In this document: positions 1 to 64,000 of the stretch, one piece after another
Layout of the letters: the number at the start of each line of letters is the position of its first letter
How positions within the stretch are numbered: the stretch's first letter is position 1
Assembly (NCBI RefSeq): GCF_026168555.1
Contig: NZ_CP092471.1
Coordinates: 940,501 to 1,004,500, forward strand
Reading direction: 5' to 3'
Source of the DNA: Qipengyuania spongiae
Lineage (GTDB): Bacteria; Pseudomonadota; Alphaproteobacteria; Sphingomonadales; Sphingomonadaceae
Length of the DNA: 64,000 bases
Notes under the pieces: generated by a model
What the model saw: the letters and a program-made list of their open reading frames with translations, nothing else
Told to the model about the DNA's origin: nothing
Databases searched by the model: none
Translations under genes and position numbers: made by a program

Positions 1-12
1 GACGGGACCGGC

Positions 13-303
13 ATGCAGGCGCTCTACACGATCTACGAAATCATCGCGATGCTCACCAATGTGCTGGTGATGCTGATCATCATCCAGTTCATCATCGGGC
101 TGCTGTTCGCCTTCAACGTGGTGAACAGCTCGAACGAGTTTCTCTCCAGCTTCTACATGGCGATCAACCGGCTGTTGGACCCGATCCTGCGTCCGATCCG
201 GAACATCATGCCCAACACCGGGGCGATCGATTTCTCGCCGCTGGTGCTGATCATCCTGCTCAATGTCGTCCTGATCGTGCTGGGCGGGATCATCTACAAC
301 TGA
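13..303 (+). CDS. YggT family membrane protein
   Basis: Small integral membrane protein of 96 residues with two hydrophobic segments (about residues 8-35 and 70-94). Between them is the family's hallmark basic Pro/Arg stretch ([10 protein letters not shown], about residues 54-63). YggT proteins are widespread; roles in osmotic stress or septum/cell-shape upkeep have been suggested but the biochemical function is unsettled. The reading frame is open to the left edge of the window, so an upstream start cannot be excluded, but the length from this ATG is normal for the family. Its stop overlaps the folD start (TGATG), so the two are probably co-translated. Confidence 0.85.
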
Positions 304-1196
304 TGGTTGCCGAGACGATCGACGGGAAGGCCTTCGCCGCACGCCTGCGCGAGCGCGTGGGCGAAGCTGCCGCGCGGTTTGAGGAGAAGGCGGGGCGCAA
401 GGCCGGCCTGGCCGTTGTTCTGGTAGGCGAGGATCCGGCGAGCCAGGTCTATGTCCGTTCGAAGGGAAAGGCCACGCTCGCTGCCAGCATGAACAGCTTC
501 GAGCACCGGCTGGAGGCGGACACATCGCAGGACGATCTGCTTGCACTGGTCGAGCGGCTCAATGCCGACGATGCGGTCGACGGCATCCTCGTGCAGTTGC
601 CGCTGCCGGCTCATATCGACGCGCAGGCGGTGATCGCGGCAATCGATCCCGACAAGGACGTCGACGGGTTTCATGTGACCAATGCCGGGCGGCTTGCGGT
701 GGGGCAGGCGGGCTTCGTGCCCTGCACGCCGATGGGCTGCATGATGCTGCTGACCGACCGGCTGGGGGACCTTTCCGGACTCGACGCGGTGGTGATCGGC
801 CGGTCGAACATCGTCGGCAAGCCGATGGCGCAGCTCCTGCTCGACGCCAACGCTACCGTCACCATCGCGCACAGCCGGACCAGGGATCTCGCCGCGGTGG
901 TTCGCCGGGCGGACATCGTGGTCGCAGCGGTGGGACGGGCGGAGATGGTCAAGGCCGAATGGTTGAAACCGGGGGCGACGGTGATCGATGTCGGCATCAA
1001 CCGGCTGCCCCCCGCGGATGGCGAGGAAAAGGGCAGGCTGGTCGGCGACGTGGACTACGGTCCGGCCAGCCAAGTGGCGTCGGCCATCACGCCGGTCCCT
1101 GGCGGGGTGGGCCCGATGACCATCGCGGTTCTCTTGCGCAACACGCTCGTCGCCGCGCACCGCAATGCCGGGCTGACAGCACCGGAAGGGATTTGA
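303..1196 (+). CDS. folD: Bifunctional methylenetetrahydrofolate dehydrogenase / cyclohydrolase
   Basis: FolD interconverts 5,10-methylene-, methenyl- and 10-formyl-tetrahydrofolate in the cytosol, feeding purine and formyl-Met synthesis. At 297 residues it has normal length. The catalytic Tyr50 and Lys54 lie in VYVRSKGKA. Other family signatures are GILVQLPLP, the substrate-site PCTPMG, the Rossmann segment [12 protein letters not shown], and the C-terminal [10 protein letters not shown]. The start overlaps the yggT stop by one base. It heads a compact + strand group with a lipoprotein and marC downstream; nothing suggests functional coupling beyond shared transcription. Confidence 0.97.
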
Positions 1197-1201
1197 CCGC
1201 G

Positions 1202-1990
1202 ATGCGCCGCACTTTCTCCGCTGCGATTGCCCTAGCGGTCGGTGCTGCCCTGCTGGCCGGGTGCGCCTCGGGACCGCGCAAGCCGACTTCCCGCCAGATC
1301 GCGCGTATCGAACGCGCACTTTCCAACGCGCCGGGTGCGGCTCAACCATCGACCATCATCGCGACGGAGATAGCGTTCGCGCGGATGGCGCGGGACGAGG
1401 GGCAGTGGACTGCCTTCACCCATTTCGCGGCCGAGGAGGGGGTCCTTCATGGCGAGAACGGACCGATCGCCGCGAAGCCGTGGTTGGCGCAGCAGAGCAA
1501 TCCGCCCAAACCGGTCCAGTGGGGTCCGCGCACGGTGTGGATGAGCTGCGACGCCAGTCTCGCGATCAGCCAGGGGCGGTTTCGCGATCCCGAGGGCAAG
1601 GTCGGGATTTTCAACACGGTGTGGGAGCGGCAGGGCGATGGAACCTATCGCTATCTCTACGACGGCGGCGCGCTCGATAATCCGCAGCCGCCGCCTCCGC
1701 CCGCCGGCGAGGAAGATGAAGAGGTCATCGTCGTCACCGCGCTCGACACGGTGCGCGGCGAGGTGGCCGACTGTTTGGGACCCGGCAACCCCCTTCCTGC
1801 GGCGCCCTTTGCTCCGGCGAGCACGGGCGCCGAGATCGGTGGCACTCGTTCGGGAGACGGATCGCTCGTCTGGCAATGGCGTCAGGATGCGGAAGGATCG
1901 CGCCAGTTCCGCTCCTTCATCTGGCAGGGCGGCGAGTGGCAGGAAGCCGCGAGCTTCGACTTCGGCGCAGAGGCGGGTGGCGCAGAATGA
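1202..1990 (+). CDS. Predicted lipoprotein, possibly NTF2-like
   Basis: A 262-residue protein. The ATG at 1202 is chosen because it gives a clean lipoprotein signal: Arg-Arg, a hydrophobic core, then the lipobox LLAGC with the modified Cys at residue 20. The open frame extends further upstream through folD, but that part is shadow. The mature part (about residues 55-150) resembles small secreted NTF2/DUF4440-like folds, with FTHFAAEEGV early on, then a Trp-rich strand pattern. A Pro-rich linker and an acidic patch (about residues 160-175) precede a C-terminal beta segment. It is probably anchored in the outer or inner membrane facing the periplasm. Function is unknown; the NTF2-like reading is a weak inference. 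Confidence 0.75.
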   Translation: MRRTFSAAIALAVGAALLAGCASGPRKPTSRQIARIERALSNAPGAAQPSTIIATEIAFARMARDEGQWTAFTHFAAEEGVLHGENGPIAAKPWLAQQSNPPKPVQWGPRTVWMSCDASLAISQGRFRDPEGKVGIFNTVWERQGDGTYRYLYDGGALDNPQPPPPPAGEEDEEVIVVTALDTVRGEVADCLGPGNPLPAAPFAPASTGAEIGGTRSGDGSLVWQWRQDAEGSRQFRSFIWQGGEWQEAASFDFGAEAGGAE

Positions 1991-2610
1991 GCGAACTCTT
2001 CATTTCCGCCTTCATCACGCTTTTCGTGGTGATCGATCCGCCCGGCTGTGCCCCGATCTATGCCGGGCTGACCAAGGGGGCGACTGTCGCCCAGCGGCGC
2101 AACATGGCGCTGCGGGCCTGCGGGATCGCCACGGTAATCCTGCTGTTCTTCGCCTTCCTCGGCGAGGAGCTGTTCGGCGCGCTCCATATCGAACTCGATG
2201 CCTTCCGGATCGCGGGCGGGCTGATGCTGTTCTTCATTGCTTTCGAAATGGTGTTCGAAAAGCGCACCCAGCGGCGCGAGGAACGTGCGGAAAAGCTTGC
2301 CGCCGATCCCGAGGTCGAGGACGTTTCCGTGTTCCCCATGGCCATGCCCATGCTGGCCGGGCCGGGCGCGATCGCGGCCGTCATGCTTCTGATGAACGAG
2401 GCGGATAGCAGCGAGGAAGCGATGGCGGTGTTCGGCGCGCTGGCCGCCGTGATGATCATCACCGGACTCGCTCTGGTCGCCGCCGGTCCGCTGCTGCGCG
2501 TGCTGGGCGACAAGGTGGAGGCGGTCATTACCCGTCTGCTGGGCGTGCTGCTGTCCGCACTCGCCGCGCAATATGTGATCGACGGGCTGCGCGGCAGCTT
2601 CGGGGTCTGA
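1987..2610 (+). CDS. MarC family integral membrane protein
   Basis: A 207-residue polytopic inner-membrane protein of the MarC/UPF0056 family with about six hydrophobic segments. The N-terminal FVVIDPPGCAPIYAGLT and the central PMAMPMLAGPGAIA are the duplicated family motifs. MarC proteins were once linked to multiple antibiotic resistance, but the link was withdrawn and the transported substrate is unknown. The ATG at 1987 overlaps the preceding lipoprotein stop (ATGA), which decides the start; upstream in-frame sequence lies inside the lipoprotein gene. Confidence 0.9.
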   Translation: MSELFISAFITLFVVIDPPGCAPIYAGLTKGATVAQRRNMALRACGIATVILLFFAFLGEELFGALHIELDAFRIAGGLMLFFIAFEMVFEKRTQRREERAEKLAADPEVEDVSVFPMAMPMLAGPGAIAAVMLLMNEADSSEEAMAVFGALAAVMIITGLALVAAGPLLRVLGDKVEAVITRLLGVLLSALAAQYVIDGLRGSFGV

Positions 2611-2613
2611 GCC

Positions 2614-3219
2614 TTACTGAAGCGTCGCGCGGTCGTCGCCGCCGTCGCGCAGGGCGAAGAACTGCATAAGCTGGATCATCAGCTCGCATCGGGTAGAGAG
2701 ATCGGGCGCTTCCAACAATGCCTGCTTGGCCGCGACATCGAAGGGCGCGATCTGCGAGACGCCGTTGATGAGCGATTCATCGTCGAGCCGCTCGACCGAG
2801 TCCCAGTCCACGCTGTATCCCTGCATGTCGGCGAAGATCCTTGCCTCCTGCTCGAAGGCGGCGCGTTCGACGCTGGCGAGAGTCTCGAATCGCGGATCGT
2901 CGATCGGCTCTCCCTCGACCTGACGGAAGGGGGTGGCCACATCGAGTTCGCGGATCAGCCGGAAGCGCTTCTCGCCTTCGAGCACGAGGTTGAAGCGGCC
3001 GTCCTCCAGCGCCTCCACGTCCTCGATGCGACCGATGCAGCCCACGGTGTAGAGCGGCGCATCGTCGCCGCCGCGCTGGGGCTGAATCATCGCGATCCTG
3101 CGGTCGCGCGCAAGCGCATCGGAAGTGAGCGCGCGGTAGCGATCCTCGAACATGTGAAGCGGGAGCTGCAGGCCCGGGAACAGGATGGCGCCCGGAAGAG
3201 GGAAGATCGAAAGCCGCAA
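2614..3219 (-). CDS. Lon N-terminal-domain (substrate-binding) protein
   Basis: A 201-residue stand-alone version of the Lon protease N-terminal domain, without the AAA+ and Ser-Lys protease parts. It begins with the typical IFPLPGAILFPG and LPLHMFEDRYR, followed by the YTVGCIGRI strand. Such proteins are cytosolic and of unknown function, probably protein binding. The start is TTG at 3219: no ATG or GTG lies upstream in frame after the neighbouring gene, and the first ATG inside would remove the conserved N-terminus. It lies 4 bases after the thioredoxin-like gene, so the two form an operon, a common pairing in alphaproteobacteria. Confidence 0.88.
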   Translation of the reverse strand: MRLSIFPLPGAILFPGLQLPLHMFEDRYRALTSDALARDRRIAMIQPQRGGDDAPLYTVGCIGRIEDVEALEDGRFNLVLEGEKRFRLIRELDVATPFRQVEGEPIDDPRFETLASVERAAFEQEARIFADMQGYSVDWDSVERLDDESLINGVSQIAPFDVAAKQALLEAPDLSTRCELMIQLMQFFALRDGGDDRATLQ

Positions 3220-3223
3220 AGCG

Positions 3224-4150
3224 TTAGCCGAACAGGATCCGCGACAGACGGCGGCGGGTCGCCACCACCCACGGATCCTCCAGGCCGACCGCTTCGAAGA
3301 TCTGCAACAGCTTGGCCTTGGCCGCGCCGTCGTTCCATTCGCGATCCTGCTCGATCATGGCGAGAAGCTCGTCCGCGGCGGCATCGCGCTGGCCCGCGGC
3401 GAAGGCGGCCTCGGCGTATTCGAGGCGCGCTTCCATGTTCTCGCGATCCTGCGCCTTGTCGCGCAGAGCGGCGAGTTCGGCCTCGTCCGGGGCGTTGCCC
3501 GCAAGTTCGAGCGCACTTTCGGCAAGCCCGAGCTGCGGATCGTCGACCAGCGCGGGATGCTGGCGCGCGACGTCGAGCACGGCCCGTGCTTCCTCGGCCC
3601 GGCCCGCCTCGACCAGAGCGCGTACCAGACCGGCCTGTGCCGCCCCGTTGTCGGGCGCCATCTCGACGACCTGCCCGAAAATGCCGACCGCGCGCTCTGC
3701 GTCACCCTCGGCCAAGACCTGTTCGGCCATGGTCACGAACTGCGAGACATCCTGCGTCTTAGGGGCCGCAGCATCGGCCGCTGCGGCCTCGACGGGAAGC
3801 TGTTCGAGCAATTGATCCAGAACCTGCTTCAGCTGGCTTTCGCTACGTGCGCTGGTGAGATCGGCGACCGGCTGGCCCTGGAACAGCGCGTAGACCGTCG
3901 GGATCGAACGGACCTGGAACTGGCCCGCGATGAACTGTTCCTCATCGACATTGACCTTGGCGAGAACGACGCCCCTGTCGGCATAATCCGCCGCCACCTT
4001 TTCCAGGACGGGGGTGAGCGCCTTGCACGGCCCGCACCATTCGGCCCAGAAATCGAGGATGACGAGCTTCGTCATCGATGGCTCCACCACTTTGGTGCGG
4101 AAAGCGTCGACGGCTTTCTGTTCTTCGACTGTCAGTCCCTGCGTGGCCAC
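3224..4150 (-). CDS. Thioredoxin / tetratricopeptide co-chaperone (CnoX/YbbN-like)
   Basis: A 308-residue cytosolic protein with an N-terminal thioredoxin domain (about residues 10-115) carrying the active site Cys39-Gly-Pro-Cys42, followed by alpha-helical TPR-like repeats to the C-terminus. This matches the YbbN/CnoX family, in which E. coli CnoX guards client proteins and hands them to GroEL. E. coli CnoX lacks a normal CxxC pair; here the full CGPC is kept, so oxidoreductase activity is likely. The start is GTG at 4150 with a GAAGGA ribosome site about 9 bases upstream. It is first gene of an operon with the Lon-domain protein. Confidence 0.9.
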   Translation of the reverse strand: MATQGLTVEEQKAVDAFRTKVVEPSMTKLVILDFWAEWCGPCKALTPVLEKVAADYADRGVVLAKVNVDEEQFIAGQFQVRSIPTVYALFQGQPVADLTSARSESQLKQVLDQLLEQLPVEAAAADAAAPKTQDVSQFVTMAEQVLAEGDAERAVGIFGQVVEMAPDNGAAQAGLVRALVEAGRAEEARAVLDVARQHPALVDDPQLGLAESALELAGNAPDEAELAALRDKAQDRENMEARLEYAEAAFAAGQRDAAADELLAMIEQDREWNDGAAKAKLLQIFEAVGLEDPWVVATRRRLSRILFG

Positions 4151-4252
4151 GCGGCGTTCCTTCTCTTCTATATTGGGTCACCCGCTATATGGGCGCTTGG
4201 TCCATGCTTTGAAGGGCGGGGGCAAAGAGGGCAAGGGGGCGAAAATTTCCGC

Positions 4253-4281
4253 TTGCAGCATCGGGAAGGCGTTGCTAATCG
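4253..4281 (+). promoter_or_regulatory. Candidate promoter of tRNA-Gly
   Basis: TTGCAG (4253-4258) and TAATCG (4276-4281) are separated by 17 bases and lie about 45 bases before the tRNA. Each matches the -35/-10 consensus only partly, so this is a spacing-based inference. Confidence 0.35.
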
Positions 4282-4325
4282 CGCGCCTCCCCAGCGATGA
4301 CCTGTTCATCGCGGAGCGTCAGTGA

Positions 4326-4400
4326 GCGGGCGTAGCTCAGGGGTAGAGCACAACCTTGCCAAGGTTGGGGTCGGGCGTTCGAATCGCCTCGCCCGCTCCA
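4326..4400 (+). tRNA. tRNA-Gly (anticodon GCC)
   Basis: A complete cloverleaf can be folded by eye. Acceptor GCGGGCG (4326-4332) pairs with CGCCCGC (4390-4396). The D-arm is GCTC/GAGC. The anticodon stem CAACC/GGTTG encloses loop TTGCCAA with anticodon GCC. The T-arm is GGGCG-TTCGAAT-CGCCT. The discriminator is T4397 and CCA is encoded (4398-4400). The anticodon reads GGC and GGU glycine codons. Confidence 0.96.
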
Positions 4401-4502
4401 TTCGACGGAAGCAGTGGTACTTTCGTCGACCCGCCTATCTTACGAACTCAAGCTGCACTTGCAATTCACCTGCGCGTATGGTGAGGGCGTTCCTGTAAGT
4501 TG

Positions 4503-4518
4503 TAATGTTGTAACATTA
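4503..4518. promoter_or_regulatory. Palindrome before the zinc-type TonB receptor (candidate Zur-like operator)
   Basis: TAATGTT-GT-AACATTA is a perfect 7-bp inverted repeat around a 2-bp centre, in a 163-base gap that is much more A/T-rich than its surroundings, 45 bases before the receptor ATG. Fur-family metal regulators use A/T-rich palindromes of ATGTT...AACAT type, and the downstream gene looks like a zinc receptor, so a Zur-type operator is the natural guess. The binding protein itself is not in the window. Confidence 0.5.
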
Positions 4519-4563
4519 TCAGCTCCTCCTGTCGTCATCCATACTTCTTTCGAGAGACCCATC

Positions 4564-6768
4564 ATGATTCGCAAAACCTCTCTTCTCGCCGGCACCTGCG
4601 TCGCTGCGGCCGCATTCGCGTTGGCCGGGCCGGCCCTGGCACAGCAGAACCGCCCCGCCGCGCAGGATCGGTCGGGCCAGAGCGGCTCGGCGCAGGCTCA
4701 GGACACATCGAGCGACGAAGCCTACCCCGAAGACTACCACAATATCAGTCCGACGATTATCGTCAGCGCCCGCGGCGTACGCGATCTCGATATCCTCGCG
4801 GGCACATCTGTGCTGCAGGGGCTGGATCTTCAGCGCAATCTCGCTGGCCAACTCGGTGACACGCTCGAGAGCCTGCCCGGCGTCAGCTCCAGCGGCTTCT
4901 CGCCGGGCGCCTCGCGTCCGATCCTGCGCGGTTTTTCCGGCGAGCGCGTGCGGACGCTCATCGATGGGCTCGGATCTTTCGACGTCTCCAACACGTCGGA
5001 CGACCACGCCGTTGCCATCGAGCCGCTGCTGGTCGAGCGAATCGAGGTCCTGCGCGGTCCGGCCGTGTTGCTCTATGGCAGCCAGGCGATCGGCGGCGCC
5101 GTCAACGTGATCGACAAGCGCATCCCCCGCGCCCCGCTCGACAAGCCGTTCCATCTGGATGCCGCCGGCGGTTACGAGACCGTCAACGATCAATACAATA
5201 TCGGCGGCTCGCTCGACGTCGCGCTGGCACCGGGCCTCATCGCCCATGTCGACGGCGCGTATCGCGATGCCGGCAATCTCGAGATTCCGGGTTATGTCGT
5301 CTTGGATCGACTGCGGGCGGACCTTCTTGCGGATGCCGACGCGGAAGAAGCTGAGGGCGAGCTTGGCGAGGCCGAGGAATTACGCGAAATCGCCAACCAG
5401 CGCGGCGTCCTGCCCAACAGCTATTTCGAGACCTACAATTTCGGCGGGGGCCTCGCGCTTTTCCGCGGGGACAGCAATTTCGGTATCTCGGCCGGCTATT
5501 ACGATACGCGCTACGGCGTCCCCGAAAGGCCGGGTGCTGGCCATCACCACGAAGGCGAAGAAGGCGGCGAAGAAGAAGGCGGCGAGGGAGAAGAGGGCGG
5601 CGTTTCGATCGGTCTCGAGCAGTTTCGCGCCGATTATCGCGGCGAGCTGGCGCTCGGCGGCGGCTTCTTCGAAACGCTGGTGACCCGGGTGGGCTACAGC
5701 GACTACACTCACACCGAATTCGAAGGCACCGAAGTCGGCACGGTTTTCGACACCGAGAATATCGAGGCGCGGGCCGAGCTGGTCCAGAATTCGAGTGGCG
5801 CACTGCGCGGCTCGGTAGGCGTGCAGTATCTCTTCCGCGATTTCCAGGCGGTGGGTGAAGAGGCGTTCGTCGCGCCCAACCGCACCAACCAGTTCGCCGT
5901 ATTCGCGCTTCAGGAATACGGGACCGGTCCGTTCCAGATCGAGGGCGCGGCGCGTTACGAAGCGACCAATGTCGAATCGATCGTGCTGGGTGTCGACCGC
6001 GATTTCGATGCCTTTTCGGGCGCTCTCGGCGTGTCCTACCAGATCGAGAACGGCCTGCGCTTCGGCGTGAACGGAAGCCGCGTCGTCCGCGCGCCTTCGG
6101 GCGAGGAGCTGTTCGCCAATGGTCCGCACGTCGCCACCCAGCAATTCGAAGTCGGCGACACCACGCTGGCTCTCGAAAAGGCGTGGGGTGTCGAGGCCTA
6201 TCTGCGCGGAAATGTGGGGCCGGCAACGATCAATCTGGGCGCCTTCCACAACTGGTTCGACAACTACATCTACTTGCAGGAAACCGGGGAGGAAGAGGAC
6301 GATCTGCCAGTCTTCGCCTACCTTCAGGACGATGCCCGCTATTACGGCTTCGAGGGCGAGATTGCCTTTCCCGTCGCCCGGTTCAACGACAGCCTCTCGC
6401 TTAACGCCGATCTGCGCGGCGAATATGTCCGCGCCGAGCTTGATGACGACATCAATGTGCCGCGCATTCCCCCGCTCGGCCTGTCGGGCGCGCTTTCGCT
6501 GCAGGGCGACCGCTTCGACGTGCGCGGCGAGGTCGAATGGTACGACGACCAGAACAAGGTGGCTCCGTTCGAGACGCCGACCGACGGGTTCACCTTCGTC
6601 AACGCATCGGTCGCGTTCCGTCCGCTACAGGGCAACGATAATGTCACTCTGCTGGCTCAGGTCCAGAACATCTTCGACGTAGAAGGCCGGCGCGCGACCA
6701 GCTTCACCAAGGATTTCGTCCCGCTCGGCGGGCGCAATTTCCGCATAAGCCTGCGCTCGAGCTTCTGA
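4564..6768 (+). CDS. TonB-dependent outer-membrane receptor, ZnuD-like
   Basis: A 734-residue outer-membrane receptor with Sec signal (cleavage near ALAQQ, residue 25), plug domain (about residues 55-170) and a 22-strand-type beta barrel ending in aromatic Phe. The plug carries SDDHAVAIEPLLVERIEVLR and GPAVLLYGSQAIGGAVNV, typical of ZnuD-type zinc receptors. A His-His-His tract followed by a Gly/Glu-rich run (about residues 323-346) sits in an extracellular-loop position; ZnuD has a comparable His-rich metal-catching loop. The ATG at 4564 is chosen for its signal peptide; the open frame upstream crosses the intergenic palindrome. It is a single gene, probably repressed when metal is plentiful. 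Substrate zinc is inferred; another metal or a metallophore is possible. Confidence 0.88.
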   Translation: MIRKTSLLAGTCVAAAAFALAGPALAQQNRPAAQDRSGQSGSAQAQDTSSDEAYPEDYHNISPTIIVSARGVRDLDILAGTSVLQGLDLQRNLAGQLGDTLESLPGVSSSGFSPGASRPILRGFSGERVRTLIDGLGSFDVSNTSDDHAVAIEPLLVERIEVLRGPAVLLYGSQAIGGAVNVIDKRIPRAPLDKPFHLDAAGGYETVNDQYNIGGSLDVALAPGLIAHVDGAYRDAGNLEIPGYVVLDRLRADLLADADAEEAEGELGEAEELREIANQRGVLPNSYFETYNFGGGLALFRGDSNFGISAGYYDTRYGVPERPGAGHHHEGEEGGEEEGGEGEEGGVSIGLEQFRADYRGELALGGGFFETLVTRVGYSDYTHTEFEGTEVGTVFDTENIEARAELVQNSSGALRGSVGVQYLFRDFQAVGEEAFVAPNRTNQFAVFALQEYGTGPFQIEGAARYEATNVESIVLGVDRDFDAFSGALGVSYQIENGLRFGVNGSRVVRAPSGEELFANGPHVATQQFEVGDTTLALEKAWGVEAYLRGNVGPATINLGAFHNWFDNYIYLQETGEEEDDLPVFAYLQDDARYYGFEGEIAFPVARFNDSLSLNADLRGEYVRAELDDDINVPRIPPLGLSGALSLQGDRFDVRGEVEWYDDQNKVAPFETPTDGFTFVNASVAFRPLQGNDNVTLLAQVQNIFDVEGRRATSFTKDFVPLGGRNFRISLRSSF

Positions 6769-6796
6769 ACCGGCCGGCCTCGCGGCGGCTTGCTCT

Positions 6797-7300
6797 TCAA
6801 TCGGAAGGGCGGGTCGCCGCCGGGGGCGCGGTGGGAGTTACGGCGGGCGTCACCACCGGGGTTGCCGCTTCGGCCCGGCCTTCCGCGCGGGCAGCCTCGA
6901 CCTCGGCGTCATGGGCACGATCGCGCTCGCGCCAGGTGCCGAGATTGCCGCGCACCTGCCCGTAAGCGAAGACCATCAGCAGGCCGCCCATGACGGCGAG
7001 GTTCTTGAGCGCCATCTGCGCCTGCACCGGATCGGTGATCCGGCTGTGGAACAGGATCGTGGCAAGCGCGGTGAAGACGATCAGCGCGCCCGAGGCGAGG
7101 CGCGTGCCGATGCCGCTCGCCAGCAGCAAGCCCGCGGCGATCTCGAACACGCCGGTGGGCAGGGCGAGCGAGCCGGGAAGATTGGTCGCACTCTGGATAT
7201 ATTCGGCTGTCGCCCCGGTATCGAGGACCTTGTCGAGGCCCGCCAGAATGAACAGCGCCGCGATCAGGATACGGCCGATAATTGCTGCCAGAGTTGCCAT
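6797..7300 (-). CDS. DoxX family membrane protein
   Basis: A 167-residue membrane protein with four predicted helices (about residues 5-22, 48-68, 72-90 and 102-118) and the DoxX-family N-terminus GRILIAALFILAGLDKV. The tail (about residues 120-167) is charged, then Ala/Pro/Thr-rich, and probably disordered. DoxX-like proteins occur in quinol-oxidase and redox-stress contexts but most have no proven activity. It follows the oxidoreductase gene on the same strand with a 67-base gap and converges with the zinc receptor. Confidence 0.85.
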   Translation of the reverse strand: MATLAAIIGRILIAALFILAGLDKVLDTGATAEYIQSATNLPGSLALPTGVFEIAAGLLLASGIGTRLASGALIVFTALATILFHSRITDPVQAQMALKNLAVMGGLLMVFAYGQVRGNLGTWRERDRAHDAEVEAARAEGRAEAATPVVTPAVTPTAPPAATRPSD

Positions 7301-7367
7301 GCCTTCGTTCTCCCCGGTTTAACTCGGAGAGGATCATGGCGCGGGAGCGCCGTTCCGTCGAGTGTCT

Positions 7368-8561
7368 TCAGCTTTCGGTCGCGAAACTCACCGTCGCGCG
7401 GGCCTTCAACCGCTCGACCAGCGCCTCGCCGAGGAACGAGCCGGGCGTGCCGATGCCGCCTTCCGCGTCGCAGCTCAGCAGCCCCATCGCCGTCTCCGCA
7501 ATCATGCGGCTGGTCGATCCGTATCCCGGATCGTAGCGCCCTTTCACCGCGTAGCGGATCGTCTTGCCATCGGGATATTCGCCGATGAAAACGACGTCGT
7601 AGAAGCCGTTCTCGCGCTCCTCCGCCGTGGGGCCTTCGCCTGGCTTGGGCGGTTTTGCGCCGAAGGGGTTCTTCATCATCTCGACCGCGGCCTCGGCCAT
7701 CTTCCTGCCCGCTTCGCCGGGGCTGGTCAGAACCATCTCGTCGTAACGGAAATCCTCGCCATAGGGATGGCCGCGCAGGAAGTTGGTGCGGTGGACGTTC
7801 TTGGTGTTGATCGGCGCCATCACGAACGGTGCCGCCCATTTGTCGAGATCCTTTTCGTAGCCCGGGATCATGCCGCTCGGCTGATCGGGTCCCTCGAAGC
7901 CGGGGGTGAGGGCGAAGGGGTCGCGCAGCAGGCCGATGATCTTCGGGCTCTTCGCCGCCGCCTTCATGGTGGCGCCGAGGCTCGCCGCGGTGCCGCCCGA
8001 GAACGTGCCCTTCATCGCGCGCACCCGGCCGCGCACGCGCGGCGCGGGCGAACCGTGCGTTGCCACCGCATGCTTCTGGAGCATCAGGACGCCGAGATCG
8101 AAGGGAATGGAGTCGAAGCCGGACGAGAAGCAGATTCGTGCGCCGCTGGCCTTGGCAAGGTCGTGATTGCGGTCGATCTGCTCGCGCATCCAGGCAGGCT
8201 CGCCGCACAGATCGGCGTAGTCCGTGCCCGCCCGCGCACAGGCTTCGACCAGAGCGTCGCCATAGAGCTGGTAGGGGCCGACCGTGGTGATGACGACGCG
8301 CGTGCTTCGGCACATCGCTTCGAGGCTCGCGGGATCGTCGGCATCGGCAACGATCAGCGGCGTGTCGGCGGATGCGCCGATCAGTGTGCGGACATCCTCT
8401 AGCTTGGCCAGATTGCGTCCGGCCATTGCCCATTTCGGCGCGTCGGGCTTGCCGTCATACTCACGAACGAAGTGCTCCGCGACGAGGCGTCCGGTGTAGC
8501 CGGTCGCCCCATAGACCACGATGTCGAATTCCCGTTCGGACCTGTTGTTCGTCGCGCTCAT
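7368..8561 (-). CDS. Saccharopine dehydrogenase-like / trans-acting enoyl reductase family protein
   Basis: A 397-residue NAD(P)-dependent oxidoreductase. The N-terminal Rossmann fold shows VVYGATGYTGRLVAEHF, and TTVGPYQLYGDALVEAC follows, as in the SCCPDH and mycobacterial trans-acting enoyl reductase families. These are lipid-associated rather than true lysine-pathway enzymes. Nothing nearby (dcd, DoxX) suggests lysine synthesis, so a lipid or isoprenoid reduction role is more likely; the substrate is unknown. ATG at 8561 gives the normal N-terminus. Confidence 0.82.
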   Translation of the reverse strand: MSATNNRSEREFDIVVYGATGYTGRLVAEHFVREYDGKPDAPKWAMAGRNLAKLEDVRTLIGASADTPLIVADADDPASLEAMCRSTRVVITTVGPYQLYGDALVEACARAGTDYADLCGEPAWMREQIDRNHDLAKASGARICFSSGFDSIPFDLGVLMLQKHAVATHGSPAPRVRGRVRAMKGTFSGGTAASLGATMKAAAKSPKIIGLLRDPFALTPGFEGPDQPSGMIPGYEKDLDKWAAPFVMAPINTKNVHRTNFLRGHPYGEDFRYDEMVLTSPGEAGRKMAEAAVEMMKNPFGAKPPKPGEGPTAEERENGFYDVVFIGEYPDGKTIRYAVKGRYDPGYGSTSRMIAETAMGLLSCDAEGGIGTPGSFLGEALVERLKARATVSFATES

Positions 8562-8631
8562 TCCCGCTCTCCTTCGCCGCGATGATTGCGCGCAGAGGCG
8601 GGTGCTGTCAAAGCCGCTACGGCAGCGCGGT

Positions 8632-9186
8632 TCAAAGCCGGGGGAGAGTCACCCCGCGTTGACCCATATATTTGCCGGCACGGTCCCTGTAGCTCGTCTC
8701 GCACCGCTCGTTGCCTTGCAGGAACAGGAACTGGCAGGCGCCTTCGTTGGCGTAGATCTTAGCCGGAAGCGGGGTCGTGTTAGAGAATTCGAGCGTCACG
8801 TGCCCCTCCCAACCCGGTTCGAGTGGGGTGACGTTCACGATTATGCCGCAGCGCGCATAGGTGCTCTTGCCGAGACAGATGACCAGCACATCCTCGGGAA
8901 CGCGGAAATATTCGACGGTGCGCGCGAGGGCGAAGCTGTTGGGCGGGATCACGCAGATGTCGGTCTTGCGGTCGACGAAGCTGTTGGCGGCGAAATCCTT
9001 CGGATCGACCACGGCGGAATCGACATTGGTGAAGATTTTGAACTCGTCCGCCACTCGCGCGTCGTAGCCATAGCTCGACAGGCCGTAGGAAATGCAGCCC
9101 TCGCGCCGCTGGGCTTCTACGAAGGGCTCGATCATGCCGTCCGCCTGCGCGCGGGCGCGAATCCATTTGTCGGAAAGAATCGCCAT
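8632..9186 (-). CDS. dcd: dCTP deaminase
   Basis: Converts dCTP to dUTP plus ammonia, supplying dUMP for thymidylate synthesis. At 184 residues it has the usual alphaproteobacterial length. Signatures include the N-terminal [36 protein letters not shown], and the catalytic Glu in [16 protein letters not shown]. The ATG at 9186 is preferred over an in-frame GTG five codons upstream because it matches the family N-terminus. It lies downstream of a secreted-protein gene, separated by two small stem-loops. Confidence 0.95.
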
Positions 9187-9210
9187 GCTGCGACGATTCA
9201 CGAGGGGGCG

Positions 9211-9244
9211 TTCGGCTGCAACCGAAGGCGGGTAATTATCCGCC
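9211..9244. other. Two adjacent stem-loops between the secreted-protein gene and dcd
   Basis: TTCGG/CCGAA (9211-9215 with 9222-9226) is followed directly by GGCGG/CCGCC (9227-9231 with 9240-9244, A/T-rich loop). In the minus-strand transcript they fall just after the secreted-protein stop. No U-tract follows, so they could be a weak terminator, an mRNA 3' end stabiliser, or part of the dcd leader. Confidence 0.35.
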
Positions 9245-9246
9245 GA

Positions 9247-9774
9247 TCAGATCTGTTCGGCACCCAGTTTCGGGTTGAGCGTGGCGATGTGGTTCAGCCA
9301 CTGCTTGGGCCGGCGCAGCATGTCGGAGGGGTAGTCGATATTGAGGCCCGCGATCTTGCCGATCTCGCCGACGAAATGGATACAGTTGCGCGTTTCGAGG
9401 TCGTAATACTTGCCCGGTTGATCGCGCCAGTCCGCCACCATCGCCCTGACCCGTCGATACTGGCTGTCGCTCAGCTCGACCGAGAAATGCCGGTTGGTCT
9501 TGCGGATCATTTTGGGCGTTTCGGTCAGGATCATGTGCTTGACCGGCCCTGCGAGTACCGCGGGTGTGGCGGATTTCGCCGACCAGCCGAAATTCTCGTC
9601 CACCCGTTCGCCCGTGTCGTCGAGCGCCCCTTCGAGAACGACGAAGGCGTGCGGATAGCGCCCGAACAGGACCGAACCGTTGATGCTGTGGAAGGACATG
9701 GTGACCGCCGCCGAAGCGGCCGAAGTCCAGGCGAGAGCGAGAGTGGCGAAGAGAAGATAGAGGAGGCGACGCAT
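9247..9774 (-). CDS. Secreted protein of unknown function, possible papain-like fold
   Basis: A 175-residue protein with a Sec signal (RRLLYLLFATLALAWTSAASA, cleavage near residue 22); AGGAGG lies 5 bases before the ATG. The mature part has an early His in a strand-like segment (SFHSINGS, FGRYPHAFVVLEG) and a later Asn-Cys-His motif (YDLETRNCIHFVGEI). An early His and later NC pair are reminiscent of permuted NlpC/P60 (LRAT-like) cysteine-enzyme folds, but I cannot confirm homology. It is probably periplasmic. It lies downstream of a TonB receptor (44-base gap) on the same strand. Confidence 0.65.
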   Translation of the reverse strand: MRRLLYLLFATLALAWTSAASAAVTMSFHSINGSVLFGRYPHAFVVLEGALDDTGERVDENFGWSAKSATPAVLAGPVKHMILTETPKMIRKTNRHFSVELSDSQYRRVRAMVADWRDQPGKYYDLETRNCIHFVGEIGKIAGLNIDYPSDMLRRPKQWLNHIATLNPKLGAEQI

Positions 9775-9818
9775 GGCCGCCTCCTATCAAGCCGTAGTTC
9801 TGAACTGAACCGGAATGT

Positions 9819-12185
9819 TCAGAAACGAACCGTCCCGGTGACGAAAACCTGCCGCGGATTGCCATAAAACGCGGTCAATGTGCCTTCCGGACCGAGCGTC
9901 GGAATCGGGAAACCGTTCGCCCCGAGCGGGATCGCGCCGGTCACCGGATCGGTCGCGACGAAGGTGTAGCCCGAGGTCCGGTATTCCTTGTCGAACAGGT
10001 TGCGGCCGTGCACCCCGATGCTGAACCGATCTCCCGGCGCGGAATAGACGAGGTTGGCGTCGAACAGGGCGAAGCCGTCCTGATCGAGATAGGGGTTCGG
10101 AATCTCGAACTGGAAGACCTTTGAGCGGTAGGACACCGTCGCCGTGAAATCGAGATCGCCGTCGCCCACCGGGGTCGAATAGCCGAGCGTGGCGCTGCCG
10201 GTGAATTCCGGCGTATTCTGGACCTCGCGGAAATCGGCGACGTCGGTCGGCACACCGCCGATATTGGTGACGTATTCCTTGTACTCGGCGCTGATATAGC
10301 CGGCCGAACCGGCCAGGGTCAGGCGGTCGCCGGCGGCCATCAGGTCGCGGCCGAGCCGGGCATTGGCTTCGAGCTCCAGGCCGTAGAACTCGGCCTTCCC
10401 TGCGTTGGAGACGATGCCGCAGAAGCTGGGGAGCCCCGCTACGGTACAGGCCACTGAGCCGGGAATCTGGACGTTGGTGTAATCGGCGTAGAAACCCGCA
10501 GCGGCAACGAACAGATTGCCGTTCAGCAGATCGCCCTTGTAGCCGACCTCGTAGCTGTCGACTTCCTCCGGCTCGAAGCTGAGGAAATCGGCCACTTCCG
10601 CATCGGAGCGGACGCCGTCGCCATCGAGGTCGGGCGCATTCGCGCCGACCCCGCGCGGGTCAAAGCCGCCACCCTTGAAGCCCTTGGAATAGCTCGCATA
10701 GAAATTGTGTTCCGGCGTCGGCATGAAACTGATCGAGGCGCGGGGCGTGAATTTCTCGAACTCGGCGCTGCCGTCGAAATTCGTGCTCGGCGCTCCAAAC
10801 GGGATGCCCGCTCCGCCGAAGAAGGGCGATCCACCGCCGAGATAGCTTTGCCGCAGAATGTCCGCCTGGCGCTCGTCCCAGGTATAACGACCACCCAGCG
10901 ACAGCGAGAGGCGATCGGACAGGTCATAGGTGAAGTCCGCGAAGATCGCATAGGTCTCGGTATCGACCGCAGCATTGGTGAAGGCCGTCAGACCGGGCAC
11001 GGTGGTGAAGATGCGCGTGTCGAACAGTGTGTCGGCCTGGGCATCCAGGTAATAGAAGCCGAGCAGGCCGGACAGCGGCCCGCTGTCGTAGAGAACCTGG
11101 AATTCCTGGCTGATCTGTTCGTTGAAATAGGCGCCCGGCACGTCGAGATCGACTGCCGGCAGGGCGTCGAAATCAATCGGGGTGAAAGTGTCATCCTTGC
11201 GCCAGGCGCTGCTCGAGCGCAGCGTGATCGCATCGGTCAGTTCGGCGCTGACATTCATCGCCAGACCGTAGGCCTCGACCTCCTGTTCGGGATCGTTGAG
11301 GCCGCCTCGCGTGTCGAACACGTCGTCGAGCACTGGCGCGCCTGAGCGGAGGCCTGGGATCAGGCGATGGCCGCCACGCGGATTGCTGTCGTCCTTGGTG
11401 TAATCGCCGGTGATGCGGATGAGGACGGGCTCGGAATAGCCGCCGATCTCGAGCGTCGCGCGGCCGCCCCAGATATCCTTGTCGTAATTGTCGAGCCCCG
11501 TGGTGAGGTTCTCGCCGAAGCCGTCGCGGGTCAGCCGGGCGACTGCCCCGCCGACGCGGATCATGTCGGATACCGGTGCTGAAACCGTCACCACGCCATC
11601 CAACTGGTTGTAGGTGCCGTATGTCGCGCGGGCGGTAAGGGAGAACTCTTCCGGCAGGTTGCGGGTCACGTATTTGACCGCGCCGCCGATCGTGTTGCGG
11701 CCGTAAAGCGTGCCCTGAGGGCCGCGCAGCACCTCGATCCGCTCGACGTCGTAGATGTCGAGAACGGCGGCTTGCGGGCGATTGAGATAGACGTCGTCGA
11801 GATAAATGCCGACGCCCTGCTCGAAGCCGGAGACCGGATCCTGCTGTCCAACGCCGCGGATGAAGGCGCTGAGCGTCGAGTTGGTGCCGCGCGATGCTTC
11901 GAGCGTCGTGTTCGGCGTGGTCTGCGCGATGTCGGTGATGTCGATCGAACCTGCCTGGCGCAGCGCCTCTCCGCTGTATGCGGTGACAGCGATCGGCACC
12001 TCGACCAGGCTTTCCTCGCGGCGGCGGGCGGTCACGACGATGACCCCGTCTTCGGCAGCATCGCCATCCGCGACCGCGTCGCCCGGCTGGTTGGCGACGT
12101 CCTGCGCCATGGCGGGCGCGCTGAGGCCCGCGATGGCGGTGGCCATGGCGAGGCTGCTGGTGACGGCTGACAGTGCAAGTTTCAT
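9819..12185 (-). CDS. TonB-dependent receptor (sphingomonad type)
   Basis: A 788-residue outer-membrane receptor. The start at 12185 gives a Sec signal (MKLALSAVTSSLAMATAIAG..., cleavage after AMAQ) and a GGAGGAG ribosome site; the longer frame upstream runs into the divergent promoter. The TonB box is VIVVTARRREESLVEVPIAV, the plug has RIEVLRGPQGTLYGRNTIGG, and the barrel ends in VTGTVRF. This subgroup is greatly expanded in sphingomonads and imports siderophores, sugars, aromatic compounds or plant products; substrate cannot be told from sequence. It is divergent from a TetR regulator with an inverted repeat between them, so TetR control is likely. Confidence 0.9.
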   Translation of the reverse strand: MKLALSAVTSSLAMATAIAGLSAPAMAQDVANQPGDAVADGDAAEDGVIVVTARRREESLVEVPIAVTAYSGEALRQAGSIDITDIAQTTPNTTLEASRGTNSTLSAFIRGVGQQDPVSGFEQGVGIYLDDVYLNRPQAAVLDIYDVERIEVLRGPQGTLYGRNTIGGAVKYVTRNLPEEFSLTARATYGTYNQLDGVVTVSAPVSDMIRVGGAVARLTRDGFGENLTTGLDNYDKDIWGGRATLEIGGYSEPVLIRITGDYTKDDSNPRGGHRLIPGLRSGAPVLDDVFDTRGGLNDPEQEVEAYGLAMNVSAELTDAITLRSSSAWRKDDTFTPIDFDALPAVDLDVPGAYFNEQISQEFQVLYDSGPLSGLLGFYYLDAQADTLFDTRIFTTVPGLTAFTNAAVDTETYAIFADFTYDLSDRLSLSLGGRYTWDERQADILRQSYLGGGSPFFGGAGIPFGAPSTNFDGSAEFEKFTPRASISFMPTPEHNFYASYSKGFKGGGFDPRGVGANAPDLDGDGVRSDAEVADFLSFEPEEVDSYEVGYKGDLLNGNLFVAAAGFYADYTNVQIPGSVACTVAGLPSFCGIVSNAGKAEFYGLELEANARLGRDLMAAGDRLTLAGSAGYISAEYKEYVTNIGGVPTDVADFREVQNTPEFTGSATLGYSTPVGDGDLDFTATVSYRSKVFQFEIPNPYLDQDGFALFDANLVYSAPGDRFSIGVHGRNLFDKEYRTSGYTFVATDPVTGAIPLGANGFPIPTLGPEGTLTAFYGNPRQVFVTGTVRF

Positions 12186-12232
12186 GGCTCTCTCCTCCTG
12201 CGCCCTGATCCGAACGCTTGCGGACCGCCTTA

Positions 12233-12255
12233 TTGAAACATGAACCACCTTTCAA
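12233..12255. promoter_or_regulatory. Inverted repeat in the TonB receptor / TetR divergent region
   Basis: TTGAAA-N11-TTTCAA (12233-12238 and 12250-12255) lies 48 bases from the receptor start and 80 bases from the TetR start. TTGAAA can also serve as a -35 hexamer on either strand. The position and symmetry make it a candidate TetR operator controlling both genes; this is inferred from layout only. Confidence 0.45.
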
Positions 12256-12335
12256 CTTTAGAATTGCGTGATAGTTGTTCTGTCCCTACCAAATGTGTCC
12301 GAATGGCCACGTCACGGGAAAGGGGAGAGAGCGCG

Positions 12336-12935
12336 ATGTCGGCAAGTCCCGGCAAGGAGCCGCGCACCGAACGGGGTCGTGAGACCTTGCGCAAGCTGCT
12401 CGACGCGGCAGCCAGGGAGTTCGGCGAGCGCGGTTTCCACGAGGCGTCGATCAGCGGCATCACCCGCCAAGCCGGCACGGCGCTCGGCACGTTCTACACC
12501 TATTTCGACAGCAAGGAGGCGATCTATTCCGCGCTTGTCGGAGATATGAGCCAGCATGTCGCCCGCGCGGCCACCGCCGGAATGTCGCGCGACAGCAACG
12601 GGACGGTCCGCGAAGGGGAAGCGTTGGCGGCCTTTCTCGCCTTTGCTCGCGATCACAAGGAAATCTATCGCATTATCGACGAAGCGGAGTTCGCCGATCC
12701 GGCAAGCTACCGCCAGCACTATACCGGCGCGGCAGAACGCATCGCCGCGCGGCTCGAGGAGAGTGTGAAGGCCGGGGTCGTCACGCCGGGCGACAACGAA
12801 ATCCGCGCCTGGGCCATCATGGGAATGAACGTATTCCTCGGCCTGCGCTTCGGCGTGTGGGATACCTCGCGCACGATCGAGGAGATCGCCGTGGCCGCCG
12901 AAGCACTTCTGAGCGAGGGGATCGCTGCCCGCTAG
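12336..12935 (+). CDS. TetR/AcrR family transcriptional regulator
   Basis: A 199-residue regulator. The N-terminal helix-turn-helix (about residues 17-62) shows the pattern LLDAAAREFGERGFHEASIS...GTFYTYFDSKEAIY. The C-terminal ligand domain contains HKEIYRIIDEAEFADP, as in TetR_C groups linked to fatty acid or CoA-ester signals. The ATG at 12336 follows an AGGGGAGAG ribosome site; longer in-frame starts at 12303 and 12240 overlap the operator region and are less likely. It is divergent from the TonB receptor gene, its probable target, and converges on putA with overlapping stop codons. Confidence 0.9.
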   Translation: MSASPGKEPRTERGRETLRKLLDAAAREFGERGFHEASISGITRQAGTALGTFYTYFDSKEAIYSALVGDMSQHVARAATAGMSRDSNGTVREGEALAAFLAFARDHKEIYRIIDEAEFADPASYRQHYTGAAERIAARLEESVKAGVVTPGDNEIRAWAIMGMNVFLGLRFGVWDTSRTIEEIAVAAEALLSEGIAAR

Positions 12936-15900
12936 CTCGCCAGCAGGCTCGCATTCCCCCCCGCCGCCGTCGTGTCGATGCAGACGACGCGTTCGGTCGC
13001 GAACCGCATCACGTAGTTCGGGCCGCCCGCCTTGGGGCCGGTGCCGGACAAGCCTTCGCCGCCAAAGGGCTGGCTTTCGACCACTGCGCCGATCTGGTTG
13101 CGGTTGACGTAGAAATTGCCAACCCGGGCCATGCTCTCGACCAGGCGACGGGTGGAATCGATCCGGCTGTGCAGCCCGAGAGTAAGCCCGTAGCCGACAG
13201 AATTGATGTCCTCCATCACCTGTTCTAGCTGGTGCCCGGGGAAGCGGGCAACATGAAGGACCGGCCCGAAATTCTCGCGCTTCAAGTCGAGGATGGAATC
13301 CATCTCGATGATCGTCGGCGCCACGAAGCAGCCCTTGATGGTGGAGTGCGGCAGTTCGCGGCGCCAGACCGACCGGCCGTTCTTCTCGCGCCGGGCCACG
13401 TGCCGCTCGAGCGCAGCCTTGGCGTCGGGATCGATCACCGGTCCGACATCGGTCGCGAGGTCTTCGGGATCGCCGACATGCAGCGCTTCGAAAGCTCCGC
13501 GGATCATCCGCAGTATCTCGTCGGCTACATCGTCCTGTACATAGAGCATACGCAGGGCGGAGCAGCGCTGGCCCGCGCTCTGGAAGGCGCTGGCGACCAC
13601 ATCGCGGGTGACCTGTTCGGGCAGGGCCGAACTGTCGACGATCATCGCATTCTGGCCGCCGGTCTCGGCAATGAAGGTCGCGATAGCCCCGTCGCGCGCG
13701 GCGAGCGTACGGTTGATCGCCTGCGCGGTGCCGGTCGATCCGGTGAAGGCAACCCCGGCGAGGCGCGGGTCGGAGGTGATGAACTGGCCGACCTCTCCCG
13801 CGCCGGGGAGGAGCTGGAACACCTCTTCGGGAATGCCCGCCTGATGGCACAATCGCACGGCGAGGGCGGCGATAAGCGGTGTCTGTTCCGCCGGTTTGGC
13901 AACCACGGCGTTGCCCGCCGCTAGAGCGGCAGCCGCCGGACCGATGAAGATCGCCAGCGGAAAGTTCCACGGACTGATCGTGGCGAACACGCCGCGCCCG
14001 TTGAAGGTAAGCCGGTTCTCTTCGCCGGTCGGGCCGGGGAGAGGGAAGGGACCCGTAAAGAGCCTGCGCGCCTCGTTCGCGTAGAAGCGCAGGAAATCGA
14101 CCGCCTCGCGCAGTTCGAGCACCGCGTCGGGCAGCGTCTTGCCCGCCTCCCGTTGGCACAGCGAAAGGATCTCGGCGGTGTTTTCCTCGAACGCATCGGC
14201 CGCCGCTTCCAGAAGCAATGCGCGCTTCTCGCCGCCTAAGGCGTTCCAGCCCGGCTGGATCGCCTGCCCCCGGCCAATGGCGAGGCGGACCTCGTCCTCG
14301 GTCGCGTCGCGGCGCGTGCCGACTTCGTGCGAGAGGTCCTGCGGCTGTGTGATCGGCGCCATTTCGCCGGGATTGCCGTAGGACAGCGTCGGCGCGGCGT
14401 TCCAGTGGCGACCGCGCAGTTCCTCCAGCCGCTTTTCCAACGGTTCGCGCACGAGCGGATCGGACAGGTCGACCCCGGCCGAATTCGAGCGGTTGGGGAA
14501 GATGTCGCCGGGAAGCGGAATGTCAGGATTGCGCTTGGGATTAAGCGCGGCAAGCTCCTCCACCGGATCGGTCGCGAGGTCCGAGGCCGGAATGTCGGCA
14601 TCGGCCATCCGGTTGACGAAGCTCGAATTCGCGCCGTTCTCCAGCAAACGGCGAACGAGATAGGCGAGCAGGTCCTTGTGCGTGCCGACCGGCGCATAGA
14701 TGCGGACGGGGGTACGGGAATTGCCCTCGATCTGCGCCAGCGCGTCGTAGATGTCCTCGCCCATGCCGTGCAGACGCTGGAACTCGAACGCGGTGTCGTT
14801 CTTGCTTGCCAGCACCTTGATCGCGCTGACAGTGTAGGCATTGTGCGTGGCGAAGGCCGGATAGATCGCGTCGCCCGCCTCGATCAGCTTGGCCGCGCAG
14901 GCGAGATAGGACACGTCCGTCGCGACCTTGCGGGTGAATACCGGGAAATCCGTGTAGCCGCCGACCTGGCTGAGCTTGATCTCGGTGTCCCAGTAGGCAC
15001 CCTTTACCAGCCTCACGAAGAGCTTGCGGCCATGCCGCCGGGCGAGTTTGGCGACCCAGTCGCACAGCGGGGCCGAGCGTTTCTGGTAGGCCTGGATAGC
15101 AAGGCCGAAGCCGGTCCATCCCTGGGCGGTGCCGTTGGCGAACAACTCGTCATCGGCGACCAGCTCCTCGAGAATGTCCATCGAGGGTTCGAGCCGCTCG
15201 GCCTCTTCGGCATCGATGGTGAAGTGAATGTCGGCATCGCGGGCCTTGATGGCGAGCTCGCGCACGATCGGGACGAGCGCCGCCACGGCCTCGCGCTGAT
15301 GGAGGAAGGTGTATTTGGGATGCAGCGCCGAAAGCTTCACCGAAATGCCGGGAGAATCCCCGACCCCGCCGCGCGCCTCGCGCGACAGCCGCTCGATCGC
15401 GCTGCCATAGGCCTTGCGATAGCGTTCGGCGTCCTCGAAGGTCATTGCCGCTTCGCCGAGCATGTCGAAGCTGTGCGTCAGGCCGCGCGCGCGTTCGGGC
15501 GATGCGCGCTTGAGCGCTTCCTCAATATTGCGCCCGAATACGAACTGGCCGCCGAGGATCTTCATCGCCTGCAGCGTCGCCTTGCGGACCACCGGTTCGC
15601 CGAGCCGGTTAATCGTGTTCCGAAGTGTCTTTTCCAGCGGGCGGCGATTGGGGCCGGGGCGCTCCAGCACCTCGCCCGTCAACATCAGCGAGAAGGTCGC
15701 CGCATTGACGAAGGTGGAAGAGCTTTCGCCCAGATGCTCGGACCAGTCGATATCGGCCAGCTTGTCGCGGATCAGCGCGTCGGCGGTGCGGCTGTCTGGC
15801 ACGCGCAGCAGCGCCTCGGCCAGGCACATCAGCGCGATGCCCTCTTCGGTCGCGAGGCCGAACTGCTGGAGGAAGGCATCGAGCCCGCTCGCCTTGCGCC

Positions 15901-16084
15901 GGCGGGCGCCTTCGACCAGCCGCACGGCCAGCGCGGAGGCCTCGTCATGGGTGCGGGACGCGAGCCGTGCCTGCGAGAGGCGTTCGGTCAGGCATTTGTC
16001 CTCTTCCTCCCGATAGGCGAGGCGGACGGCGCGGCGATCGAGTGTCGAAAGGGCGGGGCGGGAATCGGAGACTGCAGTGGCCAT
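12932..16084 (-). CDS. putA: Bifunctional proline dehydrogenase / L-glutamate gamma-semialdehyde dehydrogenase
   Basis: Oxidises proline to glutamate in two steps, passing electrons to the quinone pool via FAD and then to NAD+. At 1050 residues it is the short type without the N-terminal ribbon-helix-helix DNA-binding domain of E. coli PutA (1320 residues), so it does not repress itself. The proline dehydrogenase barrel (about residues 130-470) carries FVRLVKGAYWDTEIK. The aldehyde dehydrogenase domain (about residues 540-1040) has Glu807 in ETGGQN and catalytic Cys841 in AGQRCSAL. The ATG at 16084 is chosen by family N-terminus. It ends the mtnP-glpD-putA transcription unit; its stop codon overlaps that of the convergent TetR gene. 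Confidence 0.96.
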   Translation of the reverse strand: MATAVSDSRPALSTLDRRAVRLAYREEEDKCLTERLSQARLASRTHDEASALAVRLVEGARRRKASGLDAFLQQFGLATEEGIALMCLAEALLRVPDSRTADALIRDKLADIDWSEHLGESSSTFVNAATFSLMLTGEVLERPGPNRRPLEKTLRNTINRLGEPVVRKATLQAMKILGGQFVFGRNIEEALKRASPERARGLTHSFDMLGEAAMTFEDAERYRKAYGSAIERLSREARGGVGDSPGISVKLSALHPKYTFLHQREAVAALVPIVRELAIKARDADIHFTIDAEEAERLEPSMDILEELVADDELFANGTAQGWTGFGLAIQAYQKRSAPLCDWVAKLARRHGRKLFVRLVKGAYWDTEIKLSQVGGYTDFPVFTRKVATDVSYLACAAKLIEAGDAIYPAFATHNAYTVSAIKVLASKNDTAFEFQRLHGMGEDIYDALAQIEGNSRTPVRIYAPVGTHKDLLAYLVRRLLENGANSSFVNRMADADIPASDLATDPVEELAALNPKRNPDIPLPGDIFPNRSNSAGVDLSDPLVREPLEKRLEELRGRHWNAAPTLSYGNPGEMAPITQPQDLSHEVGTRRDATEDEVRLAIGRGQAIQPGWNALGGEKRALLLEAAADAFEENTAEILSLCQREAGKTLPDAVLELREAVDFLRFYANEARRLFTGPFPLPGPTGEENRLTFNGRGVFATISPWNFPLAIFIGPAAAALAAGNAVVAKPAEQTPLIAALAVRLCHQAGIPEEVFQLLPGAGEVGQFITSDPRLAGVAFTGSTGTAQAINRTLAARDGAIATFIAETGGQNAMIVDSSALPEQVTRDVVASAFQSAGQRCSALRMLYVQDDVADEILRMIRGAFEALHVGDPEDLATDVGPVIDPDAKAALERHVARREKNGRSVWRRELPHSTIKGCFVAPTIIEMDSILDLKRENFGPVLHVARFPGHQLEQVMEDINSVGYGLTLGLHSRIDSTRRLVESMARVGNFYVNRNQIGAVVESQPFGGEGLSGTGPKAGGPNYVMRFATERVVCIDTTAAGGNASLLAS

Positions 16085-16116
16085 GGCGCGGCCCTTGGAC
16101 CTCTCACCGAACCCGT

Positions 16117-17586
16117 TCAACCTTTGTCGCTCATCCAGGCGCCCACGCGCTCTTGGCTCGTCGCAGGCAGATGAAGTCCAAGCTTGCTTCGTCGCCACAG
16201 AACGTCCTCCGCCTTGCACGCGAATTCCTCGCGCACGAGATAGCGCAGCTCGGCTTCGTAGAGGTCGCCGCCGAAATGTTCGCCCAGATCGCCGGGAGCC
16301 TCCGCTTTGCCGAGCAGCGCGTCGATCCGGGTCCCGTATGCCCTGGCGAGGCGCAGTACCGTTTCGTGGGGAAGCCACGGGTAGCGATCGGCCGCGCCTT
16401 GAAGAAACTGCCCGAAGTCTGCCATGTCTCCGCCGGGAAGTGGGGCACCGCGGGTCCACTCGCCGGCCATCGGCAGGTGCGACGACAGGTGGGCGAGCGC
16501 ATGTTCGGCGAGCTTGCGATAAGTCGTCAGCTTTCCGCCATAGACCGAGAGAATGGGCGCGCCGCCATCGCTATCGAGTTCGAACGCGTAATCGCGGGTG
16601 ACTGTGGAATTGCGAGCCGAATGGTCGTCGTAGAGTGGGCGGACGCCGCTGTAGCTGTGAACAATCTCGTTCTCTTCCACGCCGTTTCTAAAATAGCGCG
16701 CGGCCGCGTCGCGCAGATAGGTGCGCTCTTCCCGTGAGATTTCCACGCTGCCGGGATCGCCATTAAACGGGCTGTCGGTCGTGCCGATCAGAGTGAATTC
16801 GCGTTCGTAGGGGATGGCGAAGACGATGCGTCCGTCGCGTTGCTGGAAGATATAGGCGTGGTCTCCCGGATATTTGCGCGGCACGAGGATGTGGCTGCCC
16901 TTGACGAGGCGGAGACGCGTGGGCGTGCCGCGGCCCAGTGCCATCTTCGCCATCCGATCGACCCAGGGTCCGGCGGCATTCACCACGGCGCGGGCCTCGA
17001 GGGTCCGCTCGCCTTGACTGCCCCTCAGGCGCGCGCGCCAGCCATCGGCCATTCGCTCCAGCCCCACGCATTCGGTTCGGGTCAGGATCGTCGCACCCCG
17101 CTCGCGCGCATCCATCGCGCTCAGGACGACAAGACGGGCGTCCTCGACCCAGCAGTCCGAATATTCGAAACCCCGGGTCAACCGGTTGGACAGCACCATG
17201 CGATGGGGCGGCCGCTCTAGATCGACCGAGCGCGTGCCGGGCATGGAAGAGCGACCGCCGAGCCGGTCGTAGAGGGCCAGACCGATCCGCAGCATCCAGG
17301 CCGGGCGCATTCCCCGGTCAACGGGCAGCACGAAGCGCAGCGGCCAGATGATGTGAGGCGCCGCCGCCAGCAGAACCTCGCGCTCGCGGAGCGATTCCCG
17401 GACCAGTCGGAACTCGAACTGTTCGAGGTAGCGCAGCCCGCCATGGATCAGCTTGGTGCTGGCAGAGGAGGTATGGGCGGCGAGATCGTCCTTCTCGCAC
17501 AGCAAGACCTTCAGTCCTCGACCGGCGGCATCGCGCGCGATCCCCGCGCCGTTGATGCCCCCGCCGATAACGAGCAGATCGATCAT
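16117..17586 (-). CDS. glpD: Glycerol-3-phosphate dehydrogenase (FAD, membrane-associated)
   Basis: Oxidises sn-glycerol-3-phosphate to dihydroxyacetone phosphate at the inner membrane, reducing quinone. At 489 residues, it has near-standard length. The FAD-binding GGGINGAGIARDAAGRG is at the very N-terminus, followed by STKLIHGGLRYLE, VNAAGPWVD, and late VYGGKLTTYRKLAEHAL. No glpK or glpF is nearby, so it likely serves glycerophospholipid turnover. It starts 1 base after the upstream MTA-phosphorylase stop and ends 32 bases before putA, so all three are probably co-transcribed. Confidence 0.95.
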   Translation of the reverse strand: MIDLLVIGGGINGAGIARDAAGRGLKVLLCEKDDLAAHTSSASTKLIHGGLRYLEQFEFRLVRESLREREVLLAAAPHIIWPLRFVLPVDRGMRPAWMLRIGLALYDRLGGRSSMPGTRSVDLERPPHRMVLSNRLTRGFEYSDCWVEDARLVVLSAMDARERGATILTRTECVGLERMADGWRARLRGSQGERTLEARAVVNAAGPWVDRMAKMALGRGTPTRLRLVKGSHILVPRKYPGDHAYIFQQRDGRIVFAIPYEREFTLIGTTDSPFNGDPGSVEISREERTYLRDAAARYFRNGVEENEIVHSYSGVRPLYDDHSARNSTVTRDYAFELDSDGGAPILSVYGGKLTTYRKLAEHALAHLSSHLPMAGEWTRGAPLPGGDMADFGQFLQGAADRYPWLPHETVLRLARAYGTRIDALLGKAEAPGDLGEHFGGDLYEAELRYLVREEFACKAEDVLWRRSKLGLHLPATSQERVGAWMSDKG

Positions 17587-17587
17587 C

Positions 17588-18475
17588 TCAATTTTCGTCG
17601 GCCCGTGCGAAGAGGCGGCCCGCCACGCAATCGAGCCGGGCGACCAGCTCCGGATCGAACATGTCCGGATTGGTGATTACGCTGTCGTCGAGCGCGGTGT
17701 CGATCGGCGAGGGGCTGCGCGTGGCGGGGAGTGCGTTGCAGAACGCCTCGACCGTTTTGCGCGCAAGGCTGGCATTGGCCTGCATCTGGGCGATGATCTC
17801 GCTCACGTCGACCGCCGCCGCGCTGTCGCGCCAGCTGTCCCAGTCGGTGACCATGGCGAGGAGAGCGTAGGGCAGTTCCGCCTCCCGCGCGAGCTTGGCT
17901 TCGGGCATTCCGGTCATCCCGATGACCTCCGCACCCCAGCTGCGGTAAAGCTTGCTTTCGGCGCGGCTGGAGAATTGCGGGCCTTCCATGGCGAGATAGG
18001 TCGCGCTCTCGCTCGCCTCGCCACCGGCTGCCCGCACCGCCTCGACCGCGAAGCGCGACAGGCGCTGGCAGACCGGATCGCCCATGGAGACATGCGCCAC
18101 GAAGCCCGTATCGAAGAAGGAGGAGGCGCGGCCTTTCGTCTGGTCGATGAACTGGTCAACCGCGACGAAGCGGCCCGGCGGCAACGCCTCGCTGAGCGAT
18201 CCGACCGCACTGATTGCGAGAATGTCGGTTGCCCCGGCGCGCTTCAGCGCGTCGATATTCGCGCGGGCGTTCAGCTTGCCGGGAAGAACACGGTGGCCGC
18301 GTCCGTGGCGGGGCAGGAAGCGGACCTGCACCCGTCCGATGCGGCCGCACAGGATCTCGTCGGACGGTTCGCCCCAGGGCGACTTGACCGCGATCCACTG
18401 CGCGTCCTCGAGCGCGTCGATGGCATAGAGGCCCGACCCGCCGATGATCCCGATCACCCATTCATCACCGCTCAT
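17588..18475 (-). CDS. mtnP: S-methyl-5'-thioadenosine phosphorylase
   Basis: Phosphorolysis of methylthioadenosine to adenine and methylthioribose-1-phosphate, the first salvage step after polyamine or autoinducer synthesis. It is a 295-residue member of PNP/MTAP family 2. Motifs are GIIGGSGLY, FLPRHGRGHR (phosphate-binding), ISAVGSL, MEGPQFSSRAESKLYR, and VIGMTGMPEAKLAREAELPY. The ATG at 18475 follows an AGGAG site 8 bases upstream; an earlier in-frame ATG at 18502 has none. It is first gene of the mtnP-glpD-putA unit. Purine nucleoside phosphorylase activity is the alternative, but the residues fit MTA better. Confidence 0.92.
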   Translation of the reverse strand: MSGDEWVIGIIGGSGLYAIDALEDAQWIAVKSPWGEPSDEILCGRIGRVQVRFLPRHGRGHRVLPGKLNARANIDALKRAGATDILAISAVGSLSEALPPGRFVAVDQFIDQTKGRASSFFDTGFVAHVSMGDPVCQRLSRFAVEAVRAAGGEASESATYLAMEGPQFSSRAESKLYRSWGAEVIGMTGMPEAKLAREAELPYALLAMVTDWDSWRDSAAAVDVSEIIAQMQANASLARKTVEAFCNALPATRSPSPIDTALDDSVITNPDMFDPELVARLDCVAGRLFARADEN

Positions 18476-18543
18476 GCCGCTCGCTCCTGCCCGATGCTGC
18501 AAACGCGGGCGGGGGTGATAGCTGGGGCGGCGGGTGTAAAGCG

Positions 18544-19074
18544 CTATCTTTCGATCACGTCGCCCGACATCGGTGCCAGCTTGGAGAGGAAGCGGTTCTG
18601 CGCGGCGAAGGGCACGCCTTCCTCGCCCATGGCAGCCTGCAGGTTCTCGACCAGAGCGTTCATGTCGCCCTTGCGAGAGCCGAGCCCGTCGTGAGATGCG
18701 CGCATGTCCCGGCCGGTATAGTCGCAGCCCGCGTTGAGAATGTAACAGAACTGTTCGAACAGCGTGCGGCGCAGGCGGACCGTGTCGTGGCCCGCAAAGA
18801 TCGCCGCAATGCGCGGATCGGCGAGGTTGAGATCGACCAGCCGGTCGACCACACGGCGGATGCCCGGCTGACCGTTGAAATGCGCGGCCATGCTGTCGCC
18901 GGCGAAGGGTGCGGCGCCGGCATTGGCGTTGCTGCGATCGTATGGCTCGACCGGAAGCTCGCCGGTGATGGAGTCGCGTATCTCGGCCTCGACGCCGAAT
19001 TCGGCGTCCCAGTCCACGTCGGGGTCGGGGGCCTGCTGAAGGACCAGGAGGGGGATGGCTGCGAGCAGAAGCAT
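18544..19074 (-). CDS. Group 1 truncated haemoglobin with N-terminal leader
   Basis: A 176-residue protein whose C-terminal 110 residues match group 1 truncated globins: helix segment VVDRLVDLNLADPRIAAIF, then LFEQFCYILNAGCDYTGRDM and proximal His128 in ASHDGLG. Cys110 and Cys117 flank the haem pocket region. The N-terminal 15 residues are very hydrophobic and followed by an acidic linker, suggesting export or a membrane anchor, unlike the cytosolic forms; signal cleavage is uncertain because the n-region lacks positive charge. It follows the DUF3034 gene by 24 bases and faces the cupredoxin / c-di-GMP genes. Likely ligands are O2, NO or peroxide. Confidence 0.82.
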   Translation of the reverse strand: MLLLAAIPLLVLQQAPDPDVDWDAEFGVEAEIRDSITGELPVEPYDRSNANAGAAPFAGDSMAAHFNGQPGIRRVVDRLVDLNLADPRIAAIFAGHDTVRLRRTLFEQFCYILNAGCDYTGRDMRASHDGLGSRKGDMNALVENLQAAMGEEGVPFAAQNRFLSKLAPMSGDVIER

Positions 19075-19098
19075 GGGCGTAAATCCTGGAAACGGGTT

Positions 19099-20067
19099 CT
19101 AGAAGGCGATCTGAGCCTGGAGAAAGGCCCCGCGCTGTTCCTCGAACGTCGCGATCGAGCCGAGATCGGCGTAGGCGGCGGTGAGCGTGAGAAAATCAGT
19201 TGGCGCGTAGGCCGCGAACAGATCCATCCAACCGTCTTCGCCGAGGCCGAGATTGTCGGGCTTGCTGCGATATTCAGCACCCAGGGCGAAACGACGCGAG
19301 AACTGGTAGGCGAGCGATCCCTCGAACTGGAGACCGTAATCGGGATGGGCGGCGCTGCCGAAGCCGAGGAGGCCGTTCTGATTGGCCTTGGTCAGACGCA
19401 ACGTGCCGTTGGCGAGAATGCTGCGCGACAGCAGCAGCTTGGTCGCCGAGACGTAGACATCGGTGCCTTCCGCCTCCGCCGCCCCGAGCGCTGCGACGAC
19501 GGCGTCGTTGCGGCTGCGCTTGTGCTGGACGCCGAGGCTGATCTGCGGAAGTAGCGGCTCGCCGTAAACGAGATCGCCAAGCAGGCGAAACTTTGCTCCG
19601 AACACGTCCTGGCTGAACGTGTAACCCTCGCCGAGACCGAGCGCGGCGCCCGCATCGTTCGTGTCGAAATTCTGCCGGGCGTAGCTCAGCTCGATCCGAT
19701 TGCCGAAGCTCGCGGCAACTCCGTGGCTCTGCCAGGTGAAGTCGGGCAGCAGGACCAGCGTCGCGTGGGCCGAAATGCCCAAGCCGCGCTCCTCCATGCC
19801 TGCCAGCGTCGCCCAGCTGGCGATGCCGCCGCCGCTGGTTCCCTCGATCGTGGTGACGCCGTTGGTCAGAAGCAGTTTGCCGCTGTAATCGATACTGGGC
19901 GCGAACGGCTCGGCCGCTTGGTCAGGCGGGAGGAACGCCTCGGTTGCGGCTTCGTCCGAAGCGGAGACGCCGGGCCCATTCATTACATACTGCCCCTCGG
20001 CGGCAGCAGGTGTGGCCAGAATCCAAACTGCGAGCGCTGCGACGGCGAACGGGCGGTTTATCGACAT
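19099..20067 (-). CDS. DUF3034 family outer-membrane beta protein
   Basis: A 322-residue exported protein with Sec signal (cleavage after ATPAAA, residue 22). The conserved opening of the mature domain is LLLTNGVTTIEGTSGGGI, which I recognise as DUF3034. The rest alternates short hydrophobic and aromatic strands and ends in a terminal Phe (QAQIAF), as in outer-membrane beta barrels of porin/FadL size. Function is undescribed. It is first gene of a two-gene unit with the truncated globin and divergent, across 73 bases, from the amicyanin-like and GGDEF/EAL genes. Confidence 0.8.
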   Translation of the reverse strand: MSINRPFAVAALAVWILATPAAAEGQYVMNGPGVSASDEAATEAFLPPDQAAEPFAPSIDYSGKLLLTNGVTTIEGTSGGGIASWATLAGMEERGLGISAHATLVLLPDFTWQSHGVAASFGNRIELSYARQNFDTNDAGAALGLGEGYTFSQDVFGAKFRLLGDLVYGEPLLPQISLGVQHKRSRNDAVVAALGAAEAEGTDVYVSATKLLLSRSILANGTLRLTKANQNGLLGFGSAAHPDYGLQFEGSLAYQFSRRFALGAEYRSKPDNLGLGEDGWMDLFAAYAPTDFLTLTAAYADLGSIATFEEQRGAFLQAQIAF

Positions 20068-20090
20068 CCGAACCCTCTGGAAGCACAGGG

Positions 20091-20106
20091 TTTAAATCGG
20101 ATTAAC
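20091..20106 (+). promoter_or_regulatory. CtrA-like box between DUF3034 and cupredoxin genes
   Basis: TTTA-N7-TTAAC matches seven of eight bases of the CtrA consensus TTAA-N7-TTAA plus the following C. It lies in the 73-base divergent gap, 34 bases before the cupredoxin start and 23 bases from the DUF3034 start, so one site could control both arms. Confidence 0.45.
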
Positions 20107-20140
20107 TCCGCTCGGACACTTTCTTAACCCGAACCCGAAT

Positions 20141-20764
20141 ATGCGGGAGGCTATGATCAAGCTCGCGCTCATCCTCGTTTCGGCCATCGCCCTTCCCTTG
20201 GCGGCGGCCTGGAGCGCGGCCCCGGGCGATGTCCGCGTGCAGGTGGTCGACGAACGCGGGATGCCGGTCCGCGATGCGGTGGTCGAGATCGCGGCATCGG
20301 GCGCCGCGGCGGGCCGGATCACCTTCCCGTGGCGGATGGCGATGGCGCAGAAAAACGAACAATTCGTACCCGGGACATTGATCGTCGCGCGGGGCAGCAC
20401 GGTCGCCTTTCCCAATCTCGACCGGGTCCGCCATTCGGTCTACAGCTTTTCCAAGCCTGCGCGTTTCTCGATCGACCTCTACGGCCGCGACCAGACGCGC
20501 AGCCAGAACTTCCCGATCGCCGGCAGTGTGGCGATCGGCTGCAACATCCACGATGCCATGCGCGGGTATATCCGTGTGGTCTCGACCCCCTATGCGGTAA
20601 AGACGGACCATAACGGCATAGCGGCTCTCACCGGGGTCCCTCGCGGCGCGGCGACTGTCACCGTGTGGCATCCGCGTCTGCGTGCGCCCGGTGGCGAGCT
20701 GTCCCGCAAGACAACCATCACCGGCGGCAGCGACCGCACGAAGATCCCAGTGAAGCTGCGCTGA
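20141..20764 (+). CDS. Exported amicyanin-like cupredoxin (methylamine-utilization-type annotation)
   Basis: A 207-residue periplasmic protein with a Sec signal (cleavage near residue 26). A cupredoxin-like core follows, with candidate type-1 copper ligands His98 (VRHSVYSF), Cys134, His137 and Met140 in CNIHDAM. The Cys-x2-His-x2-Met spacing is that of amicyanin. A C-terminal carboxypeptidase-regulatory-like beta domain (about residues 150-207) follows. Family members are often labelled methylamine utilization protein, but no methylamine dehydrogenase genes are here, so that role is unlikely. An alternative start at 20153 gives a tidier signal peptide but its GGAGG sits only 2 bases away. The gene ends 2 bases before the GGDEF/EAL gene, so the two are co-expressed. 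Confidence 0.82.
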   Translation: MREAMIKLALILVSAIALPLAAAWSAAPGDVRVQVVDERGMPVRDAVVEIAASGAAAGRITFPWRMAMAQKNEQFVPGTLIVARGSTVAFPNLDRVRHSVYSFSKPARFSIDLYGRDQTRSQNFPIAGSVAIGCNIHDAMRGYIRVVSTPYAVKTDHNGIAALTGVPRGAATVTVWHPRLRAPGGELSRKTTITGGSDRTKIPVKLR

Positions 20765-20766
20765 CG

Positions 20767-23073
20767 ATGAGGCGGTTGTGGCGTTCCATCTGGCGCTTCG
20801 GGTCGCTGCGTCTGCGTATCGGGGTCCTTTACGCCCTGCTCTTCGCCGCGGTCCTGGCGGCGGTGATGACGATCGTGGATGCCGGTATCGAACGTTTCGG
20901 CGAAGATGCCGCCTCGCGCGATCTCGCCGCCAACGCGCGGGTGTTCGACGAAATTCTCGGATTGCGCGCACGCCAGATGAGCGGTTCGGCGGCGGTCCTG
21001 GCGAGCGATTTCGGTTTTCGCGAGGCCTTCGCAACGCAGGACCGACCCACGATCGCCAGCGCGCTCCGCAGCCTCAAGCATCGCTCGGGAGCGGGCGGTG
21101 CCTTCGCGGTCGGGCTGGACGGAACGCTGATCGGCGACGGCGCCTCGCCAAATTTCGATGTCGCCACGATATGGGGGGCGCTGGACGCTGGCGAGGATCA
21201 GGGCATCATCCGCCTGGGCGATACGCTGGCGCTCGCCGCGGCCTCGCCGATCGAGGCGCCCGATCTGCTCGGCTGGCTGGTCGTCGCGCAGCCACTGGAT
21301 GCGACGGAGATGGAGCGGCTCGCCGCGCTCGGTGCCGTCGAGATGAACGCGACCATCTCCGCCCGGAGCGATCTGCCGGACTGGGCCGCGAACGCCGAAC
21401 CGGGCGAAGTCGTGGAGGGGCCCGAAGACGAGCCGGTGCTGCATCATTTCTCCCGCCTCGCCACGCTCCAGGAAGGGCTCTCGCCGCGGCTGGCGCTGGC
21501 TCATCCGCTGGGCGAGGCGTTGTCGCGCTACGCGACGCTGCGTTACCAGTTGGCGGCGATAGCGCTGGCGGGTCTGGCGCTAATCATCGCGCTCGGTTTC
21601 CGGATCTCCGGTTCGATCACCGGACCGCTCGGCCGCCTCGATGCCGCCGTGCGTGCCTTTGCCCGCGGCGAGGAACTGTCTCTGGAAGTCAGGACCGATG
21701 ACGAGGTCGGCCGTCTGTCTTCCAGCTTTAAGGCGATGGTCGGTGCGATCGAGGAGCGCGAGCGGCAGATCGTCCATGTCGGCCTGCATGACGGATTGAC
21801 CGGCCTGCCCAACCGAAAGCTCTTCGTCGAACAGCTCTCCCGCGCGTTGGCGCGGCGCAGGACGGGCGAGCGGCTGCTTGTCGCCTATGTCGATCTCGAC
21901 GATTTCAAAGTGGTCAACGACACGCTCGGCCATCCGGCCGGAGATGCGCTGCTGCGTCATACTGCCAAGGACCTGACCCGATGCCTGCCCGATGCACAGA
22001 TCGCGCGGCTGGGCGGTGATGAGTTCGCCATCCTGATCGACGGGATCGATCCGTCCGCCAATCTTGCCGCCATCGCCGACAATATGCAGTCCTGTTTCGG
22101 CCGGCCGATCACGATCGACGGGGTGACCGCCGAAACTTCTGCCAGCGTCGGCATCGCGATTGCTCCCGGCGACGGCGAGGATGGCGTGACGCTGATGAAA
22201 CATGCCGACCTTGCGCTCTATCGCTCGAAGCGAGAGGGCAAGGCCGGGCACCATTTCTTCGAACCGGCCCTCGACGAGCAGGCGCGGATGCGGCGCGAGA
22301 TGGAACTCGACCTGCGCCTCGCGATCCGCGACGGCGGGTTCGAGCTCTATTTCCAGCCGCTCTACAATCTCAGGGACGACTGCCTTCAGGGTTTCGAGGC
22401 GCTGATCCGCTGGCCGCATCCCAGGCGCGGCATGATCAGTCCGGCCGAATTCATCCCGCTCGCCGAGGAGACCGGGCTGATCGTGCAGATCGGCGAATGG
22501 GTCCTTCGCGAAGCTTGTCGCATTGCGACCCGCTGGCCCGAGAACCTGACCGTGGCGGTCAACATCTCGCCGCGACAGTTCGCCGCACCGGGCCTGTCCT
22601 CGACCATCCTGCAGGCGCTTGGCCAGTCCGGACTGGCCCCGAACCGCCTCGAGCTGGAGATCACCGAAAGCGTCTTCATCGCCAACATCGAGAAGACCTT
22701 GAGCGCGCTTCACGGCCTGCGGGACCTTGGCGTCAAGATCGCGCTCGACGATTTCGGTACGGGCTATTCCTCGCTCAGCTATCTACGCAGCTTTCCCTTC
22801 GACAAGGTCAAGATCGACCGCAGTTTTGTTCGCGACCTGACCGAGGAGGGCAATGCCCATGCGGTCATTCGGGCGATCACCACGCTTGCCGAAGCACTCG
22901 GCATGGCGACGCTGGCAGAGGGGGTGGAACTGCCAGAACAGTGCGAAATCCTGCGGCGCGAAGGGTGCCAGTTCATCCAGGGCTATCTGTTGAGCGAGCC
23001 GGTGGAGGAGCATCGTCTGGCCGGGCTGATCGGCGATTACGCCGAGATCGAGCGATCCGCCCTGCGAGCTTGA
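20767..23073 (+). CDS. Periplasmic-sensing GGDEF/EAL bifunctional c-di-GMP enzyme
   Basis: A 768-residue inner-membrane protein. One helix (about 17-38) leads to a periplasmic sensor domain of about 220 residues (Cache/4-helix-like, family uncertain), a second helix (about 260-280), HAMP, GGDEF and EAL. The GGDEF motif is intact at 416-420 and EAL is intact at 544-546 (FEALIRW), with DDFGTGYSSLSYL and KIDRSFV; both synthesis and breakdown of c-di-GMP are therefore possible. No RxxD inhibitory site was looked for in detail. The ATG at 20767 is 2 bases after the cupredoxin stop. Genetic coupling suggests the cupredoxin reports a periplasmic redox, copper or gas signal to this sensor. Confidence 0.93.
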   Translation: MRRLWRSIWRFGSLRLRIGVLYALLFAAVLAAVMTIVDAGIERFGEDAASRDLAANARVFDEILGLRARQMSGSAAVLASDFGFREAFATQDRPTIASALRSLKHRSGAGGAFAVGLDGTLIGDGASPNFDVATIWGALDAGEDQGIIRLGDTLALAAASPIEAPDLLGWLVVAQPLDATEMERLAALGAVEMNATISARSDLPDWAANAEPGEVVEGPEDEPVLHHFSRLATLQEGLSPRLALAHPLGEALSRYATLRYQLAAIALAGLALIIALGFRISGSITGPLGRLDAAVRAFARGEELSLEVRTDDEVGRLSSSFKAMVGAIEERERQIVHVGLHDGLTGLPNRKLFVEQLSRALARRRTGERLLVAYVDLDDFKVVNDTLGHPAGDALLRHTAKDLTRCLPDAQIARLGGDEFAILIDGIDPSANLAAIADNMQSCFGRPITIDGVTAETSASVGIAIAPGDGEDGVTLMKHADLALYRSKREGKAGHHFFEPALDEQARMRREMELDLRLAIRDGGFELYFQPLYNLRDDCLQGFEALIRWPHPRRGMISPAEFIPLAEETGLIVQIGEWVLREACRIATRWPENLTVAVNISPRQFAAPGLSSTILQALGQSGLAPNRLELEITESVFIANIEKTLSALHGLRDLGVKIALDDFGTGYSSLSYLRSFPFDKVKIDRSFVRDLTEEGNAHAVIRAITTLAEALGMATLAEGVELPEQCEILRREGCQFIQGYLLSEPVEEHRLAGLIGDYAEIERSALRA

Positions 23074-23074
23074 T

Positions 23075-23126
23075 CGAACGATATTCTTGTTCGGTACTTG
23101 ATCGGCTCTCGTTCCCTGGAGGAACG
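23075..23126. terminator. Two hairpins between convergent GGDEF/EAL and hybrid-kinase genes
   Basis: CGAAC/GTTCG (23075-23079 with 23089-23093) and CGTTCC-CTGGA-GGAACG (23110-23126, 6-bp stem, 5-base loop) fill the 98-base gap between two convergent genes. There is no strong U-tract, so a bidirectional terminator is likely by position but not certain. Confidence 0.4.
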
Positions 23127-23171
23127 CGACGCGGCCCGCCGATCCCGCGTCCGACAACCGCTCCGCTTGTT

Positions 23172-26100
23172 TCAGGCGGCCAGACGGGGGCGGATGCCGG
23201 CGAGAAGTTCGGCCGCCGTCTCGGCGCTGGCTTTGGCGAGGCGGTATTCCGCATCGCTCGACGCATCCCCCAGCTCCGCTTCTCCGAAATAGGCGGCAAC
23301 GCCGGCGATCTGATGGAGCAGGCCGGCGATTTCGGCAAGCGTCTCGCCTTCCAGTCTTCCGTCCCGCAGAGCGGTGTCGATAGCTTCCAGCGCGAGGCGC
23401 TTGCGCTCCGCGAACATGGCGGAAAGGTCGGGCCCTGCTTCCCGGACGAGCTCTTCCGCCGGTTCCTCTTCGATCTCCGACACCTCATCGGCCACAGCAA
23501 GCTCGCCGTTTCCGATCCATTTGTGCAACGCGGCTTCGAGATCGTGCATCCGCAGCGGCTTCGAAAGATGATCCTGCATTCCCGCCGCACGGCATTCGGC
23601 GACGTCGTCGGCATAGGCGTTGGCGGTGAGGGCGACGATCGGGAGATCGCCCGGAGTACAGCCCGCGGCCCTGATCCGGCGAGTCGCCTCGAGCCCGTCG
23701 AGATTGGGCATCTGCATGTCCATCAGTACGAGGTCGTAAGGTGTGCCGTCGGCCATCGCGCGTTCGACCATCTCGACCGCGACGGCACCGTCCGGCGCCA
23801 GTTCGGCAGTGCATCCCGTCCGCGCGACCATTGCCATCGTCAGGCGAAGGTTCACCGGATTGTCCTCGGCAACGAGGATGCGGGCGCCTGCTCGAAAAGG
23901 CTCGGCGGTATCGACGTGATCGGCGCTTTCCACATGGGGCGCTTCGCAGGGGCGGCAGGGAAGAGTGAGAGTGAAGGTCGATCCGACGCCCGGCATGCTT
24001 TCGACCGCCAGTTCGCCTCCCATCAAAGCGGCGAGTTCCGCGCTGATAGGCAGGCCCAGTCCCGTTCCGCCATAGCGTCGCGCGACGCTTTCGTCGGCCT
24101 GGGTGAACTTGTCGAATACATGGGCGATGCGGTCGGCCGGGATGCCGATGCCGGTATCGCTGACAGCGATCGTCATCGTATCCTTCTCGGGCCCGCGCCG
24201 GGCGACAATTTTCACCGCCCCCTTCTCGGTGAACTTGAGGGCGTTGCCGATCAGGTTGAGGACGATCTGGCGCACGCGCATGGCGTCGCACAACACCCAT
24301 TGCGGCAGATCGTCGGCGACATCGAGCGTGAACGCCAGATCCTTCAGGGATGCGACAGGCTCCATCAGGCGGACGGCCCCGCGTAGCTTGTGCCGCAGGT
24401 CGACGGGTTCGGATGACACCGTCATGAGACCCGAACCGATCTTCGCAAGATCGAGCAGATCGTTGAGCAGTCGCAGCATCGAACGGCCGGACTCGGAGAT
24501 CATCTCCAGATTCTGACGCTGTTCGGGATCGAGTTCGCCCGCCAGCGCCAGTTCGGTGAAGCCAATCACGCCGTTCATGGGCGTGCGAATTTCGTGGCTC
24601 ATATTGGCCAGGAACGCGGATTTCGCCTCGACCGCGCTTTCGGCGGCCTCTTTCGCGGCGAGCAGTTCGGCCTCGAGCCGCTTGGTTTCGTTGATGCTCC
24701 GCAAGGAGGCGATGATCTCCTCCGGTTCGCCCGTCGCGGGATCGCGAACGAGACCGCAATTCGCTTCGAGCCAGTTAAATTTGCCGCTCTCGACAACGCT
24801 GTAGGAGCGGAAGGCGAGCCGGACGCGCTCGTTATGCCCACTGGCGAGACGGGCGAACGCATCCGCCACCTTCTGCCGGTCTTCCTCATGGAAGCCGGTG
24901 ATGAGTTGCTCTCCGACCAGTCGCTCCGGATTGATTCCGAAAATTTCCCGCGAGGAGGGAGATGCGTATTTGCAGATCCCGTCAAGCGAGAGGCGGACCA
25001 CCGTATCGGTCGCGTTGTCGGCCAGCAGTTTGAGCTGCTTCTCGCGGCGGGCAAGTTCCAGCTCCGCCTTCTTGCGCGCGGTCATCTCGCTGACGATTCC
25101 GACATAGCCCGACCGCCGGCCTTCGGGATCGAATTCGGGCCTGAACATCACTTCGGCCCAGACAATGGACCCATCCTTGCGGACCCAGCGGAATTCTTCG
25201 TCCGCGCCTTCCTGCGCGGCGCGCGACGAGGTCCAGGAATCGCGCACCCGGGCCATGTCGTCGGGATGTAGGGCGGAAATCCACTTGCCCCCGCGCCACT
25301 CGTCGTCATCCAGCCCCGCCAGCGTCATCCACCGTTCGTTGACATAGGTGATCTGCCCGTGACGGTCGGAGCGGAAAATCCCGACAGGCGAGGCTTCGGC
25401 TAGGCGGCGGAAGCGCTCCTCGCTTTCGGCGAGTTCGTGAGACTGGCGAATGCTTTCCGTGACGTCACGGATGGTGCCGACGCCGCCGGTGAAGTTGCCG
25501 TCGACATCCCTCTGCGGTTCGATGCCGATCGAGACATGGCGCAGCCCCTGGACCTCCGTCGAGATGCGTACCGCGAGGCGTCCGGCGTCTTCTCCTGCCT
25601 CGATCCGGGCCTTCCAGTCCGCCAGCTTCTCCCCGTCTGCCTCGATCACTCGGGAAAAGGCCGGGCGGCCACGAGCGGCGTCGATCGCAAGGCTCGTATG
25701 CGCCGCCCACTGGCGATTGACGAACAGCCAGCGCCAGTTCGCATCGACCTTGAACACCAGATCGTCGAGCCCGTCGATGATCGAAGCGACGAAGTCCCGG
25801 CTTTCCGTCAGTGCATCACGAATTTCGTTACGGTCGGACAGAATGGTGGCGACCGGAAGCCCGATCGCCATGCAAGTGGCGAGGAAGACTTGCAATGCGA
25901 TCGCTTCCTCGCGCGGACCGCCCCTTACGAGGTTGATCGGGCCGTACCCGTTCATCGTCGCGAGGAAGGCGAAAATGGCCAGGATGGCGACCACGACGGC
26001 CGTTCCCAAGCGTCCGGTGCGGAAGGCGGTGAAGATCACGATCGGTGCCGCCAGGAACAGGAACGGATAGGTGGTCTGTAGAAAGGTGATCGGCAATCCG

Positions 26101-26735
26101 ACCGCCAGCGCCGCGAAAACCGCGGCCCAGCGTCGCAGGAATTCGCGGTCGTAGCGTTGCGGCCGTGCGGCGGGATCGCGTGCGATCACAACGATCGGCG
26201 CGAAGATCGCGATGGGCAGGCAGTGCGCGGCGAGCCACCGGCCGTAATGCGCCAGGAACGGCGTGTCGCTGTAGAAAGACAGGGTCGCGCCGGCGATGAT
26301 GCCCGAGATCGGCGGGATGGCGAGAGCGACGCATGCCACGACCGCGATGGGTCTCAATCCTTCGAAATTGAGATCGGCCGCGAGGAACCGCTGCAGCACG
26401 TAAATGGCGACCGCATTCTCGAGAAGATTGGCGAGGACCAGTCCGCTGGCTTGCCCCGCCACATCGCCGAAGAACAGGTTCACCGCGAGATTGGCGCAGG
26501 CGCAGAGCACGAGTCCGACGATCTGCTGCGTCAGCACTCTCTGCACGAGCAAACCGATGACGAAGGCGTTGCCAACCCAGAAGGCGGCGAGGCGGCCCGT
26601 ATCGAAAGTCAGCCGGATGGTGAGGTAGGCGATCAGTCCGTAGAGCGCGGCCAGCAGCAGCGAGGAGGTGATGCTCCATCGCGGCTGGGGGTGAGGTTCG
26701 ACCTTGGCAAGGGTGTCCGATTTCGATTTCGCCAT
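23172..26735 (-). CDS. MASE1 / multi-PAS hybrid sensor histidine kinase with receiver and Hpt
   Basis: A 1187-residue inner-membrane kinase. MASE1-type membrane sensor with about eight helices (residues 20-300; FWVGNAF motif); three PAS/PAC regions (about 315-440, 450-570, 580-700); HisKA with phospho-acceptor His714 ([12 protein letters not shown]); HATPase with DTGIGIP and [10 protein letters not shown]; receiver with acceptor Asp1006 (LMDMQMP) and KPL; and a C-terminal Hpt domain with His1141 ([13 protein letters not shown]). All elements of an internal His-Asp-His relay are present, and the final receiver must be encoded elsewhere. It is preceded by a CtrA-like box and a stem-loop close to its start codon. 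No cognate regulator adjoins it. Confidence 0.93.
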
Positions 26736-26739
26736 CCCC

Positions 26740-26754
26740 GCGGCCTTAGGCCGC
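26740..26754. promoter_or_regulatory. Stem-loop just upstream of the hybrid-kinase start codon
   Basis: GCGGCC-TTA-GGCCGC is a perfect 6-bp inverted repeat ending 5 bases before the minus-strand ATG at 26735. In the transcript this strong G+C stem overlaps where a ribosome site would be, so it could limit translation. Confidence 0.4.
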
Positions 26755-26757
26755 CAT

Positions 26758-26774
26758 GGTTAATTATGGGCTAA
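26758..26774 (-). promoter_or_regulatory. CtrA-like box before the hybrid kinase
   Basis: On the minus strand TTAG-N7-TTAACC matches seven of eight consensus positions of TTAA-N7-TTAA with the extended CC. It lies 22 bases upstream of the kinase start codon. Confidence 0.5.
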
Positions 26775-26795
26775 ACCGGCCCCCCGTAGCTGTAC

Positions 26796-26809
26796 CCACG
26801 CCTGCGTGG
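26796..26809. terminator. Small hairpin after the Lrp/AsnC gene
   Basis: CCACG/CGTGG (26796-26800 with 26805-26809, 4-base loop) starts a few bases after the Lrp-family stop on the minus strand. No U-tract follows, so it is only a weak terminator candidate. Confidence 0.3.
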
Positions 26810-26814
26810 CGCGC

Positions 26815-27264
26815 TCATATCGCGAAGGCGGTGGTGTATTTGATCCGTTCCATAGCGAAACGCGAGGTCACGTTCTTCAGCGGCACGGCATCGATCAGGG
26901 CGCGGTAGAAAGCGTCGAAATCGGCCATGGAACCGACCGAGATGCGCAGCGTGTAGTCGATCTCTCCCGCCATGCGATAGACCTCCATCACCTCCGGCAT
27001 GCTTGCCACCTTTCGCGCGAATTCGGCGAGCCATTCCGAGGAATGGTCCCTGGTTTCGATATCGACGAAAACGGTGATGTCGCGCCCCACCGCCTGGGGA
27101 TCGAGCAGCGCGACCCGGCGGTCGATGACACCGGCTTGCTCGAGCTTCTGAATGCGCCGCCAGGTCGGGGTCTGCGACAGGTTGATACGCGCGGCGATCT
27201 CCGTGACCGGCAGCGAGGCGTCCTCCTGAAGGAGGCGCAAAATGGCGTAATCGATGGCATCCAT
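26815..27264 (-). CDS. Lrp/AsnC family transcriptional regulator
   Basis: A 149-residue regulator with an N-terminal winged helix (DAIDYAILRLLQEDASLPVTEIA and SQTPTWRRIQKLEQAGVI) and a C-terminal RAM ligand domain (VMEVYRMAGEIDYTLRISV). Such proteins bind amino acids, form octamers, and often control an adjacent gene or themselves. It is divergent from the sulfate-assimilation operon across 106 bases that contain a 15-bp palindrome. In other alphaproteobacteria a close relative controls proline or branched-chain amino acid genes; putA is about 11 kb away here. The target is therefore open. Confidence 0.93.
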   Translation of the reverse strand: MDAIDYAILRLLQEDASLPVTEIAARINLSQTPTWRRIQKLEQAGVIDRRVALLDPQAVGRDITVFVDIETRDHSSEWLAEFARKVASMPEVMEVYRMAGEIDYTLRISVGSMADFDAFYRALIDAVPLKNVTSRFAMERIKYTTAFAI

Positions 27265-27297
27265 GCGTAGGCGCGCCGCTGGTTGGAAGAATTTGCT

Positions 27298-27325
27298 ATT
27301 ATCGCCCTAGTCCTAGCATTGGCCA
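27298..27325 (-). promoter_or_regulatory. Candidate Lrp-gene promoter
   Basis: On the minus strand TGGCCA (-35-like, 27320-27325) and GATAAT (-10-like, 27298-27303, five of six consensus bases) are separated by 16 bases and lie about 35 bases before the Lrp start. The -35 lies inside the palindrome at 27315-27329. Confidence 0.45.
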
Positions 27326-27329
27326 TGCT
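27315..27329. promoter_or_regulatory. 15-bp palindrome between Lrp and sulfate operon
   Basis: AGCAT-TGGCC-ATGCT is a perfect 5-bp inverted repeat around 5 bases. Length and symmetry fit an Lrp-family half-turn site. It overlaps the candidate -35 of the Lrp gene and lies 42 bases before the DUF2849 start, so it could mediate autoregulation, operon control or both. Confidence 0.4.
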
Positions 27330-27370
27330 TTTGCCAAGGAGGGATTGGGGGGCGGGGGTAGGCGAGCTAT

Positions 27371-27682
27371 ATGCGGGGGATGGAAAAATCTTCCAAATTG
27401 CCCAAGCTGCCGCTCGTACTGACTGGCAATCTCCTTCGCGATGGCAACGTCGTCTATTTCGACGGGAGCGACTGGACCGGCGATCTGTCTAGCGCCGCCC
27501 TGGCCGAAGACGAGGAGACCGCGCGACGCCTCGAAATCATTGCCGGCAACGTCGCCGGCGTGGTGGTCGATACCTATCTCGTCACGGTCGCGAAGGGCGA
27601 GGGTGGCAGGCCCGTGCCCGCCCATTACCGCGAGGCGATCCGCGCCTCCGGTCCCACGATCGACTTCGGAGAGACCGCCTGA
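27371..27682 (+). CDS. DUF2849 family protein, first gene of sulfate operon
   Basis: A 103-residue soluble protein with the conserved PLVLTGNLLRDGNVVYFDG opening and a C-terminal HYREAIRASGPTIDF. I recognise it as DUF2849, which in alphaproteobacteria nearly always precedes a sulfite reductase gene. Function is unknown; a small helper of CysI (cluster or sirohaem handling, or electron donation) is the usual guess. A second in-frame ATG at 27380 is possible. The stop overlaps the cysI start (TGATG). Confidence 0.8.
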   Translation: MRGMEKSSKLPKLPLVLTGNLLRDGNVVYFDGSDWTGDLSSAALAEDEETARRLEIIAGNVAGVVVDTYLVTVAKGEGGRPVPAHYREAIRASGPTIDFGETA

Positions 27683-29361
27683 TGTATCGCTACGACGAAT
27701 TTGACGAGCAGATCGTGCGCGAGCGCGTCGAGCAATTCCGCGGCCAGGTCGAGCGCCGGCTCGACGGATCGTTGACCGAGGACGAGTTCAAGCCGCTGCG
27801 GCTGATGAACGGGCTCTACCTGCAACTCCATGCCTACATGCTGCGCGTGGCGGTGCCCTACGGCACCCTGAATTCCGCGCAGATGCGCCAGCTTGCCCTG
27901 ATCGCGGAGCGTTACGACCGGGGTTACGGCCACTTCACCACGCGCCAGAACCTCCAGTACAACTGGCTGAAGCTGGTCGACGTGCCGGACATTCTCGGCC
28001 TGCTTGCCGATGTCGGGATGCACGCCATCCAGACCTCGGGCAATTGCATCCGCAACGTGACCGCCGATCACTTCGCCGGCGTCGCGGCCGACGAGATTGA
28101 GGATCCGCGCCCGACCGCCGAGCTGATCCGGCAATGGTCGACCCTGCATCCCGAATTCGAATACCTGCCGCGCAAGTTCAAGATCGCGGTCACCGGCGCC
28201 GAGGAGGACCGTGCGGCCGTTTCGGTCCACGATATCGGCATCCGCATCGTTCGAAACGAGGCGGGCGAGGTCGGCTACCGCATCCTCGTCGGCGGGGGGC
28301 TTGGCCGCACGCCGATGGTCGGCAAAACCGTGCGCGACTTCCTCCCGCGCGTCGAGCTGCTGGACTATCTCCAGGCGATCCTGCGGGTCTACAATCGCCA
28401 CGGGCGCCGCGACAACAAGTACAAGGCGCGGATCAAGATCCTCGTCCACGAACTGGGCGCGGCCGAATTCACTGCGCAGGTGGAAGAGGAATACCGCCAG
28501 CTCGAGCGCGACGGGATTGCCGTGGCCGAGACAGAGCTTGCCCGCATCGCGCAATATTTTGCGCCGCCCCCATTGGAAGACCGTGCCGAGCCCTCGGAAG
28601 CCCTGGCGACAGCACGAGCAGCCGACCCCGCACTCGAACTGTTCGCACGGCACAATCTGGTGCCCCACAAGGTCCGCGGGCACACCGCGCTGATCGTCTC
28701 GGTCAAGCCGATCGGGAAGCCGCCGGGCGATGCGACCGCCGAACAGATGCGCGTACTGGCCGATCTGGCGGAACAGTATTCGCACGGCGAAATGCGGATC
28801 ACGCACATGCAGAACGTGGTCCTGCCCCATGTCCGGCTGGACGATGTGCCGGCGATCCACGAGCGGCTGCTCGAGGCGGGACTTGCCGAACCCAACGCCG
28901 CGCTCATCACCGACATCATCGCCTGCCCCGGCATGGATTACTGCGCGCTGGCCACCGCACGCTCGATTCCCATTGCCGAGGACATCCAGCGCGTCTTCGC
29001 CAATCCCGCGCGTCAGGCGGAGATCGGAAAGCTGAGCATCAAGATTTCCGGCTGCATCAATGCCTGCGGGCATCACCATGTCGGCAATATCGGCATTCTG
29101 GGGCTGGAGCGGATGGGGCGCGAGAATTACCAGATCACGCTCGGCGGCGATCCCGGCAACGTGACGACGCTGGGCGAACGGCTCGGCCCGGGGATCGACG
29201 CCGATGCCGTGCCCGGCGCGATCGAGGCGATCATCGACACTTATCTGCAATTACGCGAAGGCCCGGAGGAGCAGTTCCTCAAGACGCTCGCACGCGTGGG
29301 CCACGATCCGTTCAAGCCCGCGCTCGAAGCGAAGAAGGAGACGGCCGATGCCTCTGCTTGA
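27682..29361 (+). CDS. cysI: Assimilatory sulfite reductase, haemoprotein subunit
   Basis: Six-electron reduction of sulfite to sulfide at a coupled sirohaem/[4Fe-4S] centre. At 559 residues it has two ferredoxin-like/NiR_SiR repeats. Cluster ligands are Cys415, Cys421, Cys458 and Cys462 (CPGMDYC and SGCINAC). TRQNLQYNWLK and HMQNVVLPHV are substrate-region motifs. No flavoprotein CysJ is nearby, so electrons probably come from ferredoxin or another donor. It overlaps DUF2849 by one base and DUF934 by 14 bases. Nitrite reductase is the alternative, but the operon (cysH, cysD, cysN) settles sulfite. Confidence 0.95.
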   Translation: MYRYDEFDEQIVRERVEQFRGQVERRLDGSLTEDEFKPLRLMNGLYLQLHAYMLRVAVPYGTLNSAQMRQLALIAERYDRGYGHFTTRQNLQYNWLKLVDVPDILGLLADVGMHAIQTSGNCIRNVTADHFAGVAADEIEDPRPTAELIRQWSTLHPEFEYLPRKFKIAVTGAEEDRAAVSVHDIGIRIVRNEAGEVGYRILVGGGLGRTPMVGKTVRDFLPRVELLDYLQAILRVYNRHGRRDNKYKARIKILVHELGAAEFTAQVEEEYRQLERDGIAVAETELARIAQYFAPPPLEDRAEPSEALATARAADPALELFARHNLVPHKVRGHTALIVSVKPIGKPPGDATAEQMRVLADLAEQYSHGEMRITHMQNVVLPHVRLDDVPAIHERLLEAGLAEPNAALITDIIACPGMDYCALATARSIPIAEDIQRVFANPARQAEIGKLSIKISGCINACGHHHVGNIGILGLERMGRENYQITLGGDPGNVTTLGERLGPGIDADAVPGAIEAIIDTYLQLREGPEEQFLKTLARVGHDPFKPALEAKKETADASA

Positions 29362-29791
29362 TGCCAAGGGCCTGACCACCGATACGACGACCCTCGTCGG
29401 ACTGGACGAACTGGAAGCGGCTCAGGGCGGGCGCGGTCCGGGCGATCGCTTCGGCGTGCTGGTGTCCTGCGATGCCGATGGCGAGGAACTCGCGCGGCAG
29501 GCCGCCGGGGCCGAACTGATCGCGATCGAGGTACCCAAGACCGGCGACGGGCGGGTGTTCAGCCTCGCCGCCACTTTGCGCGAGCGCGGTTTTCGCGGCA
29601 CGATCCGCGCGGTTGGCCCGCTGATTCCCGACCAGTTCGCCTTCGCGCTCTCCTGCGGGATCGATCAGGTCGCGATTTCCGAAGAGCAATTCGCGCGCCA
29701 GCCGCTCGACCAGTGGCTCGCCGCTGCCGAGACGATCACGCGAACCTATGTCGGGCCGGACGGCATCTTCGCGCGGCGGAGCGCGGCGTGA
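29348..29791 (+). CDS. DUF934 family protein of sulfate operon
   Basis: A 147-residue cytosolic protein. The ATG at 29348 lies inside the end of cysI; the longer frame upstream is cysI shadow. Conserved features are FGVLVSCDADGEEL, RVFSLAATLRERGFRG and a C-terminal DQVAISEEQF. DUF934 proteins accompany sulfite reductase in many proteobacteria; their biochemical role is unknown. The stop overlaps the cysH start (GTGA). Confidence 0.85.
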   Translation: MPLLDAKGLTTDTTTLVGLDELEAAQGGRGPGDRFGVLVSCDADGEELARQAAGAELIAIEVPKTGDGRVFSLAATLRERGFRGTIRAVGPLIPDQFAFALSCGIDQVAISEEQFARQPLDQWLAAAETITRTYVGPDGIFARRSAA

Positions 29792-30510
29792 ACCTCCCTG
29801 TCCTTCACGGCGACACTCCGCAGGAACGGCTCGCCGCCCTTCGCGAGGCCGTGCCGGGACGCATCGTGTTCACCACGAGCTTCGGCCTCGAGGATCAGGC
29901 GCTCACGCACATGATCCGCGAGGGCGGTCTCGATATCGCCATCGTGACGCTCGACACCGGGCGGCTGTTCACAGAAACCCATGCGCTCTGGGCCGAGACC
30001 GAAGCGCGATACGGCCTGCGGATCCGCTCGTTCCATCCCGACCCCGCCGAACTCGCGCATCTGCTCGACGATTGGGGCGCCAATGGCTTCTATGACGCCG
30101 AGGACGCGCGGCTGGCCTGTTGCGGCGTGCGCAAGGTCGGCCCCCTGAAGCAGGCGCTGGCTGGAGCGGAAGCGTGGGTCACCGGCCTGCGCGCCGACCA
30201 GTCGCAGGCACGCGGCGACATCATGGGCATCGAGTATGACGAGGGCCACGGCCTCATCAAGACCGCGCCGCTTTTCGACTGGTCGCGCGACGACGTGGCC
30301 GAGTTTTGCGCTGCCGAAGGCGTGCCGGTAAATCCGCTCCATGCCGAAGGCTATCTCTCGATCGGCTGCCAGCCCTGCACCCGCGCCGTCGCTCCGGGTG
30401 AACCCGAACGGGCGGGGCGCTGGTGGTGGGAGCAGGACGCGGCGAAGGAATGCGGCCTCCATGTGGGGGCCGACGGGAAATTCGTCCGCGCGAAGGAGCT
30501 TGCCCTGTGA
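29788..30510 (+). CDS. cysH: Adenylyl-sulfate (APS) reductase, iron-sulfur type
   Basis: Reduces adenosine 5'-phosphosulfate to sulfite and AMP using thioredoxin or glutathione. At 240 residues it has the [4Fe-4S] ligands Cys111-Cys112 (ACCGVRK) and Cys194-x2-Cys197 (CQPC), which mark APS-type rather than PAPS-type enzymes. The catalytic Cys222 is in ECGLH. The GTG start at 29788 overlaps the DUF934 stop; the open frame upstream is shadow. The APS route means no APS kinase is needed for assimilation, in line with the broken kinase tail on CysN. Confidence 0.94.
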   Translation: MNLPVLHGDTPQERLAALREAVPGRIVFTTSFGLEDQALTHMIREGGLDIAIVTLDTGRLFTETHALWAETEARYGLRIRSFHPDPAELAHLLDDWGANGFYDAEDARLACCGVRKVGPLKQALAGAEAWVTGLRADQSQARGDIMGIEYDEGHGLIKTAPLFDWSRDDVAEFCAAEGVPVNPLHAEGYLSIGCQPCTRAVAPGEPERAGRWWWEQDAAKECGLHVGADGKFVRAKELAL

Positions 30511-31946
30511 CCCACTCTGCGAACCGCCGACCGACAAAGACCGCGCCGCGCATCGCGCCGCTCGCCAAGCTGCCGCTGTTCCACGCGATCGACGGGCGCC
30601 GCGTGATCGTGGCGGGTGACACCGACGGTTCGCGCTGGAAGGCCGAACTGCTGAGCGCCGCCGGGGCCGAAGTGACCGTCCTCGCCGGTCCCGCGCCGGA
30701 CGCCGAGCGCTGGTCCGGCCTGGTCGAAACGCCGGTCGACGGGCCGATTATCCTGTTTGCGCGCGAATGGACGCCGGAGGACATGGCCGGGTGCGCGCTC
30801 GCCATAGGCGATCTCGATCCGGCGCAGGGCGAGGCTTTCGCTGCCGCCGCGCGGGATGCGGGCGTGCTCGTCAATGTCGTCGACAAGCCGGCTCTGTGCG
30901 ATTTCCAGATCGGCTCGATCGTCAATCGCTCGCCGGTGGTCATCGGCATCTCGACCGACGGCGCCGCGCCGATGCTGGGGCAGTCGATCCGCAGCCGGAT
31001 CGAGGCGGTGCTGCCTCCCGGCCTCGCCGGATGGGCAGCCGCCGCGCAGGGCTGGCGCGCGAGATTGAAACGCATCGTGCTCGACGGAAAGGCCCGCCGC
31101 CGCTTCTGGGAACGCTTCACCGCTTCCGCCTGGGCGCGGCCCGCCCATGCGCCGGATGCGCGCGACTTCGCCGACCTCCTGAAGGACGAGGGCGAGACCG
31201 GCGGCAGCGTGACGATGGTCGGCGCGGGTCCTGGCGATCCCGAACTGCTGACATTGAAGGCTGTCCGCGCGCTGCAGACGGCCAGCGTCATCCTCTACGA
31301 CGACCTCGTGTCGCCCGAAGTTCTCGAACTTGCCCGGCGCGAGGCGCATCGCGTTTCGGTCGGCAAGCGAGCGCGCGGACCTTCGGTCGGCCAGAACGAG
31401 ATCGATGCCGAACTCGTCCGGCTCGCGCTTGCGGGCGAGCGGGTGGTTCGGCTGAAAGGCGGCGATCCGCTGGTGTTCGGGCGCGCGACTGAGGAACTCG
31501 ACGCCTGCCGTGCCGCCGGCATTCCCGTGGCGATCGTGCCCGGCATTACCGCCGCACAAGGCGCGGCAGCCGCGCTCGGCTTCTCGCTGACCGAGCGGGT
31601 TCACGCTCGCCGCGTCCAGTTCGTCACCGGGCACGGGATGAGCGGGACCTTGCCCGAAGATATCGACTGGACCGCGATCGCCGATCCCCGCGCGACCACC
31701 GTGGTCTATATGCCGCGCGCTACGCTCGCCGAATTCGCCAGCCGGGCCATCGCGGCGGGGCTCGATCCGCTGACGCCCGCGCTCGCCGTCGCTTCGGCGA
31801 CTTTGCCGCAGCAGGCCGAAACCCGCTGCTCGCTCGCCGCCCTCCCGCAAAAGGCCGCTGGCCTGCCCGAAGGCGCGCCGGTGCTGGTCGTGATCGGCCA
31901 GGTGACCCGCGAGGCGGGCCGCAACGCCATGGAAGACGCCGCATGA
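30507..31946 (+). CDS. cysG: Sirohaem synthase (multifunctional)
   Basis: Makes sirohaem for CysI. The N-terminal part (about residues 15-215) is precorrin-2 dehydrogenase/sirohydrochlorin ferrochelatase ([27 protein letters not shown]). The C-terminal part (about 230-479) is uroporphyrinogen-III methyltransferase ([27 protein letters not shown]). At 479 residues it is slightly longer than E. coli CysG. The Gly-rich NAD motif is altered: [16 protein letters not shown] stands where VGGGxVAxRKAELL is usual. The GTG start at 30507 overlaps the cysH stop. Confidence 0.93.
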
Positions 31947-32845
31947 CGATACAGACAAATCATTTGAAGATGCTCGAGGCGGAGAGCATTCATATCTTCC
32001 GTGAGGTCGTTGCCGAGACCGAAAAGCCGGTGATGCTCTATTCGGTCGGCAAGGATTCCGCAGTGCTGCTGCATCTGGCGCGCAAGGCTTTCTTTCCGGC
32101 GCCGATCCCGTTCCCGCTACTGCACGTCGATACGACCTGGAAGTTTCGTGCGATGTACGATTTCCGCGACCGGATCGCGGATGAATACGGCGTCGAACTG
32201 CTTGTCCACCGTAACGAGGAAGCCGCAGCACGGGGTATCAATCCCTTCGATCATGGCCCGCTCCACACCGACATGTGGAAGACGCAAGGACTGAAGCAGG
32301 CCCTCGACAAATACGGCTTCGACGCCGCGTTTGCCGGTGCCCGTCGCGACGAGGACAAGAGCCGCGCCAAGGAACGCGTCATCAGCGTGCGCAGCCCCGG
32401 CCATCGCTGGGACCCGCGCCGCCAGCGCCCTGAATTGTGGAACCTCTACAACGCCCGCCACGCGGCCGGCGAGACGATCCGCGCTTTCCCGCTCTCGAAC
32501 TGGACCGAGCGGGATATCTGGCAATATATTGCGGCCGAGGACATTCCGATCGTACCGCTCTATTTCGCCGCGCCGCGCCCGGTGGTGGAGCGTGACGGCA
32601 TGATCCTGATGGTCGACGACGACCGCTTTCCCCTGCGCGAGGGCGAGGTGCCCGAGGAGCGCTGGGTGCGTTTCCGCACGCTCGGCTGCTATCCGCTGAC
32701 CGGGGCGGTGGAGAGCCGGGCTGCGACGCTCGACGAGGTGGTCGCCGAGACCCTCGCCGCCACCGTTTCGGAGCGGCAGGGCCGCGCGATCGACCGCGAC
32801 AGCTTCGATGCGATGGAGCGCAAGAAGCAGGAAGGCTACTTCTGA
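31943..32845 (+). CDS. cysD: Sulfate adenylyltransferase subunit 2
   Basis: Catalytic half of ATP sulfurylase (sulfate + ATP to APS + PPi) in complex with the CysN GTPase. At 300 residues it has normal length. The PP-loop is [17 protein letters not shown]; later motifs are [18 protein letters not shown] and [15 protein letters not shown]. It overlaps cysG by ATGA and cysN by TGATG, which fits the need for equal amounts of the two subunits. Confidence 0.97.
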
Positions 32846-34455
32846 TGCACGGCTCCGCCACTCTCCCCAAAGTAGCCACTGCGCCTGATACCGCATCGGA
32901 AGAAAAGGACCTTCTGCGCTTCATCGTCTGCGGTTCGGTCGACGATGGCAAGTCGACGCTGATCGGACGGCTGCTGTTCGAAACCGGCAGCGTACCCGCC
33001 GACCAGCTCGAGACGCTGGCCGCCGAGAGCCGGCGCTTCGGCACTCAAGGCGCCTCGCTCGACCTCTCGCTGCTCGTCGACGGCCTGTCGGCCGAGCGCG
33101 AGCAGGGCATCACGATCGACGTCGCCTATCGCTATTTCTCGACTGCGCAGCGCAAGTTCATCGTGATCGATGCGCCGGGACACGAGGAATACACCCGCAA
33201 CATGGTCACCGGCGCCTCGCAGGCCGACATGGGCGTGCTGCTGGTCGACGCGCAGCAGGGCCTGACCGACCAGACGCGGCGCCATGCCCGGGTGCTGAAG
33301 ATGCTGGGCGTCCGGCACATCGTGCTGGCGGTCAACAAGATGGACCGGGTGCGTTTCCTGCGCGAAGTGTTCGACGAGGTGGTCGGCAATTTCACCCGCT
33401 TCACCGAAGACGCCGAAATCGGCGGTTTCTCGGCCATCCCGCTGGCGGCGCTGACCGGGGCCAACGTCACCGCGCCTTCCGCCGCCCTGTCTTGGTATGA
33501 TGGACCGCCGCTGCTCGAATTGCTGGAAACGATCCCTGTCGGCGCCGATCCGGCGAGCGCCGATGCGCCGTTCCGGATGCCGGTCCAGCTTGCCTTGCGA
33601 CCGAACGAGGATTTTCGCGGATTTGCCGGCACGATCGCTTCGGGCCGGATCGCGGTGGGCGATGCAGTGGCGATTCAGCCTGGAGGGCGCACCACTTCGA
33701 TCGCCCGGATCGTCACCTTCGACGGCGATCTTGACGCGGCGGGGGCGGGCGAGGCCGTCGTGCTGGTGCTGGCGGATCAGGTCGACTGCTCGCGCGGCGA
33801 CGTGATCGCTGCCGCCGGATCGGCGGGCGCCGCCGTGCAGGGTTTTGCCGCCGACCTCGTATGGTTGAACGAGCGCGGCTTCGACGCCGCGTGCGATTAC
33901 CAGATCAAGATCGCCACCCGCAGCCTTTCCGTGGACCTGCGCTTTCCGCAAGGGCAGGCGCCCGGGCTGAACGATATCGTCGCCGCCGAGCTTACCGCGG
34001 CGCGGCCGATCGTCGCGGCGATCTATGCGAGTGAGCCGCGTCTCGGTGCCTTCATCCTGATCGACCGGGAAAGCCAGGCCACCGTCGCCGCTGGCATGAT
34101 CCGCGAATTGCACGAGGGCGCCGGTCAGACCTCGCGCCGGCGCGGAGAGAACATCGTCTGGTTCGATACCGTCGGCAACGGCCGGGCCGAGAACGACATC
34201 GCGCGGATCGTCGATGCGTTGTCGGCGAGCGGCAACCGCGTCGCGGTGATCGACGACGCACTGTTGCGGGCCGATCTTTGCAGCGACCTTTCGGGTCCGG
34301 ACGAGGAATGGGCGCGCCGCGCGCTGGCCGTCGCCCGGATCGCCGCGCGGACGAGCGCGACCGTATTGGTGGCGAGTTCTGCGCCGCTGCCAGTTGATGC
34401 TTCAATCCAGGCTATCAGTTCGCCCGAGGAGATCGCCGCGACCTGGGTTATCTGA
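32845..34455 (+). CDS. cysN: Sulfate adenylyltransferase subunit 1 with degenerate APS-kinase tail
   Basis: GTPase subunit that drives APS synthesis by CysD. P-loop GSVDDGKST (30-38), DAPGHEEY (G3) and NKMD (G4) are intact, followed by two beta-barrel domains to about residue 430. At 536 residues it is about 60 longer than CysN and about 100 shorter than CysNC fusions. Residues 433-536 look like an APS kinase (CysC) that has decayed: ENIVWFDTVGNGRAE stands where the kinase P-loop WFTGLSGSGKST belongs, and the GDNxR motif is lost. The tail therefore cannot bind ATP normally. It may still have a structural role. It is last gene of the operon. Confidence 0.95.
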   Translation: MHGSATLPKVATAPDTASEEKDLLRFIVCGSVDDGKSTLIGRLLFETGSVPADQLETLAAESRRFGTQGASLDLSLLVDGLSAEREQGITIDVAYRYFSTAQRKFIVIDAPGHEEYTRNMVTGASQADMGVLLVDAQQGLTDQTRRHARVLKMLGVRHIVLAVNKMDRVRFLREVFDEVVGNFTRFTEDAEIGGFSAIPLAALTGANVTAPSAALSWYDGPPLLELLETIPVGADPASADAPFRMPVQLALRPNEDFRGFAGTIASGRIAVGDAVAIQPGGRTTSIARIVTFDGDLDAAGAGEAVVLVLADQVDCSRGDVIAAAGSAGAAVQGFAADLVWLNERGFDAACDYQIKIATRSLSVDLRFPQGQAPGLNDIVAAELTAARPIVAAIYASEPRLGAFILIDRESQATVAAGMIRELHEGAGQTSRRRGENIVWFDTVGNGRAENDIARIVDALSASGNRVAVIDDALLRADLCSDLSGPDEEWARRALAVARIAARTSATVLVASSAPLPVDASIQAISSPEEIAATWVI

Positions 34456-34491
34456 AGCGAAGCCTTTGATGCGCCGCTCGGGCCGGGCCGT

Positions 34492-34707
34492 TCAGTTCGA
34501 CGGCGCGGCGGGACTATCTTGGGCGGCAGGGGTCTCCCGGTCGGCCGGTGCCGCAGCGGCCGACCTTGCCAGATCGCTGTCGATGCCCTGCGCTGTTGCG
34601 CGGATCGTTTCCTGCGCCGCGTCGTAGCGCTCGTCGAAGTTCGGTTCCTCCTGACACGCCGCGGTCGCGGCCAGCAAAACGAGCATGGCTGGCGCCGCTC
34701 GGCGCAT
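34492..34707 (-). CDS. Small predicted lipoprotein
   Basis: A 71-residue protein with a short basic n-region, a hydrophobic core and Cys18 in LAATAAC; the lipobox is imperfect (Thr at -3). The remainder is acidic, then Ala/Pro-rich and probably unstructured. The start overlaps the tamB stop (TGATG), so it is translated with the TAM genes. A role in outer-membrane assembly would fit the position but is only inferred. Confidence 0.65.
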   Translation of the reverse strand: MRRAAPAMLVLLAATAACQEEPNFDERYDAAQETIRATAQGIDSDLARSAAAAPADRETPAAQDSPAAPSN

Positions 34708-37700
34708 CAGTAGTTCTTCCGGTAGCGCACGTTGACGTTGGTCGTACCCGAACCGCCGGCCTGGCTCAGGATCGACAGCGCCGGAGTGAGCGCGACCTCG
34801 AGCTGGGTGGCGGTGAAGCCGCGCGCGTCGGTGATGAATTCCACATAGACATCGTCTGTGATGTACTGGCCCACGGCAAGCGCGGTGCCGCGCCCTTGCG
34901 TCTCGTCGCCGCCGAGGATGCGGAGCCGGTCGACGCCCGCCGCCGAACGCAGCTTGCCAAGTGGATTAAGCCCGCCGCCCGATCCGCGCAGCGAATTGAG
35001 CGAAGCGGCGAGCTGGACCGCTTGCAAGGTGGATAGGTTGCCGATCGAGCTGCCGAACAGGATGCGCGCGAGAATCTCGTCCTGCGGCAAGCCCGGCACG
35101 CTGGAGAAGGCGATCTGCGGGTCCATGGCGCGGCCCGTGACGTTCACGGTGACGGTCACGTCCTCGATATCCTCGCTCGCGGCGAGCGTGATGACCGGGT
35201 CGATCGCGGCACCGCCGGTAAAGCGCACGCGGCCTTCGTTGAGCTCGAAGGATCGGCCGGCGAAGCCCAGCGTGCCGCGCACGAGCTCGACCGTCCCGGT
35301 GACACGCGGTGCGGTGCTGGTTCCGCCGAGATTGAGATCGGCGCTCCATTCGCTCTCGAGACCCATGCCCGACACGTAGAGCTGCTCGGGCGCGGACAGG
35401 GCGATATCGAGACGCAGCTGGTCGAAGATGCCGGGCGAGGGCTGGGCCGGTTCGTCGCCGGTAATGCGTTGCGGGCCACGGGGCGGCTTGAAGCGCACGC
35501 CGGTCAGTTCTGGCACCTCGGCCGCGCCCTGCCGGACGATTTGGTAGCGGGTCTCGGGCAGTGTCAACTGGCCCGAGATGAGCGCGGTCTGGCCGGCTTC
35601 CTTGCTGAGCCGCAGCTGGCCCGTGGCCGAAGCGGCGAGCGCGTCGCTACGGGCGAGGCGTGCATCATCGAGGGCGACGGCGAGGTTCATGGGATAGCCG
35701 CGGTCTGCCGCCAGACTGACGAAGCCTTGTGCCGAAACGGTGCCGTCGCCCGCGGTGGCGTTCAGCTGCTCGAGCTCGAAACGGTCGCCGGAGAAGCGGC
35801 CGCGTAGCGCCATGTTGGAAAGGCGTGTGCCGTAAGTCTGGTTCTCGTAAGTCAGGCTGCTCGCCCGCACGATGCCGGTAAGTTCTGGATCCTGGACGCG
35901 GCCGGAGAAATCGGCCGCGAGACCGATCGGTCCGGACAGGCGCTGATCGGGCTGGCCGGCGAAGGAGAACAGCGTGTCCGCCGGACCGTTGTAACGGATG
36001 CCGCCCGACAGCGGCGCGGCGAGGAGGCGGGTCGTCCAGCTGCCCGAACCGGGCGGCAGCGGATTGAGCGAGGCAACCAGACGGCCGATCACGCTGCCCC
36101 GGCGCCGCATGACAGCGCGTGCCTCGCCCCCGTCCGCAAGCAACTTGCCGACGAAATTGATATCGAGCGGCTGACTCACCGAAACGGCGGTGGTTCGCGT
36201 GAAATTATCGATCTGCAAGCGCGCATCCGCACGCGGGAAGGCGTTTGGATTGGCCTGCGCGAAATCGAGGCTGCCGGTGGCGGTTCCGTCGAGGCCGAGG
36301 CCGGGAACGAAGGCGTTCACCAGTTCGAGGTCGAGCGATTCAAGGCGGCTCTGGAGCCTGATCCCATCGCCATATGTGCCGGCGAGGCGGACATTGCCCT
36401 GCCCGAAATCGATGCGGGTGGGGAGCAGTTCGTAGCTGCCTTCGCCCGGCACGATCCGCATCGGGTTGACCGTGCGGAAATCGATTCCGCGTACCCGCCC
36501 TTGCAATGCCGCCCGCCACAGATCCGGTGCAAGCTCGGCATTGGCGGCGACGCGGAAGGGCACGCCGCTGACACCCTCGGCCAGCACGCGTGCCTTGCCG
36601 CGACCGTCACGGTAGTCGATCTTGGCCCGCGCGGCGGTGAGGTTGAGGCTGCCGAAGCGGGTCTGCGCGAGCTGCGCGTCGGCGACGACATAGGGCGTGT
36701 CGTACAGCACCACCCGTGCATCGACGATAGCCGATCCGATCGAGAGCTGCGCCGGGCCGGGCAAGGTGGTGTTCTGCGCCCGCAGATTGACCAGCGCTTC
36801 TTGATACTGGCCCTGTGCGTCCAATCGGACCACGCCGCCGAGGCCGCGGCCATTGGCAGTCAGCCGGCCGGCGAAAGGCCCTGCGGGCGTCTGGCGCAGC
36901 GACCCGGCGAAGTCGATCCCCGCGAGATTGGCGCTGGCGATGTCGAGCGTGAGCTGCGGCCCGGTGCCGAGCACCACGTCGGCGGTCAGCGGGCCGTAAT
37001 CGGTGTCGGCGGTCGCATCGAGGCGGTAGCCGTTGGGCGCGCCGTTGATGTTGGCGCGCAGATTGGCGAGGCCGATGCCGAACCCGGGTCGTTCCGCCGT
37101 AATGGTGGCGCGTGGATCGGCGATCGTCCCGGCAAGCCGCACGCCGACCGCACCGTATTGCTCCGTCACCCCGTCGGCGTTGAAGGCGATGGTACCGTCG
37201 GGAGCGTAGCTGCCCGAGCCCTGCGTGATGCGGACCTGCGGCGAGGTAAGGCGCAGATTGCGGAAACGGGCGATCCCGTCGCCGCCATAACGCACATCGG
37301 CCGAGGCGACGAGATTGCCGCCGAGGAAGTCCCGAACGCTTTCGTTGAGCAGGCGGGTCGAACGCGCGCGCACCCGGCCCGCGAGCGAATAGCCCGACGG
37401 TTCGGTCTGCAGGTCGATATCGGTCTCGATGTTGAAGACGCCGACGCTTTCGACCCGGTAATTGTCGATCCGCCCGTCGATCGCGCCGGTATAGAGGCCG
37501 GTCGACATGTCGGCGAGGAGGATCACGTTCGCGTCGATCCGGTCCGACCGCACGCGCATGTTGTCCGACAGGATGCGCGTTCCCTCGATCGCGATGTCGC
37601 CATCGAGCCGGACATTGGCGAGCGTGCCGCCCGCCACGGTGTCGAGCCCGGTGATCCGCGCCGCGCGCGCCTGAACGGGGATGAGGATGCGGTCGGCATT

Positions 37701-38966
37701 GACCTCCGCCGCGCCGCTGGCGGTGAAGTTCTGCAGGCCCATGTCGTTCATCACGAGGCGAGCGGCGTTCAATTCGTAACGCACGCCGGGCGTCGCGAAA
37801 TCGCCCTCGAGCAGCAATTGGCCGCGCAATCCGCTGCCCGAAAGATTTGGCGCGATGGCCGAAGGCTTGAGCAGCACGAAACCCAGACGCAATTCGTCGA
37901 ACACGCTTTCGGCGAGATCGACGACGCCGTTGGTGTTCAGGCGGAAGGCGTCGCTGGAGACGCCGCCGGCGAGATCCACGCGGCGCTCGTCGAGCGCGGC
38001 TGTGAGGTCAACATCCAGGATCGGGCCGAGCAGGGTCGCGGTCGGCCCTTCGAACAGGCGCGCCACGCGGGTCGGACCGTACAGCATGAAGGTGCCGTCC
38101 CGTGCGGCGAGGCGCAAGCGCGCGAATTCCGTGCCGGCGAAATTGGCATCGAGCCTGCCGTTCCAGTTGGTCCAGGTTCCTGCGCCGTTCAGCTGTACCC
38201 GCAACGGTTCGGTGAGCCCTGCGAGCGCCGCGATCACGCCGTCGCCGGGTGCATCGAGATCGAGATCAAGATCGAGCTTGTTGTCTTCCGGCACGGCGTC
38301 CAGCGCGAGCGCGATCCGGTCGCCTCCGGCGCGGCCCTGTCCAGCAATCGTGCGCCCGTCGAGCGTGACCTGCGCGCGGCCGCTGGCGATATGTGCCTCG
38401 CCCGCCAGGCTCGCGACGCGCTGTTCACCGCTGACCGGGGCTTCGGCCACGAAGCGGTTGATCCGCAGTTCATCGATATCGATGTCGAGATCGGGCAGCA
38501 GCGGATCGTTGCTCGGCGGCGTCTCGTTGAAGGTCGGCAGACGCAGCAGCGTCACCCGTTCGGCAGTGAGCGAGCGAACGTCGACATGGCTGTTGATGAA
38601 GGCGAAAGGCCGCCAGTCGACCCGCAATTCGGGCGAGGTCAGGAAAGCGCCGGTCGGGTCCGACAAGCTGAAATCGTGCAGGACCATCTCGCCATAGAGC
38701 GATCCCTCGATCCGGCCGATGCCGATCTCCATCCCGGTCTCGAATTCCAGCCCCTCGATCTGGTTGACCACGAAGCGGCGGCCGGGGCCGGTGTCGAGAA
38801 GGAGGACCGCAGCGATGATGAGCGCGACGAGCGAGGCGAGGACGATGGCGGTCCATTTAAGGATCGTGCGGCCGCGATGGCGGCGCTCGGCCGGTGCCTC
38901 TTCCATCGGCTCATCCACTGGTGCGTCGATCGGCTCGTCGCGGACGGGTTCGATATTCTCGGCCAT
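34707..38966 (-). CDS. tamB: Translocation and assembly module inner-membrane protein TamB
   Basis: A 1419-residue AsmA-like bridge protein. An N-terminal transmembrane helix (about residues 36-57, TAIVLASLVALIIAAVLLL) follows an acidic cytosolic leader. A very long repetitive beta-strand region (lipid-conducting groove) ends in the TamB/DUF490 C-terminal domain with RILFGSSIGNLSTLQAVQLA. TamB works with TamA in outer-membrane protein insertion and glycerophospholipid transport. The ATG at 38966 overlaps the tamA stop; the longer open frame to 39710 is antisense-quality shadow within tamA. It overlaps the small lipoprotein gene downstream. Confidence 0.93.
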   Translation of the reverse strand: MAENIEPVRDEPIDAPVDEPMEEAPAERRHRGRTILKWTAIVLASLVALIIAAVLLLDTGPGRRFVVNQIEGLEFETGMEIGIGRIEGSLYGEMVLHDFSLSDPTGAFLTSPELRVDWRPFAFINSHVDVRSLTAERVTLLRLPTFNETPPSNDPLLPDLDIDIDELRINRFVAEAPVSGEQRVASLAGEAHIASGRAQVTLDGRTIAGQGRAGGDRIALALDAVPEDNKLDLDLDLDAPGDGVIAALAGLTEPLRVQLNGAGTWTNWNGRLDANFAGTEFARLRLAARDGTFMLYGPTRVARLFEGPTATLLGPILDVDLTAALDERRVDLAGGVSSDAFRLNTNGVVDLAESVFDELRLGFVLLKPSAIAPNLSGSGLRGQLLLEGDFATPGVRYELNAARLVMNDMGLQNFTASGAAEVNADRILIPVQARAARITGLDTVAGGTLANVRLDGDIAIEGTRILSDNMRVRSDRIDANVILLADMSTGLYTGAIDGRIDNYRVESVGVFNIETDIDLQTEPSGYSLAGRVRARSTRLLNESVRDFLGGNLVASADVRYGGDGIARFRNLRLTSPQVRITQGSGSYAPDGTIAFNADGVTEQYGAVGVRLAGTIADPRATITAERPGFGIGLANLRANINGAPNGYRLDATADTDYGPLTADVVLGTGPQLTLDIASANLAGIDFAGSLRQTPAGPFAGRLTANGRGLGGVVRLDAQGQYQEALVNLRAQNTTLPGPAQLSIGSAIVDARVVLYDTPYVVADAQLAQTRFGSLNLTAARAKIDYRDGRGKARVLAEGVSGVPFRVAANAELAPDLWRAALQGRVRGIDFRTVNPMRIVPGEGSYELLPTRIDFGQGNVRLAGTYGDGIRLQSRLESLDLELVNAFVPGLGLDGTATGSLDFAQANPNAFPRADARLQIDNFTRTTAVSVSQPLDINFVGKLLADGGEARAVMRRRGSVIGRLVASLNPLPPGSGSWTTRLLAAPLSGGIRYNGPADTLFSFAGQPDQRLSGPIGLAADFSGRVQDPELTGIVRASSLTYENQTYGTRLSNMALRGRFSGDRFELEQLNATAGDGTVSAQGFVSLAADRGYPMNLAVALDDARLARSDALAASATGQLRLSKEAGQTALISGQLTLPETRYQIVRQGAAEVPELTGVRFKPPRGPQRITGDEPAQPSPGIFDQLRLDIALSAPEQLYVSGMGLESEWSADLNLGGTSTAPRVTGTVELVRGTLGFAGRSFELNEGRVRFTGGAAIDPVITLAASEDIEDVTVTVNVTGRAMDPQIAFSSVPGLPQDEILARILFGSSIGNLSTLQAVQLAASLNSLRGSGGGLNPLGKLRSAAGVDRLRILGGDETQGRGTALAVGQYITDDVYVEFITDARGFTATQLEVALTPALSILSQAGGSGTTNVNVRYRKNY

Positions 38967-41302
38967 CAGAAGGCCTGCCCGATCGAGACGTAGACCGCGA
39001 AGCTGCTTTCGCCCGGCTGGCGGTCGAGCGGCATGGCGACGTCGAAGCGCAGCGGGCCGAAATTGGTGTAATACCGCCCGCCGATGCCCGCACCGTAGCG
39101 CAGGTTCGAGAAATCGGGGGTCGTGTCTTCGTAGACCTGGCCGGCATCGACGAAGCCGACAACGCCGAAATTGCCGAAGCGGTAGCGCACTTCGGCTCCG
39201 ACTTCGTTCAGGCTGAGGCCGCCAATCGGCCGGAAATAGGTGGGATCGGCATCTTCGTCGGGGTCGTCCGGATCGAAATCGGGATTGGCGAGCTCGACTT
39301 TCGGGCCGAGTTCCTGGAAGCCGAAGCCGCGCACCGATCCGCCGCCCCCGGCATAGAAACGCCGCGACGGAGCAAGGTCGAAGCGATCGATGCCCTGGAT
39401 CGTGCCCACCCGGACGCGGCCGGCAAGGACGATGGCGTCGGTCGCCGAGTAATAGGCCGAGGCGTCCAGCCGCGCGCGGACATAGGGCGTGAAGCCGTCC
39501 TGAAGCGAGCCTTCCGGTTCGACCAGCGCGGTCACGCGGAAGCCGCGTGTCGCGTCGAGCAGGCTGTCGGTGCGATCCACGCCGATCTGCCCGGTCAGAC
39601 CGCCGATGAAGAAGGTCCGCCGGTCGAGTTCGCCGAGGTCGAAATCGAAATCCTGCTCGTTGGTTCCGATCAGGCGAATGCCGTAGGCATAGGTGAAGGG
39701 CTTCTGCCACAGCGGAGTGGAATCGTAGCTGATCAGCGCGGAGAGCTGGCCGGTAAAGGCCTCGAACGCTGCATAGTCGGAGCGCAGCGCATCGGCGCGC
39801 AACTGGAAGGTGCGGTCGCGTCGCCCGGCGTTGGAGCGGCGGAAGGTCACGCCCGCGCCCTGTTCCTGCGTGCCGGCGACGACGCTACCGACGAGCGCCC
39901 CTTCGGGCGGGAAAAGGTTGCGATGGGTCCAGCTGCCTTCCACGCGGAAGCCCTGTCCGGTGCCGTAACCCGCGCTTCCCGCGAGCGTGCGGGGCGGGCC
40001 GGCATCCTGTTCCACCAGGATGGTCGCGTATTCGGTGCCGTCGCCCGCGGCCTCGCCGGTCTGCTGAGGCACGACAGAAATGGTGTTGAACAGGCCGGTG
40101 GCGACGAGCGCCTGCCGCAGATCGTCGACATCGCGGCTGTCGTAGAGCTCGCCGCGCTCGAACCGAGCGAGCACTTCGACATGCTCTGCGTCGAAAGCGA
40201 GATCGCCGGTCGTCTCGATCCCCCCAAACCGAGCGCGCGGGCCGACCTCGATCGGCAGGGTGTAGACGCCGTCGTTGGTGTCCTGATCGAGCAGGATGTC
40301 CCGCTGACCGACGGTCGCGAAGGGATAGCCGTTTTCGGGCAGTCGCACGGCGACATTGGCCTCGGCCCCCTGAACCCGCTCGGCGATGATGGGTTCGCCG
40401 ACTTCCAGCGCGAGGTTGCTGGTGATGAGATCGGCCGGCTCGACCGGATTGGCCTGAATCACGATGTCGGAGAAGACGAAGCGATCGCCCGGCACGACTT
40501 CCAGCACGGCGGTGAGCGGCTGGCCGGTGACATCCTCGGACCGGTCGATGCGGGTGGCGACGCTCGCCTCGTACCAGCCTTCCGAGGCGAGGATGCGCTG
40601 CATCAGTGCGCTGTCTTCCGTCAGCCGCGCGGCGACCTGCGCGACATTCGCCGCTTCCCCGTCGCCATCCTCCAGGGCCGAGAGGTCCTCGAACATGCCG
40701 GCGAGATCGGTATCGGTGTCCTCGTCCGCCGGTTCCAGGCCTTCTATGCGCACACCATAGGCGACTTCGACGACTTCCTCGTCAGTCGCATCTTCGGCGA
40801 ATTCGACTGCGGTGGCCTCGAATGTCTCGAGCGGAGGCAGCGGGGCGGCGAGTTCCGCGTCGCGGATCGGGGCATCGCCAATCTCCTCGACCGGATCGCC
40901 ATCGGCCAGAGCGGGATCGCCGAGCGGTGCCTCCGCCCCTTCGACGGGATCGGCGTCGGCTTGCTCGGCAGCAATGCGGCGTTCGAAATCCTCGATCGAT
41001 TCGAGCGGCCCTTCGAGATCGCCGTCCTCTGCCGGGTCGATCGGGGGAACAGCCTCTTCGAACTCGTCATCGGGTATGATCGGCTCGACCTGCGGCAGAT
41101 CGGCATCCGCCGGGGGGGCGGGGACGGCAATGTCCGTTGCCGCATCGTCGGGAGCTTGCGGCCGCGGGTCGGCGGTCTGCGCGCAGAGCACGTTGCTCTG
41201 CAAGGCGAGCGCGAGCGCGCTGCCCCCGATAAACGTGCGCCGCCGCCCGGCACAAGTACCGCGCTTGACCGTTAGACGCGAGAACGACCCCATTCGCACC
41301 AT
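38966..41302 (-). CDS. tamA: Autotransporter assembly factor TamA (Omp85 family)
   Basis: A 778-residue outer-membrane protein. A basic signal region and hydrophobic core (about residues 22-41) are followed by an unusual acidic, Ala/Pro/Asp/Glu-rich stretch of about 145 residues (about 42-185). Then come POTRA domains (LTEDSALMQRILASEGWY; VRLPENGYPFA) and a C-terminal barrel with GGGGSVRGFGFQELGP, the Omp85 lid-lock motif, ending in terminal Phe. The start is ATG at 41302 or 41293; neither has a strong ribosome site. The gene is divergent from the YihY gene with 19 bases between starts, and overlaps tamB by one base. Confidence 0.9.
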   Translation of the reverse strand: MVRMGSFSRLTVKRGTCAGRRRTFIGGSALALALQSNVLCAQTADPRPQAPDDAATDIAVPAPPADADLPQVEPIIPDDEFEEAVPPIDPAEDGDLEGPLESIEDFERRIAAEQADADPVEGAEAPLGDPALADGDPVEEIGDAPIRDAELAAPLPPLETFEATAVEFAEDATDEEVVEVAYGVRIEGLEPADEDTDTDLAGMFEDLSALEDGDGEAANVAQVAARLTEDSALMQRILASEGWYEASVATRIDRSEDVTGQPLTAVLEVVPGDRFVFSDIVIQANPVEPADLITSNLALEVGEPIIAERVQGAEANVAVRLPENGYPFATVGQRDILLDQDTNDGVYTLPIEVGPRARFGGIETTGDLAFDAEHVEVLARFERGELYDSRDVDDLRQALVATGLFNTISVVPQQTGEAAGDGTEYATILVEQDAGPPRTLAGSAGYGTGQGFRVEGSWTHRNLFPPEGALVGSVVAGTQEQGAGVTFRRSNAGRRDRTFQLRADALRSDYAAFEAFTGQLSALISYDSTPLWQKPFTYAYGIRLIGTNEQDFDFDLGELDRRTFFIGGLTGQIGVDRTDSLLDATRGFRVTALVEPEGSLQDGFTPYVRARLDASAYYSATDAIVLAGRVRVGTIQGIDRFDLAPSRRFYAGGGGSVRGFGFQELGPKVELANPDFDPDDPDEDADPTYFRPIGGLSLNEVGAEVRYRFGNFGVVGFVDAGQVYEDTTPDFSNLRYGAGIGGRYYTNFGPLRFDVAMPLDRQPGESSFAVYVSIGQAF

Positions 41303-41321
41303 TCATCCAAAGGAAGCCAGC

Positions 41322-42437
41322 TTGGCCTCGAACGTTACCGAACCCGTAACCGATCACCCCGCCGAAGCTGTGGATGGCCACTATCCCGACCCGGAAAACG
41401 CCTCATCGCTCAATCAAGCACCGGGAGCAACCGCCAAATCGCCTTGGGCAATGCCTTGGCCCGCATGGAAAATTATCCTCAAGCGGGTGTATACGATGTG
41501 GGGGTTCCACAATCTGTCACTGCTGGGGGCCGGCGTCGCCTTCTTCACCTTTCTGGCTCTCACTCCGCTGATTGCGGCGACCGTGATGATCTACGGGCTG
41601 GTCGGCGACGTCGCCATGGTGCAGCGGCAGATCGGATCGCTTACCACTGTCCTGCCGGGCGAGGCGCGTGCCCTGATCGAGGACCAGCTCATCGGCGCGG
41701 TGACAACGAGTTCGGGCGTTACGGGCTTTGCTCTCGTGATCGCGCTCATCTTCGCCGTCTATGGCGGAATGCGCGCCGCCAATGGCCTGATCGGCGCGCT
41801 CAATATCATCAACGAAGAGCACGAGACGCGCGGCATCGTCCCGCTCACACTACGCGTCGCGGCACTGACTTTGGCCGCAATCCTCATCGCTCTGGTGGGC
41901 ATCGCCAGTGCCGGCACTTTCGCCTGGTTGCAGACACAGGCCGAAGGAATGATCGGCGGCGGGTGGGAATTCCTCTTCAAGATACTCGCCTGGAGCGTAT
42001 CCATCCTGCTCGGCAGCGCGGGCTTCGCACTGATCATGCGATATGGCCCCGACCGCAGCCCCGCACGCTGGCGCTGGCTGGCGCCCGGCGCTTTGCTGGC
42101 GACCATCCTGTGGATCGCCATCAGTTTCGGATTTGCCCTTTATGTCGCCTATGTCAGCGACTATAACGCGACCTACGGATCGCTTTCGGCGATCGTCGTC
42201 TTCTTGATGTGGCTGTTCCTGAGCGCCTACGGGGTTCTCGCCGGAGCGCTGCTCAATGCCGAGATCGAACGCCAGACCACGGTTGACACCACCACCGGCG
42301 AACCACTTCCGGCTGGCGAGCGTGGAGCGGTTCTGGCGGACATCGCCGAAGGCCACCTGACGATCGACCAGTGGCTGGAAAAGAGCCAGAGGCGCGCGAC
42401 GAGGCGTGCTGCCCGAAAAGTGGCCAGCAAGACCTGA
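41322..42437 (+). CDS. YihY/BrkB family membrane protein
   Basis: A 371-residue inner-membrane protein with six predicted helices (about residues 60-330). The family hallmark is GAGVAFFTFLALTPLIAA near the N-terminus, and later VFLMWLFLSAYGVLAGALLNAEIER. YihY/BrkB proteins were once called ribonuclease BN in error; their transport or envelope role is unclear. The start is TTG at 41322 with AAGGAAG 6-7 bases before it; there is no in-frame ATG until 41450, within the conserved region, and the frame further upstream lies in tamA. A basic tail (QRRATRRAARK) closes it. Confidence 0.85.
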   Translation: MASNVTEPVTDHPAEAVDGHYPDPENASSLNQAPGATAKSPWAMPWPAWKIILKRVYTMWGFHNLSLLGAGVAFFTFLALTPLIAATVMIYGLVGDVAMVQRQIGSLTTVLPGEARALIEDQLIGAVTTSSGVTGFALVIALIFAVYGGMRAANGLIGALNIINEEHETRGIVPLTLRVAALTLAAILIALVGIASAGTFAWLQTQAEGMIGGGWEFLFKILAWSVSILLGSAGFALIMRYGPDRSPARWRWLAPGALLATILWIAISFGFALYVAYVSDYNATYGSLSAIVVFLMWLFLSAYGVLAGALLNAEIERQTTVDTTTGEPLPAGERGAVLADIAEGHLTIDQWLEKSQRRATRRAARKVASKT

Positions 42438-42443
42438 AGGTTG

Positions 42444-42470
42444 CCGATCCTTCATGTGCCTCAGGATCGG
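42444..42470. terminator. Hairpin after the YihY gene
   Basis: CCGATCCT/AGGATCGG (8-bp stem, 11-base loop) begins 6 bases after the YihY-family stop codon. No U-run follows, but position and stem strength suggest transcription stops here. A second inverted repeat, CGGCGC/GCGCCG (42484-42489 with 42505-42510), lies between it and the aldehyde oxidoreductase genes. Confidence 0.45.
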
Positions 42471-42576
42471 CCGGAAGGGTAGGCGGCGCCTTTTCGGAGC
42501 TTTCGCGCCGTACGATCATTGATACACCTCTGCCTCCCCCTCAGTGGGTGTCGGCAGCGATGCCTTGGAGAATACG

Positions 42577-43233
42577 ATGCCTGACAATGGGCCCGACAAT
42601 GGATTCCTCGATATCTCTCGCCGGGGGATGCTGGCAGGCAGTGTCGGCTCGGCCGCGCTCGCGCAGGCATCGATCCTGCGCGCGCAACAATCGGCTCCAG
42701 GATCGGCTTCCAGCAATAAAGGACCTGCCACGATGCGCGTCAGCATGACTGTCAACGGAAAGGCACAGGAGGTCGATCTCGACACCCGCACCACGCTTCT
42801 CGACACGCTGCGCGAGCACCTGAAGCTCACCGGCACCAAGAAAGGCTGCGACCACGGCCAGTGCGGCGCCTGCACGGTGATGGTGAATGGCGAGCGGATC
42901 AATTCCTGCCTCAGCCTCGCGGTCCAGCATGACGGGGACGAGGTGACGACGATCGAGGGGCTCGGTACGCCCGACGATCTTCACCCGATGCAGGACGCGT
43001 TCGTCGAGCATGACGGCTATCAGTGCGGCTACTGCACGCCCGGCCAGATCTGCTCGGCTGTCGCGGTGCTGGAGGAAATCCGCAATGGCATTCCCAGCCA
43101 TGTGACCGACGATCTCACCGGGCCGATGCGCTTCACGGAGATCGAGATGCGTGAACGCATGAGCGGCAATATCTGCCGCTGCGGAGCCTATTCCAATATT
43201 GCTGGAGCGATGGCGCAAGTGGCGGAGGCCTGA
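42577..43233 (+). CDS. paoA: Aldehyde oxidoreductase [2Fe-2S] subunit, Tat-exported (PaoA-like)
   Basis: A 218-residue electron-transfer subunit of a xanthine-oxidase-family molybdoenzyme. A twin-arginine signal (SRRGML at residues 14-19, then hydrophobic [12 protein letters not shown]) exports the folded complex to the periplasm. The first [2Fe-2S] centre is [12 protein letters not shown] with a later NSC; the second is [10 protein letters not shown] with CRCG. Architecture and order match E. coli PaoABC, which oxidises aromatic aldehydes. The ATG at 42577 follows a GGAG site; a GTG at 42544 is possible. Confidence 0.9.
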
Positions 43234-43234
43234 G

Positions 43235-44185
43235 ATGCGAAGCTTTACCTACGAACGCGCCGCCAGTGCCGCCGATGCCGCCCAGGCCGTGGCCGCGACG
43301 AAAGGCGCCAAGTTCATCGCCGGCGGGACAAACCTGCTCGACCTGATGAAGCTCGAGATCGAACGTCCAACCCATCTGGTGGACGTGCAGGACCTGGGAC
43401 TCGACGAGGTCGAGGAAACCGAGGAAGGCGGGCTCAGGATCGGGACGCTTGTGTCCAACACGGCTCTGTCCGCCCATCCGAAGATCCGGAGCGACTATGC
43501 GGTGCTTACCCGCGCGATTCAGGCGGGGGCCTCGGGGCAGTTGCGCAACAAAGCGACGACCGGGGGCAACATGCTTCAGCGCACCCGCTGCTCCTATTTC
43601 TACGACACCAACATGCCGTGCAACAAGCGCAAGCCGGGCGACGGTTGCGCTGCCATTCGCGGTTTTTCGCGGCAATTGGGCGTGATCGGCATTTCCGATT
43701 CCTGCATCGCGACCTATCCGGGCGACATGGCGGTCGCCATGCGCGTGCTCGACGCGGTGGTCGAGACGGTGAAACCGGACGGTACGCAGCGCGCGATCCC
43801 TGCGGCCGATTTCCACCTTCTGTGGGGCGACACGCCGCATATCGAGACCGCGCTCGAACCAGGCGAGATCATCACCCATGTGCGCCTGCCCGCGCCGCTC
43901 GGCGGCCAGCATTTCTACAGCAAGGTTCGCGACCGGCGCTCCTACGCCTTCGCACTCGTTTCCGTGGCGGCGATTATCCAGGACGACGGCACCGGGCAGG
44001 TGGCGTTCGGCGGTGTCGCGCCGCGTCCGTGGCGCCTGCCGGAAGCTGACGCGCAATTACGCAACGGCGCGGCCGCCGTGGTCCGCGTGGCCTTTGCCGA
44101 TGCGCGGCCGACCGAAGACAACAAGTTCAAGATCCCGCTTGCCGAGCGCACGCTGGCGGGCATTCTGGCGGAAGCGAGAGGCTAA
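43235..44185 (+). CDS. paoB: Aldehyde oxidoreductase FAD subunit with [4Fe-4S] insertion (PaoB-like)
   Basis: A 316-residue FAD-binding subunit. [20 protein letters not shown] and [16 protein letters not shown] are the FAD-site motifs. A Cys-rich insertion ([22 protein letters not shown]) provides the ligands for a [4Fe-4S] cluster, a feature of the PaoB group that plain xanthine dehydrogenase FAD subunits lack. The ATG at 43235 comes one base after the paoA stop. Electron flow would be molybdenum centre to [2Fe-2S] to FAD. Confidence 0.91.
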
Positions 44186-44189
44186 AGGC

Positions 44190-46391
44190 ATGGAATTCAA
44201 CGCTCCTGCAGGCGAGAACCTGTTCGACCGCTCCAAGGTGGTCGGCAAGAAGACACGTCGCATCGACGGCCCGCTCAAGGTGTCGGGCCTCGCGCCCTAC
44301 GCCGCGGAACGGCACGATGTCGCGGACAACCAGGCCTATGGCTGGATCGTCGGATCGGCGATCGCCAAGGGTCGCATCCGTTCGATGGACCTCGCCGAGG
44401 CGCGTCGTGCACCTGGCGTCCTCGCCATCGTCGCCGCGACCGAGCACGAGCCTGTAGGATCAAGCAACTGGAACATCGCCCCGCTGTTCGGCGGACGCAA
44501 CATCGCGCATTACCATCAGGCGATAGCTGTGGTCGTCGCCGAAACCTTCGAGCAGGCACGCGCCGCCGCCGGCATGATCCAGACGAGCTACGACAGTGCG
44601 GACGGGCGGTTCGATCTGGAAACCGCCAAGGAAAAGTCGCGGATCGGCACCGGTTTTTCCGGCGACAAGACCGAATCCACGCTCGGCGACTTCGACACTG
44701 CGTTCGGTGCCGCTCCGGCCACGGTCGATGCGACTTACACCACGCCCGATGAATCCCATGCCATGATGGAGCCGATGGCGACGATCGCCGCATGGGAAGG
44801 CGACCAGCTGACAGTCTGGACCTCGAACCAGATGGTCGAATGGGGCAAGACCGCGCTCGCCAGCATCCTCAAGATGGAGAAAGAGAAAGTCCGTCTGGAC
44901 TCACCCTATATCGGTGGCGGTTTCGGCGGAAAGTTGTTCGTCCGTTCCGATGCGGTGATGGCCGCGCTCGGCGCGAAGGCGGCAAAGCGTCCGGTCAAGG
45001 TCGTGATGCAGCGGCCGCTGATGTTCAACAACGCGACCCATCGCCACGCGACCATCCAGCGCGTTCGCCTCGGTGCCGAGCAGGACGGCCGGATCACCGC
45101 GATCGCGCATGAATGCTGGTCGGGCAATCTCGATGGTGAAAGCGGCGAAGACGGCACGCTCCAGACGCCGAAGCTTTACAGCGGGGCGAACCGGCTGACC
45201 GCGTCCTATGTGGCCGAACTCGACTTGCCCGAGGGCAATGCAATGCGCGCGCCGGGTGAGGCGGTGGGCCACATGGCGCTGGAAGTCGCGATGGACGAGC
45301 TCGCCGAAAAGCTCGGCATGGATCCGGTCGAACTGCGCATCCGCAACGATGCCGGCGACACGGTCCCGGGCGATCCGGACACGAAGATCTCGGACCGTCA
45401 TCTCGTGCGTTGTCTTCGCGAAGGGGCGGAGCGGTTCGGCTGGTCGAAGCGCAATCCGCAGGCGGGCTCCAACCGGCAGGGCCGCTGGCTGACCGGAATG
45501 GGCTGCGCCGCCGGCTATCGCGCCGGTCCGACCGCCAAGTCCGCCGCGCGGGTCCGCATGGATGCCGATGGACGCCTGACGGTCGAGACCGACATGACCG
45601 ATATCGGCACCGGCTCCTACACGATCATCGCACAGACCGCGGCGGAAACCATGGGCGTGCCGCTCGAACAGGTAAGCGTCGAACTGGGCGATTCCGCCTA
45701 CCCCGTGTCTTCGGGTTCGGGCGGTCAGTGGGGCGCGGCGAGCAGCACGGCGGGCGTTTATGCCGCCTGCATCAATCTGCGCCGCGCGATCGGCGAGAAG
45801 CTGGGCTTCGATGCCGATGCCGCGACCTTCGAAGGAGGTGAAGCGAGCCTCGAGGGCGAAAGCTGGCGCATCGCCGATGCCGGCGCGCTCAGTGCCGATG
45901 GCGAGATGACCTATGGCGATTTCAAGGATGGCTACGATGTCGGCACCTATGCCGGTCACTTCGCCGAGGTGAAGGTGGATGCCTTCACCGGCGAGACCTA
46001 CGTCACAAGGATGCTGGCGGTCTGCGATGCCGGGCGCATCCTCAACCCGCTTTCTGCGCGCAGCCAGGTGATTGGCGCAATGGTGATGGCGGCGGGTGCC
46101 ACCTTGATGGAAGACCTCCACGTCGACAAGCGTTTCGGCTTCTTCGCCAATCACGATCTGGCGAGTTACGAAGTGCCGGTTCATGCCGACATTCCGCATC
46201 AGGAGTGCATCTTCCTCGACACGCTCGACCCGATCGTCTCGCCGATGAAGGCCAAGGGCGTTGGCGAGCTGGGTATTTGCGGACCGGGTGCGGCCGTGGC
46301 GAACGCCGTCTACAACGCCACCGGCATTCGCGTGCGGGAATACCCACTGACGCTCGACAAGTATCTGGACCGCCTGCCCGCGATCGCCTGA
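44190..46391 (+). CDS. paoC: Aldehyde oxidoreductase molybdopterin subunit (PaoC-like)
   Basis: Catalytic subunit of 733 residues, almost identical in length to E. coli PaoC (732). Motifs are IGGGFGGKLF, NAMRAPGEAVGH, and the catalytic base Glu693 in GVGELGICGPG. The cofactor is expected to be molybdopterin cytosine dinucleotide, given the XdhC-like and MocA-like genes that follow. There is no export signal of its own, so it would leave the cell by riding on the Tat signal of PaoA. Likely substrates are aromatic or other toxic aldehydes; this is by family. Confidence 0.93.
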   Translation: MEFNAPAGENLFDRSKVVGKKTRRIDGPLKVSGLAPYAAERHDVADNQAYGWIVGSAIAKGRIRSMDLAEARRAPGVLAIVAATEHEPVGSSNWNIAPLFGGRNIAHYHQAIAVVVAETFEQARAAAGMIQTSYDSADGRFDLETAKEKSRIGTGFSGDKTESTLGDFDTAFGAAPATVDATYTTPDESHAMMEPMATIAAWEGDQLTVWTSNQMVEWGKTALASILKMEKEKVRLDSPYIGGGFGGKLFVRSDAVMAALGAKAAKRPVKVVMQRPLMFNNATHRHATIQRVRLGAEQDGRITAIAHECWSGNLDGESGEDGTLQTPKLYSGANRLTASYVAELDLPEGNAMRAPGEAVGHMALEVAMDELAEKLGMDPVELRIRNDAGDTVPGDPDTKISDRHLVRCLREGAERFGWSKRNPQAGSNRQGRWLTGMGCAAGYRAGPTAKSAARVRMDADGRLTVETDMTDIGTGSYTIIAQTAAETMGVPLEQVSVELGDSAYPVSSGSGGQWGAASSTAGVYAACINLRRAIGEKLGFDADAATFEGGEASLEGESWRIADAGALSADGEMTYGDFKDGYDVGTYAGHFAEVKVDAFTGETYVTRMLAVCDAGRILNPLSARSQVIGAMVMAAGATLMEDLHVDKRFGFFANHDLASYEVPVHADIPHQECIFLDTLDPIVSPMKAKGVGELGICGPGAAVANAVYNATGIRVREYPLTLDKYLDRLPAIA

Positions 46392-46393
46392 CG

Positions 46394-47404
46394 ATGGCGC
46401 AAGCGGAGGAAGCAGTCGGCGATGTCGGCGTGGGTGGCTGGCCGGTCCATGGGCTGGAGGACGATGTCCGCCCGCGCATGTTCGCGGTTGCCGATGCAGG
46501 CGAGGTTTTCGCGCTCGCAACTATCGTCGCCGCCGATGGCGGGCCTCGTCCGGAAGGCGCGCAGATGGTCGTCACCAACGCCGCCGCCTACGGCTTTCTT
46601 TCCGGCGGCTGCATCGAGGACGATGTCGCCCGCCACGGGCGCGAAGTCATCGATGGAGGCGATCCCCGCACCTTGGTCTATGGCGAGGGAAGCCCGTTCA
46701 TCGACATCCGCCTTCCGTGTGGCGGGCGGATCGAAGTCGCGATCGAGCGGGTCCCGCCGGACGATCCGGCGTTACAGAATTTGCGCGAGCTCACTGGAGC
46801 GAGACGTCCGGCGATGTGGCTGAGCGACGGCGAGACGCGTTTTTGTGTAGGCATCGAGGAAGCCGGCGCGGCGTCCCGGTATCCGATCGAGCGGCGCCAC
46901 GATCCAGTGCAGCGACTCGTGGTCGTGGGCTCCGATCCCTTTGCATTGGCGATTGCGGGCATGGGGCGGGCCGTCGGCTGGGACACGGTGCTGCTCAGCC
47001 CCTTCGGCCCGACCGGCGATCCGCCCTTCGGGGTCTCCTGTAACCGTCGGCCTTTGAGCGAAGCTTTCGGAGATCTGGACCTCGACCTCTGGACTGCCGT
47101 CGCGGTGGCGACACACGACCTCGAGGCGGACCGGGACGCGCTGGTGCCGAGCCTGCTGTCGCCTGCCGGCTATGTCGGGGTGCTGGGATCGCGGCGCAAG
47201 CTCGGCCAGAGGCGCGAGGGGCTGGCGGCTGCCGGACTGAGCGAGGCGCAGATCGCGCGGCTGCACGCGCCGATCGGCATCCCCATTCCCGCCGCATCGC
47301 CCTGGGAGGTCGCGGTGTCGGTCGTCGGAGAGATCATCGCACAGCGCCGCGACGCCAAAAGGGGGCGCACGAGCGGGGAGCAGCGACTGAATGCCGCCGC
47401 CTGA
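46394..47404 (+). CDS. paoD: XdhC/PaoD family molybdenum-cofactor chaperone
   Basis: A 336-residue cytosolic maturation factor that binds the sulfurated molybdenum cofactor and inserts it in the apo-enzyme. The N-terminal XdhC/CoxI domain has ATIVAADGGPRPEGAQMVV and GFLSGGCIEDDVARH. The C-terminal Rossmann domain includes LVVVGSDPFALAIAGMG and GYVGVLGSRRKLGQRRE. It begins 2 bases after paoC and overlaps mocA by 14 bases. It is required for PaoABC activity in E. coli. Confidence 0.9.
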   Translation: MAQAEEAVGDVGVGGWPVHGLEDDVRPRMFAVADAGEVFALATIVAADGGPRPEGAQMVVTNAAAYGFLSGGCIEDDVARHGREVIDGGDPRTLVYGEGSPFIDIRLPCGGRIEVAIERVPPDDPALQNLRELTGARRPAMWLSDGETRFCVGIEEAGAASRYPIERRHDPVQRLVVVGSDPFALAIAGMGRAVGWDTVLLSPFGPTGDPPFGVSCNRRPLSEAFGDLDLDLWTAVAVATHDLEADRDALVPSLLSPAGYVGVLGSRRKLGQRREGLAAAGLSEAQIARLHAPIGIPIPAASPWEVAVSVVGEIIAQRRDAKRGRTSGEQRLNAAA

Positions 47405-48005
47405 CATTCTTGCCGGTTGCCACGCCATAATCCTCGCTGCCGGTGCGGGGACGCGTTTCGACGGCGCCAAGCTGCTCGCTCCGCTGGGCGACCGGCCGCT
47501 GATCGGCTGGGCAGTCGCGGCCGCGCTCGCCTCTCGGGTCGAAAGCGTTACCGTGGTTCTCGGCGCGCGGGCGGATCGTGTGCTGGCTGCGCTCGACGCG
47601 TTCTCGGATACGCGCCTGCGAAGCATGGTGTGCGAAGGCTGGGCTGAAGGTCTGTCCGCCTCGCTCCGTTGTGGGCTCGCCGCTCTGCCGGCCGATGTCC
47701 GGGCGGCGGCGATCTTTCTCGGCGACATGCCCCGTTGCCGCGCTGCGGTGGCCGACGCGATGCTCATGCGCGTTCTCGCCGGAGCGCCTGCGGCCATGCC
47801 GGAATTTGCCGGACAACCGGGCCATCCCGTAGCGATCGCGCCGCAATTGTTCGGTGCGCTCCGCAATCTCACCGGGGACCGGGGCGCTCGTGCGGTTCTG
47901 GAAGCGACGCCGGGCGCCGTCCGGGTTCCGCTCGACGATCACGGCTGTATCGAGGATGTCGATGCGAGGAATGACCTCCAACGGCTCGCCCGCAGTCGTT
48001 CTTGA
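47391..48005 (+). CDS. mocA: Molybdenum cofactor cytidylyltransferase (MocA-like)
   Basis: A 204-residue nucleotidyltransferase. The N-terminal signature LAAGAGTRFDGAKLL fits MobA/MocA enzymes, and FLGDMPRC and GQPGHPVAI follow. MocA joins CMP to molybdopterin, giving the MCD form used by PaoC-type enzymes. Its place in this operon favours MocA over MobA (GMP) activity. In E. coli mocA lies elsewhere, so this operon is more self-contained. Confidence 0.87.
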   Translation: MPPPDILAGCHAIILAAGAGTRFDGAKLLAPLGDRPLIGWAVAAALASRVESVTVVLGARADRVLAALDAFSDTRLRSMVCEGWAEGLSASLRCGLAALPADVRAAAIFLGDMPRCRAAVADAMLMRVLAGAPAAMPEFAGQPGHPVAIAPQLFGALRNLTGDRGARAVLEATPGAVRVPLDDHGCIEDVDARNDLQRLARSRS

Positions 48006-48105
48006 GCCCGTTTGTGCAGGACCTCCGCGCGGTTCACGTCGTCCCGCGCTGGCAAAGCCGTCATCTCCTTGATAGGCGCGTCGTCTACCGAGGAGATTGC
48101 CGGAC

Positions 48106-48990
48106 ATGCCGACCACCCCCCTGCCGAAGATGCGTTCCTGGCTGTTCGCGCCGGGCGACAGCGCCCGCAAGATGGAAAAGGCGCTGGGCGGCTCGGCGGA
48201 TATCGTCATCCTCGATCTCGAAGACGCGGTCGCCATCCCGCAGAAGCCCGAGGCGCGCCGGATGGTCGCCGAATTTCTGGCCAAGAACGCCGAGCATCGC
48301 GCGCGCATCTGGGTGAGAGTCAATCCGCTCGACGGGGAATGGACCGCGGCCGATCTCGACGCGGTGATGCCCGCGCGGCCCGGCGGCATCCTGCTACCCA
48401 AGGCGGAGGGCGGCCACGATGTCGAGGCGCTGGACGTGATGCTGACCGCGCAGGAACGGGCGCATGGAATCGAGGAAGGTTCGACCCCCGTCGCCGCGCT
48501 GGTGACGGAGACCGCCGCCGCGATGTTCACCACCGGGACCTATCGCGGCGTGCCGCGTCTCGTCGCGATGACTTGGGGCGCTGAAGACCTGGCAGATGCG
48601 GTCGGCGCGCTCGACAATGTCGAGGCCGACGGGCGCTACCGCCCCGCCTTCGAACTCGCGCGCAGCCTCTGCCTGATGGGCGCGGCCAAGGCGGGCGTCC
48701 TGCCGATCGAGACGATCATGGGTGATTTCCGCGATCTCGACGGCCTCAAGGCACGGGCGGCGCAGGTCCGGCGCGACGGCTATCGGGGGATGCTGGCGAT
48801 CCATCCGGCCCAGGTCGAAGTGATCAACGCCGCCTTCACCCCGAGCAAGGATGAGGTCGCCGAAGCGCGCGAGATCGTTGCGTTGTTCGAAGCCAATCCG
48901 GGCGCCGGCACGATCGGCTGGCGCAAGGGAATGCTCGACCGGCCGCACCTTTCGCGCGCGAAGCAGCTGCTCGCCCAGCTGGAGGGGTAA
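48106..48990 (+). CDS. HpcH/HpaI family CoA ester lyase (CitE-like)
   Basis: A 294-residue aldolase-fold lyase. Motifs are SWLFAPGDSARKMEKA, ILDLEDAVAIPQK (metal-binding Asp/Glu), RVNPLDG, LVTETAAAMF and TWGAEDLADAVG. This places it with the malyl-CoA/methylmalyl-CoA/citrate lyase beta group. No citrate lyase alpha or gamma subunits are near, so a stand-alone malyl-CoA or citramalyl-CoA type activity is more likely. The ATG at 48106 has AGGAG 10 bases before it; an in-frame TTG at 48097 is less likely. The upstream gap of 100 bases shows nothing distinct. Confidence 0.85.
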   Translation: MPTTPLPKMRSWLFAPGDSARKMEKALGGSADIVILDLEDAVAIPQKPEARRMVAEFLAKNAEHRARIWVRVNPLDGEWTAADLDAVMPARPGGILLPKAEGGHDVEALDVMLTAQERAHGIEEGSTPVAALVTETAAAMFTTGTYRGVPRLVAMTWGAEDLADAVGALDNVEADGRYRPAFELARSLCLMGAAKAGVLPIETIMGDFRDLDGLKARAAQVRRDGYRGMLAIHPAQVEVINAAFTPSKDEVAEAREIVALFEANPGAGTIGWRKGMLDRPHLSRAKQLLAQLEG

Positions 48991-49021
48991 GCCTAGGGGG
49001 AGGCGCGCCGCACACGACGCC

Positions 49022-49049
49022 TTGCATTGTCCCGTGGCTTGCCTAGACC
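49022..49049 (+). promoter_or_regulatory. Candidate promoter of the TolB-propeller amidohydrolase
   Basis: TTGCAT (49022-49027), 16 bases, TAGACC (49044-49049), 26 bases before the start codon. The -10 half is part of GCTTGCCTAGACC, nearly repeated at 62168-62180 before another gene. Confidence 0.35.
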
Positions 49050-49075
49050 GGCGCGATCTTCGGGGAGAACACCAC

Positions 49076-52402
<3,327 letters not shown>

Positions 52403-52408
52403 CCCCGC

Positions 52409-53755
52409 CTAGTCCAGGGCGCGGACATGGCGCAGGAACTCGTCGACCCTGTTCCGCAGGGTCGACGCCTGCCCTTCCAGCTCGGTCGCCGAATTGAGCA
52501 CCTGGCTAGCCGCGCTGCCGGTCGACATGGCGGTTTCGCGAACCTGGGCGATGCTGTCCGCCACCTCATCCGATCCGCGCGCGGCGAGGTCGATGCTGCG
52601 GGCGAGATCCTGACCGGCGACGGATTGCTGGTCGACCGCGCTCGCGATCGAGATGGCGGTCGTCTCGAGCTGCTTGATCTGTTCGCCGATCGAGCGCAGC
52701 GCGGTGACGCTCGCCCCGGTGGAATCCTGCATCGCGCGGATCTGCTGGGCGACCTCGTCGGTAGCCTTGCTGGTCTGCGCGGCGAGTTCCTTTACTTCGC
52801 TCGCGACGACGGCGAAACCGCGTCCGGCCTCGCCACCGCGGGCCGCCTCGATGCTGGCGTTGAGGGCAAGGAGATTGGTGCGCTGGGCGATCGACTGGAT
52901 CAGCTCGACGATCTGGCCGACCTGTTCGGCGGAATCCGACAAGGCGGAGATCGTACCGTCGGCATCGGCCGCCGTCTTGGTCGCCTTGCGCGCCAGCTCG
53001 GCGGAATTCGTGGCCTGGCGGCTGATCTCGCCGATCGACATTGCGAATTCGTCCGAGGCGGCGGCCGCGGCGGTCATGCCCTTCGACGCCTGGTCCATCG
53101 AATTGGATACCGTGCCCGTCTGCGAGACGGACTGTTCCGCAGCAGAAGCCATTGAACTGGCCGTCCCCTGAAGCTGACTCGAGGCGGCAGCGACCCCGGC
53201 GACCACGTTGCCGATATTGGTTTCGAACTGCGTTGCCAGCCGGCTAAGCTCCTCCTTACGCAAGTCAGCACTGGCGGTGCGGTCGGCAAAGAGTTCATCG
53301 AGCTTGTGCCCAGCCTTTACGAAATACTCGAACGAACGGGCAAGCTGGCCCAGTTCGTCACGGCGGTTCACCCCGCTGATCTCGATATCGCGCGAACCCT
53401 GGGCAAGCCGCTTCATTTCCTGCGTCATCGAGAGAAAATCGTCGATCACATACTTTTCTATGAAGGCAACGGCGGCCGTCGTGAGCGTGAGAGACATAAC
53501 CGTGAGGAGGATGATCGCCGTGCGGGCCGTCGGAACCCAGGCGGCGTCCGAAAAGCCGAGCAGAGCCAGCAGGGCGACAGCGATCAGGCTTCCCTGACCG
53601 AGCAAGGTCGCAAGACGCACCTTTTGCTTGAGGCCGAGCGCGAAGAACCACCGGCTGATCGGGGTGGTTTTCGCCCTCCGCTCGACCCGGGTGACTTCGA
53701 CCGCGGATACTTCGTTGCGATCGATGTCACTCATCAACCCGGATTGCGCGTTCAT
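52409..53755 (-). CDS. Methyl-accepting chemotaxis protein without periplasmic ligand domain
   Basis: A 448-residue transducer. Two hydrophobic helices (about 50-68 and 76-98) are separated by a very short loop, then HAMP and the coiled-coil signalling domain. The CheA/CheW-contact tip is [35 protein letters not shown] in outline (canonical). With no periplasmic sensor, it probably reads membrane, redox or cytosolic state. There is no C-terminal CheR-binding pentapeptide. A second ATG at 53734 is possible. It is last of the chemotaxis cluster, with its own CtrA-like box upstream, and converges on the amidohydrolase gene with 6 bases between. Confidence 0.91.
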
Positions 53756-53798
53756 GCCGTATTCCTGCCCTGATTATGCTCCTTCCTGCGGGAGGAAG

Positions 53799-53815
53799 GT
53801 TGATTTGAAGTTAAG
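53799..53815 (-). promoter_or_regulatory. CtrA-like box before the methyl-accepting protein
   Basis: On the minus strand TTAA-N7-TCAAC matches seven of eight consensus bases plus the trailing C. It lies about 44 bases before the start codon at 53755. Read on the plus strand it is TTGA-N7-TTAA. Confidence 0.5.
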
Positions 53816-53824
53816 GATGCCTTT

Positions 53825-55390
53825 TCAGGCCGCGCGGCCATCGCTCTCTGCGAGTTTCAGAGCGGCGATCTTTCCTTCGGGCTGGACGGCCTGGGGAAAG
53901 AGCCGGGGCGCTTCGATCCTCCGTCCGAGATATTGCGGAATGTCACTGGCCGGCATCGCCTTGAAGTAATGCCAGCCCTGGATCGTGTCGCATCCGGCGG
54001 CACGGACCATCTCGGCCTGCTCGCGGGTTTCGACGCCTTCGGCGGTCACGCCCATGTTCATCGCCCGCGCCACGGTTATCGAGGATAGCATCATCGCACG
54101 GCTGCCATCGTCGTGCCCCGCATTCGCGATCAGGCTGCGGTCGAGCTTCAGCTTCTCGAAGCGGAACCGGCGCAGGAAGCCGAAGGAGGCGTAGCCGGTC
54201 CCGAAATCGTCGAGCACCACCTTCACTCCAAAGCCGCGGATGACCCCGAGGCTGCGCTCCGCAACCTTGGGGTCGATCACCAGGCAGGTCTCGGTGATCT
54301 CCAGCTCGAGACGTTCGGGATCGAAGCCGGTCTCTTCCAGGATCTGGCCGAGCTGGATGGGAAATTCGGGATTGCGCAGCTGCGCGGCGGATATGTTCAC
54401 CGACAGCTTGATGCCCTCCCAGGCAAGCGCATCGCGGCAGGCGCGGCGCAGCACCCACAGACCGATGGGATTGATCAGGCCCGATTTTTCAGCGGCAGGG
54501 ATGAACACGTCCGGCCCGATCGCTCCGCGGCCGGGCGGGTTCCATCGTATGAGCGATTCCACCGCTACCACACGGCGCGAATCGCAATGCACCAGCGGCT
54601 GGTAGTGCAGATCGAATTCCTGGTTGGCGAGCGCGCTGCGCAGGTCGTCGTCGAGTTCGCGGGTCTGCTCGCGAGAGCGGTCGAAGTCCGGGATGAACCA
54701 GGTGCAGCGGCCTTTGCCCGCGCGCTTGGATTCGTACATCGCGACATCGGCGCGCCGGAGCATTTCGGACGAGGCGACAGCCGCCCCGCTCGTGCTTCGC
54801 GTGAGACCGATGCTGGCCCCGAGATTGAGACGGCGCTCGCCGATATGGATCGCGGCCGAGAGGCGCTCGATCGCCTTGCGGCTCAACCCCTCGACGATGT
54901 TTCCGGCGAGCGGCCCTTCCTTGACCAGGGCGAACTCGTCTCCGCCCAAGCGATAGACCGATGCCTCGCCCTTGCAAATCCCCATCAGGATCGAGGCGCA
55001 TTCGCGGATTGTCTCGTCGCCGATCTGATGCCCGTATTGTTCGTTGACCAGCACGAAGCCGTCTAGATCCACGAGCGCGATCGCCATTTCGCCGGCGTCG
55101 CGCGAGAGATGAAGGTAATCGGCATGCAGCGCACGGCGATTGGGCAGGCCGGTCAGGCTGTCCATCAGGGCGAGCTTCTCGACCGATATCGACTGACGGA
55201 TGCCGTGGAGAACCAGCAGAGCGGCTGCGCAAGCGAAAGCGACGGAGCCGCCGACGAGCGGGGCCAGTCCGAACCTGCCATCGACGATCAACGCCGCGAC
55301 GACCATCGCGAACATCCCGGAAAGGATTGCGACAGGTATGAAGACCACGGCGCGCATGTCCGGTCTCACGGGAGTGTTCGTTCCTGCCAC
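53825..55390 (-). CDS. Membrane GGDEF/EAL c-di-GMP enzyme in the chemotaxis cluster
   Basis: A 521-residue protein. Two helices at the N-terminus (about residues 12-32 and 38-58) lack an extended periplasmic domain; GGDEF follows (about 75-235) with intact RLGGDEFAL, and EAL (about 250-495) has ESL in the signature place (VESLIRW). The other EAL catalytic residues are present (ISAAQL Asn, ITET Glu, DDFGTGYAS, LKLDRS, AEGVET). Both activities are possible. The start is uncertain: GTG at 55390 has AAGGA just upstream; ATG at 55417 and 55462 are alternatives. It lies between cheR and the methyl-accepting gene, all on one strand, which ties c-di-GMP to this chemosensory system. Confidence 0.88.
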   Translation of the reverse strand: MAGTNTPVRPDMRAVVFIPVAILSGMFAMVVAALIVDGRFGLAPLVGGSVAFACAAALLVLHGIRQSISVEKLALMDSLTGLPNRRALHADYLHLSRDAGEMAIALVDLDGFVLVNEQYGHQIGDETIRECASILMGICKGEASVYRLGGDEFALVKEGPLAGNIVEGLSRKAIERLSAAIHIGERRLNLGASIGLTRSTSGAAVASSEMLRRADVAMYESKRAGKGRCTWFIPDFDRSREQTRELDDDLRSALANQEFDLHYQPLVHCDSRRVVAVESLIRWNPPGRGAIGPDVFIPAAEKSGLINPIGLWVLRRACRDALAWEGIKLSVNISAAQLRNPEFPIQLGQILEETGFDPERLELEITETCLVIDPKVAERSLGVIRGFGVKVVLDDFGTGYASFGFLRRFRFEKLKLDRSLIANAGHDDGSRAMMLSSITVARAMNMGVTAEGVETREQAEMVRAAGCDTIQGWHYFKAMPASDIPQYLGRRIEAPRLFPQAVQPEGKIAALKLAESDGRAA

Positions 55391-55488
55391 GTGTTCCTTT
55401 CGGCCAAGCGCTAGCATGGGCCGACTAGACCGTTGGGGGATAAGGAACGGTAAACTCCGCATTCACGCTGAGCGGCCATCGCATGCAC

Positions 55489-56352
55489 TCAGCCGATCGC
55501 CGCGCGAGGCATCGGCATCGCCGGGGCAATCGCGGGCTGGCGCGGAACGCAAAGAGAGCAGCCGTGGAGGCCGGGATCGAACTTTTCGGTCTGGCCGACC
55601 ACCGTCTCGCCCGCGCCGAGCATCAGCCAGCCATCGCTGCGGACTGCGGCGGACAGGCGATCGAAAGCGCGGGCCCGGGTGCAGCGATCGAAATAGAGAA
55701 GGACGTTGCGACACAGGACGAGATCGAACCGGCCCGGCGCGGGTGGCGCATCCAGCAGACTGCGCTGCTGGTGGCGCAGCATCGACAGAATATCGTCGTT
55801 CGCCTGCCAGCCGTCTCCGGTCTCGCTGAAGAATTCGAGCATCTGGGCGATGGTAATCCCGCGCTGGATCTCGAACTGGGAGTAATGGCCCTTGCGAGCC
55901 GTTTCGATCACGCTTTTCGACACATCGGTGGCCACGATATCGATCGTCCAGCCGTCCCAGGCTTGCGGCTGTGCCCTGAACAGCATCGCGAGCGAAAGCG
56001 CCTCCTGCCCGGTCGAGCATCCTGCCGACCAGATCGACAGGCGGCGCGAACCGGCGCGCTTCTGCGCCAGGTCGGGGAGGATGCGCTCGGCCAGCGTCTG
56101 GAACGAGAGATGATCGCGAAAGAAGTAGGTCTCGTTGTTGATGAGCGCCTCGACCACCTCGTCGGCGAGAAGCGGATCGCCGCCATCCGCCATGAGGCAA
56201 ACGAGCTGGTCGACATTGCTGATGCCACGCTCCCGAAACACGCAAGACAGGGCCGAGGGAACGCGCCAGAGGCGGCTTTCCGTCAGTTCCTGCCCGGTCC
56301 GGGCAGCCAGCAGATCGGCGATGACGCGGATCGGAGCGTCGCTCAGCCGCAC
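55489..56352 (-). CDS. cheR: Chemotaxis protein methyltransferase CheR
   Basis: Methylates glutamates of methyl-accepting proteins using SAM. At 287 residues it has the N-terminal helical domain, then NNETYFFRD, the SAM site WSAGCSTGQEALSLAML and the RNVLLYFD motif, all typical. The GTG start at 56352 follows GAGGAAG and overlaps the cheB stop by 10 bases; the longer upstream frame is cheB shadow. Confidence 0.92.
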   Translation of the reverse strand: MRLSDAPIRVIADLLAARTGQELTESRLWRVPSALSCVFRERGISNVDQLVCLMADGGDPLLADEVVEALINNETYFFRDHLSFQTLAERILPDLAQKRAGSRRLSIWSAGCSTGQEALSLAMLFRAQPQAWDGWTIDIVATDVSKSVIETARKGHYSQFEIQRGITIAQMLEFFSETGDGWQANDDILSMLRHQQRSLLDAPPAPGRFDLVLCRNVLLYFDRCTRARAFDRLSAAVRSDGWLMLGAGETVVGQTEKFDPGLHGCSLCVPRQPAIAPAMPMPRAAIG

Positions 56353-57461
56353 GCCACTTCCTCTGTCGAGGCGACCAGCTTGCGAGCAAGTTCGTCGGGT
56401 GGCAGGACGCAGCTTGCGAGGCCTTTCTCGACCACCCCGCGCGGCATGCCCCACACGGCACTGCTGGCCTCGTTCTGAGCGTAGATCACCCCCCCGGCAG
56501 CGGCGACGGTTTCGGCGCCTTTCGTGCCGTCGCGGCCCATCCCCGAAAGGAGAACCGCGGCGACATGCCCGTCGAAGGCTTCGCTGAGCGATGCGAACAT
56601 GGGATCGACCGAGGGCAGACAGCCGGATTCGGTGCGCTCGTTGGAAAGGGCGATAAGCGGACGGCCGCCCATTCGCCTGACGACCAGGTGCCCGTCGCCT
56701 CCCGCGATATACAATTTCCCTCGTTCGATCGCCGTTCCCTTCGCGGCCAGGATCGCCGGACGCCGCGCCGCACTCTCCATCTGCTGGGCGAAGACGGGGA
56801 CGAAGCTGCCCGGCAGGTGTTGCGTGATCAGGATCGGCAGATCGAATTGCGCGGGCAGTTCGCGCAGGAACAGGTTGAGCGCATGGATGCCGCCGGTCGA
56901 GGCTCCGATCGCGACGACTTGCGGACGTTTGCGACCCGGCGGGCCGTGGCGTACCGCACCATGCGATGCCGCGGGGTTCTCGTCGTCCATGCGGCGGGCC
57001 CCCAGAGCACGGATTTTCTCCACCAGGCTCGATCGGTAGCCGTCGTCGAACTGGCCGGGACGCGGTTTGAGCATGGTGTCCGCCGCGCCCATGGACAGCG
57101 CCGCCAGCGTCGTTTCGGCACCGCCCTGAGCCAGCGACGAAACCACCAGCACCTGCGCATCGCCGCCCTTCTGCATGATCTCGGGAAGGGCTTTAAGGCC
57201 CCCCATGCCCGGCATTTCGAGATCGAGCAGGATAACGTCCACTTTGGTAGACCGCAGCAGGAGGAGAGCCCTCTCGGCGGTTTCGGCCTGACCGACGACT
57301 TCGAGATCGCTCTCGCGGTCGATCATGCGTCCGAACACGGTGCGCACGGTCAGCGAATCGTCGACCAGCATCACTTTCACCGTCTCCGCCAGGGTCGGTG
57401 GCGGTTCCGGGGCAAGCGACGAGGGTCGCGCGATCGAACTGGGGCGAAGGACGGCGGCCAT
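56343..57461 (-). CDS. cheB: Protein-glutamate methylesterase CheB
   Basis: Removes methyl groups from receptors when activated by CheA. At 372 residues it has an N-terminal receiver (VMLVDDSLTVRTVF, acceptor Asp in ILLDLEMPGMGG), a linker, and the C-terminal esterase with Ser in AIGASTGG, His in ITQHLP and Asp in GMGRDG. The ATG at 57461 lies 11 bases after the cheY stop; the frame further upstream is cheY shadow. It is followed by cheR with a 10-base overlap. Confidence 0.94.
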   Translation of the reverse strand: MAAVLRPSSIARPSSLAPEPPPTLAETVKVMLVDDSLTVRTVFGRMIDRESDLEVVGQAETAERALLLLRSTKVDVILLDLEMPGMGGLKALPEIMQKGGDAQVLVVSSLAQGGAETTLAALSMGAADTMLKPRPGQFDDGYRSSLVEKIRALGARRMDDENPAASHGAVRHGPPGRKRPQVVAIGASTGGIHALNLFLRELPAQFDLPILITQHLPGSFVPVFAQQMESAARRPAILAAKGTAIERGKLYIAGGDGHLVVRRMGGRPLIALSNERTESGCLPSVDPMFASLSEAFDGHVAAVLLSGMGRDGTKGAETVAAAGGVIYAQNEASSAVWGMPRGVVEKGLASCVLPPDELARKLVASTEEVACG

Positions 57462-57472
57462 CTCGCTCTCGC

Positions 57473-57838
57473 TCAGACCACGCCGACGAGCTGCAGCTTG
57501 ATCTGCAAGGTCTCGTGGTCGAACGGCTTCATGACATATTCGTCGGCACCGGCGCTGATCGCCTCGCGAATGTGGGCGACGTCGTTTTCGGTGGTGCAGA
57601 ACACCACCTTGGGCTTGTCGCCACCCTCGGATCGGCGCAATTTCGAGATGAACTGGATCCCGGTCATCACCGGCATGTTCCAGTCGAGCAGGATGACGTC
57701 GGGCATCGACGCGAGGCATTTGTCGAGCCCAAGCTTGCCGTTCTCGGCCTCCTCGACCGAGAAACCGAGCGTTTCCAGAATATGCCGCGAGACTTTCCGT
57801 ATCACACGGGAATCATCGACAATGAGGCAGGTTTTCAT
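57473..57838 (-). CDS. cheY: Chemotaxis response regulator CheY
   Basis: A 121-residue single-domain receiver. The acidic pair is Asp8-Asp9, the phospho-acceptor is Asp52 (LLDWNMPVMTG), Thr82/Thr83 is the switch residue and Lys104 the conserved lysine (MKPF). All are intact. It has no output domain, so it acts by binding a partner (flagellar switch, pilus motor or c-di-GMP enzyme). No flagellar genes are in the window. It lies between cheW (56-base gap) and cheB (11-base gap). Confidence 0.94.
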   Translation of the reverse strand: MKTCLIVDDSRVIRKVSRHILETLGFSVEEAENGKLGLDKCLASMPDVILLDWNMPVMTGIQFISKLRRSEGGDKPKVVFCTTENDVAHIREAISAGADEYVMKPFDHETLQIKLQLVGVV

Positions 57839-57894
57839 TTTGCGCCCTTCGTAACCTTTCTTTCGAGCCCTAGCCGGCGACGGTAACCAATCCT

Positions 57895-58329
57895 TTAAGC
57901 CGCTTCCGGAAGACGGCCCTCAATCAACTTCTCCACGCAGATGACCAGCGCCGGTCCGTTAGCGGTTTCGGACATCCCCCGGGCGACCTCGTGCCATTCG
58001 TCGCCGAAGCCGCCGGGCAGCGGTTGCGGGTCGGACAGCGCCACCTCGACGTCGTTCGTTTCCTCCAGCACCAGCGCGTAGACATGGCCGTCATGCTCGA
58101 CGACGGCTGCACGTGCCCCTGCGGCATCGGTCATCCTGTCGAAGCCGAGTGCACGCGACGTATCGATGACCGTGAGAGCCTGGCTGCGCAGTGCGGTCAG
58201 GCCGAGAATATGGTCGGGTGCCTGCGGGATCGGAGTGATCGTTTCCATTTCGATGACCGAGTGCACCTGCAGGGCAGGGATTGCGGCGCGGCGCCCGGCG
58301 ATGCGGCAGATCAGCAACAATTCGCTCAT
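57895..58329 (-). CDS. cheW: Chemotaxis adaptor CheW
   Basis: A 144-residue adaptor linking receptors to CheA. It has the SH3-like CheW fold pattern: LLLICRIAGRRAAIPALQVHSVIE, then ILGLTALRSQALTVIDTSRALG, and a C-terminal beta segment. It is the only separate CheW in the cluster. The start overlaps the cheA stop by ATGA. Confidence 0.9.
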   Translation of the reverse strand: MSELLLICRIAGRRAAIPALQVHSVIEMETITPIPQAPDHILGLTALRSQALTVIDTSRALGFDRMTDAAGARAAVVEHDGHVYALVLEETNDVEVALSDPQPLPGGFGDEWHEVARGMSETANGPALVICVEKLIEGRLPEAA

Positions 58330-60710
58330 CTCGCATCTCCGCTCGACGCGCGCTGCAGCGCGGCGAACAGGCCTTCGCGGTCGTATCGGTAGATCGTGTC
58401 CCGGTTGCCGCCGCCCGGAACGCTCGCGAGGCGAATCACCGTCGGCGGCGACGCCGTTTCGGGTTCGGGATCGGTGTCCATGAGGATCGCGACATCGACC
58501 GCTTCCTCAGCTTCGGACGCGATGCGATATCCGGCACTGACGACCAGCGGCCCCAGAATGGTGCGAGCCCATTCGTTGTCGCCCGGAAGGCGGCAGACCG
58601 GAGTGCGCCCATGACGGGGCACCGCGGGGTGGTCGGCGAAGATCGCATGACCATCGATCAGGCAGACCGGCTGGCCATCGATCAGCACCACACCCTCGAC
58701 CTTTCGATCCTGGACGCCGGGAACGACAGGACCGCAAACCTCGACTGCATCGAGAACATCGGCCACGAGATAAGCGATCTCGTTCGTGCCGTCCGACAGG
58801 CGCAGGAGCCGGCAGCAGGATCCGGCCGGAGTTCCTGCTTCATGGCCGACGAGCGGGATCAGCACACCGTCGATAACGACCTGGCCCCGTTCGCTCTCGA
58901 TATCGATCGCATCTCGGTCGACCGTGTCGATGCGGCGCACGAGGTTGAGGCGCACCCCCTTGCGCCGGCCATCGAGCGCCGTGAACAGCATCACCGGGAA
59001 GGTGGCGACATCGTCTTTCGTATCGGTGTCCTCCCCGTGCAGGTCTCTCGCCCGCGCGTTCTCGTCCATCAGGCCCAGAGATGCGGCGATGCTCGGAATG
59101 TCCAGCAGCAGCATCGGTTTGCCGTCGTCCAGGAGGGTTGTTCCGGCATAGAGTTTGGTGCTCATCACTGCCGGAGCGAGCGGTTTGACCACGACGTCCT
59201 CGTGATCGAAGACCTCGTCCACCGCGAGAGCGAAAACCTCGTCGGTCGCCAGACGAATCAGGACCAGCCGCATTCTCTCCCAGCGAACGGGACCGCCGGT
59301 GTCCTCGCCGAGGACTTCGCGCAGGGCGATGCAGGGAACCCGGCGGTTGCGATAGGTGACGAGGCAACGCTCGCCGACCTGCGCGAATTCCACGCCGGTG
59401 CCGTTGCCGAGAACAATCTCCTCGACGAAACTGCGCGAGACGGCGTAGCGTTGTCCGGCGCAGCCGACCGTGAGCGCGGCGATGATGCTGAGCGTGAGCG
59501 GCAGCTTGAGATGGAAACTCGTGCCCTTGCCAGGGGTGGTCGAGACTTCGATCGTGCCGCCGACTTTCTCCAGATTGGCGCGCACCACGTCCATACCCAC
59601 GCCGCGGCCGGATATCGCACTGATCCGCTCGGCCGTCGACAGGCCCGGAGCGAAGATCAGGCGCAACTTTCCCTGTTCGGACATGGCATCGACTTCCGCC
59701 TGCGTGTGGACGCCGGCGGCAACCGCCTTCTGCGCCAGCCGCTCGGCATCGATCCCGCGCCCGTCGTCGGAGATGACGAGTGAAATCTGGTTGCCCGCCT
59801 GTCGCGCGATGAAGCGCATCAGGCCGATCTCGCGCTTGCCGTTCCGCAGCCGCTCGCCTGGCCCCTCAATCCCATGATCGATGGCGTTGCGTATGATGTG
59901 AGTCAGGGGATCGCGGATGATCTCGATCATTTCGCGATCGATCTCGACGTCGCCGCCTTCGAAATCGATCATAACCTGCTTGCCGAGTTCGGCGGAGAGA
60001 TCGCGCACGAGGCGGGGGAAGGAGCCGAACAGATGTTCGAGCCGCTGCATCCGCATCCGCGTGATGGCGTCGCGCACGTCCACGAGAATACCGGAGAGAC
60101 GGTCGAACGGCCCTTCGACCTCTTGCCGCACATCGCTTTCACGCAAGCGGCGGGCGAGGTCGTTGCGTGCCAGAACCAGGTCGGAGACGCCCTTCATGAC
60201 TTCGTCGAGCAGGCTCACCGGCAGCCGGATCGAGCGCTGGACCGCGGATGCCGGCCGGGCCGTTGCCGGATCCTCGCCATCCGCGACCGGTTCGGGGAGC
60301 GATGTCGTAGCGGAAGGTATGGGGGTACGGGCGCTGGCATCGCTCTCTGCCGCAAGCGCGGCGATCAGAGCAGCGTCCTCGCCCTGATCCAGATTTTCCC
60401 CTGCCTCGATCATGTCGGTGAGCTCGCCGATCCGGTCGATCACTGCGAGCACCGCGTTGACGAGAGCGCGGTCGGGATCACGCCGGCCGGCACGGCATTC
60501 GGCGAGCACGCCCTCGGCGGCGTGGCTCAGCCGCTCGAGCCGCGGGAAGTCGAAAAAGCCGCAATTGCCCTTCACCGTGTGGACGAAGCGGAAGATCGCA
60601 TCGAGCCGCGCGCTGTCGGACGGATCGGCTTCCCATGCCACGATCTCGCCCGCGCTCGCCTCGAGCATTTCGCGCGTTTCGGCTATGAAATCCGCCAGCA
60701 GTTCGTCCAT
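58326..60710 (-). CDS. cheA: Chemotaxis histidine kinase CheA with decayed C-terminal receiver
   Basis: A 794-residue kinase. Hpt domain with phospho-acceptor His44 (FVHTVKGNCGFFDF); dimerisation domain (about 195-250); HATPase with HIIRNAIDHGIE, SDDGRGID and GRGVGMDVVR; then two CheW-like domains (about 390-530 and 560-690). The last 95 residues (about 700-794) look like a CheA-fused receiver that has decayed: NEWARTILGPLVVSAGYRI aligns with the usual DSxFFRNLLxPxLxxAGYxV, but the acidic pair is replaced by LPGDN and the domain is shortened. Kinase function should be normal. It is first gene of the che operon. Confidence 0.95.
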   Translation of the reverse strand: MDELLADFIAETREMLEASAGEIVAWEADPSDSARLDAIFRFVHTVKGNCGFFDFPRLERLSHAAEGVLAECRAGRRDPDRALVNAVLAVIDRIGELTDMIEAGENLDQGEDAALIAALAAESDASARTPIPSATTSLPEPVADGEDPATARPASAVQRSIRLPVSLLDEVMKGVSDLVLARNDLARRLRESDVRQEVEGPFDRLSGILVDVRDAITRMRMQRLEHLFGSFPRLVRDLSAELGKQVMIDFEGGDVEIDREMIEIIRDPLTHIIRNAIDHGIEGPGERLRNGKREIGLMRFIARQAGNQISLVISDDGRGIDAERLAQKAVAAGVHTQAEVDAMSEQGKLRLIFAPGLSTAERISAISGRGVGMDVVRANLEKVGGTIEVSTTPGKGTSFHLKLPLTLSIIAALTVGCAGQRYAVSRSFVEEIVLGNGTGVEFAQVGERCLVTYRNRRVPCIALREVLGEDTGGPVRWERMRLVLIRLATDEVFALAVDEVFDHEDVVVKPLAPAVMSTKLYAGTTLLDDGKPMLLLDIPSIAASLGLMDENARARDLHGEDTDTKDDVATFPVMLFTALDGRRKGVRLNLVRRIDTVDRDAIDIESERGQVVIDGVLIPLVGHEAGTPAGSCCRLLRLSDGTNEIAYLVADVLDAVEVCGPVVPGVQDRKVEGVVLIDGQPVCLIDGHAIFADHPAVPRHGRTPVCRLPGDNEWARTILGPLVVSAGYRIASEAEEAVDVAILMDTDPEPETASPPTVIRLASVPGGGNRDTIYRYDREGLFAALQRASSGDAR

Positions 60711-60723
60711 GTCGCCCGAATCC

Positions 60724-60737
60724 CCGATACGTATCGG
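60724..60737. promoter_or_regulatory. Perfect 14-bp palindrome before cheA
   Basis: CCGATACGTATCGG lies 13 bases upstream of the cheA start codon. It could be an operator or a hairpin acting on cheA translation; no known factor is assigned. Confidence 0.4.
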
Positions 60738-60756
60738 TCTGGCTTTGGCGCAGGAT

Positions 60757-60773
60757 GGTTAACGAAGCGTAAG
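60757..60773 (-). promoter_or_regulatory. CtrA-like box before cheA
   Basis: On the minus strand CTTA-N7-TTAACC has a perfect right half and a half-matching left half of the CtrA consensus. It lies about 47 bases upstream of the cheA start. Confidence 0.35.
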
Positions 60774-60778
60774 TGGGG

Positions 60779-62140
60779 TCAGTCCGCCCGTACCGGATCG
60801 CGGGCGAGAACGCGCCATACGACCAGCGCGGCCAGCGCGCCGCCAAGCAGGTTCGCGACGAGTTCTGCCGCATAGATCGCCTCGGCGCCCCAGCTTTCCC
60901 GCAACAGCCAGCCGAAGGGTAGCATCACCAGAAACACCCGCGCGGCGCTCTGGACGAGGGCATAGGTCGCCTTGTCGACGGCGTTCAATGCGCCGTTCGC
61001 CGTGATCAGAAGGCCGAACCCGGCATAGCCCCACACCGAGATGGCTAGATAGGAGGCAAATTCGGCGATCACCGCCGGATCGTCCGTGAATAGCGAGGCG
61101 AAGCGCTCGCCGAACGCGAACAGCACGATGGCCGTCAACAAGCCGTAAGCCACGCTGAACATCGCGGTGTAGCGCATCGCCCGGCGCGAGCGGTCGGGCT
61201 GGTGGGCACCCCAGTTCTGGCCGACGATCGCGCCGATCGAACCCGACAGGCCGAGCAGCGGAACCGTGGCGAAGCTCTGCAATCGTCCCGCCGCGCCGAA
61301 GCCCGCCACCGCAGCCTCTCCCTGGCTCGCGAGGAGCGCGGTGAGAACCGAGAGGCCGATCGGATTGATCGCGTTGGAAAAGGCGGCCGGTCCCGCCACA
61401 CGCAGGATCGCTCCGCTCGATTCGGCGAGATTGCAGCGTCGGATGAGAGACGGGCTGACCGGCAGGGGTGTCCGGGAAATCAGCCACAGGGCCAGCGCCG
61501 CCGCGATGCCGAAGCCGATGATGGAAGCATAGGCGGCCCCGGCGACGCCGAAACCGTCAAAACCGCCGAGGAAAGGGGGCGCACCGGTGATCAGCAGCGG
61601 ATCGAGCACCCAGTTCACTGCCGCGTAGCTCAACGAGACATAGGAGGTCATCCGCGCCTCGCCCTGGCCCCGCAGCACGCCGTTGAGCCCCATTTGCAAC
61701 AGCAGCACCGGCAGGCCCAGCGCATAGGGCCGCATGTATTCGCGGATCAGCGGCAGCAGCGCGTCGGACGCCTGCATCAGCCGGAAAAGCGGATCGAGCA
61801 GCAGGAACAGCGCGAGGCCGAGTACGATGCCCGCGGTCAGTGCGAACAGCGCGCCGAAATTGGCCAGCCGCGCCGCCCGCTCCTGCGATCCGGCGCCGAG
61901 CGCGCGGGCGATCACCGAATTGATCCCGACCATCACGCCGACACCCAGACTGGAAATCGCGATGGTGATCGGAAAGATGAAAGCGACCGCCGCCAGCTCG
62001 CTGCTGCCGAGCTGGCCGATGAAATAGGCATCGATCAGGCCGACCGACATGATCGCGGCGACGCCAAGGATCATCGGCCATGTCTGCATGAAGAGATGGC
62101 CGCGAATGCTTCCGCGCGTCAGTTTGGCCGTCTCGCTCAC
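60779..62140 (-). CDS. MATE family efflux transporter
   Basis: A 453-residue inner-membrane exporter with 12 predicted helices in two repeats. The N-terminal RGSIRGHLFMQTWPMILGVAAI and GLIDAYFIGQLGSSELAAV, and the second-half GPAAFSNAINPIG and GAIVGQNWGAHQPDRSRRA, are typical of Na+/H+-coupled MATE multidrug transporters (NorM/DinF broad group). Substrate unknown. It ends 68 bases before cheA in the same direction and is divergent from an orphan [2Fe-2S] protein. Confidence 0.93.
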   Translation of the reverse strand: MSETAKLTRGSIRGHLFMQTWPMILGVAAIMSVGLIDAYFIGQLGSSELAAVAFIFPITIAISSLGVGVMVGINSVIARALGAGSQERAARLANFGALFALTAGIVLGLALFLLLDPLFRLMQASDALLPLIREYMRPYALGLPVLLLQMGLNGVLRGQGEARMTSYVSLSYAAVNWVLDPLLITGAPPFLGGFDGFGVAGAAYASIIGFGIAAALALWLISRTPLPVSPSLIRRCNLAESSGAILRVAGPAAFSNAINPIGLSVLTALLASQGEAAVAGFGAAGRLQSFATVPLLGLSGSIGAIVGQNWGAHQPDRSRRAMRYTAMFSVAYGLLTAIVLFAFGERFASLFTDDPAVIAEFASYLAISVWGYAGFGLLITANGALNAVDKATYALVQSAARVFLVMLPFGWLLRESWGAEAIYAAELVANLLGGALAALVVWRVLARDPVRAD

Positions 62141-62205
62141 ACGGGGGCCGGTAGCCGTGCCGGCGTTGCTTGCCTAGCCCGCACGGCCCTGCGATACCGG
62201 CGCCC

Positions 62206-62766
62206 ATGCCCGGCATGACAGTCAACGGCCGCCCGGTCGAATTCCTGATGGCCCCGGAAACGCCGCTGCTGTGGGCGTTGCGCGACGCGGCGAATCTCAC
62301 GGGCACGAAATATGGCTGCGGAAACGGCGATTGCGGGGCGTGCATGGTCCATGTCGATGGCGAGGCGCTGCGCTCCTGCCTCATCACTCTGGCCGAGGCG
62401 GAGGGGCGCTTCGTCACCACGATCGAGGGGTTGAGCCGCGACCGCTCGCATCCGGTGCAGCAGGCCATGGTCGCCGAACAGGCGATCCAGTGCGGCTTCT
62501 GCACGCCCGGCATGGTCATGGCGGCGGCGGCTCTTCTGAAGAACAATTCCGCGCCAAGCGCCGACCAGATCAAGGCGGCGATCCCGAACCTGTGCCGGTG
62601 CGGCGTCTATCCCCGGCTGGTCCGTGCGATCGAGCGCGCGGCGCGGGTGGCGCAGCGGCGCGAGACGATCAGCGCGGCGCCTGCGCCCGGTATCAGCGCG
62701 GAGGATGCCGCGCGACAGGTGCCCGCCATCAGCCCCGGGCCCGCGGCGTCGCGATCGGGCGAGTAG
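62206..62766 (+). CDS. Orphan [2Fe-2S] subunit of xanthine-oxidase family (IorA-like)
   Basis: A 186-residue protein with the two [2Fe-2S] centres of this family: YGCGNGDCGACMV with a later RSC, and CGFCTPGMVM with NLCRCGVY. Unlike the PaoA-like protein it has no Tat or other signal, and resembles small IorA-type subunits with a C-terminal Ala/Pro-rich extension. No molybdopterin or FAD partner follows; the next gene is ArsC-like. The partner subunit may lie elsewhere. The start is ATG at 62206 or 62215; neither has a clear ribosome site. Confidence 0.85.
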   Translation: MPGMTVNGRPVEFLMAPETPLLWALRDAANLTGTKYGCGNGDCGACMVHVDGEALRSCLITLAEAEGRFVTTIEGLSRDRSHPVQQAMVAEQAIQCGFCTPGMVMAAAALLKNNSAPSADQIKAAIPNLCRCGVYPRLVRAIERAARVAQRRETISAAPAPGISAEDAARQVPAISPGPAASRSGE

Positions 62767-62844
62767 GGTTGTCGCCGCCGCCTGTCAGGCTATGGCGGCG
62801 CCTCGCCCCCATTGCGGCAGGGCCAATTGCGAAGGAATAGAGCG

Positions 62845-63189
62845 GTGAAAGCGACGATCTGGCACAATCCGAAATGCGGCACGTCGCGCAAGACGCTCGC
62901 CATTCTGGAGAACCTTGCGGGCGTGGAGCTCGAGGTGGTCGAATATCTCGAGACACCGCCGACGCGCGAAAAGCTGGAGCAGCTCTACCGCGATGCCGGG
63001 ATCACCCCGCAGGAAGGGTTGCGCAAGCGCGGGACCGATGCCGAGGAGCGCGGCCTGCCCGATGCCGATGACGCCATGGTGCTCGAAGCGATGGTCGCCG
63101 ATCCGATCCTGATCGAACGCCCGCTGGTCGAGACCGACAAGGGCGTGCGCCTCTGCCGCCCGCAGGACCGGGTGCTGGAAATCCTCTAG
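62845..63189 (+). CDS. ArsC family (arsenate reductase-like) protein
   Basis: A 114-residue thioredoxin-fold protein. Catalytic Cys is in WHNPKCGTSRKTL, and the downstream Arg-Pro motif ERPLVETDKGVRLCRP matches the glutaredoxin-coupled E. coli ArsC type. No arsR, arsB or acr3 is adjacent, so arsenate reduction is plausible but not shown by context; Spx/YffB-like roles are the alternative. The GTG start at 62845 has AAGGA about 8 bases before it. Its stop codon overlaps that of the convergent transporter. Confidence 0.85.
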   Translation: MKATIWHNPKCGTSRKTLAILENLAGVELEVVEYLETPPTREKLEQLYRDAGITPQEGLRKRGTDAEERGLPDADDAMVLEAMVADPILIERPLVETDKGVRLCRPQDRVLEIL

Positions 63190-64000
63190 CCGCGCGAGCG
63201 GGTCAGCTCGCTGTCTCTTTGCAGGCTCGGCCAGCCATAGGCGAAAACGCCTGCGCACAGGGCAAAGATCAGGCCGAAGCCCAGCCAGTCCGAATGGTTG
63301 TAGAGCCACACGCCGAGCGCGGGCGCGTAGATGTAGCTCGCCCCCGCGACCGAGGCGGTGATACCCGAGGCCTGGCCCTGCTCGGCCCGCGTCACAGCGA
63401 GCGAGGTGCCGGACGTGGTCCCCGGCCGGAACAGCCCGAAGCCGAGCGAGGCGATCGCGAAGGCGAGCGCGATCGAATGAATCTGCTGCGCCACGCCCAG
63501 CATGACGACGCCGAACCCGGCTATCGCAACACCCCACAGCGTCGCCGCGCGCGGGCCGAGCCGGAGGCGCGGGATGAGGCCCCACTGGGCGAGCAGCGTC
63601 GCGATCGCGCCGCACATCAGCACCAGGCCCACCGGCCCGGTCCCTTGCGTGGGATCGGCGCGCAGCCCCAGTCGGTCGAGCACCAGGAAGCCGGTAATGC
63701 CCAGCACCATTGCCTGGGCGTGGCCGCCGAGCAGGCCCACCGTCACCCAGGGGCGCAGGCGCGGCTCCATCCAGCGCAGCTTGTGCGGCTCCACGGTCTC
63801 CTCGTCCTCGCCTTCCTCCTCGTAGTGGGCGGTAGAGGTGCTGGCATAGGGCGCGTCGTAGGGCGTGCCCTTGGCCTGGAATTGCGGCGTATCGTTCGGC
63901 AGGCGCAGGCGTAGTGCGAGAAGAGCGATCACGCCGATCAGGGCGAAGCAGATGAACGGCCCGGTCAGGCCGACCAGCGGCAGCACCATCAGCGGGGCGA
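63186..64000 (-). CDS. MFS transporter, 5' part cut off by the window
   Basis: About 270 residues, the C-terminal part of a major facilitator transporter with roughly seven or eight helices visible. The frame is open to the right edge of the window, so the true start lies outside; ATG at 63989 is only an internal Met. A charged loop (about 40-60 residues into the visible part, rich in Glu) separates the two halves. GIASLGFGLFRPGTTSGTSLAV-like helix and QGQASGITASVAGASYI resemble TCR/tetracycline-type MFS proteins. Substrate unknown. Confidence 0.85.
   Translation of the reverse strand, partial: APLMVLPLVGLTGPFICFALIGVIALLALRLRLPNDTPQFQAKGTPYDAPYASTSTAHYEEEGEDEETVEPHKLRWMEPRLRPWVTVGLLGGHAQAMVLGITGFLVLDRLGLRADPTQGTGPVGLVLMCGAIATLLAQWGLIPRLRLGPRAATLWGVAIAGFGVVMLGVAQQIHSIALAFAIASLGFGLFRPGTTSGTSLAVTRAEQGQASGITASVAGASYIYAPALGVWLYNHSDWLGFGLIFALCAGVFAYGWPSLQRDSELTRSRG

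What the first reader, a model, noticed from the sequence alone, without database searches (positions are those of the whole stretch)
18544..23073. Divergent DUF3034 + truncated globin / amicyanin-like cupredoxin + GGDEF-EAL module
Seen: two two-gene units face each other across 73 bases. One has a predicted outer-membrane DUF3034 protein and a group 1 truncated globin with a hydrophobic leader. The other has an exported cupredoxin with His98, Cys134, His137, Met140 (amicyanin spacing) and, 2 bases later, a c-di-GMP enzyme with a large periplasmic sensor and intact GGDEF and EAL. From memory, unverified here, these four families recur together in proteobacteria. Inference: a periplasmic haem/copper couple reports a gas, redox or copper signal to the c-di-GMP sensor; the barrel may admit the signal or be the target.
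Basis: partly seen in the sequence, partly recalled or inferred. Interest (0 to 1): 0.75.

Follow-up and report, generated by a model that had tools for sequence, protein, structure and literature searches.

The report
Blue-copper protein paired with envelope receptor
Next to each other in this bacterium lie genes for an exported blue-copper protein, a membrane receptor that breaks down a signalling molecule, an exported haemoglobin and an outer-membrane pore; across many bacteria the copper protein and the receptor almost always occur together, which suggests an undescribed way of sensing conditions outside the cell.

Summary
In 397 Pseudomonadota genomes DUF3034 occurs in 46, and all 46 hold this globin family. 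The cupredoxin and the receptor's periplasmic domain co-occur in 59; 3 have only the former, 1 only the latter, 334 neither. So the block is two near-obligate pairs: DUF3034 barrel + exported globin, and cupredoxin + dCache-type receptor.

Best reading: a trans-envelope sensory module whose blue-copper protein is the receptor's periplasmic partner. The signal is not established.

The parts
18544..19074 (-). Exported-looking group 1-like truncated globin (176 aa): hydrophobic leader, proximal His128, Cys110/Cys117, apolar B10 (Val80), E7 (Leu101), E11 (Leu105)
19099..20067 (-). DUF3034 (PF11231), predicted 12-stranded outer-membrane barrel, C-terminal Phe
20068..20140 (.). Divergent intergenic region of 73 bases
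20124..20129 (+). TTAACC, a motif over-represented in this intergenic region of relatives; resembles a CtrA half-site (6 of its 8 letters here)
   Evidence: CtrA site from passages of PMC3692519 and PMC6180460
20141..20764 (+). Exported-looking cupredoxin-containing protein (207 aa); relatives that bear a name are often called 'methylamine utilization protein' or 'plastocyanin'
20321..20584 (+). Cupredoxin domain, about residues 61-148, with H98 C134 H137 M140
20219..20320 (+). First part of the flanking carboxypeptidase-regulatory-like domain (about residues 27-60; second part about residues 149-207 = 20585-20761)
20767..23073 (+). Transmembrane receptor, dCache_3-HAMP-GGDEF-EAL (768 aa)
20911..21318 (+). 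dCache_3 periplasmic sensor match (residues 49-184)
21604..21756 (+). HAMP (residues 280-330)
21787..22242 (+). GGDEF domain (residues 341-492), canonical RLGGDEF here; no GG[DE]E[FY] in 46 of 96 module receptors
22309..23001 (+). EAL domain (residues 515-745) with complete catalytic set E544 N599 E634 D661 D662 K682 E718 Q738

Best explanation
A trans-envelope sensory module in which an exported blue-copper protein is the dedicated periplasmic partner of a dCache_3-HAMP receptor. In the window the receptor's conserved output is c-di-GMP hydrolysis by the EAL domain. Proposed working: the DUF3034 barrel in the outer membrane and the exported globin capture or admit a small signal, most likely nitric oxide or another diatomic or a change of periplasmic redox state; this changes the haem/copper state; the cupredoxin, in its Cu(I) or Cu(II) form, docks on the dCache_3 domain and sets EAL activity, lowering c-di-GMP and favouring the motile state. 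Shown here: gene order, domains, predicted folds, invariant metal ligands, near-obligate genomic pairing of cupredoxin with receptor and of globin with barrel, output swapping, conserved EAL site. Inferred: export of the globin in this strain, copper and haem binding, physical docking, direction of the effect, and everything about the signal.
Against: The profiles were built largely from module members, and only the best 6-10 candidates per genome were scored, so extra copies can be missed. I noticed no fusion of cupredoxin and receptor in the tables. Cupredoxins also occur with no receptor adjacent (for example L040, L062, L068, L192, L196, L209, L212). E14 of the globin is polar (Gln 109, His 10, Tyr 5, Lys 4 of 130), so the pocket is not free of polar groups. 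The window's own globin leader has no basic n-region and no lipobox. Genomes are related; Fisher p-values ignore phylogeny. Lowering the cupredoxin cut-off from 1e-30 to 1e-20 adds three genomes without the sensor (G185, G022, G042). The 96 receptors were filtered at over 600 bits to a GGDEF-EAL profile and over 700 aa, which favours intact ones. No experiment, no complex model. The control for GGDEF decay was too small to use.
Confidence: 0.6

Rival explanations
1. Copper sensor: the cupredoxin reports periplasmic copper (apo versus holo) to the receptor; globin and barrel handle a by-product of copper stress.
For: Invariant type 1 copper ligands and near-obligate pairing with the receptor fit a copper-loading signal equally well.
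Against: No further family recurs next to the module: after the four genes the next commonest neighbour family is in 5 of 47 loci (I did not search for copper-resistance families by name). A haem protein is not needed for copper sensing.
Confidence: 0.17
2. Periplasmic NO or peroxide detoxification (or respiration) by the globin with the cupredoxin as its electron carrier; the receptor only tunes expression or behaviour.
For: Cupredoxins usually carry electrons (recalled); haem and copper proteins lie side by side; in L203 a di-haem CCP/MauG protein lies between the cupredoxin relative and a histidine kinase.
Against: The cupredoxin tracks the receptor, not the globin: 21 of 46 DUF3034-free cupredoxin loci have another barrel-like protein and no such globin within 6 kb. 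The globin lacks the B10 Tyr/E11 Gln set of HbN (the wild-type residues and their link to O2 binding are recalled).
Confidence: 0.12
3. The barrel is the effector: DUF3034 and the alternative barrel export a surface factor, and the receptor adjusts this through c-di-GMP; globin and cupredoxin are quality or redox controls.
Against: No recurrent substrate gene next to the module; fold similarity to KdgM and NanC is also high, so function cannot be read from fold.
Confidence: 0.08
4. Neutral operon conservation without functional linkage.
For: None beyond adjacency.
Against: Flanking genes are not conserved, gene order differs between classes (one operon versus divergent), and the cupredoxin-receptor pairing persists when unlinked.
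Confidence: 0.03

Closest known systems
HmsCD and YfiBNR type systems (periplasmic protein controlling a membrane c-di-GMP enzyme)
   Same: A periplasmic protein acts on an inner-membrane c-di-GMP enzyme with a periplasmic domain; redox input for HmsC (passages of PMC8846402). YfiBNR with YfiB in the outer membrane is recalled.
   Different: Here the periplasmic protein is a blue-copper protein, the conserved output is hydrolysis rather than synthesis, the outer-membrane part is a barrel, an exported globin joins, and outputs other than c-di-GMP enzymes occur.
H-NOX with an associated c-di-GMP enzyme; globin-coupled sensors
   Same: A haem protein is linked to c-di-GMP turnover; O2-binding H-NOX are marked by a distal Tyr, others bind NO (passages of PMC8738867).
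   Different: Not known to me as exported proteins (recalled; 'periplasm' has 0 occurrences in the main text of PMC8738867); here the globin is a separate, exported-looking truncated globin.
Amicyanin, plastocyanin, purple cupredoxin
   Same: Fold and H-C-H-M ligands with amicyanin loop spacing (spacing in amicyanin recalled).
   Different: Inserted in a carboxypeptidase-regulatory-like domain and tied to a receptor, not to methylamine dehydrogenase.
FapF / KdgM / NanC outer-membrane pores
   Same: Barrel fold.
   Different: No porin found by sequence profile; near-obligate exported globin partner.
Mycobacterial HbN (trHbI)
   Same: Ungapped alignment around the haem pocket, proximal His.
   Different: Exported-looking; apolar B10/E7/E11; C110 and C117; E14 polar.

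Membership tests
DUF3034 (PF11231) | Pfam model over gathering score | tested here: met
   300.8 bits against cut-off 25
Cupredoxin, blue type 1 copper protein | Cupredoxin fold | tested here: met
Cupredoxin, blue type 1 copper protein | His-Cys-His-Met ligand set | tested here: met
   162 of 162 relatives over 110 bits, not de-duplicated
Cupredoxin, blue type 1 copper protein | Binds copper, blue spectrum | not testable with these tools
   needs protein
Group 1 truncated haemoglobin | Bac_globin model, kinship to trHbI structures, proximal His | tested here: met
   26.9 bits against cut-off 21; best-named structures are HbN and group 1 globins; His128 in 130 of 130
Group 1 truncated haemoglobin | Tyr B10 with polar E7/E11 distal network typical of O2-binding trHbI (recalled) | tested here: not met
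   B10 V/L/I/M in 128 of 130, E7 and E11 apolar in 130 of 130 (mapping from the ungapped alignment)
dCache_3 receptors | dCache_3 then HAMP | tested here: met
   38.9 bits against 25.7; HAMP 32.6 against 25
EAL phosphodiesterase | Complete catalytic residue set (residues recalled) | tested here: met
   window and all 96 module receptors examined
GGDEF diguanylate cyclase | GG[DE]E[FY] motif | tested here: met
   window yes; 50 of 96 in the family
GGDEF diguanylate cyclase | RxxD inhibitory site five residues before the motif (recalled) | tested here: not met
   LPDA in the window; the site is optional in active enzymes (recalled)
YfiBNR | OmpA-like YfiB and YfiR-domain protein | tested here: not met
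   Pfam at E 0.01 shows neither in the four proteins; works like it, is not a member
Globin-coupled sensor | Globin fused to the output enzyme | tested here: not met
   separate gene, no globin hit in the receptor
FapF amyloid secretion pore | Fap operon partners | not tested
   no Fap family was searched for

The most novel reading that the evidence does not exclude
A general, undescribed class of bacterial receptor: a blue-copper protein is the obligate signalling partner of a dCache_3 receptor family whose cytosolic output is interchangeable (c-di-GMP phosphodiesterase, class III nucleotide cyclase, Ser/Thr kinase, histidine kinase), with an outer-membrane barrel as third part in many loci and, in the DUF3034 version, an exported NO-type globin. 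The redox or loading state of one copper atom outside the cell would set second-messenger levels inside.
Probability: 0.4. Interest if true: 0.88.

Novelty: new variant of a known kind. Interest (0 to 1): 0.74.

Why it matters
How bacteria read extracytoplasmic redox state, NO or copper into c-di-GMP is largely open; a 2022 census of c-di-GMP stimuli has 0 occurrences of cupredoxin and of copper in its main text (PMC8846402). If right, a family whose named members are often called 'methylamine utilization protein' is a set of signalling proteins, found in 62 of 397 Pseudomonadota species genomes; DUF3034 gets a first functional context; and single-gene deletions in harmless sphingomonads would test the idea directly.

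Tried and rejected
Tried and rejected or left open: (a) FNR/FixK boxes in 70 divergent intergenic regions: 0 strict matches, relaxed 2 against 2.4 expected. (b) Neighbour genes beyond the four: next family in 5 of 47 loci. (c) Nine neighbours in DUF3034 loci that lack parts of the block, plus one minimal cupredoxin, were scanned; none of the nine matched a signalling family. (d) PDB sequence search with the cupredoxin alone gave one chance hit, E 0.83; with the profile it gave cupredoxins. (e) PDB profile searches with DUF3034 and with the second barrel-like family found no porin. (f) A control set of GGDEF-EAL-like proteins without this sensor came to 11, of which 3 had a full EAL set and 1 of these a canonical GGDEF; too small. 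(g) Fusion of cupredoxin and receptor: none noticed in the listed open frames; not searched systematically. (h) Literature: DUF3034 in 2 papers, one opened, where it stands in a figure legend on a retron; cupredoxin with methylamine utilization protein and diguanylate cyclase 0; cupredoxin with c-di-GMP and periplasmic 3, listing only; truncated hemoglobin with c-di-GMP and operon 4, listing only; methylamine utilization protein with EAL domain 1, listing only; group 1 truncated with periplasm, signal peptide and globin 0; purple cupredoxin with nitric oxide 3, listing only; plastocyanin with GGDEF and truncated hemoglobin 0. The library lacks most subscription papers, so absence in print is not shown.
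Full report

2. Is the association real? DUF3034 occurs in 46 of 397 Pseudomonadota genomes, the window's own included, and in 29 of 231 genera; in the window's family it is in 4 of the 21 genomes listed, so it is patchy. I fetched 46 stretches (45 other genomes, G078 twice), which with the window make 47 loci. Of these 45 have the globin and 40 the cupredoxin, and 36 have all four with a GGDEF-EAL receptor next to the cupredoxin. The next commonest neighbour family is in 5 loci. Of the two loci without an intact globin, L050 has one about 10 kb away and L077, a broken DUF3034 copy, has one with an in-frame stop. Named hosts include Sphingomonas, Novosphingobium, Sphingobium, Brevundimonas, Phenylobacterium, Caulobacter, Hyphomonas, Frateuria, Rhodanobacter and Burkholderiales. 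In 27 of the 40 fetched loci outside the window's class the order is cupredoxin > receptor > DUF3034 > globin on one strand; in all seven alphaproteobacterial loci of this survey, window included, the two pairs are divergent.

3. Two near-obligate pairs. Profile searches of the same 397 genomes with the cupredoxin (A1), the receptor's periplasmic domain (A5) and the globin (A2) give: cupredoxin x sensor 59 both, 3 cupredoxin only, 1 sensor only, 334 neither; DUF3034 x globin 46, 0, 2, 349; DUF3034 x cupredoxin 45, 1, 17, 334. By genus (231): 36/3/1/191, 29/0/2/200 and 28/1/11/191. Limits: the profiles were built largely from module members; only the best 6-10 candidates per genome were scored; cut-offs were chosen after seeing the tables (cupredoxin 1e-30, globin at least 139 bits; sensor 1e-10 was set beforehand); a cupredoxin cut of 1e-20 adds three genomes without the sensor; the p-values (5e-26 or smaller) ignore kinship. 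58 of 68 sensor hits lie within 3.5 kb of a cupredoxin, 54 within 150 bp on the same strand; 9 of the 10 others are in genomes with a cupredoxin elsewhere. Persistence of the pairing without linkage is the strongest sign that the two proteins work together.

4. Output swap and barrel swap. Cupredoxin loci away from DUF3034, and L050 beside it, show other outputs: class III cyclase in L194, L219, L227, L228, L230, L233, L234; Ser/Thr kinase in L050, L202, L238, L239, L240 (the last two with a dCache_1 hit below cut-off; L242 is 78% identical to L240); histidine kinase in L190 and L226 (dCache_3 below cut-off in both). On a sensor profile built only from the 96 GGDEF-EAL receptors the cyclases and histidine kinases score 154-223 bits and the Ser/Thr kinases 47-55. 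In L144 and L151 a minimal cupredoxin of about 100 aa and a 4HB-HAMP-HisKA kinase follow DUF3034-globin (L151 by 77% identity to L144). Of 46 cupredoxin loci over 110 bits without DUF3034 (29 and 17 of the 24 such loci), 21 have a second family of about 415 aa within 6 kb, with weak porin-type Pfam matches in some members (Porin_4 in 5, OMP_b-brl in 4, BBP2 in 3 of 21 scanned). None of those 21 has the globin near, but two Caulobacterales-type loci, L110 and L124, hold such a barrel-like gene beside a DUF3034-globin pair. In L191, L193, L196, L209 and L212 this protein is adjacent with no receptor next to the cupredoxin.

5. Output chemistry. In 96 module receptors (window included; not de-duplicated; chosen at over 600 bits to a GGDEF-EAL profile, over 700 aa and within 120 bp of a cupredoxin) all eight EAL catalytic positions are kept in 96, while GG[DE]E[FY] is found in 50. 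The window has both motifs but no RxxD site in the usual place. Conserved output: hydrolysis of c-di-GMP. I had no adequate control for how often GGDEF decays in other hybrid proteins.

6. Globin chemistry. From the ungapped alignment to HbN, B10 is Val80, E7 Leu101, E11 Leu105, E15 Phe109, F8 His128 (HbN numbering recalled). Of 134 fetched loci with DUF3034, 130 have the globin, in each case within 150 bp of it. In these 130, not de-duplicated: B10 V/L/I/M in 128, E7 L/F/V/I in 130, E11 L/F/I in 130, His F8 in 130, Cys110 and Cys117 each in 121; E14 is Gln/His/Tyr/Lys in 128. A lipobox-like motif is found by a strict pattern in 33 of 130; several visible ones (for example L035, L048, L052) escape it. 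No signal-peptide predictor was run. An apolar distal side lacks the H-bond donors that hold O2 in HbN (recalled); in H-NOX a distal Tyr marks the O2 binders (passages of PMC8738867). I therefore favour NO, with CO, redox change or copper not excluded.

7. Regulation. An enrichment scan of 70 divergent regions pointed to GGTTAA. With controls from the same loci, TTAACC/GGTTAA is in 21 of 47 module regions (20-400 bp, window not included) against 6 of 91 other divergent and 10 of 217 other intergenic regions; TTAACCAT in 8 of 47 against 0 of 91 and 0 of 217. Loci are related and the motif was picked after the scan, so these counts are not independent. TTAACCAT is the CtrA half-site (passages of PMC3692519 and PMC6180460). 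The window has TTAACC at 20124-20129, not the full half-site, and I did not check that its genome holds ctrA; it has two Flagellin_N matches and nine other EAL matches, one of them broken.

8. Mechanism and limits. The module is best read as a receptor with a blue-copper partner protein (confidence 0.6 for the whole statement, higher for the cupredoxin-receptor partnership, lower for NO/redox as signal). It works like HmsC-HmsD (passages of PMC8846402) or YfiBNR (recalled), a periplasmic protein acting on a membrane c-di-GMP enzyme, but belongs to neither. The c-di-GMP stimulus census PMC8846402 has 0 occurrences of cupredoxin and of copper in its main text. Ten literature searches of an open-access library (68, 69 and 86 for background) showed no description of the module in their listings.

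Noticed in passing
window 23172-26735 (-): Convergent with the receptor gene: large hybrid kinase with MASE1, PAS, HisKA, HATPase, response regulator and a weak Hpt match; a gene clustered with it by BLAST (534 aa) lies near L072's module.
   Followed up: no
window about 53960-54649 (-): A second EAL-domain protein in the window, from genome place C1:994460-995149.
   Followed up: no
L203 6981-7994 (-): Di-haem CCP/MauG-type protein between a distant cupredoxin relative (119 bits) and a hybrid histidine kinase: another haem protein next to this copper family.
   Followed up: partly
L191 4829-7932 (+): TonB-dependent receptor and PKHD-type hydroxylase just before cupredoxin plus second barrel-like gene; L193 and L196 have genes of similar size in the same order.
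   Followed up: no
L144 11250-11899 and L151 3044-3337: Minimal cupredoxins of about 100 aa after DUF3034-globin, then a histidine kinase; L144 has two tandem copies; the one copy scanned matches PF13473 below cut-off.
   Followed up: partly
G078:C3:72191-73313 (L077): Decayed DUF3034 in pieces with an in-frame TAG, and a globin with an in-frame TAG; open copies sit on C1 of the same genome.
   Followed up: no
G274:C2:1726251-1726676 and G145:C30:832566-832970: Strong members of this globin family in two genomes without a DUF3034 match.
   Followed up: no
L152 8935-9861 and L155 12133-13452: Cupredoxin relative followed by a sensor-like membrane protein in which no output domain was found.
   Followed up: partly
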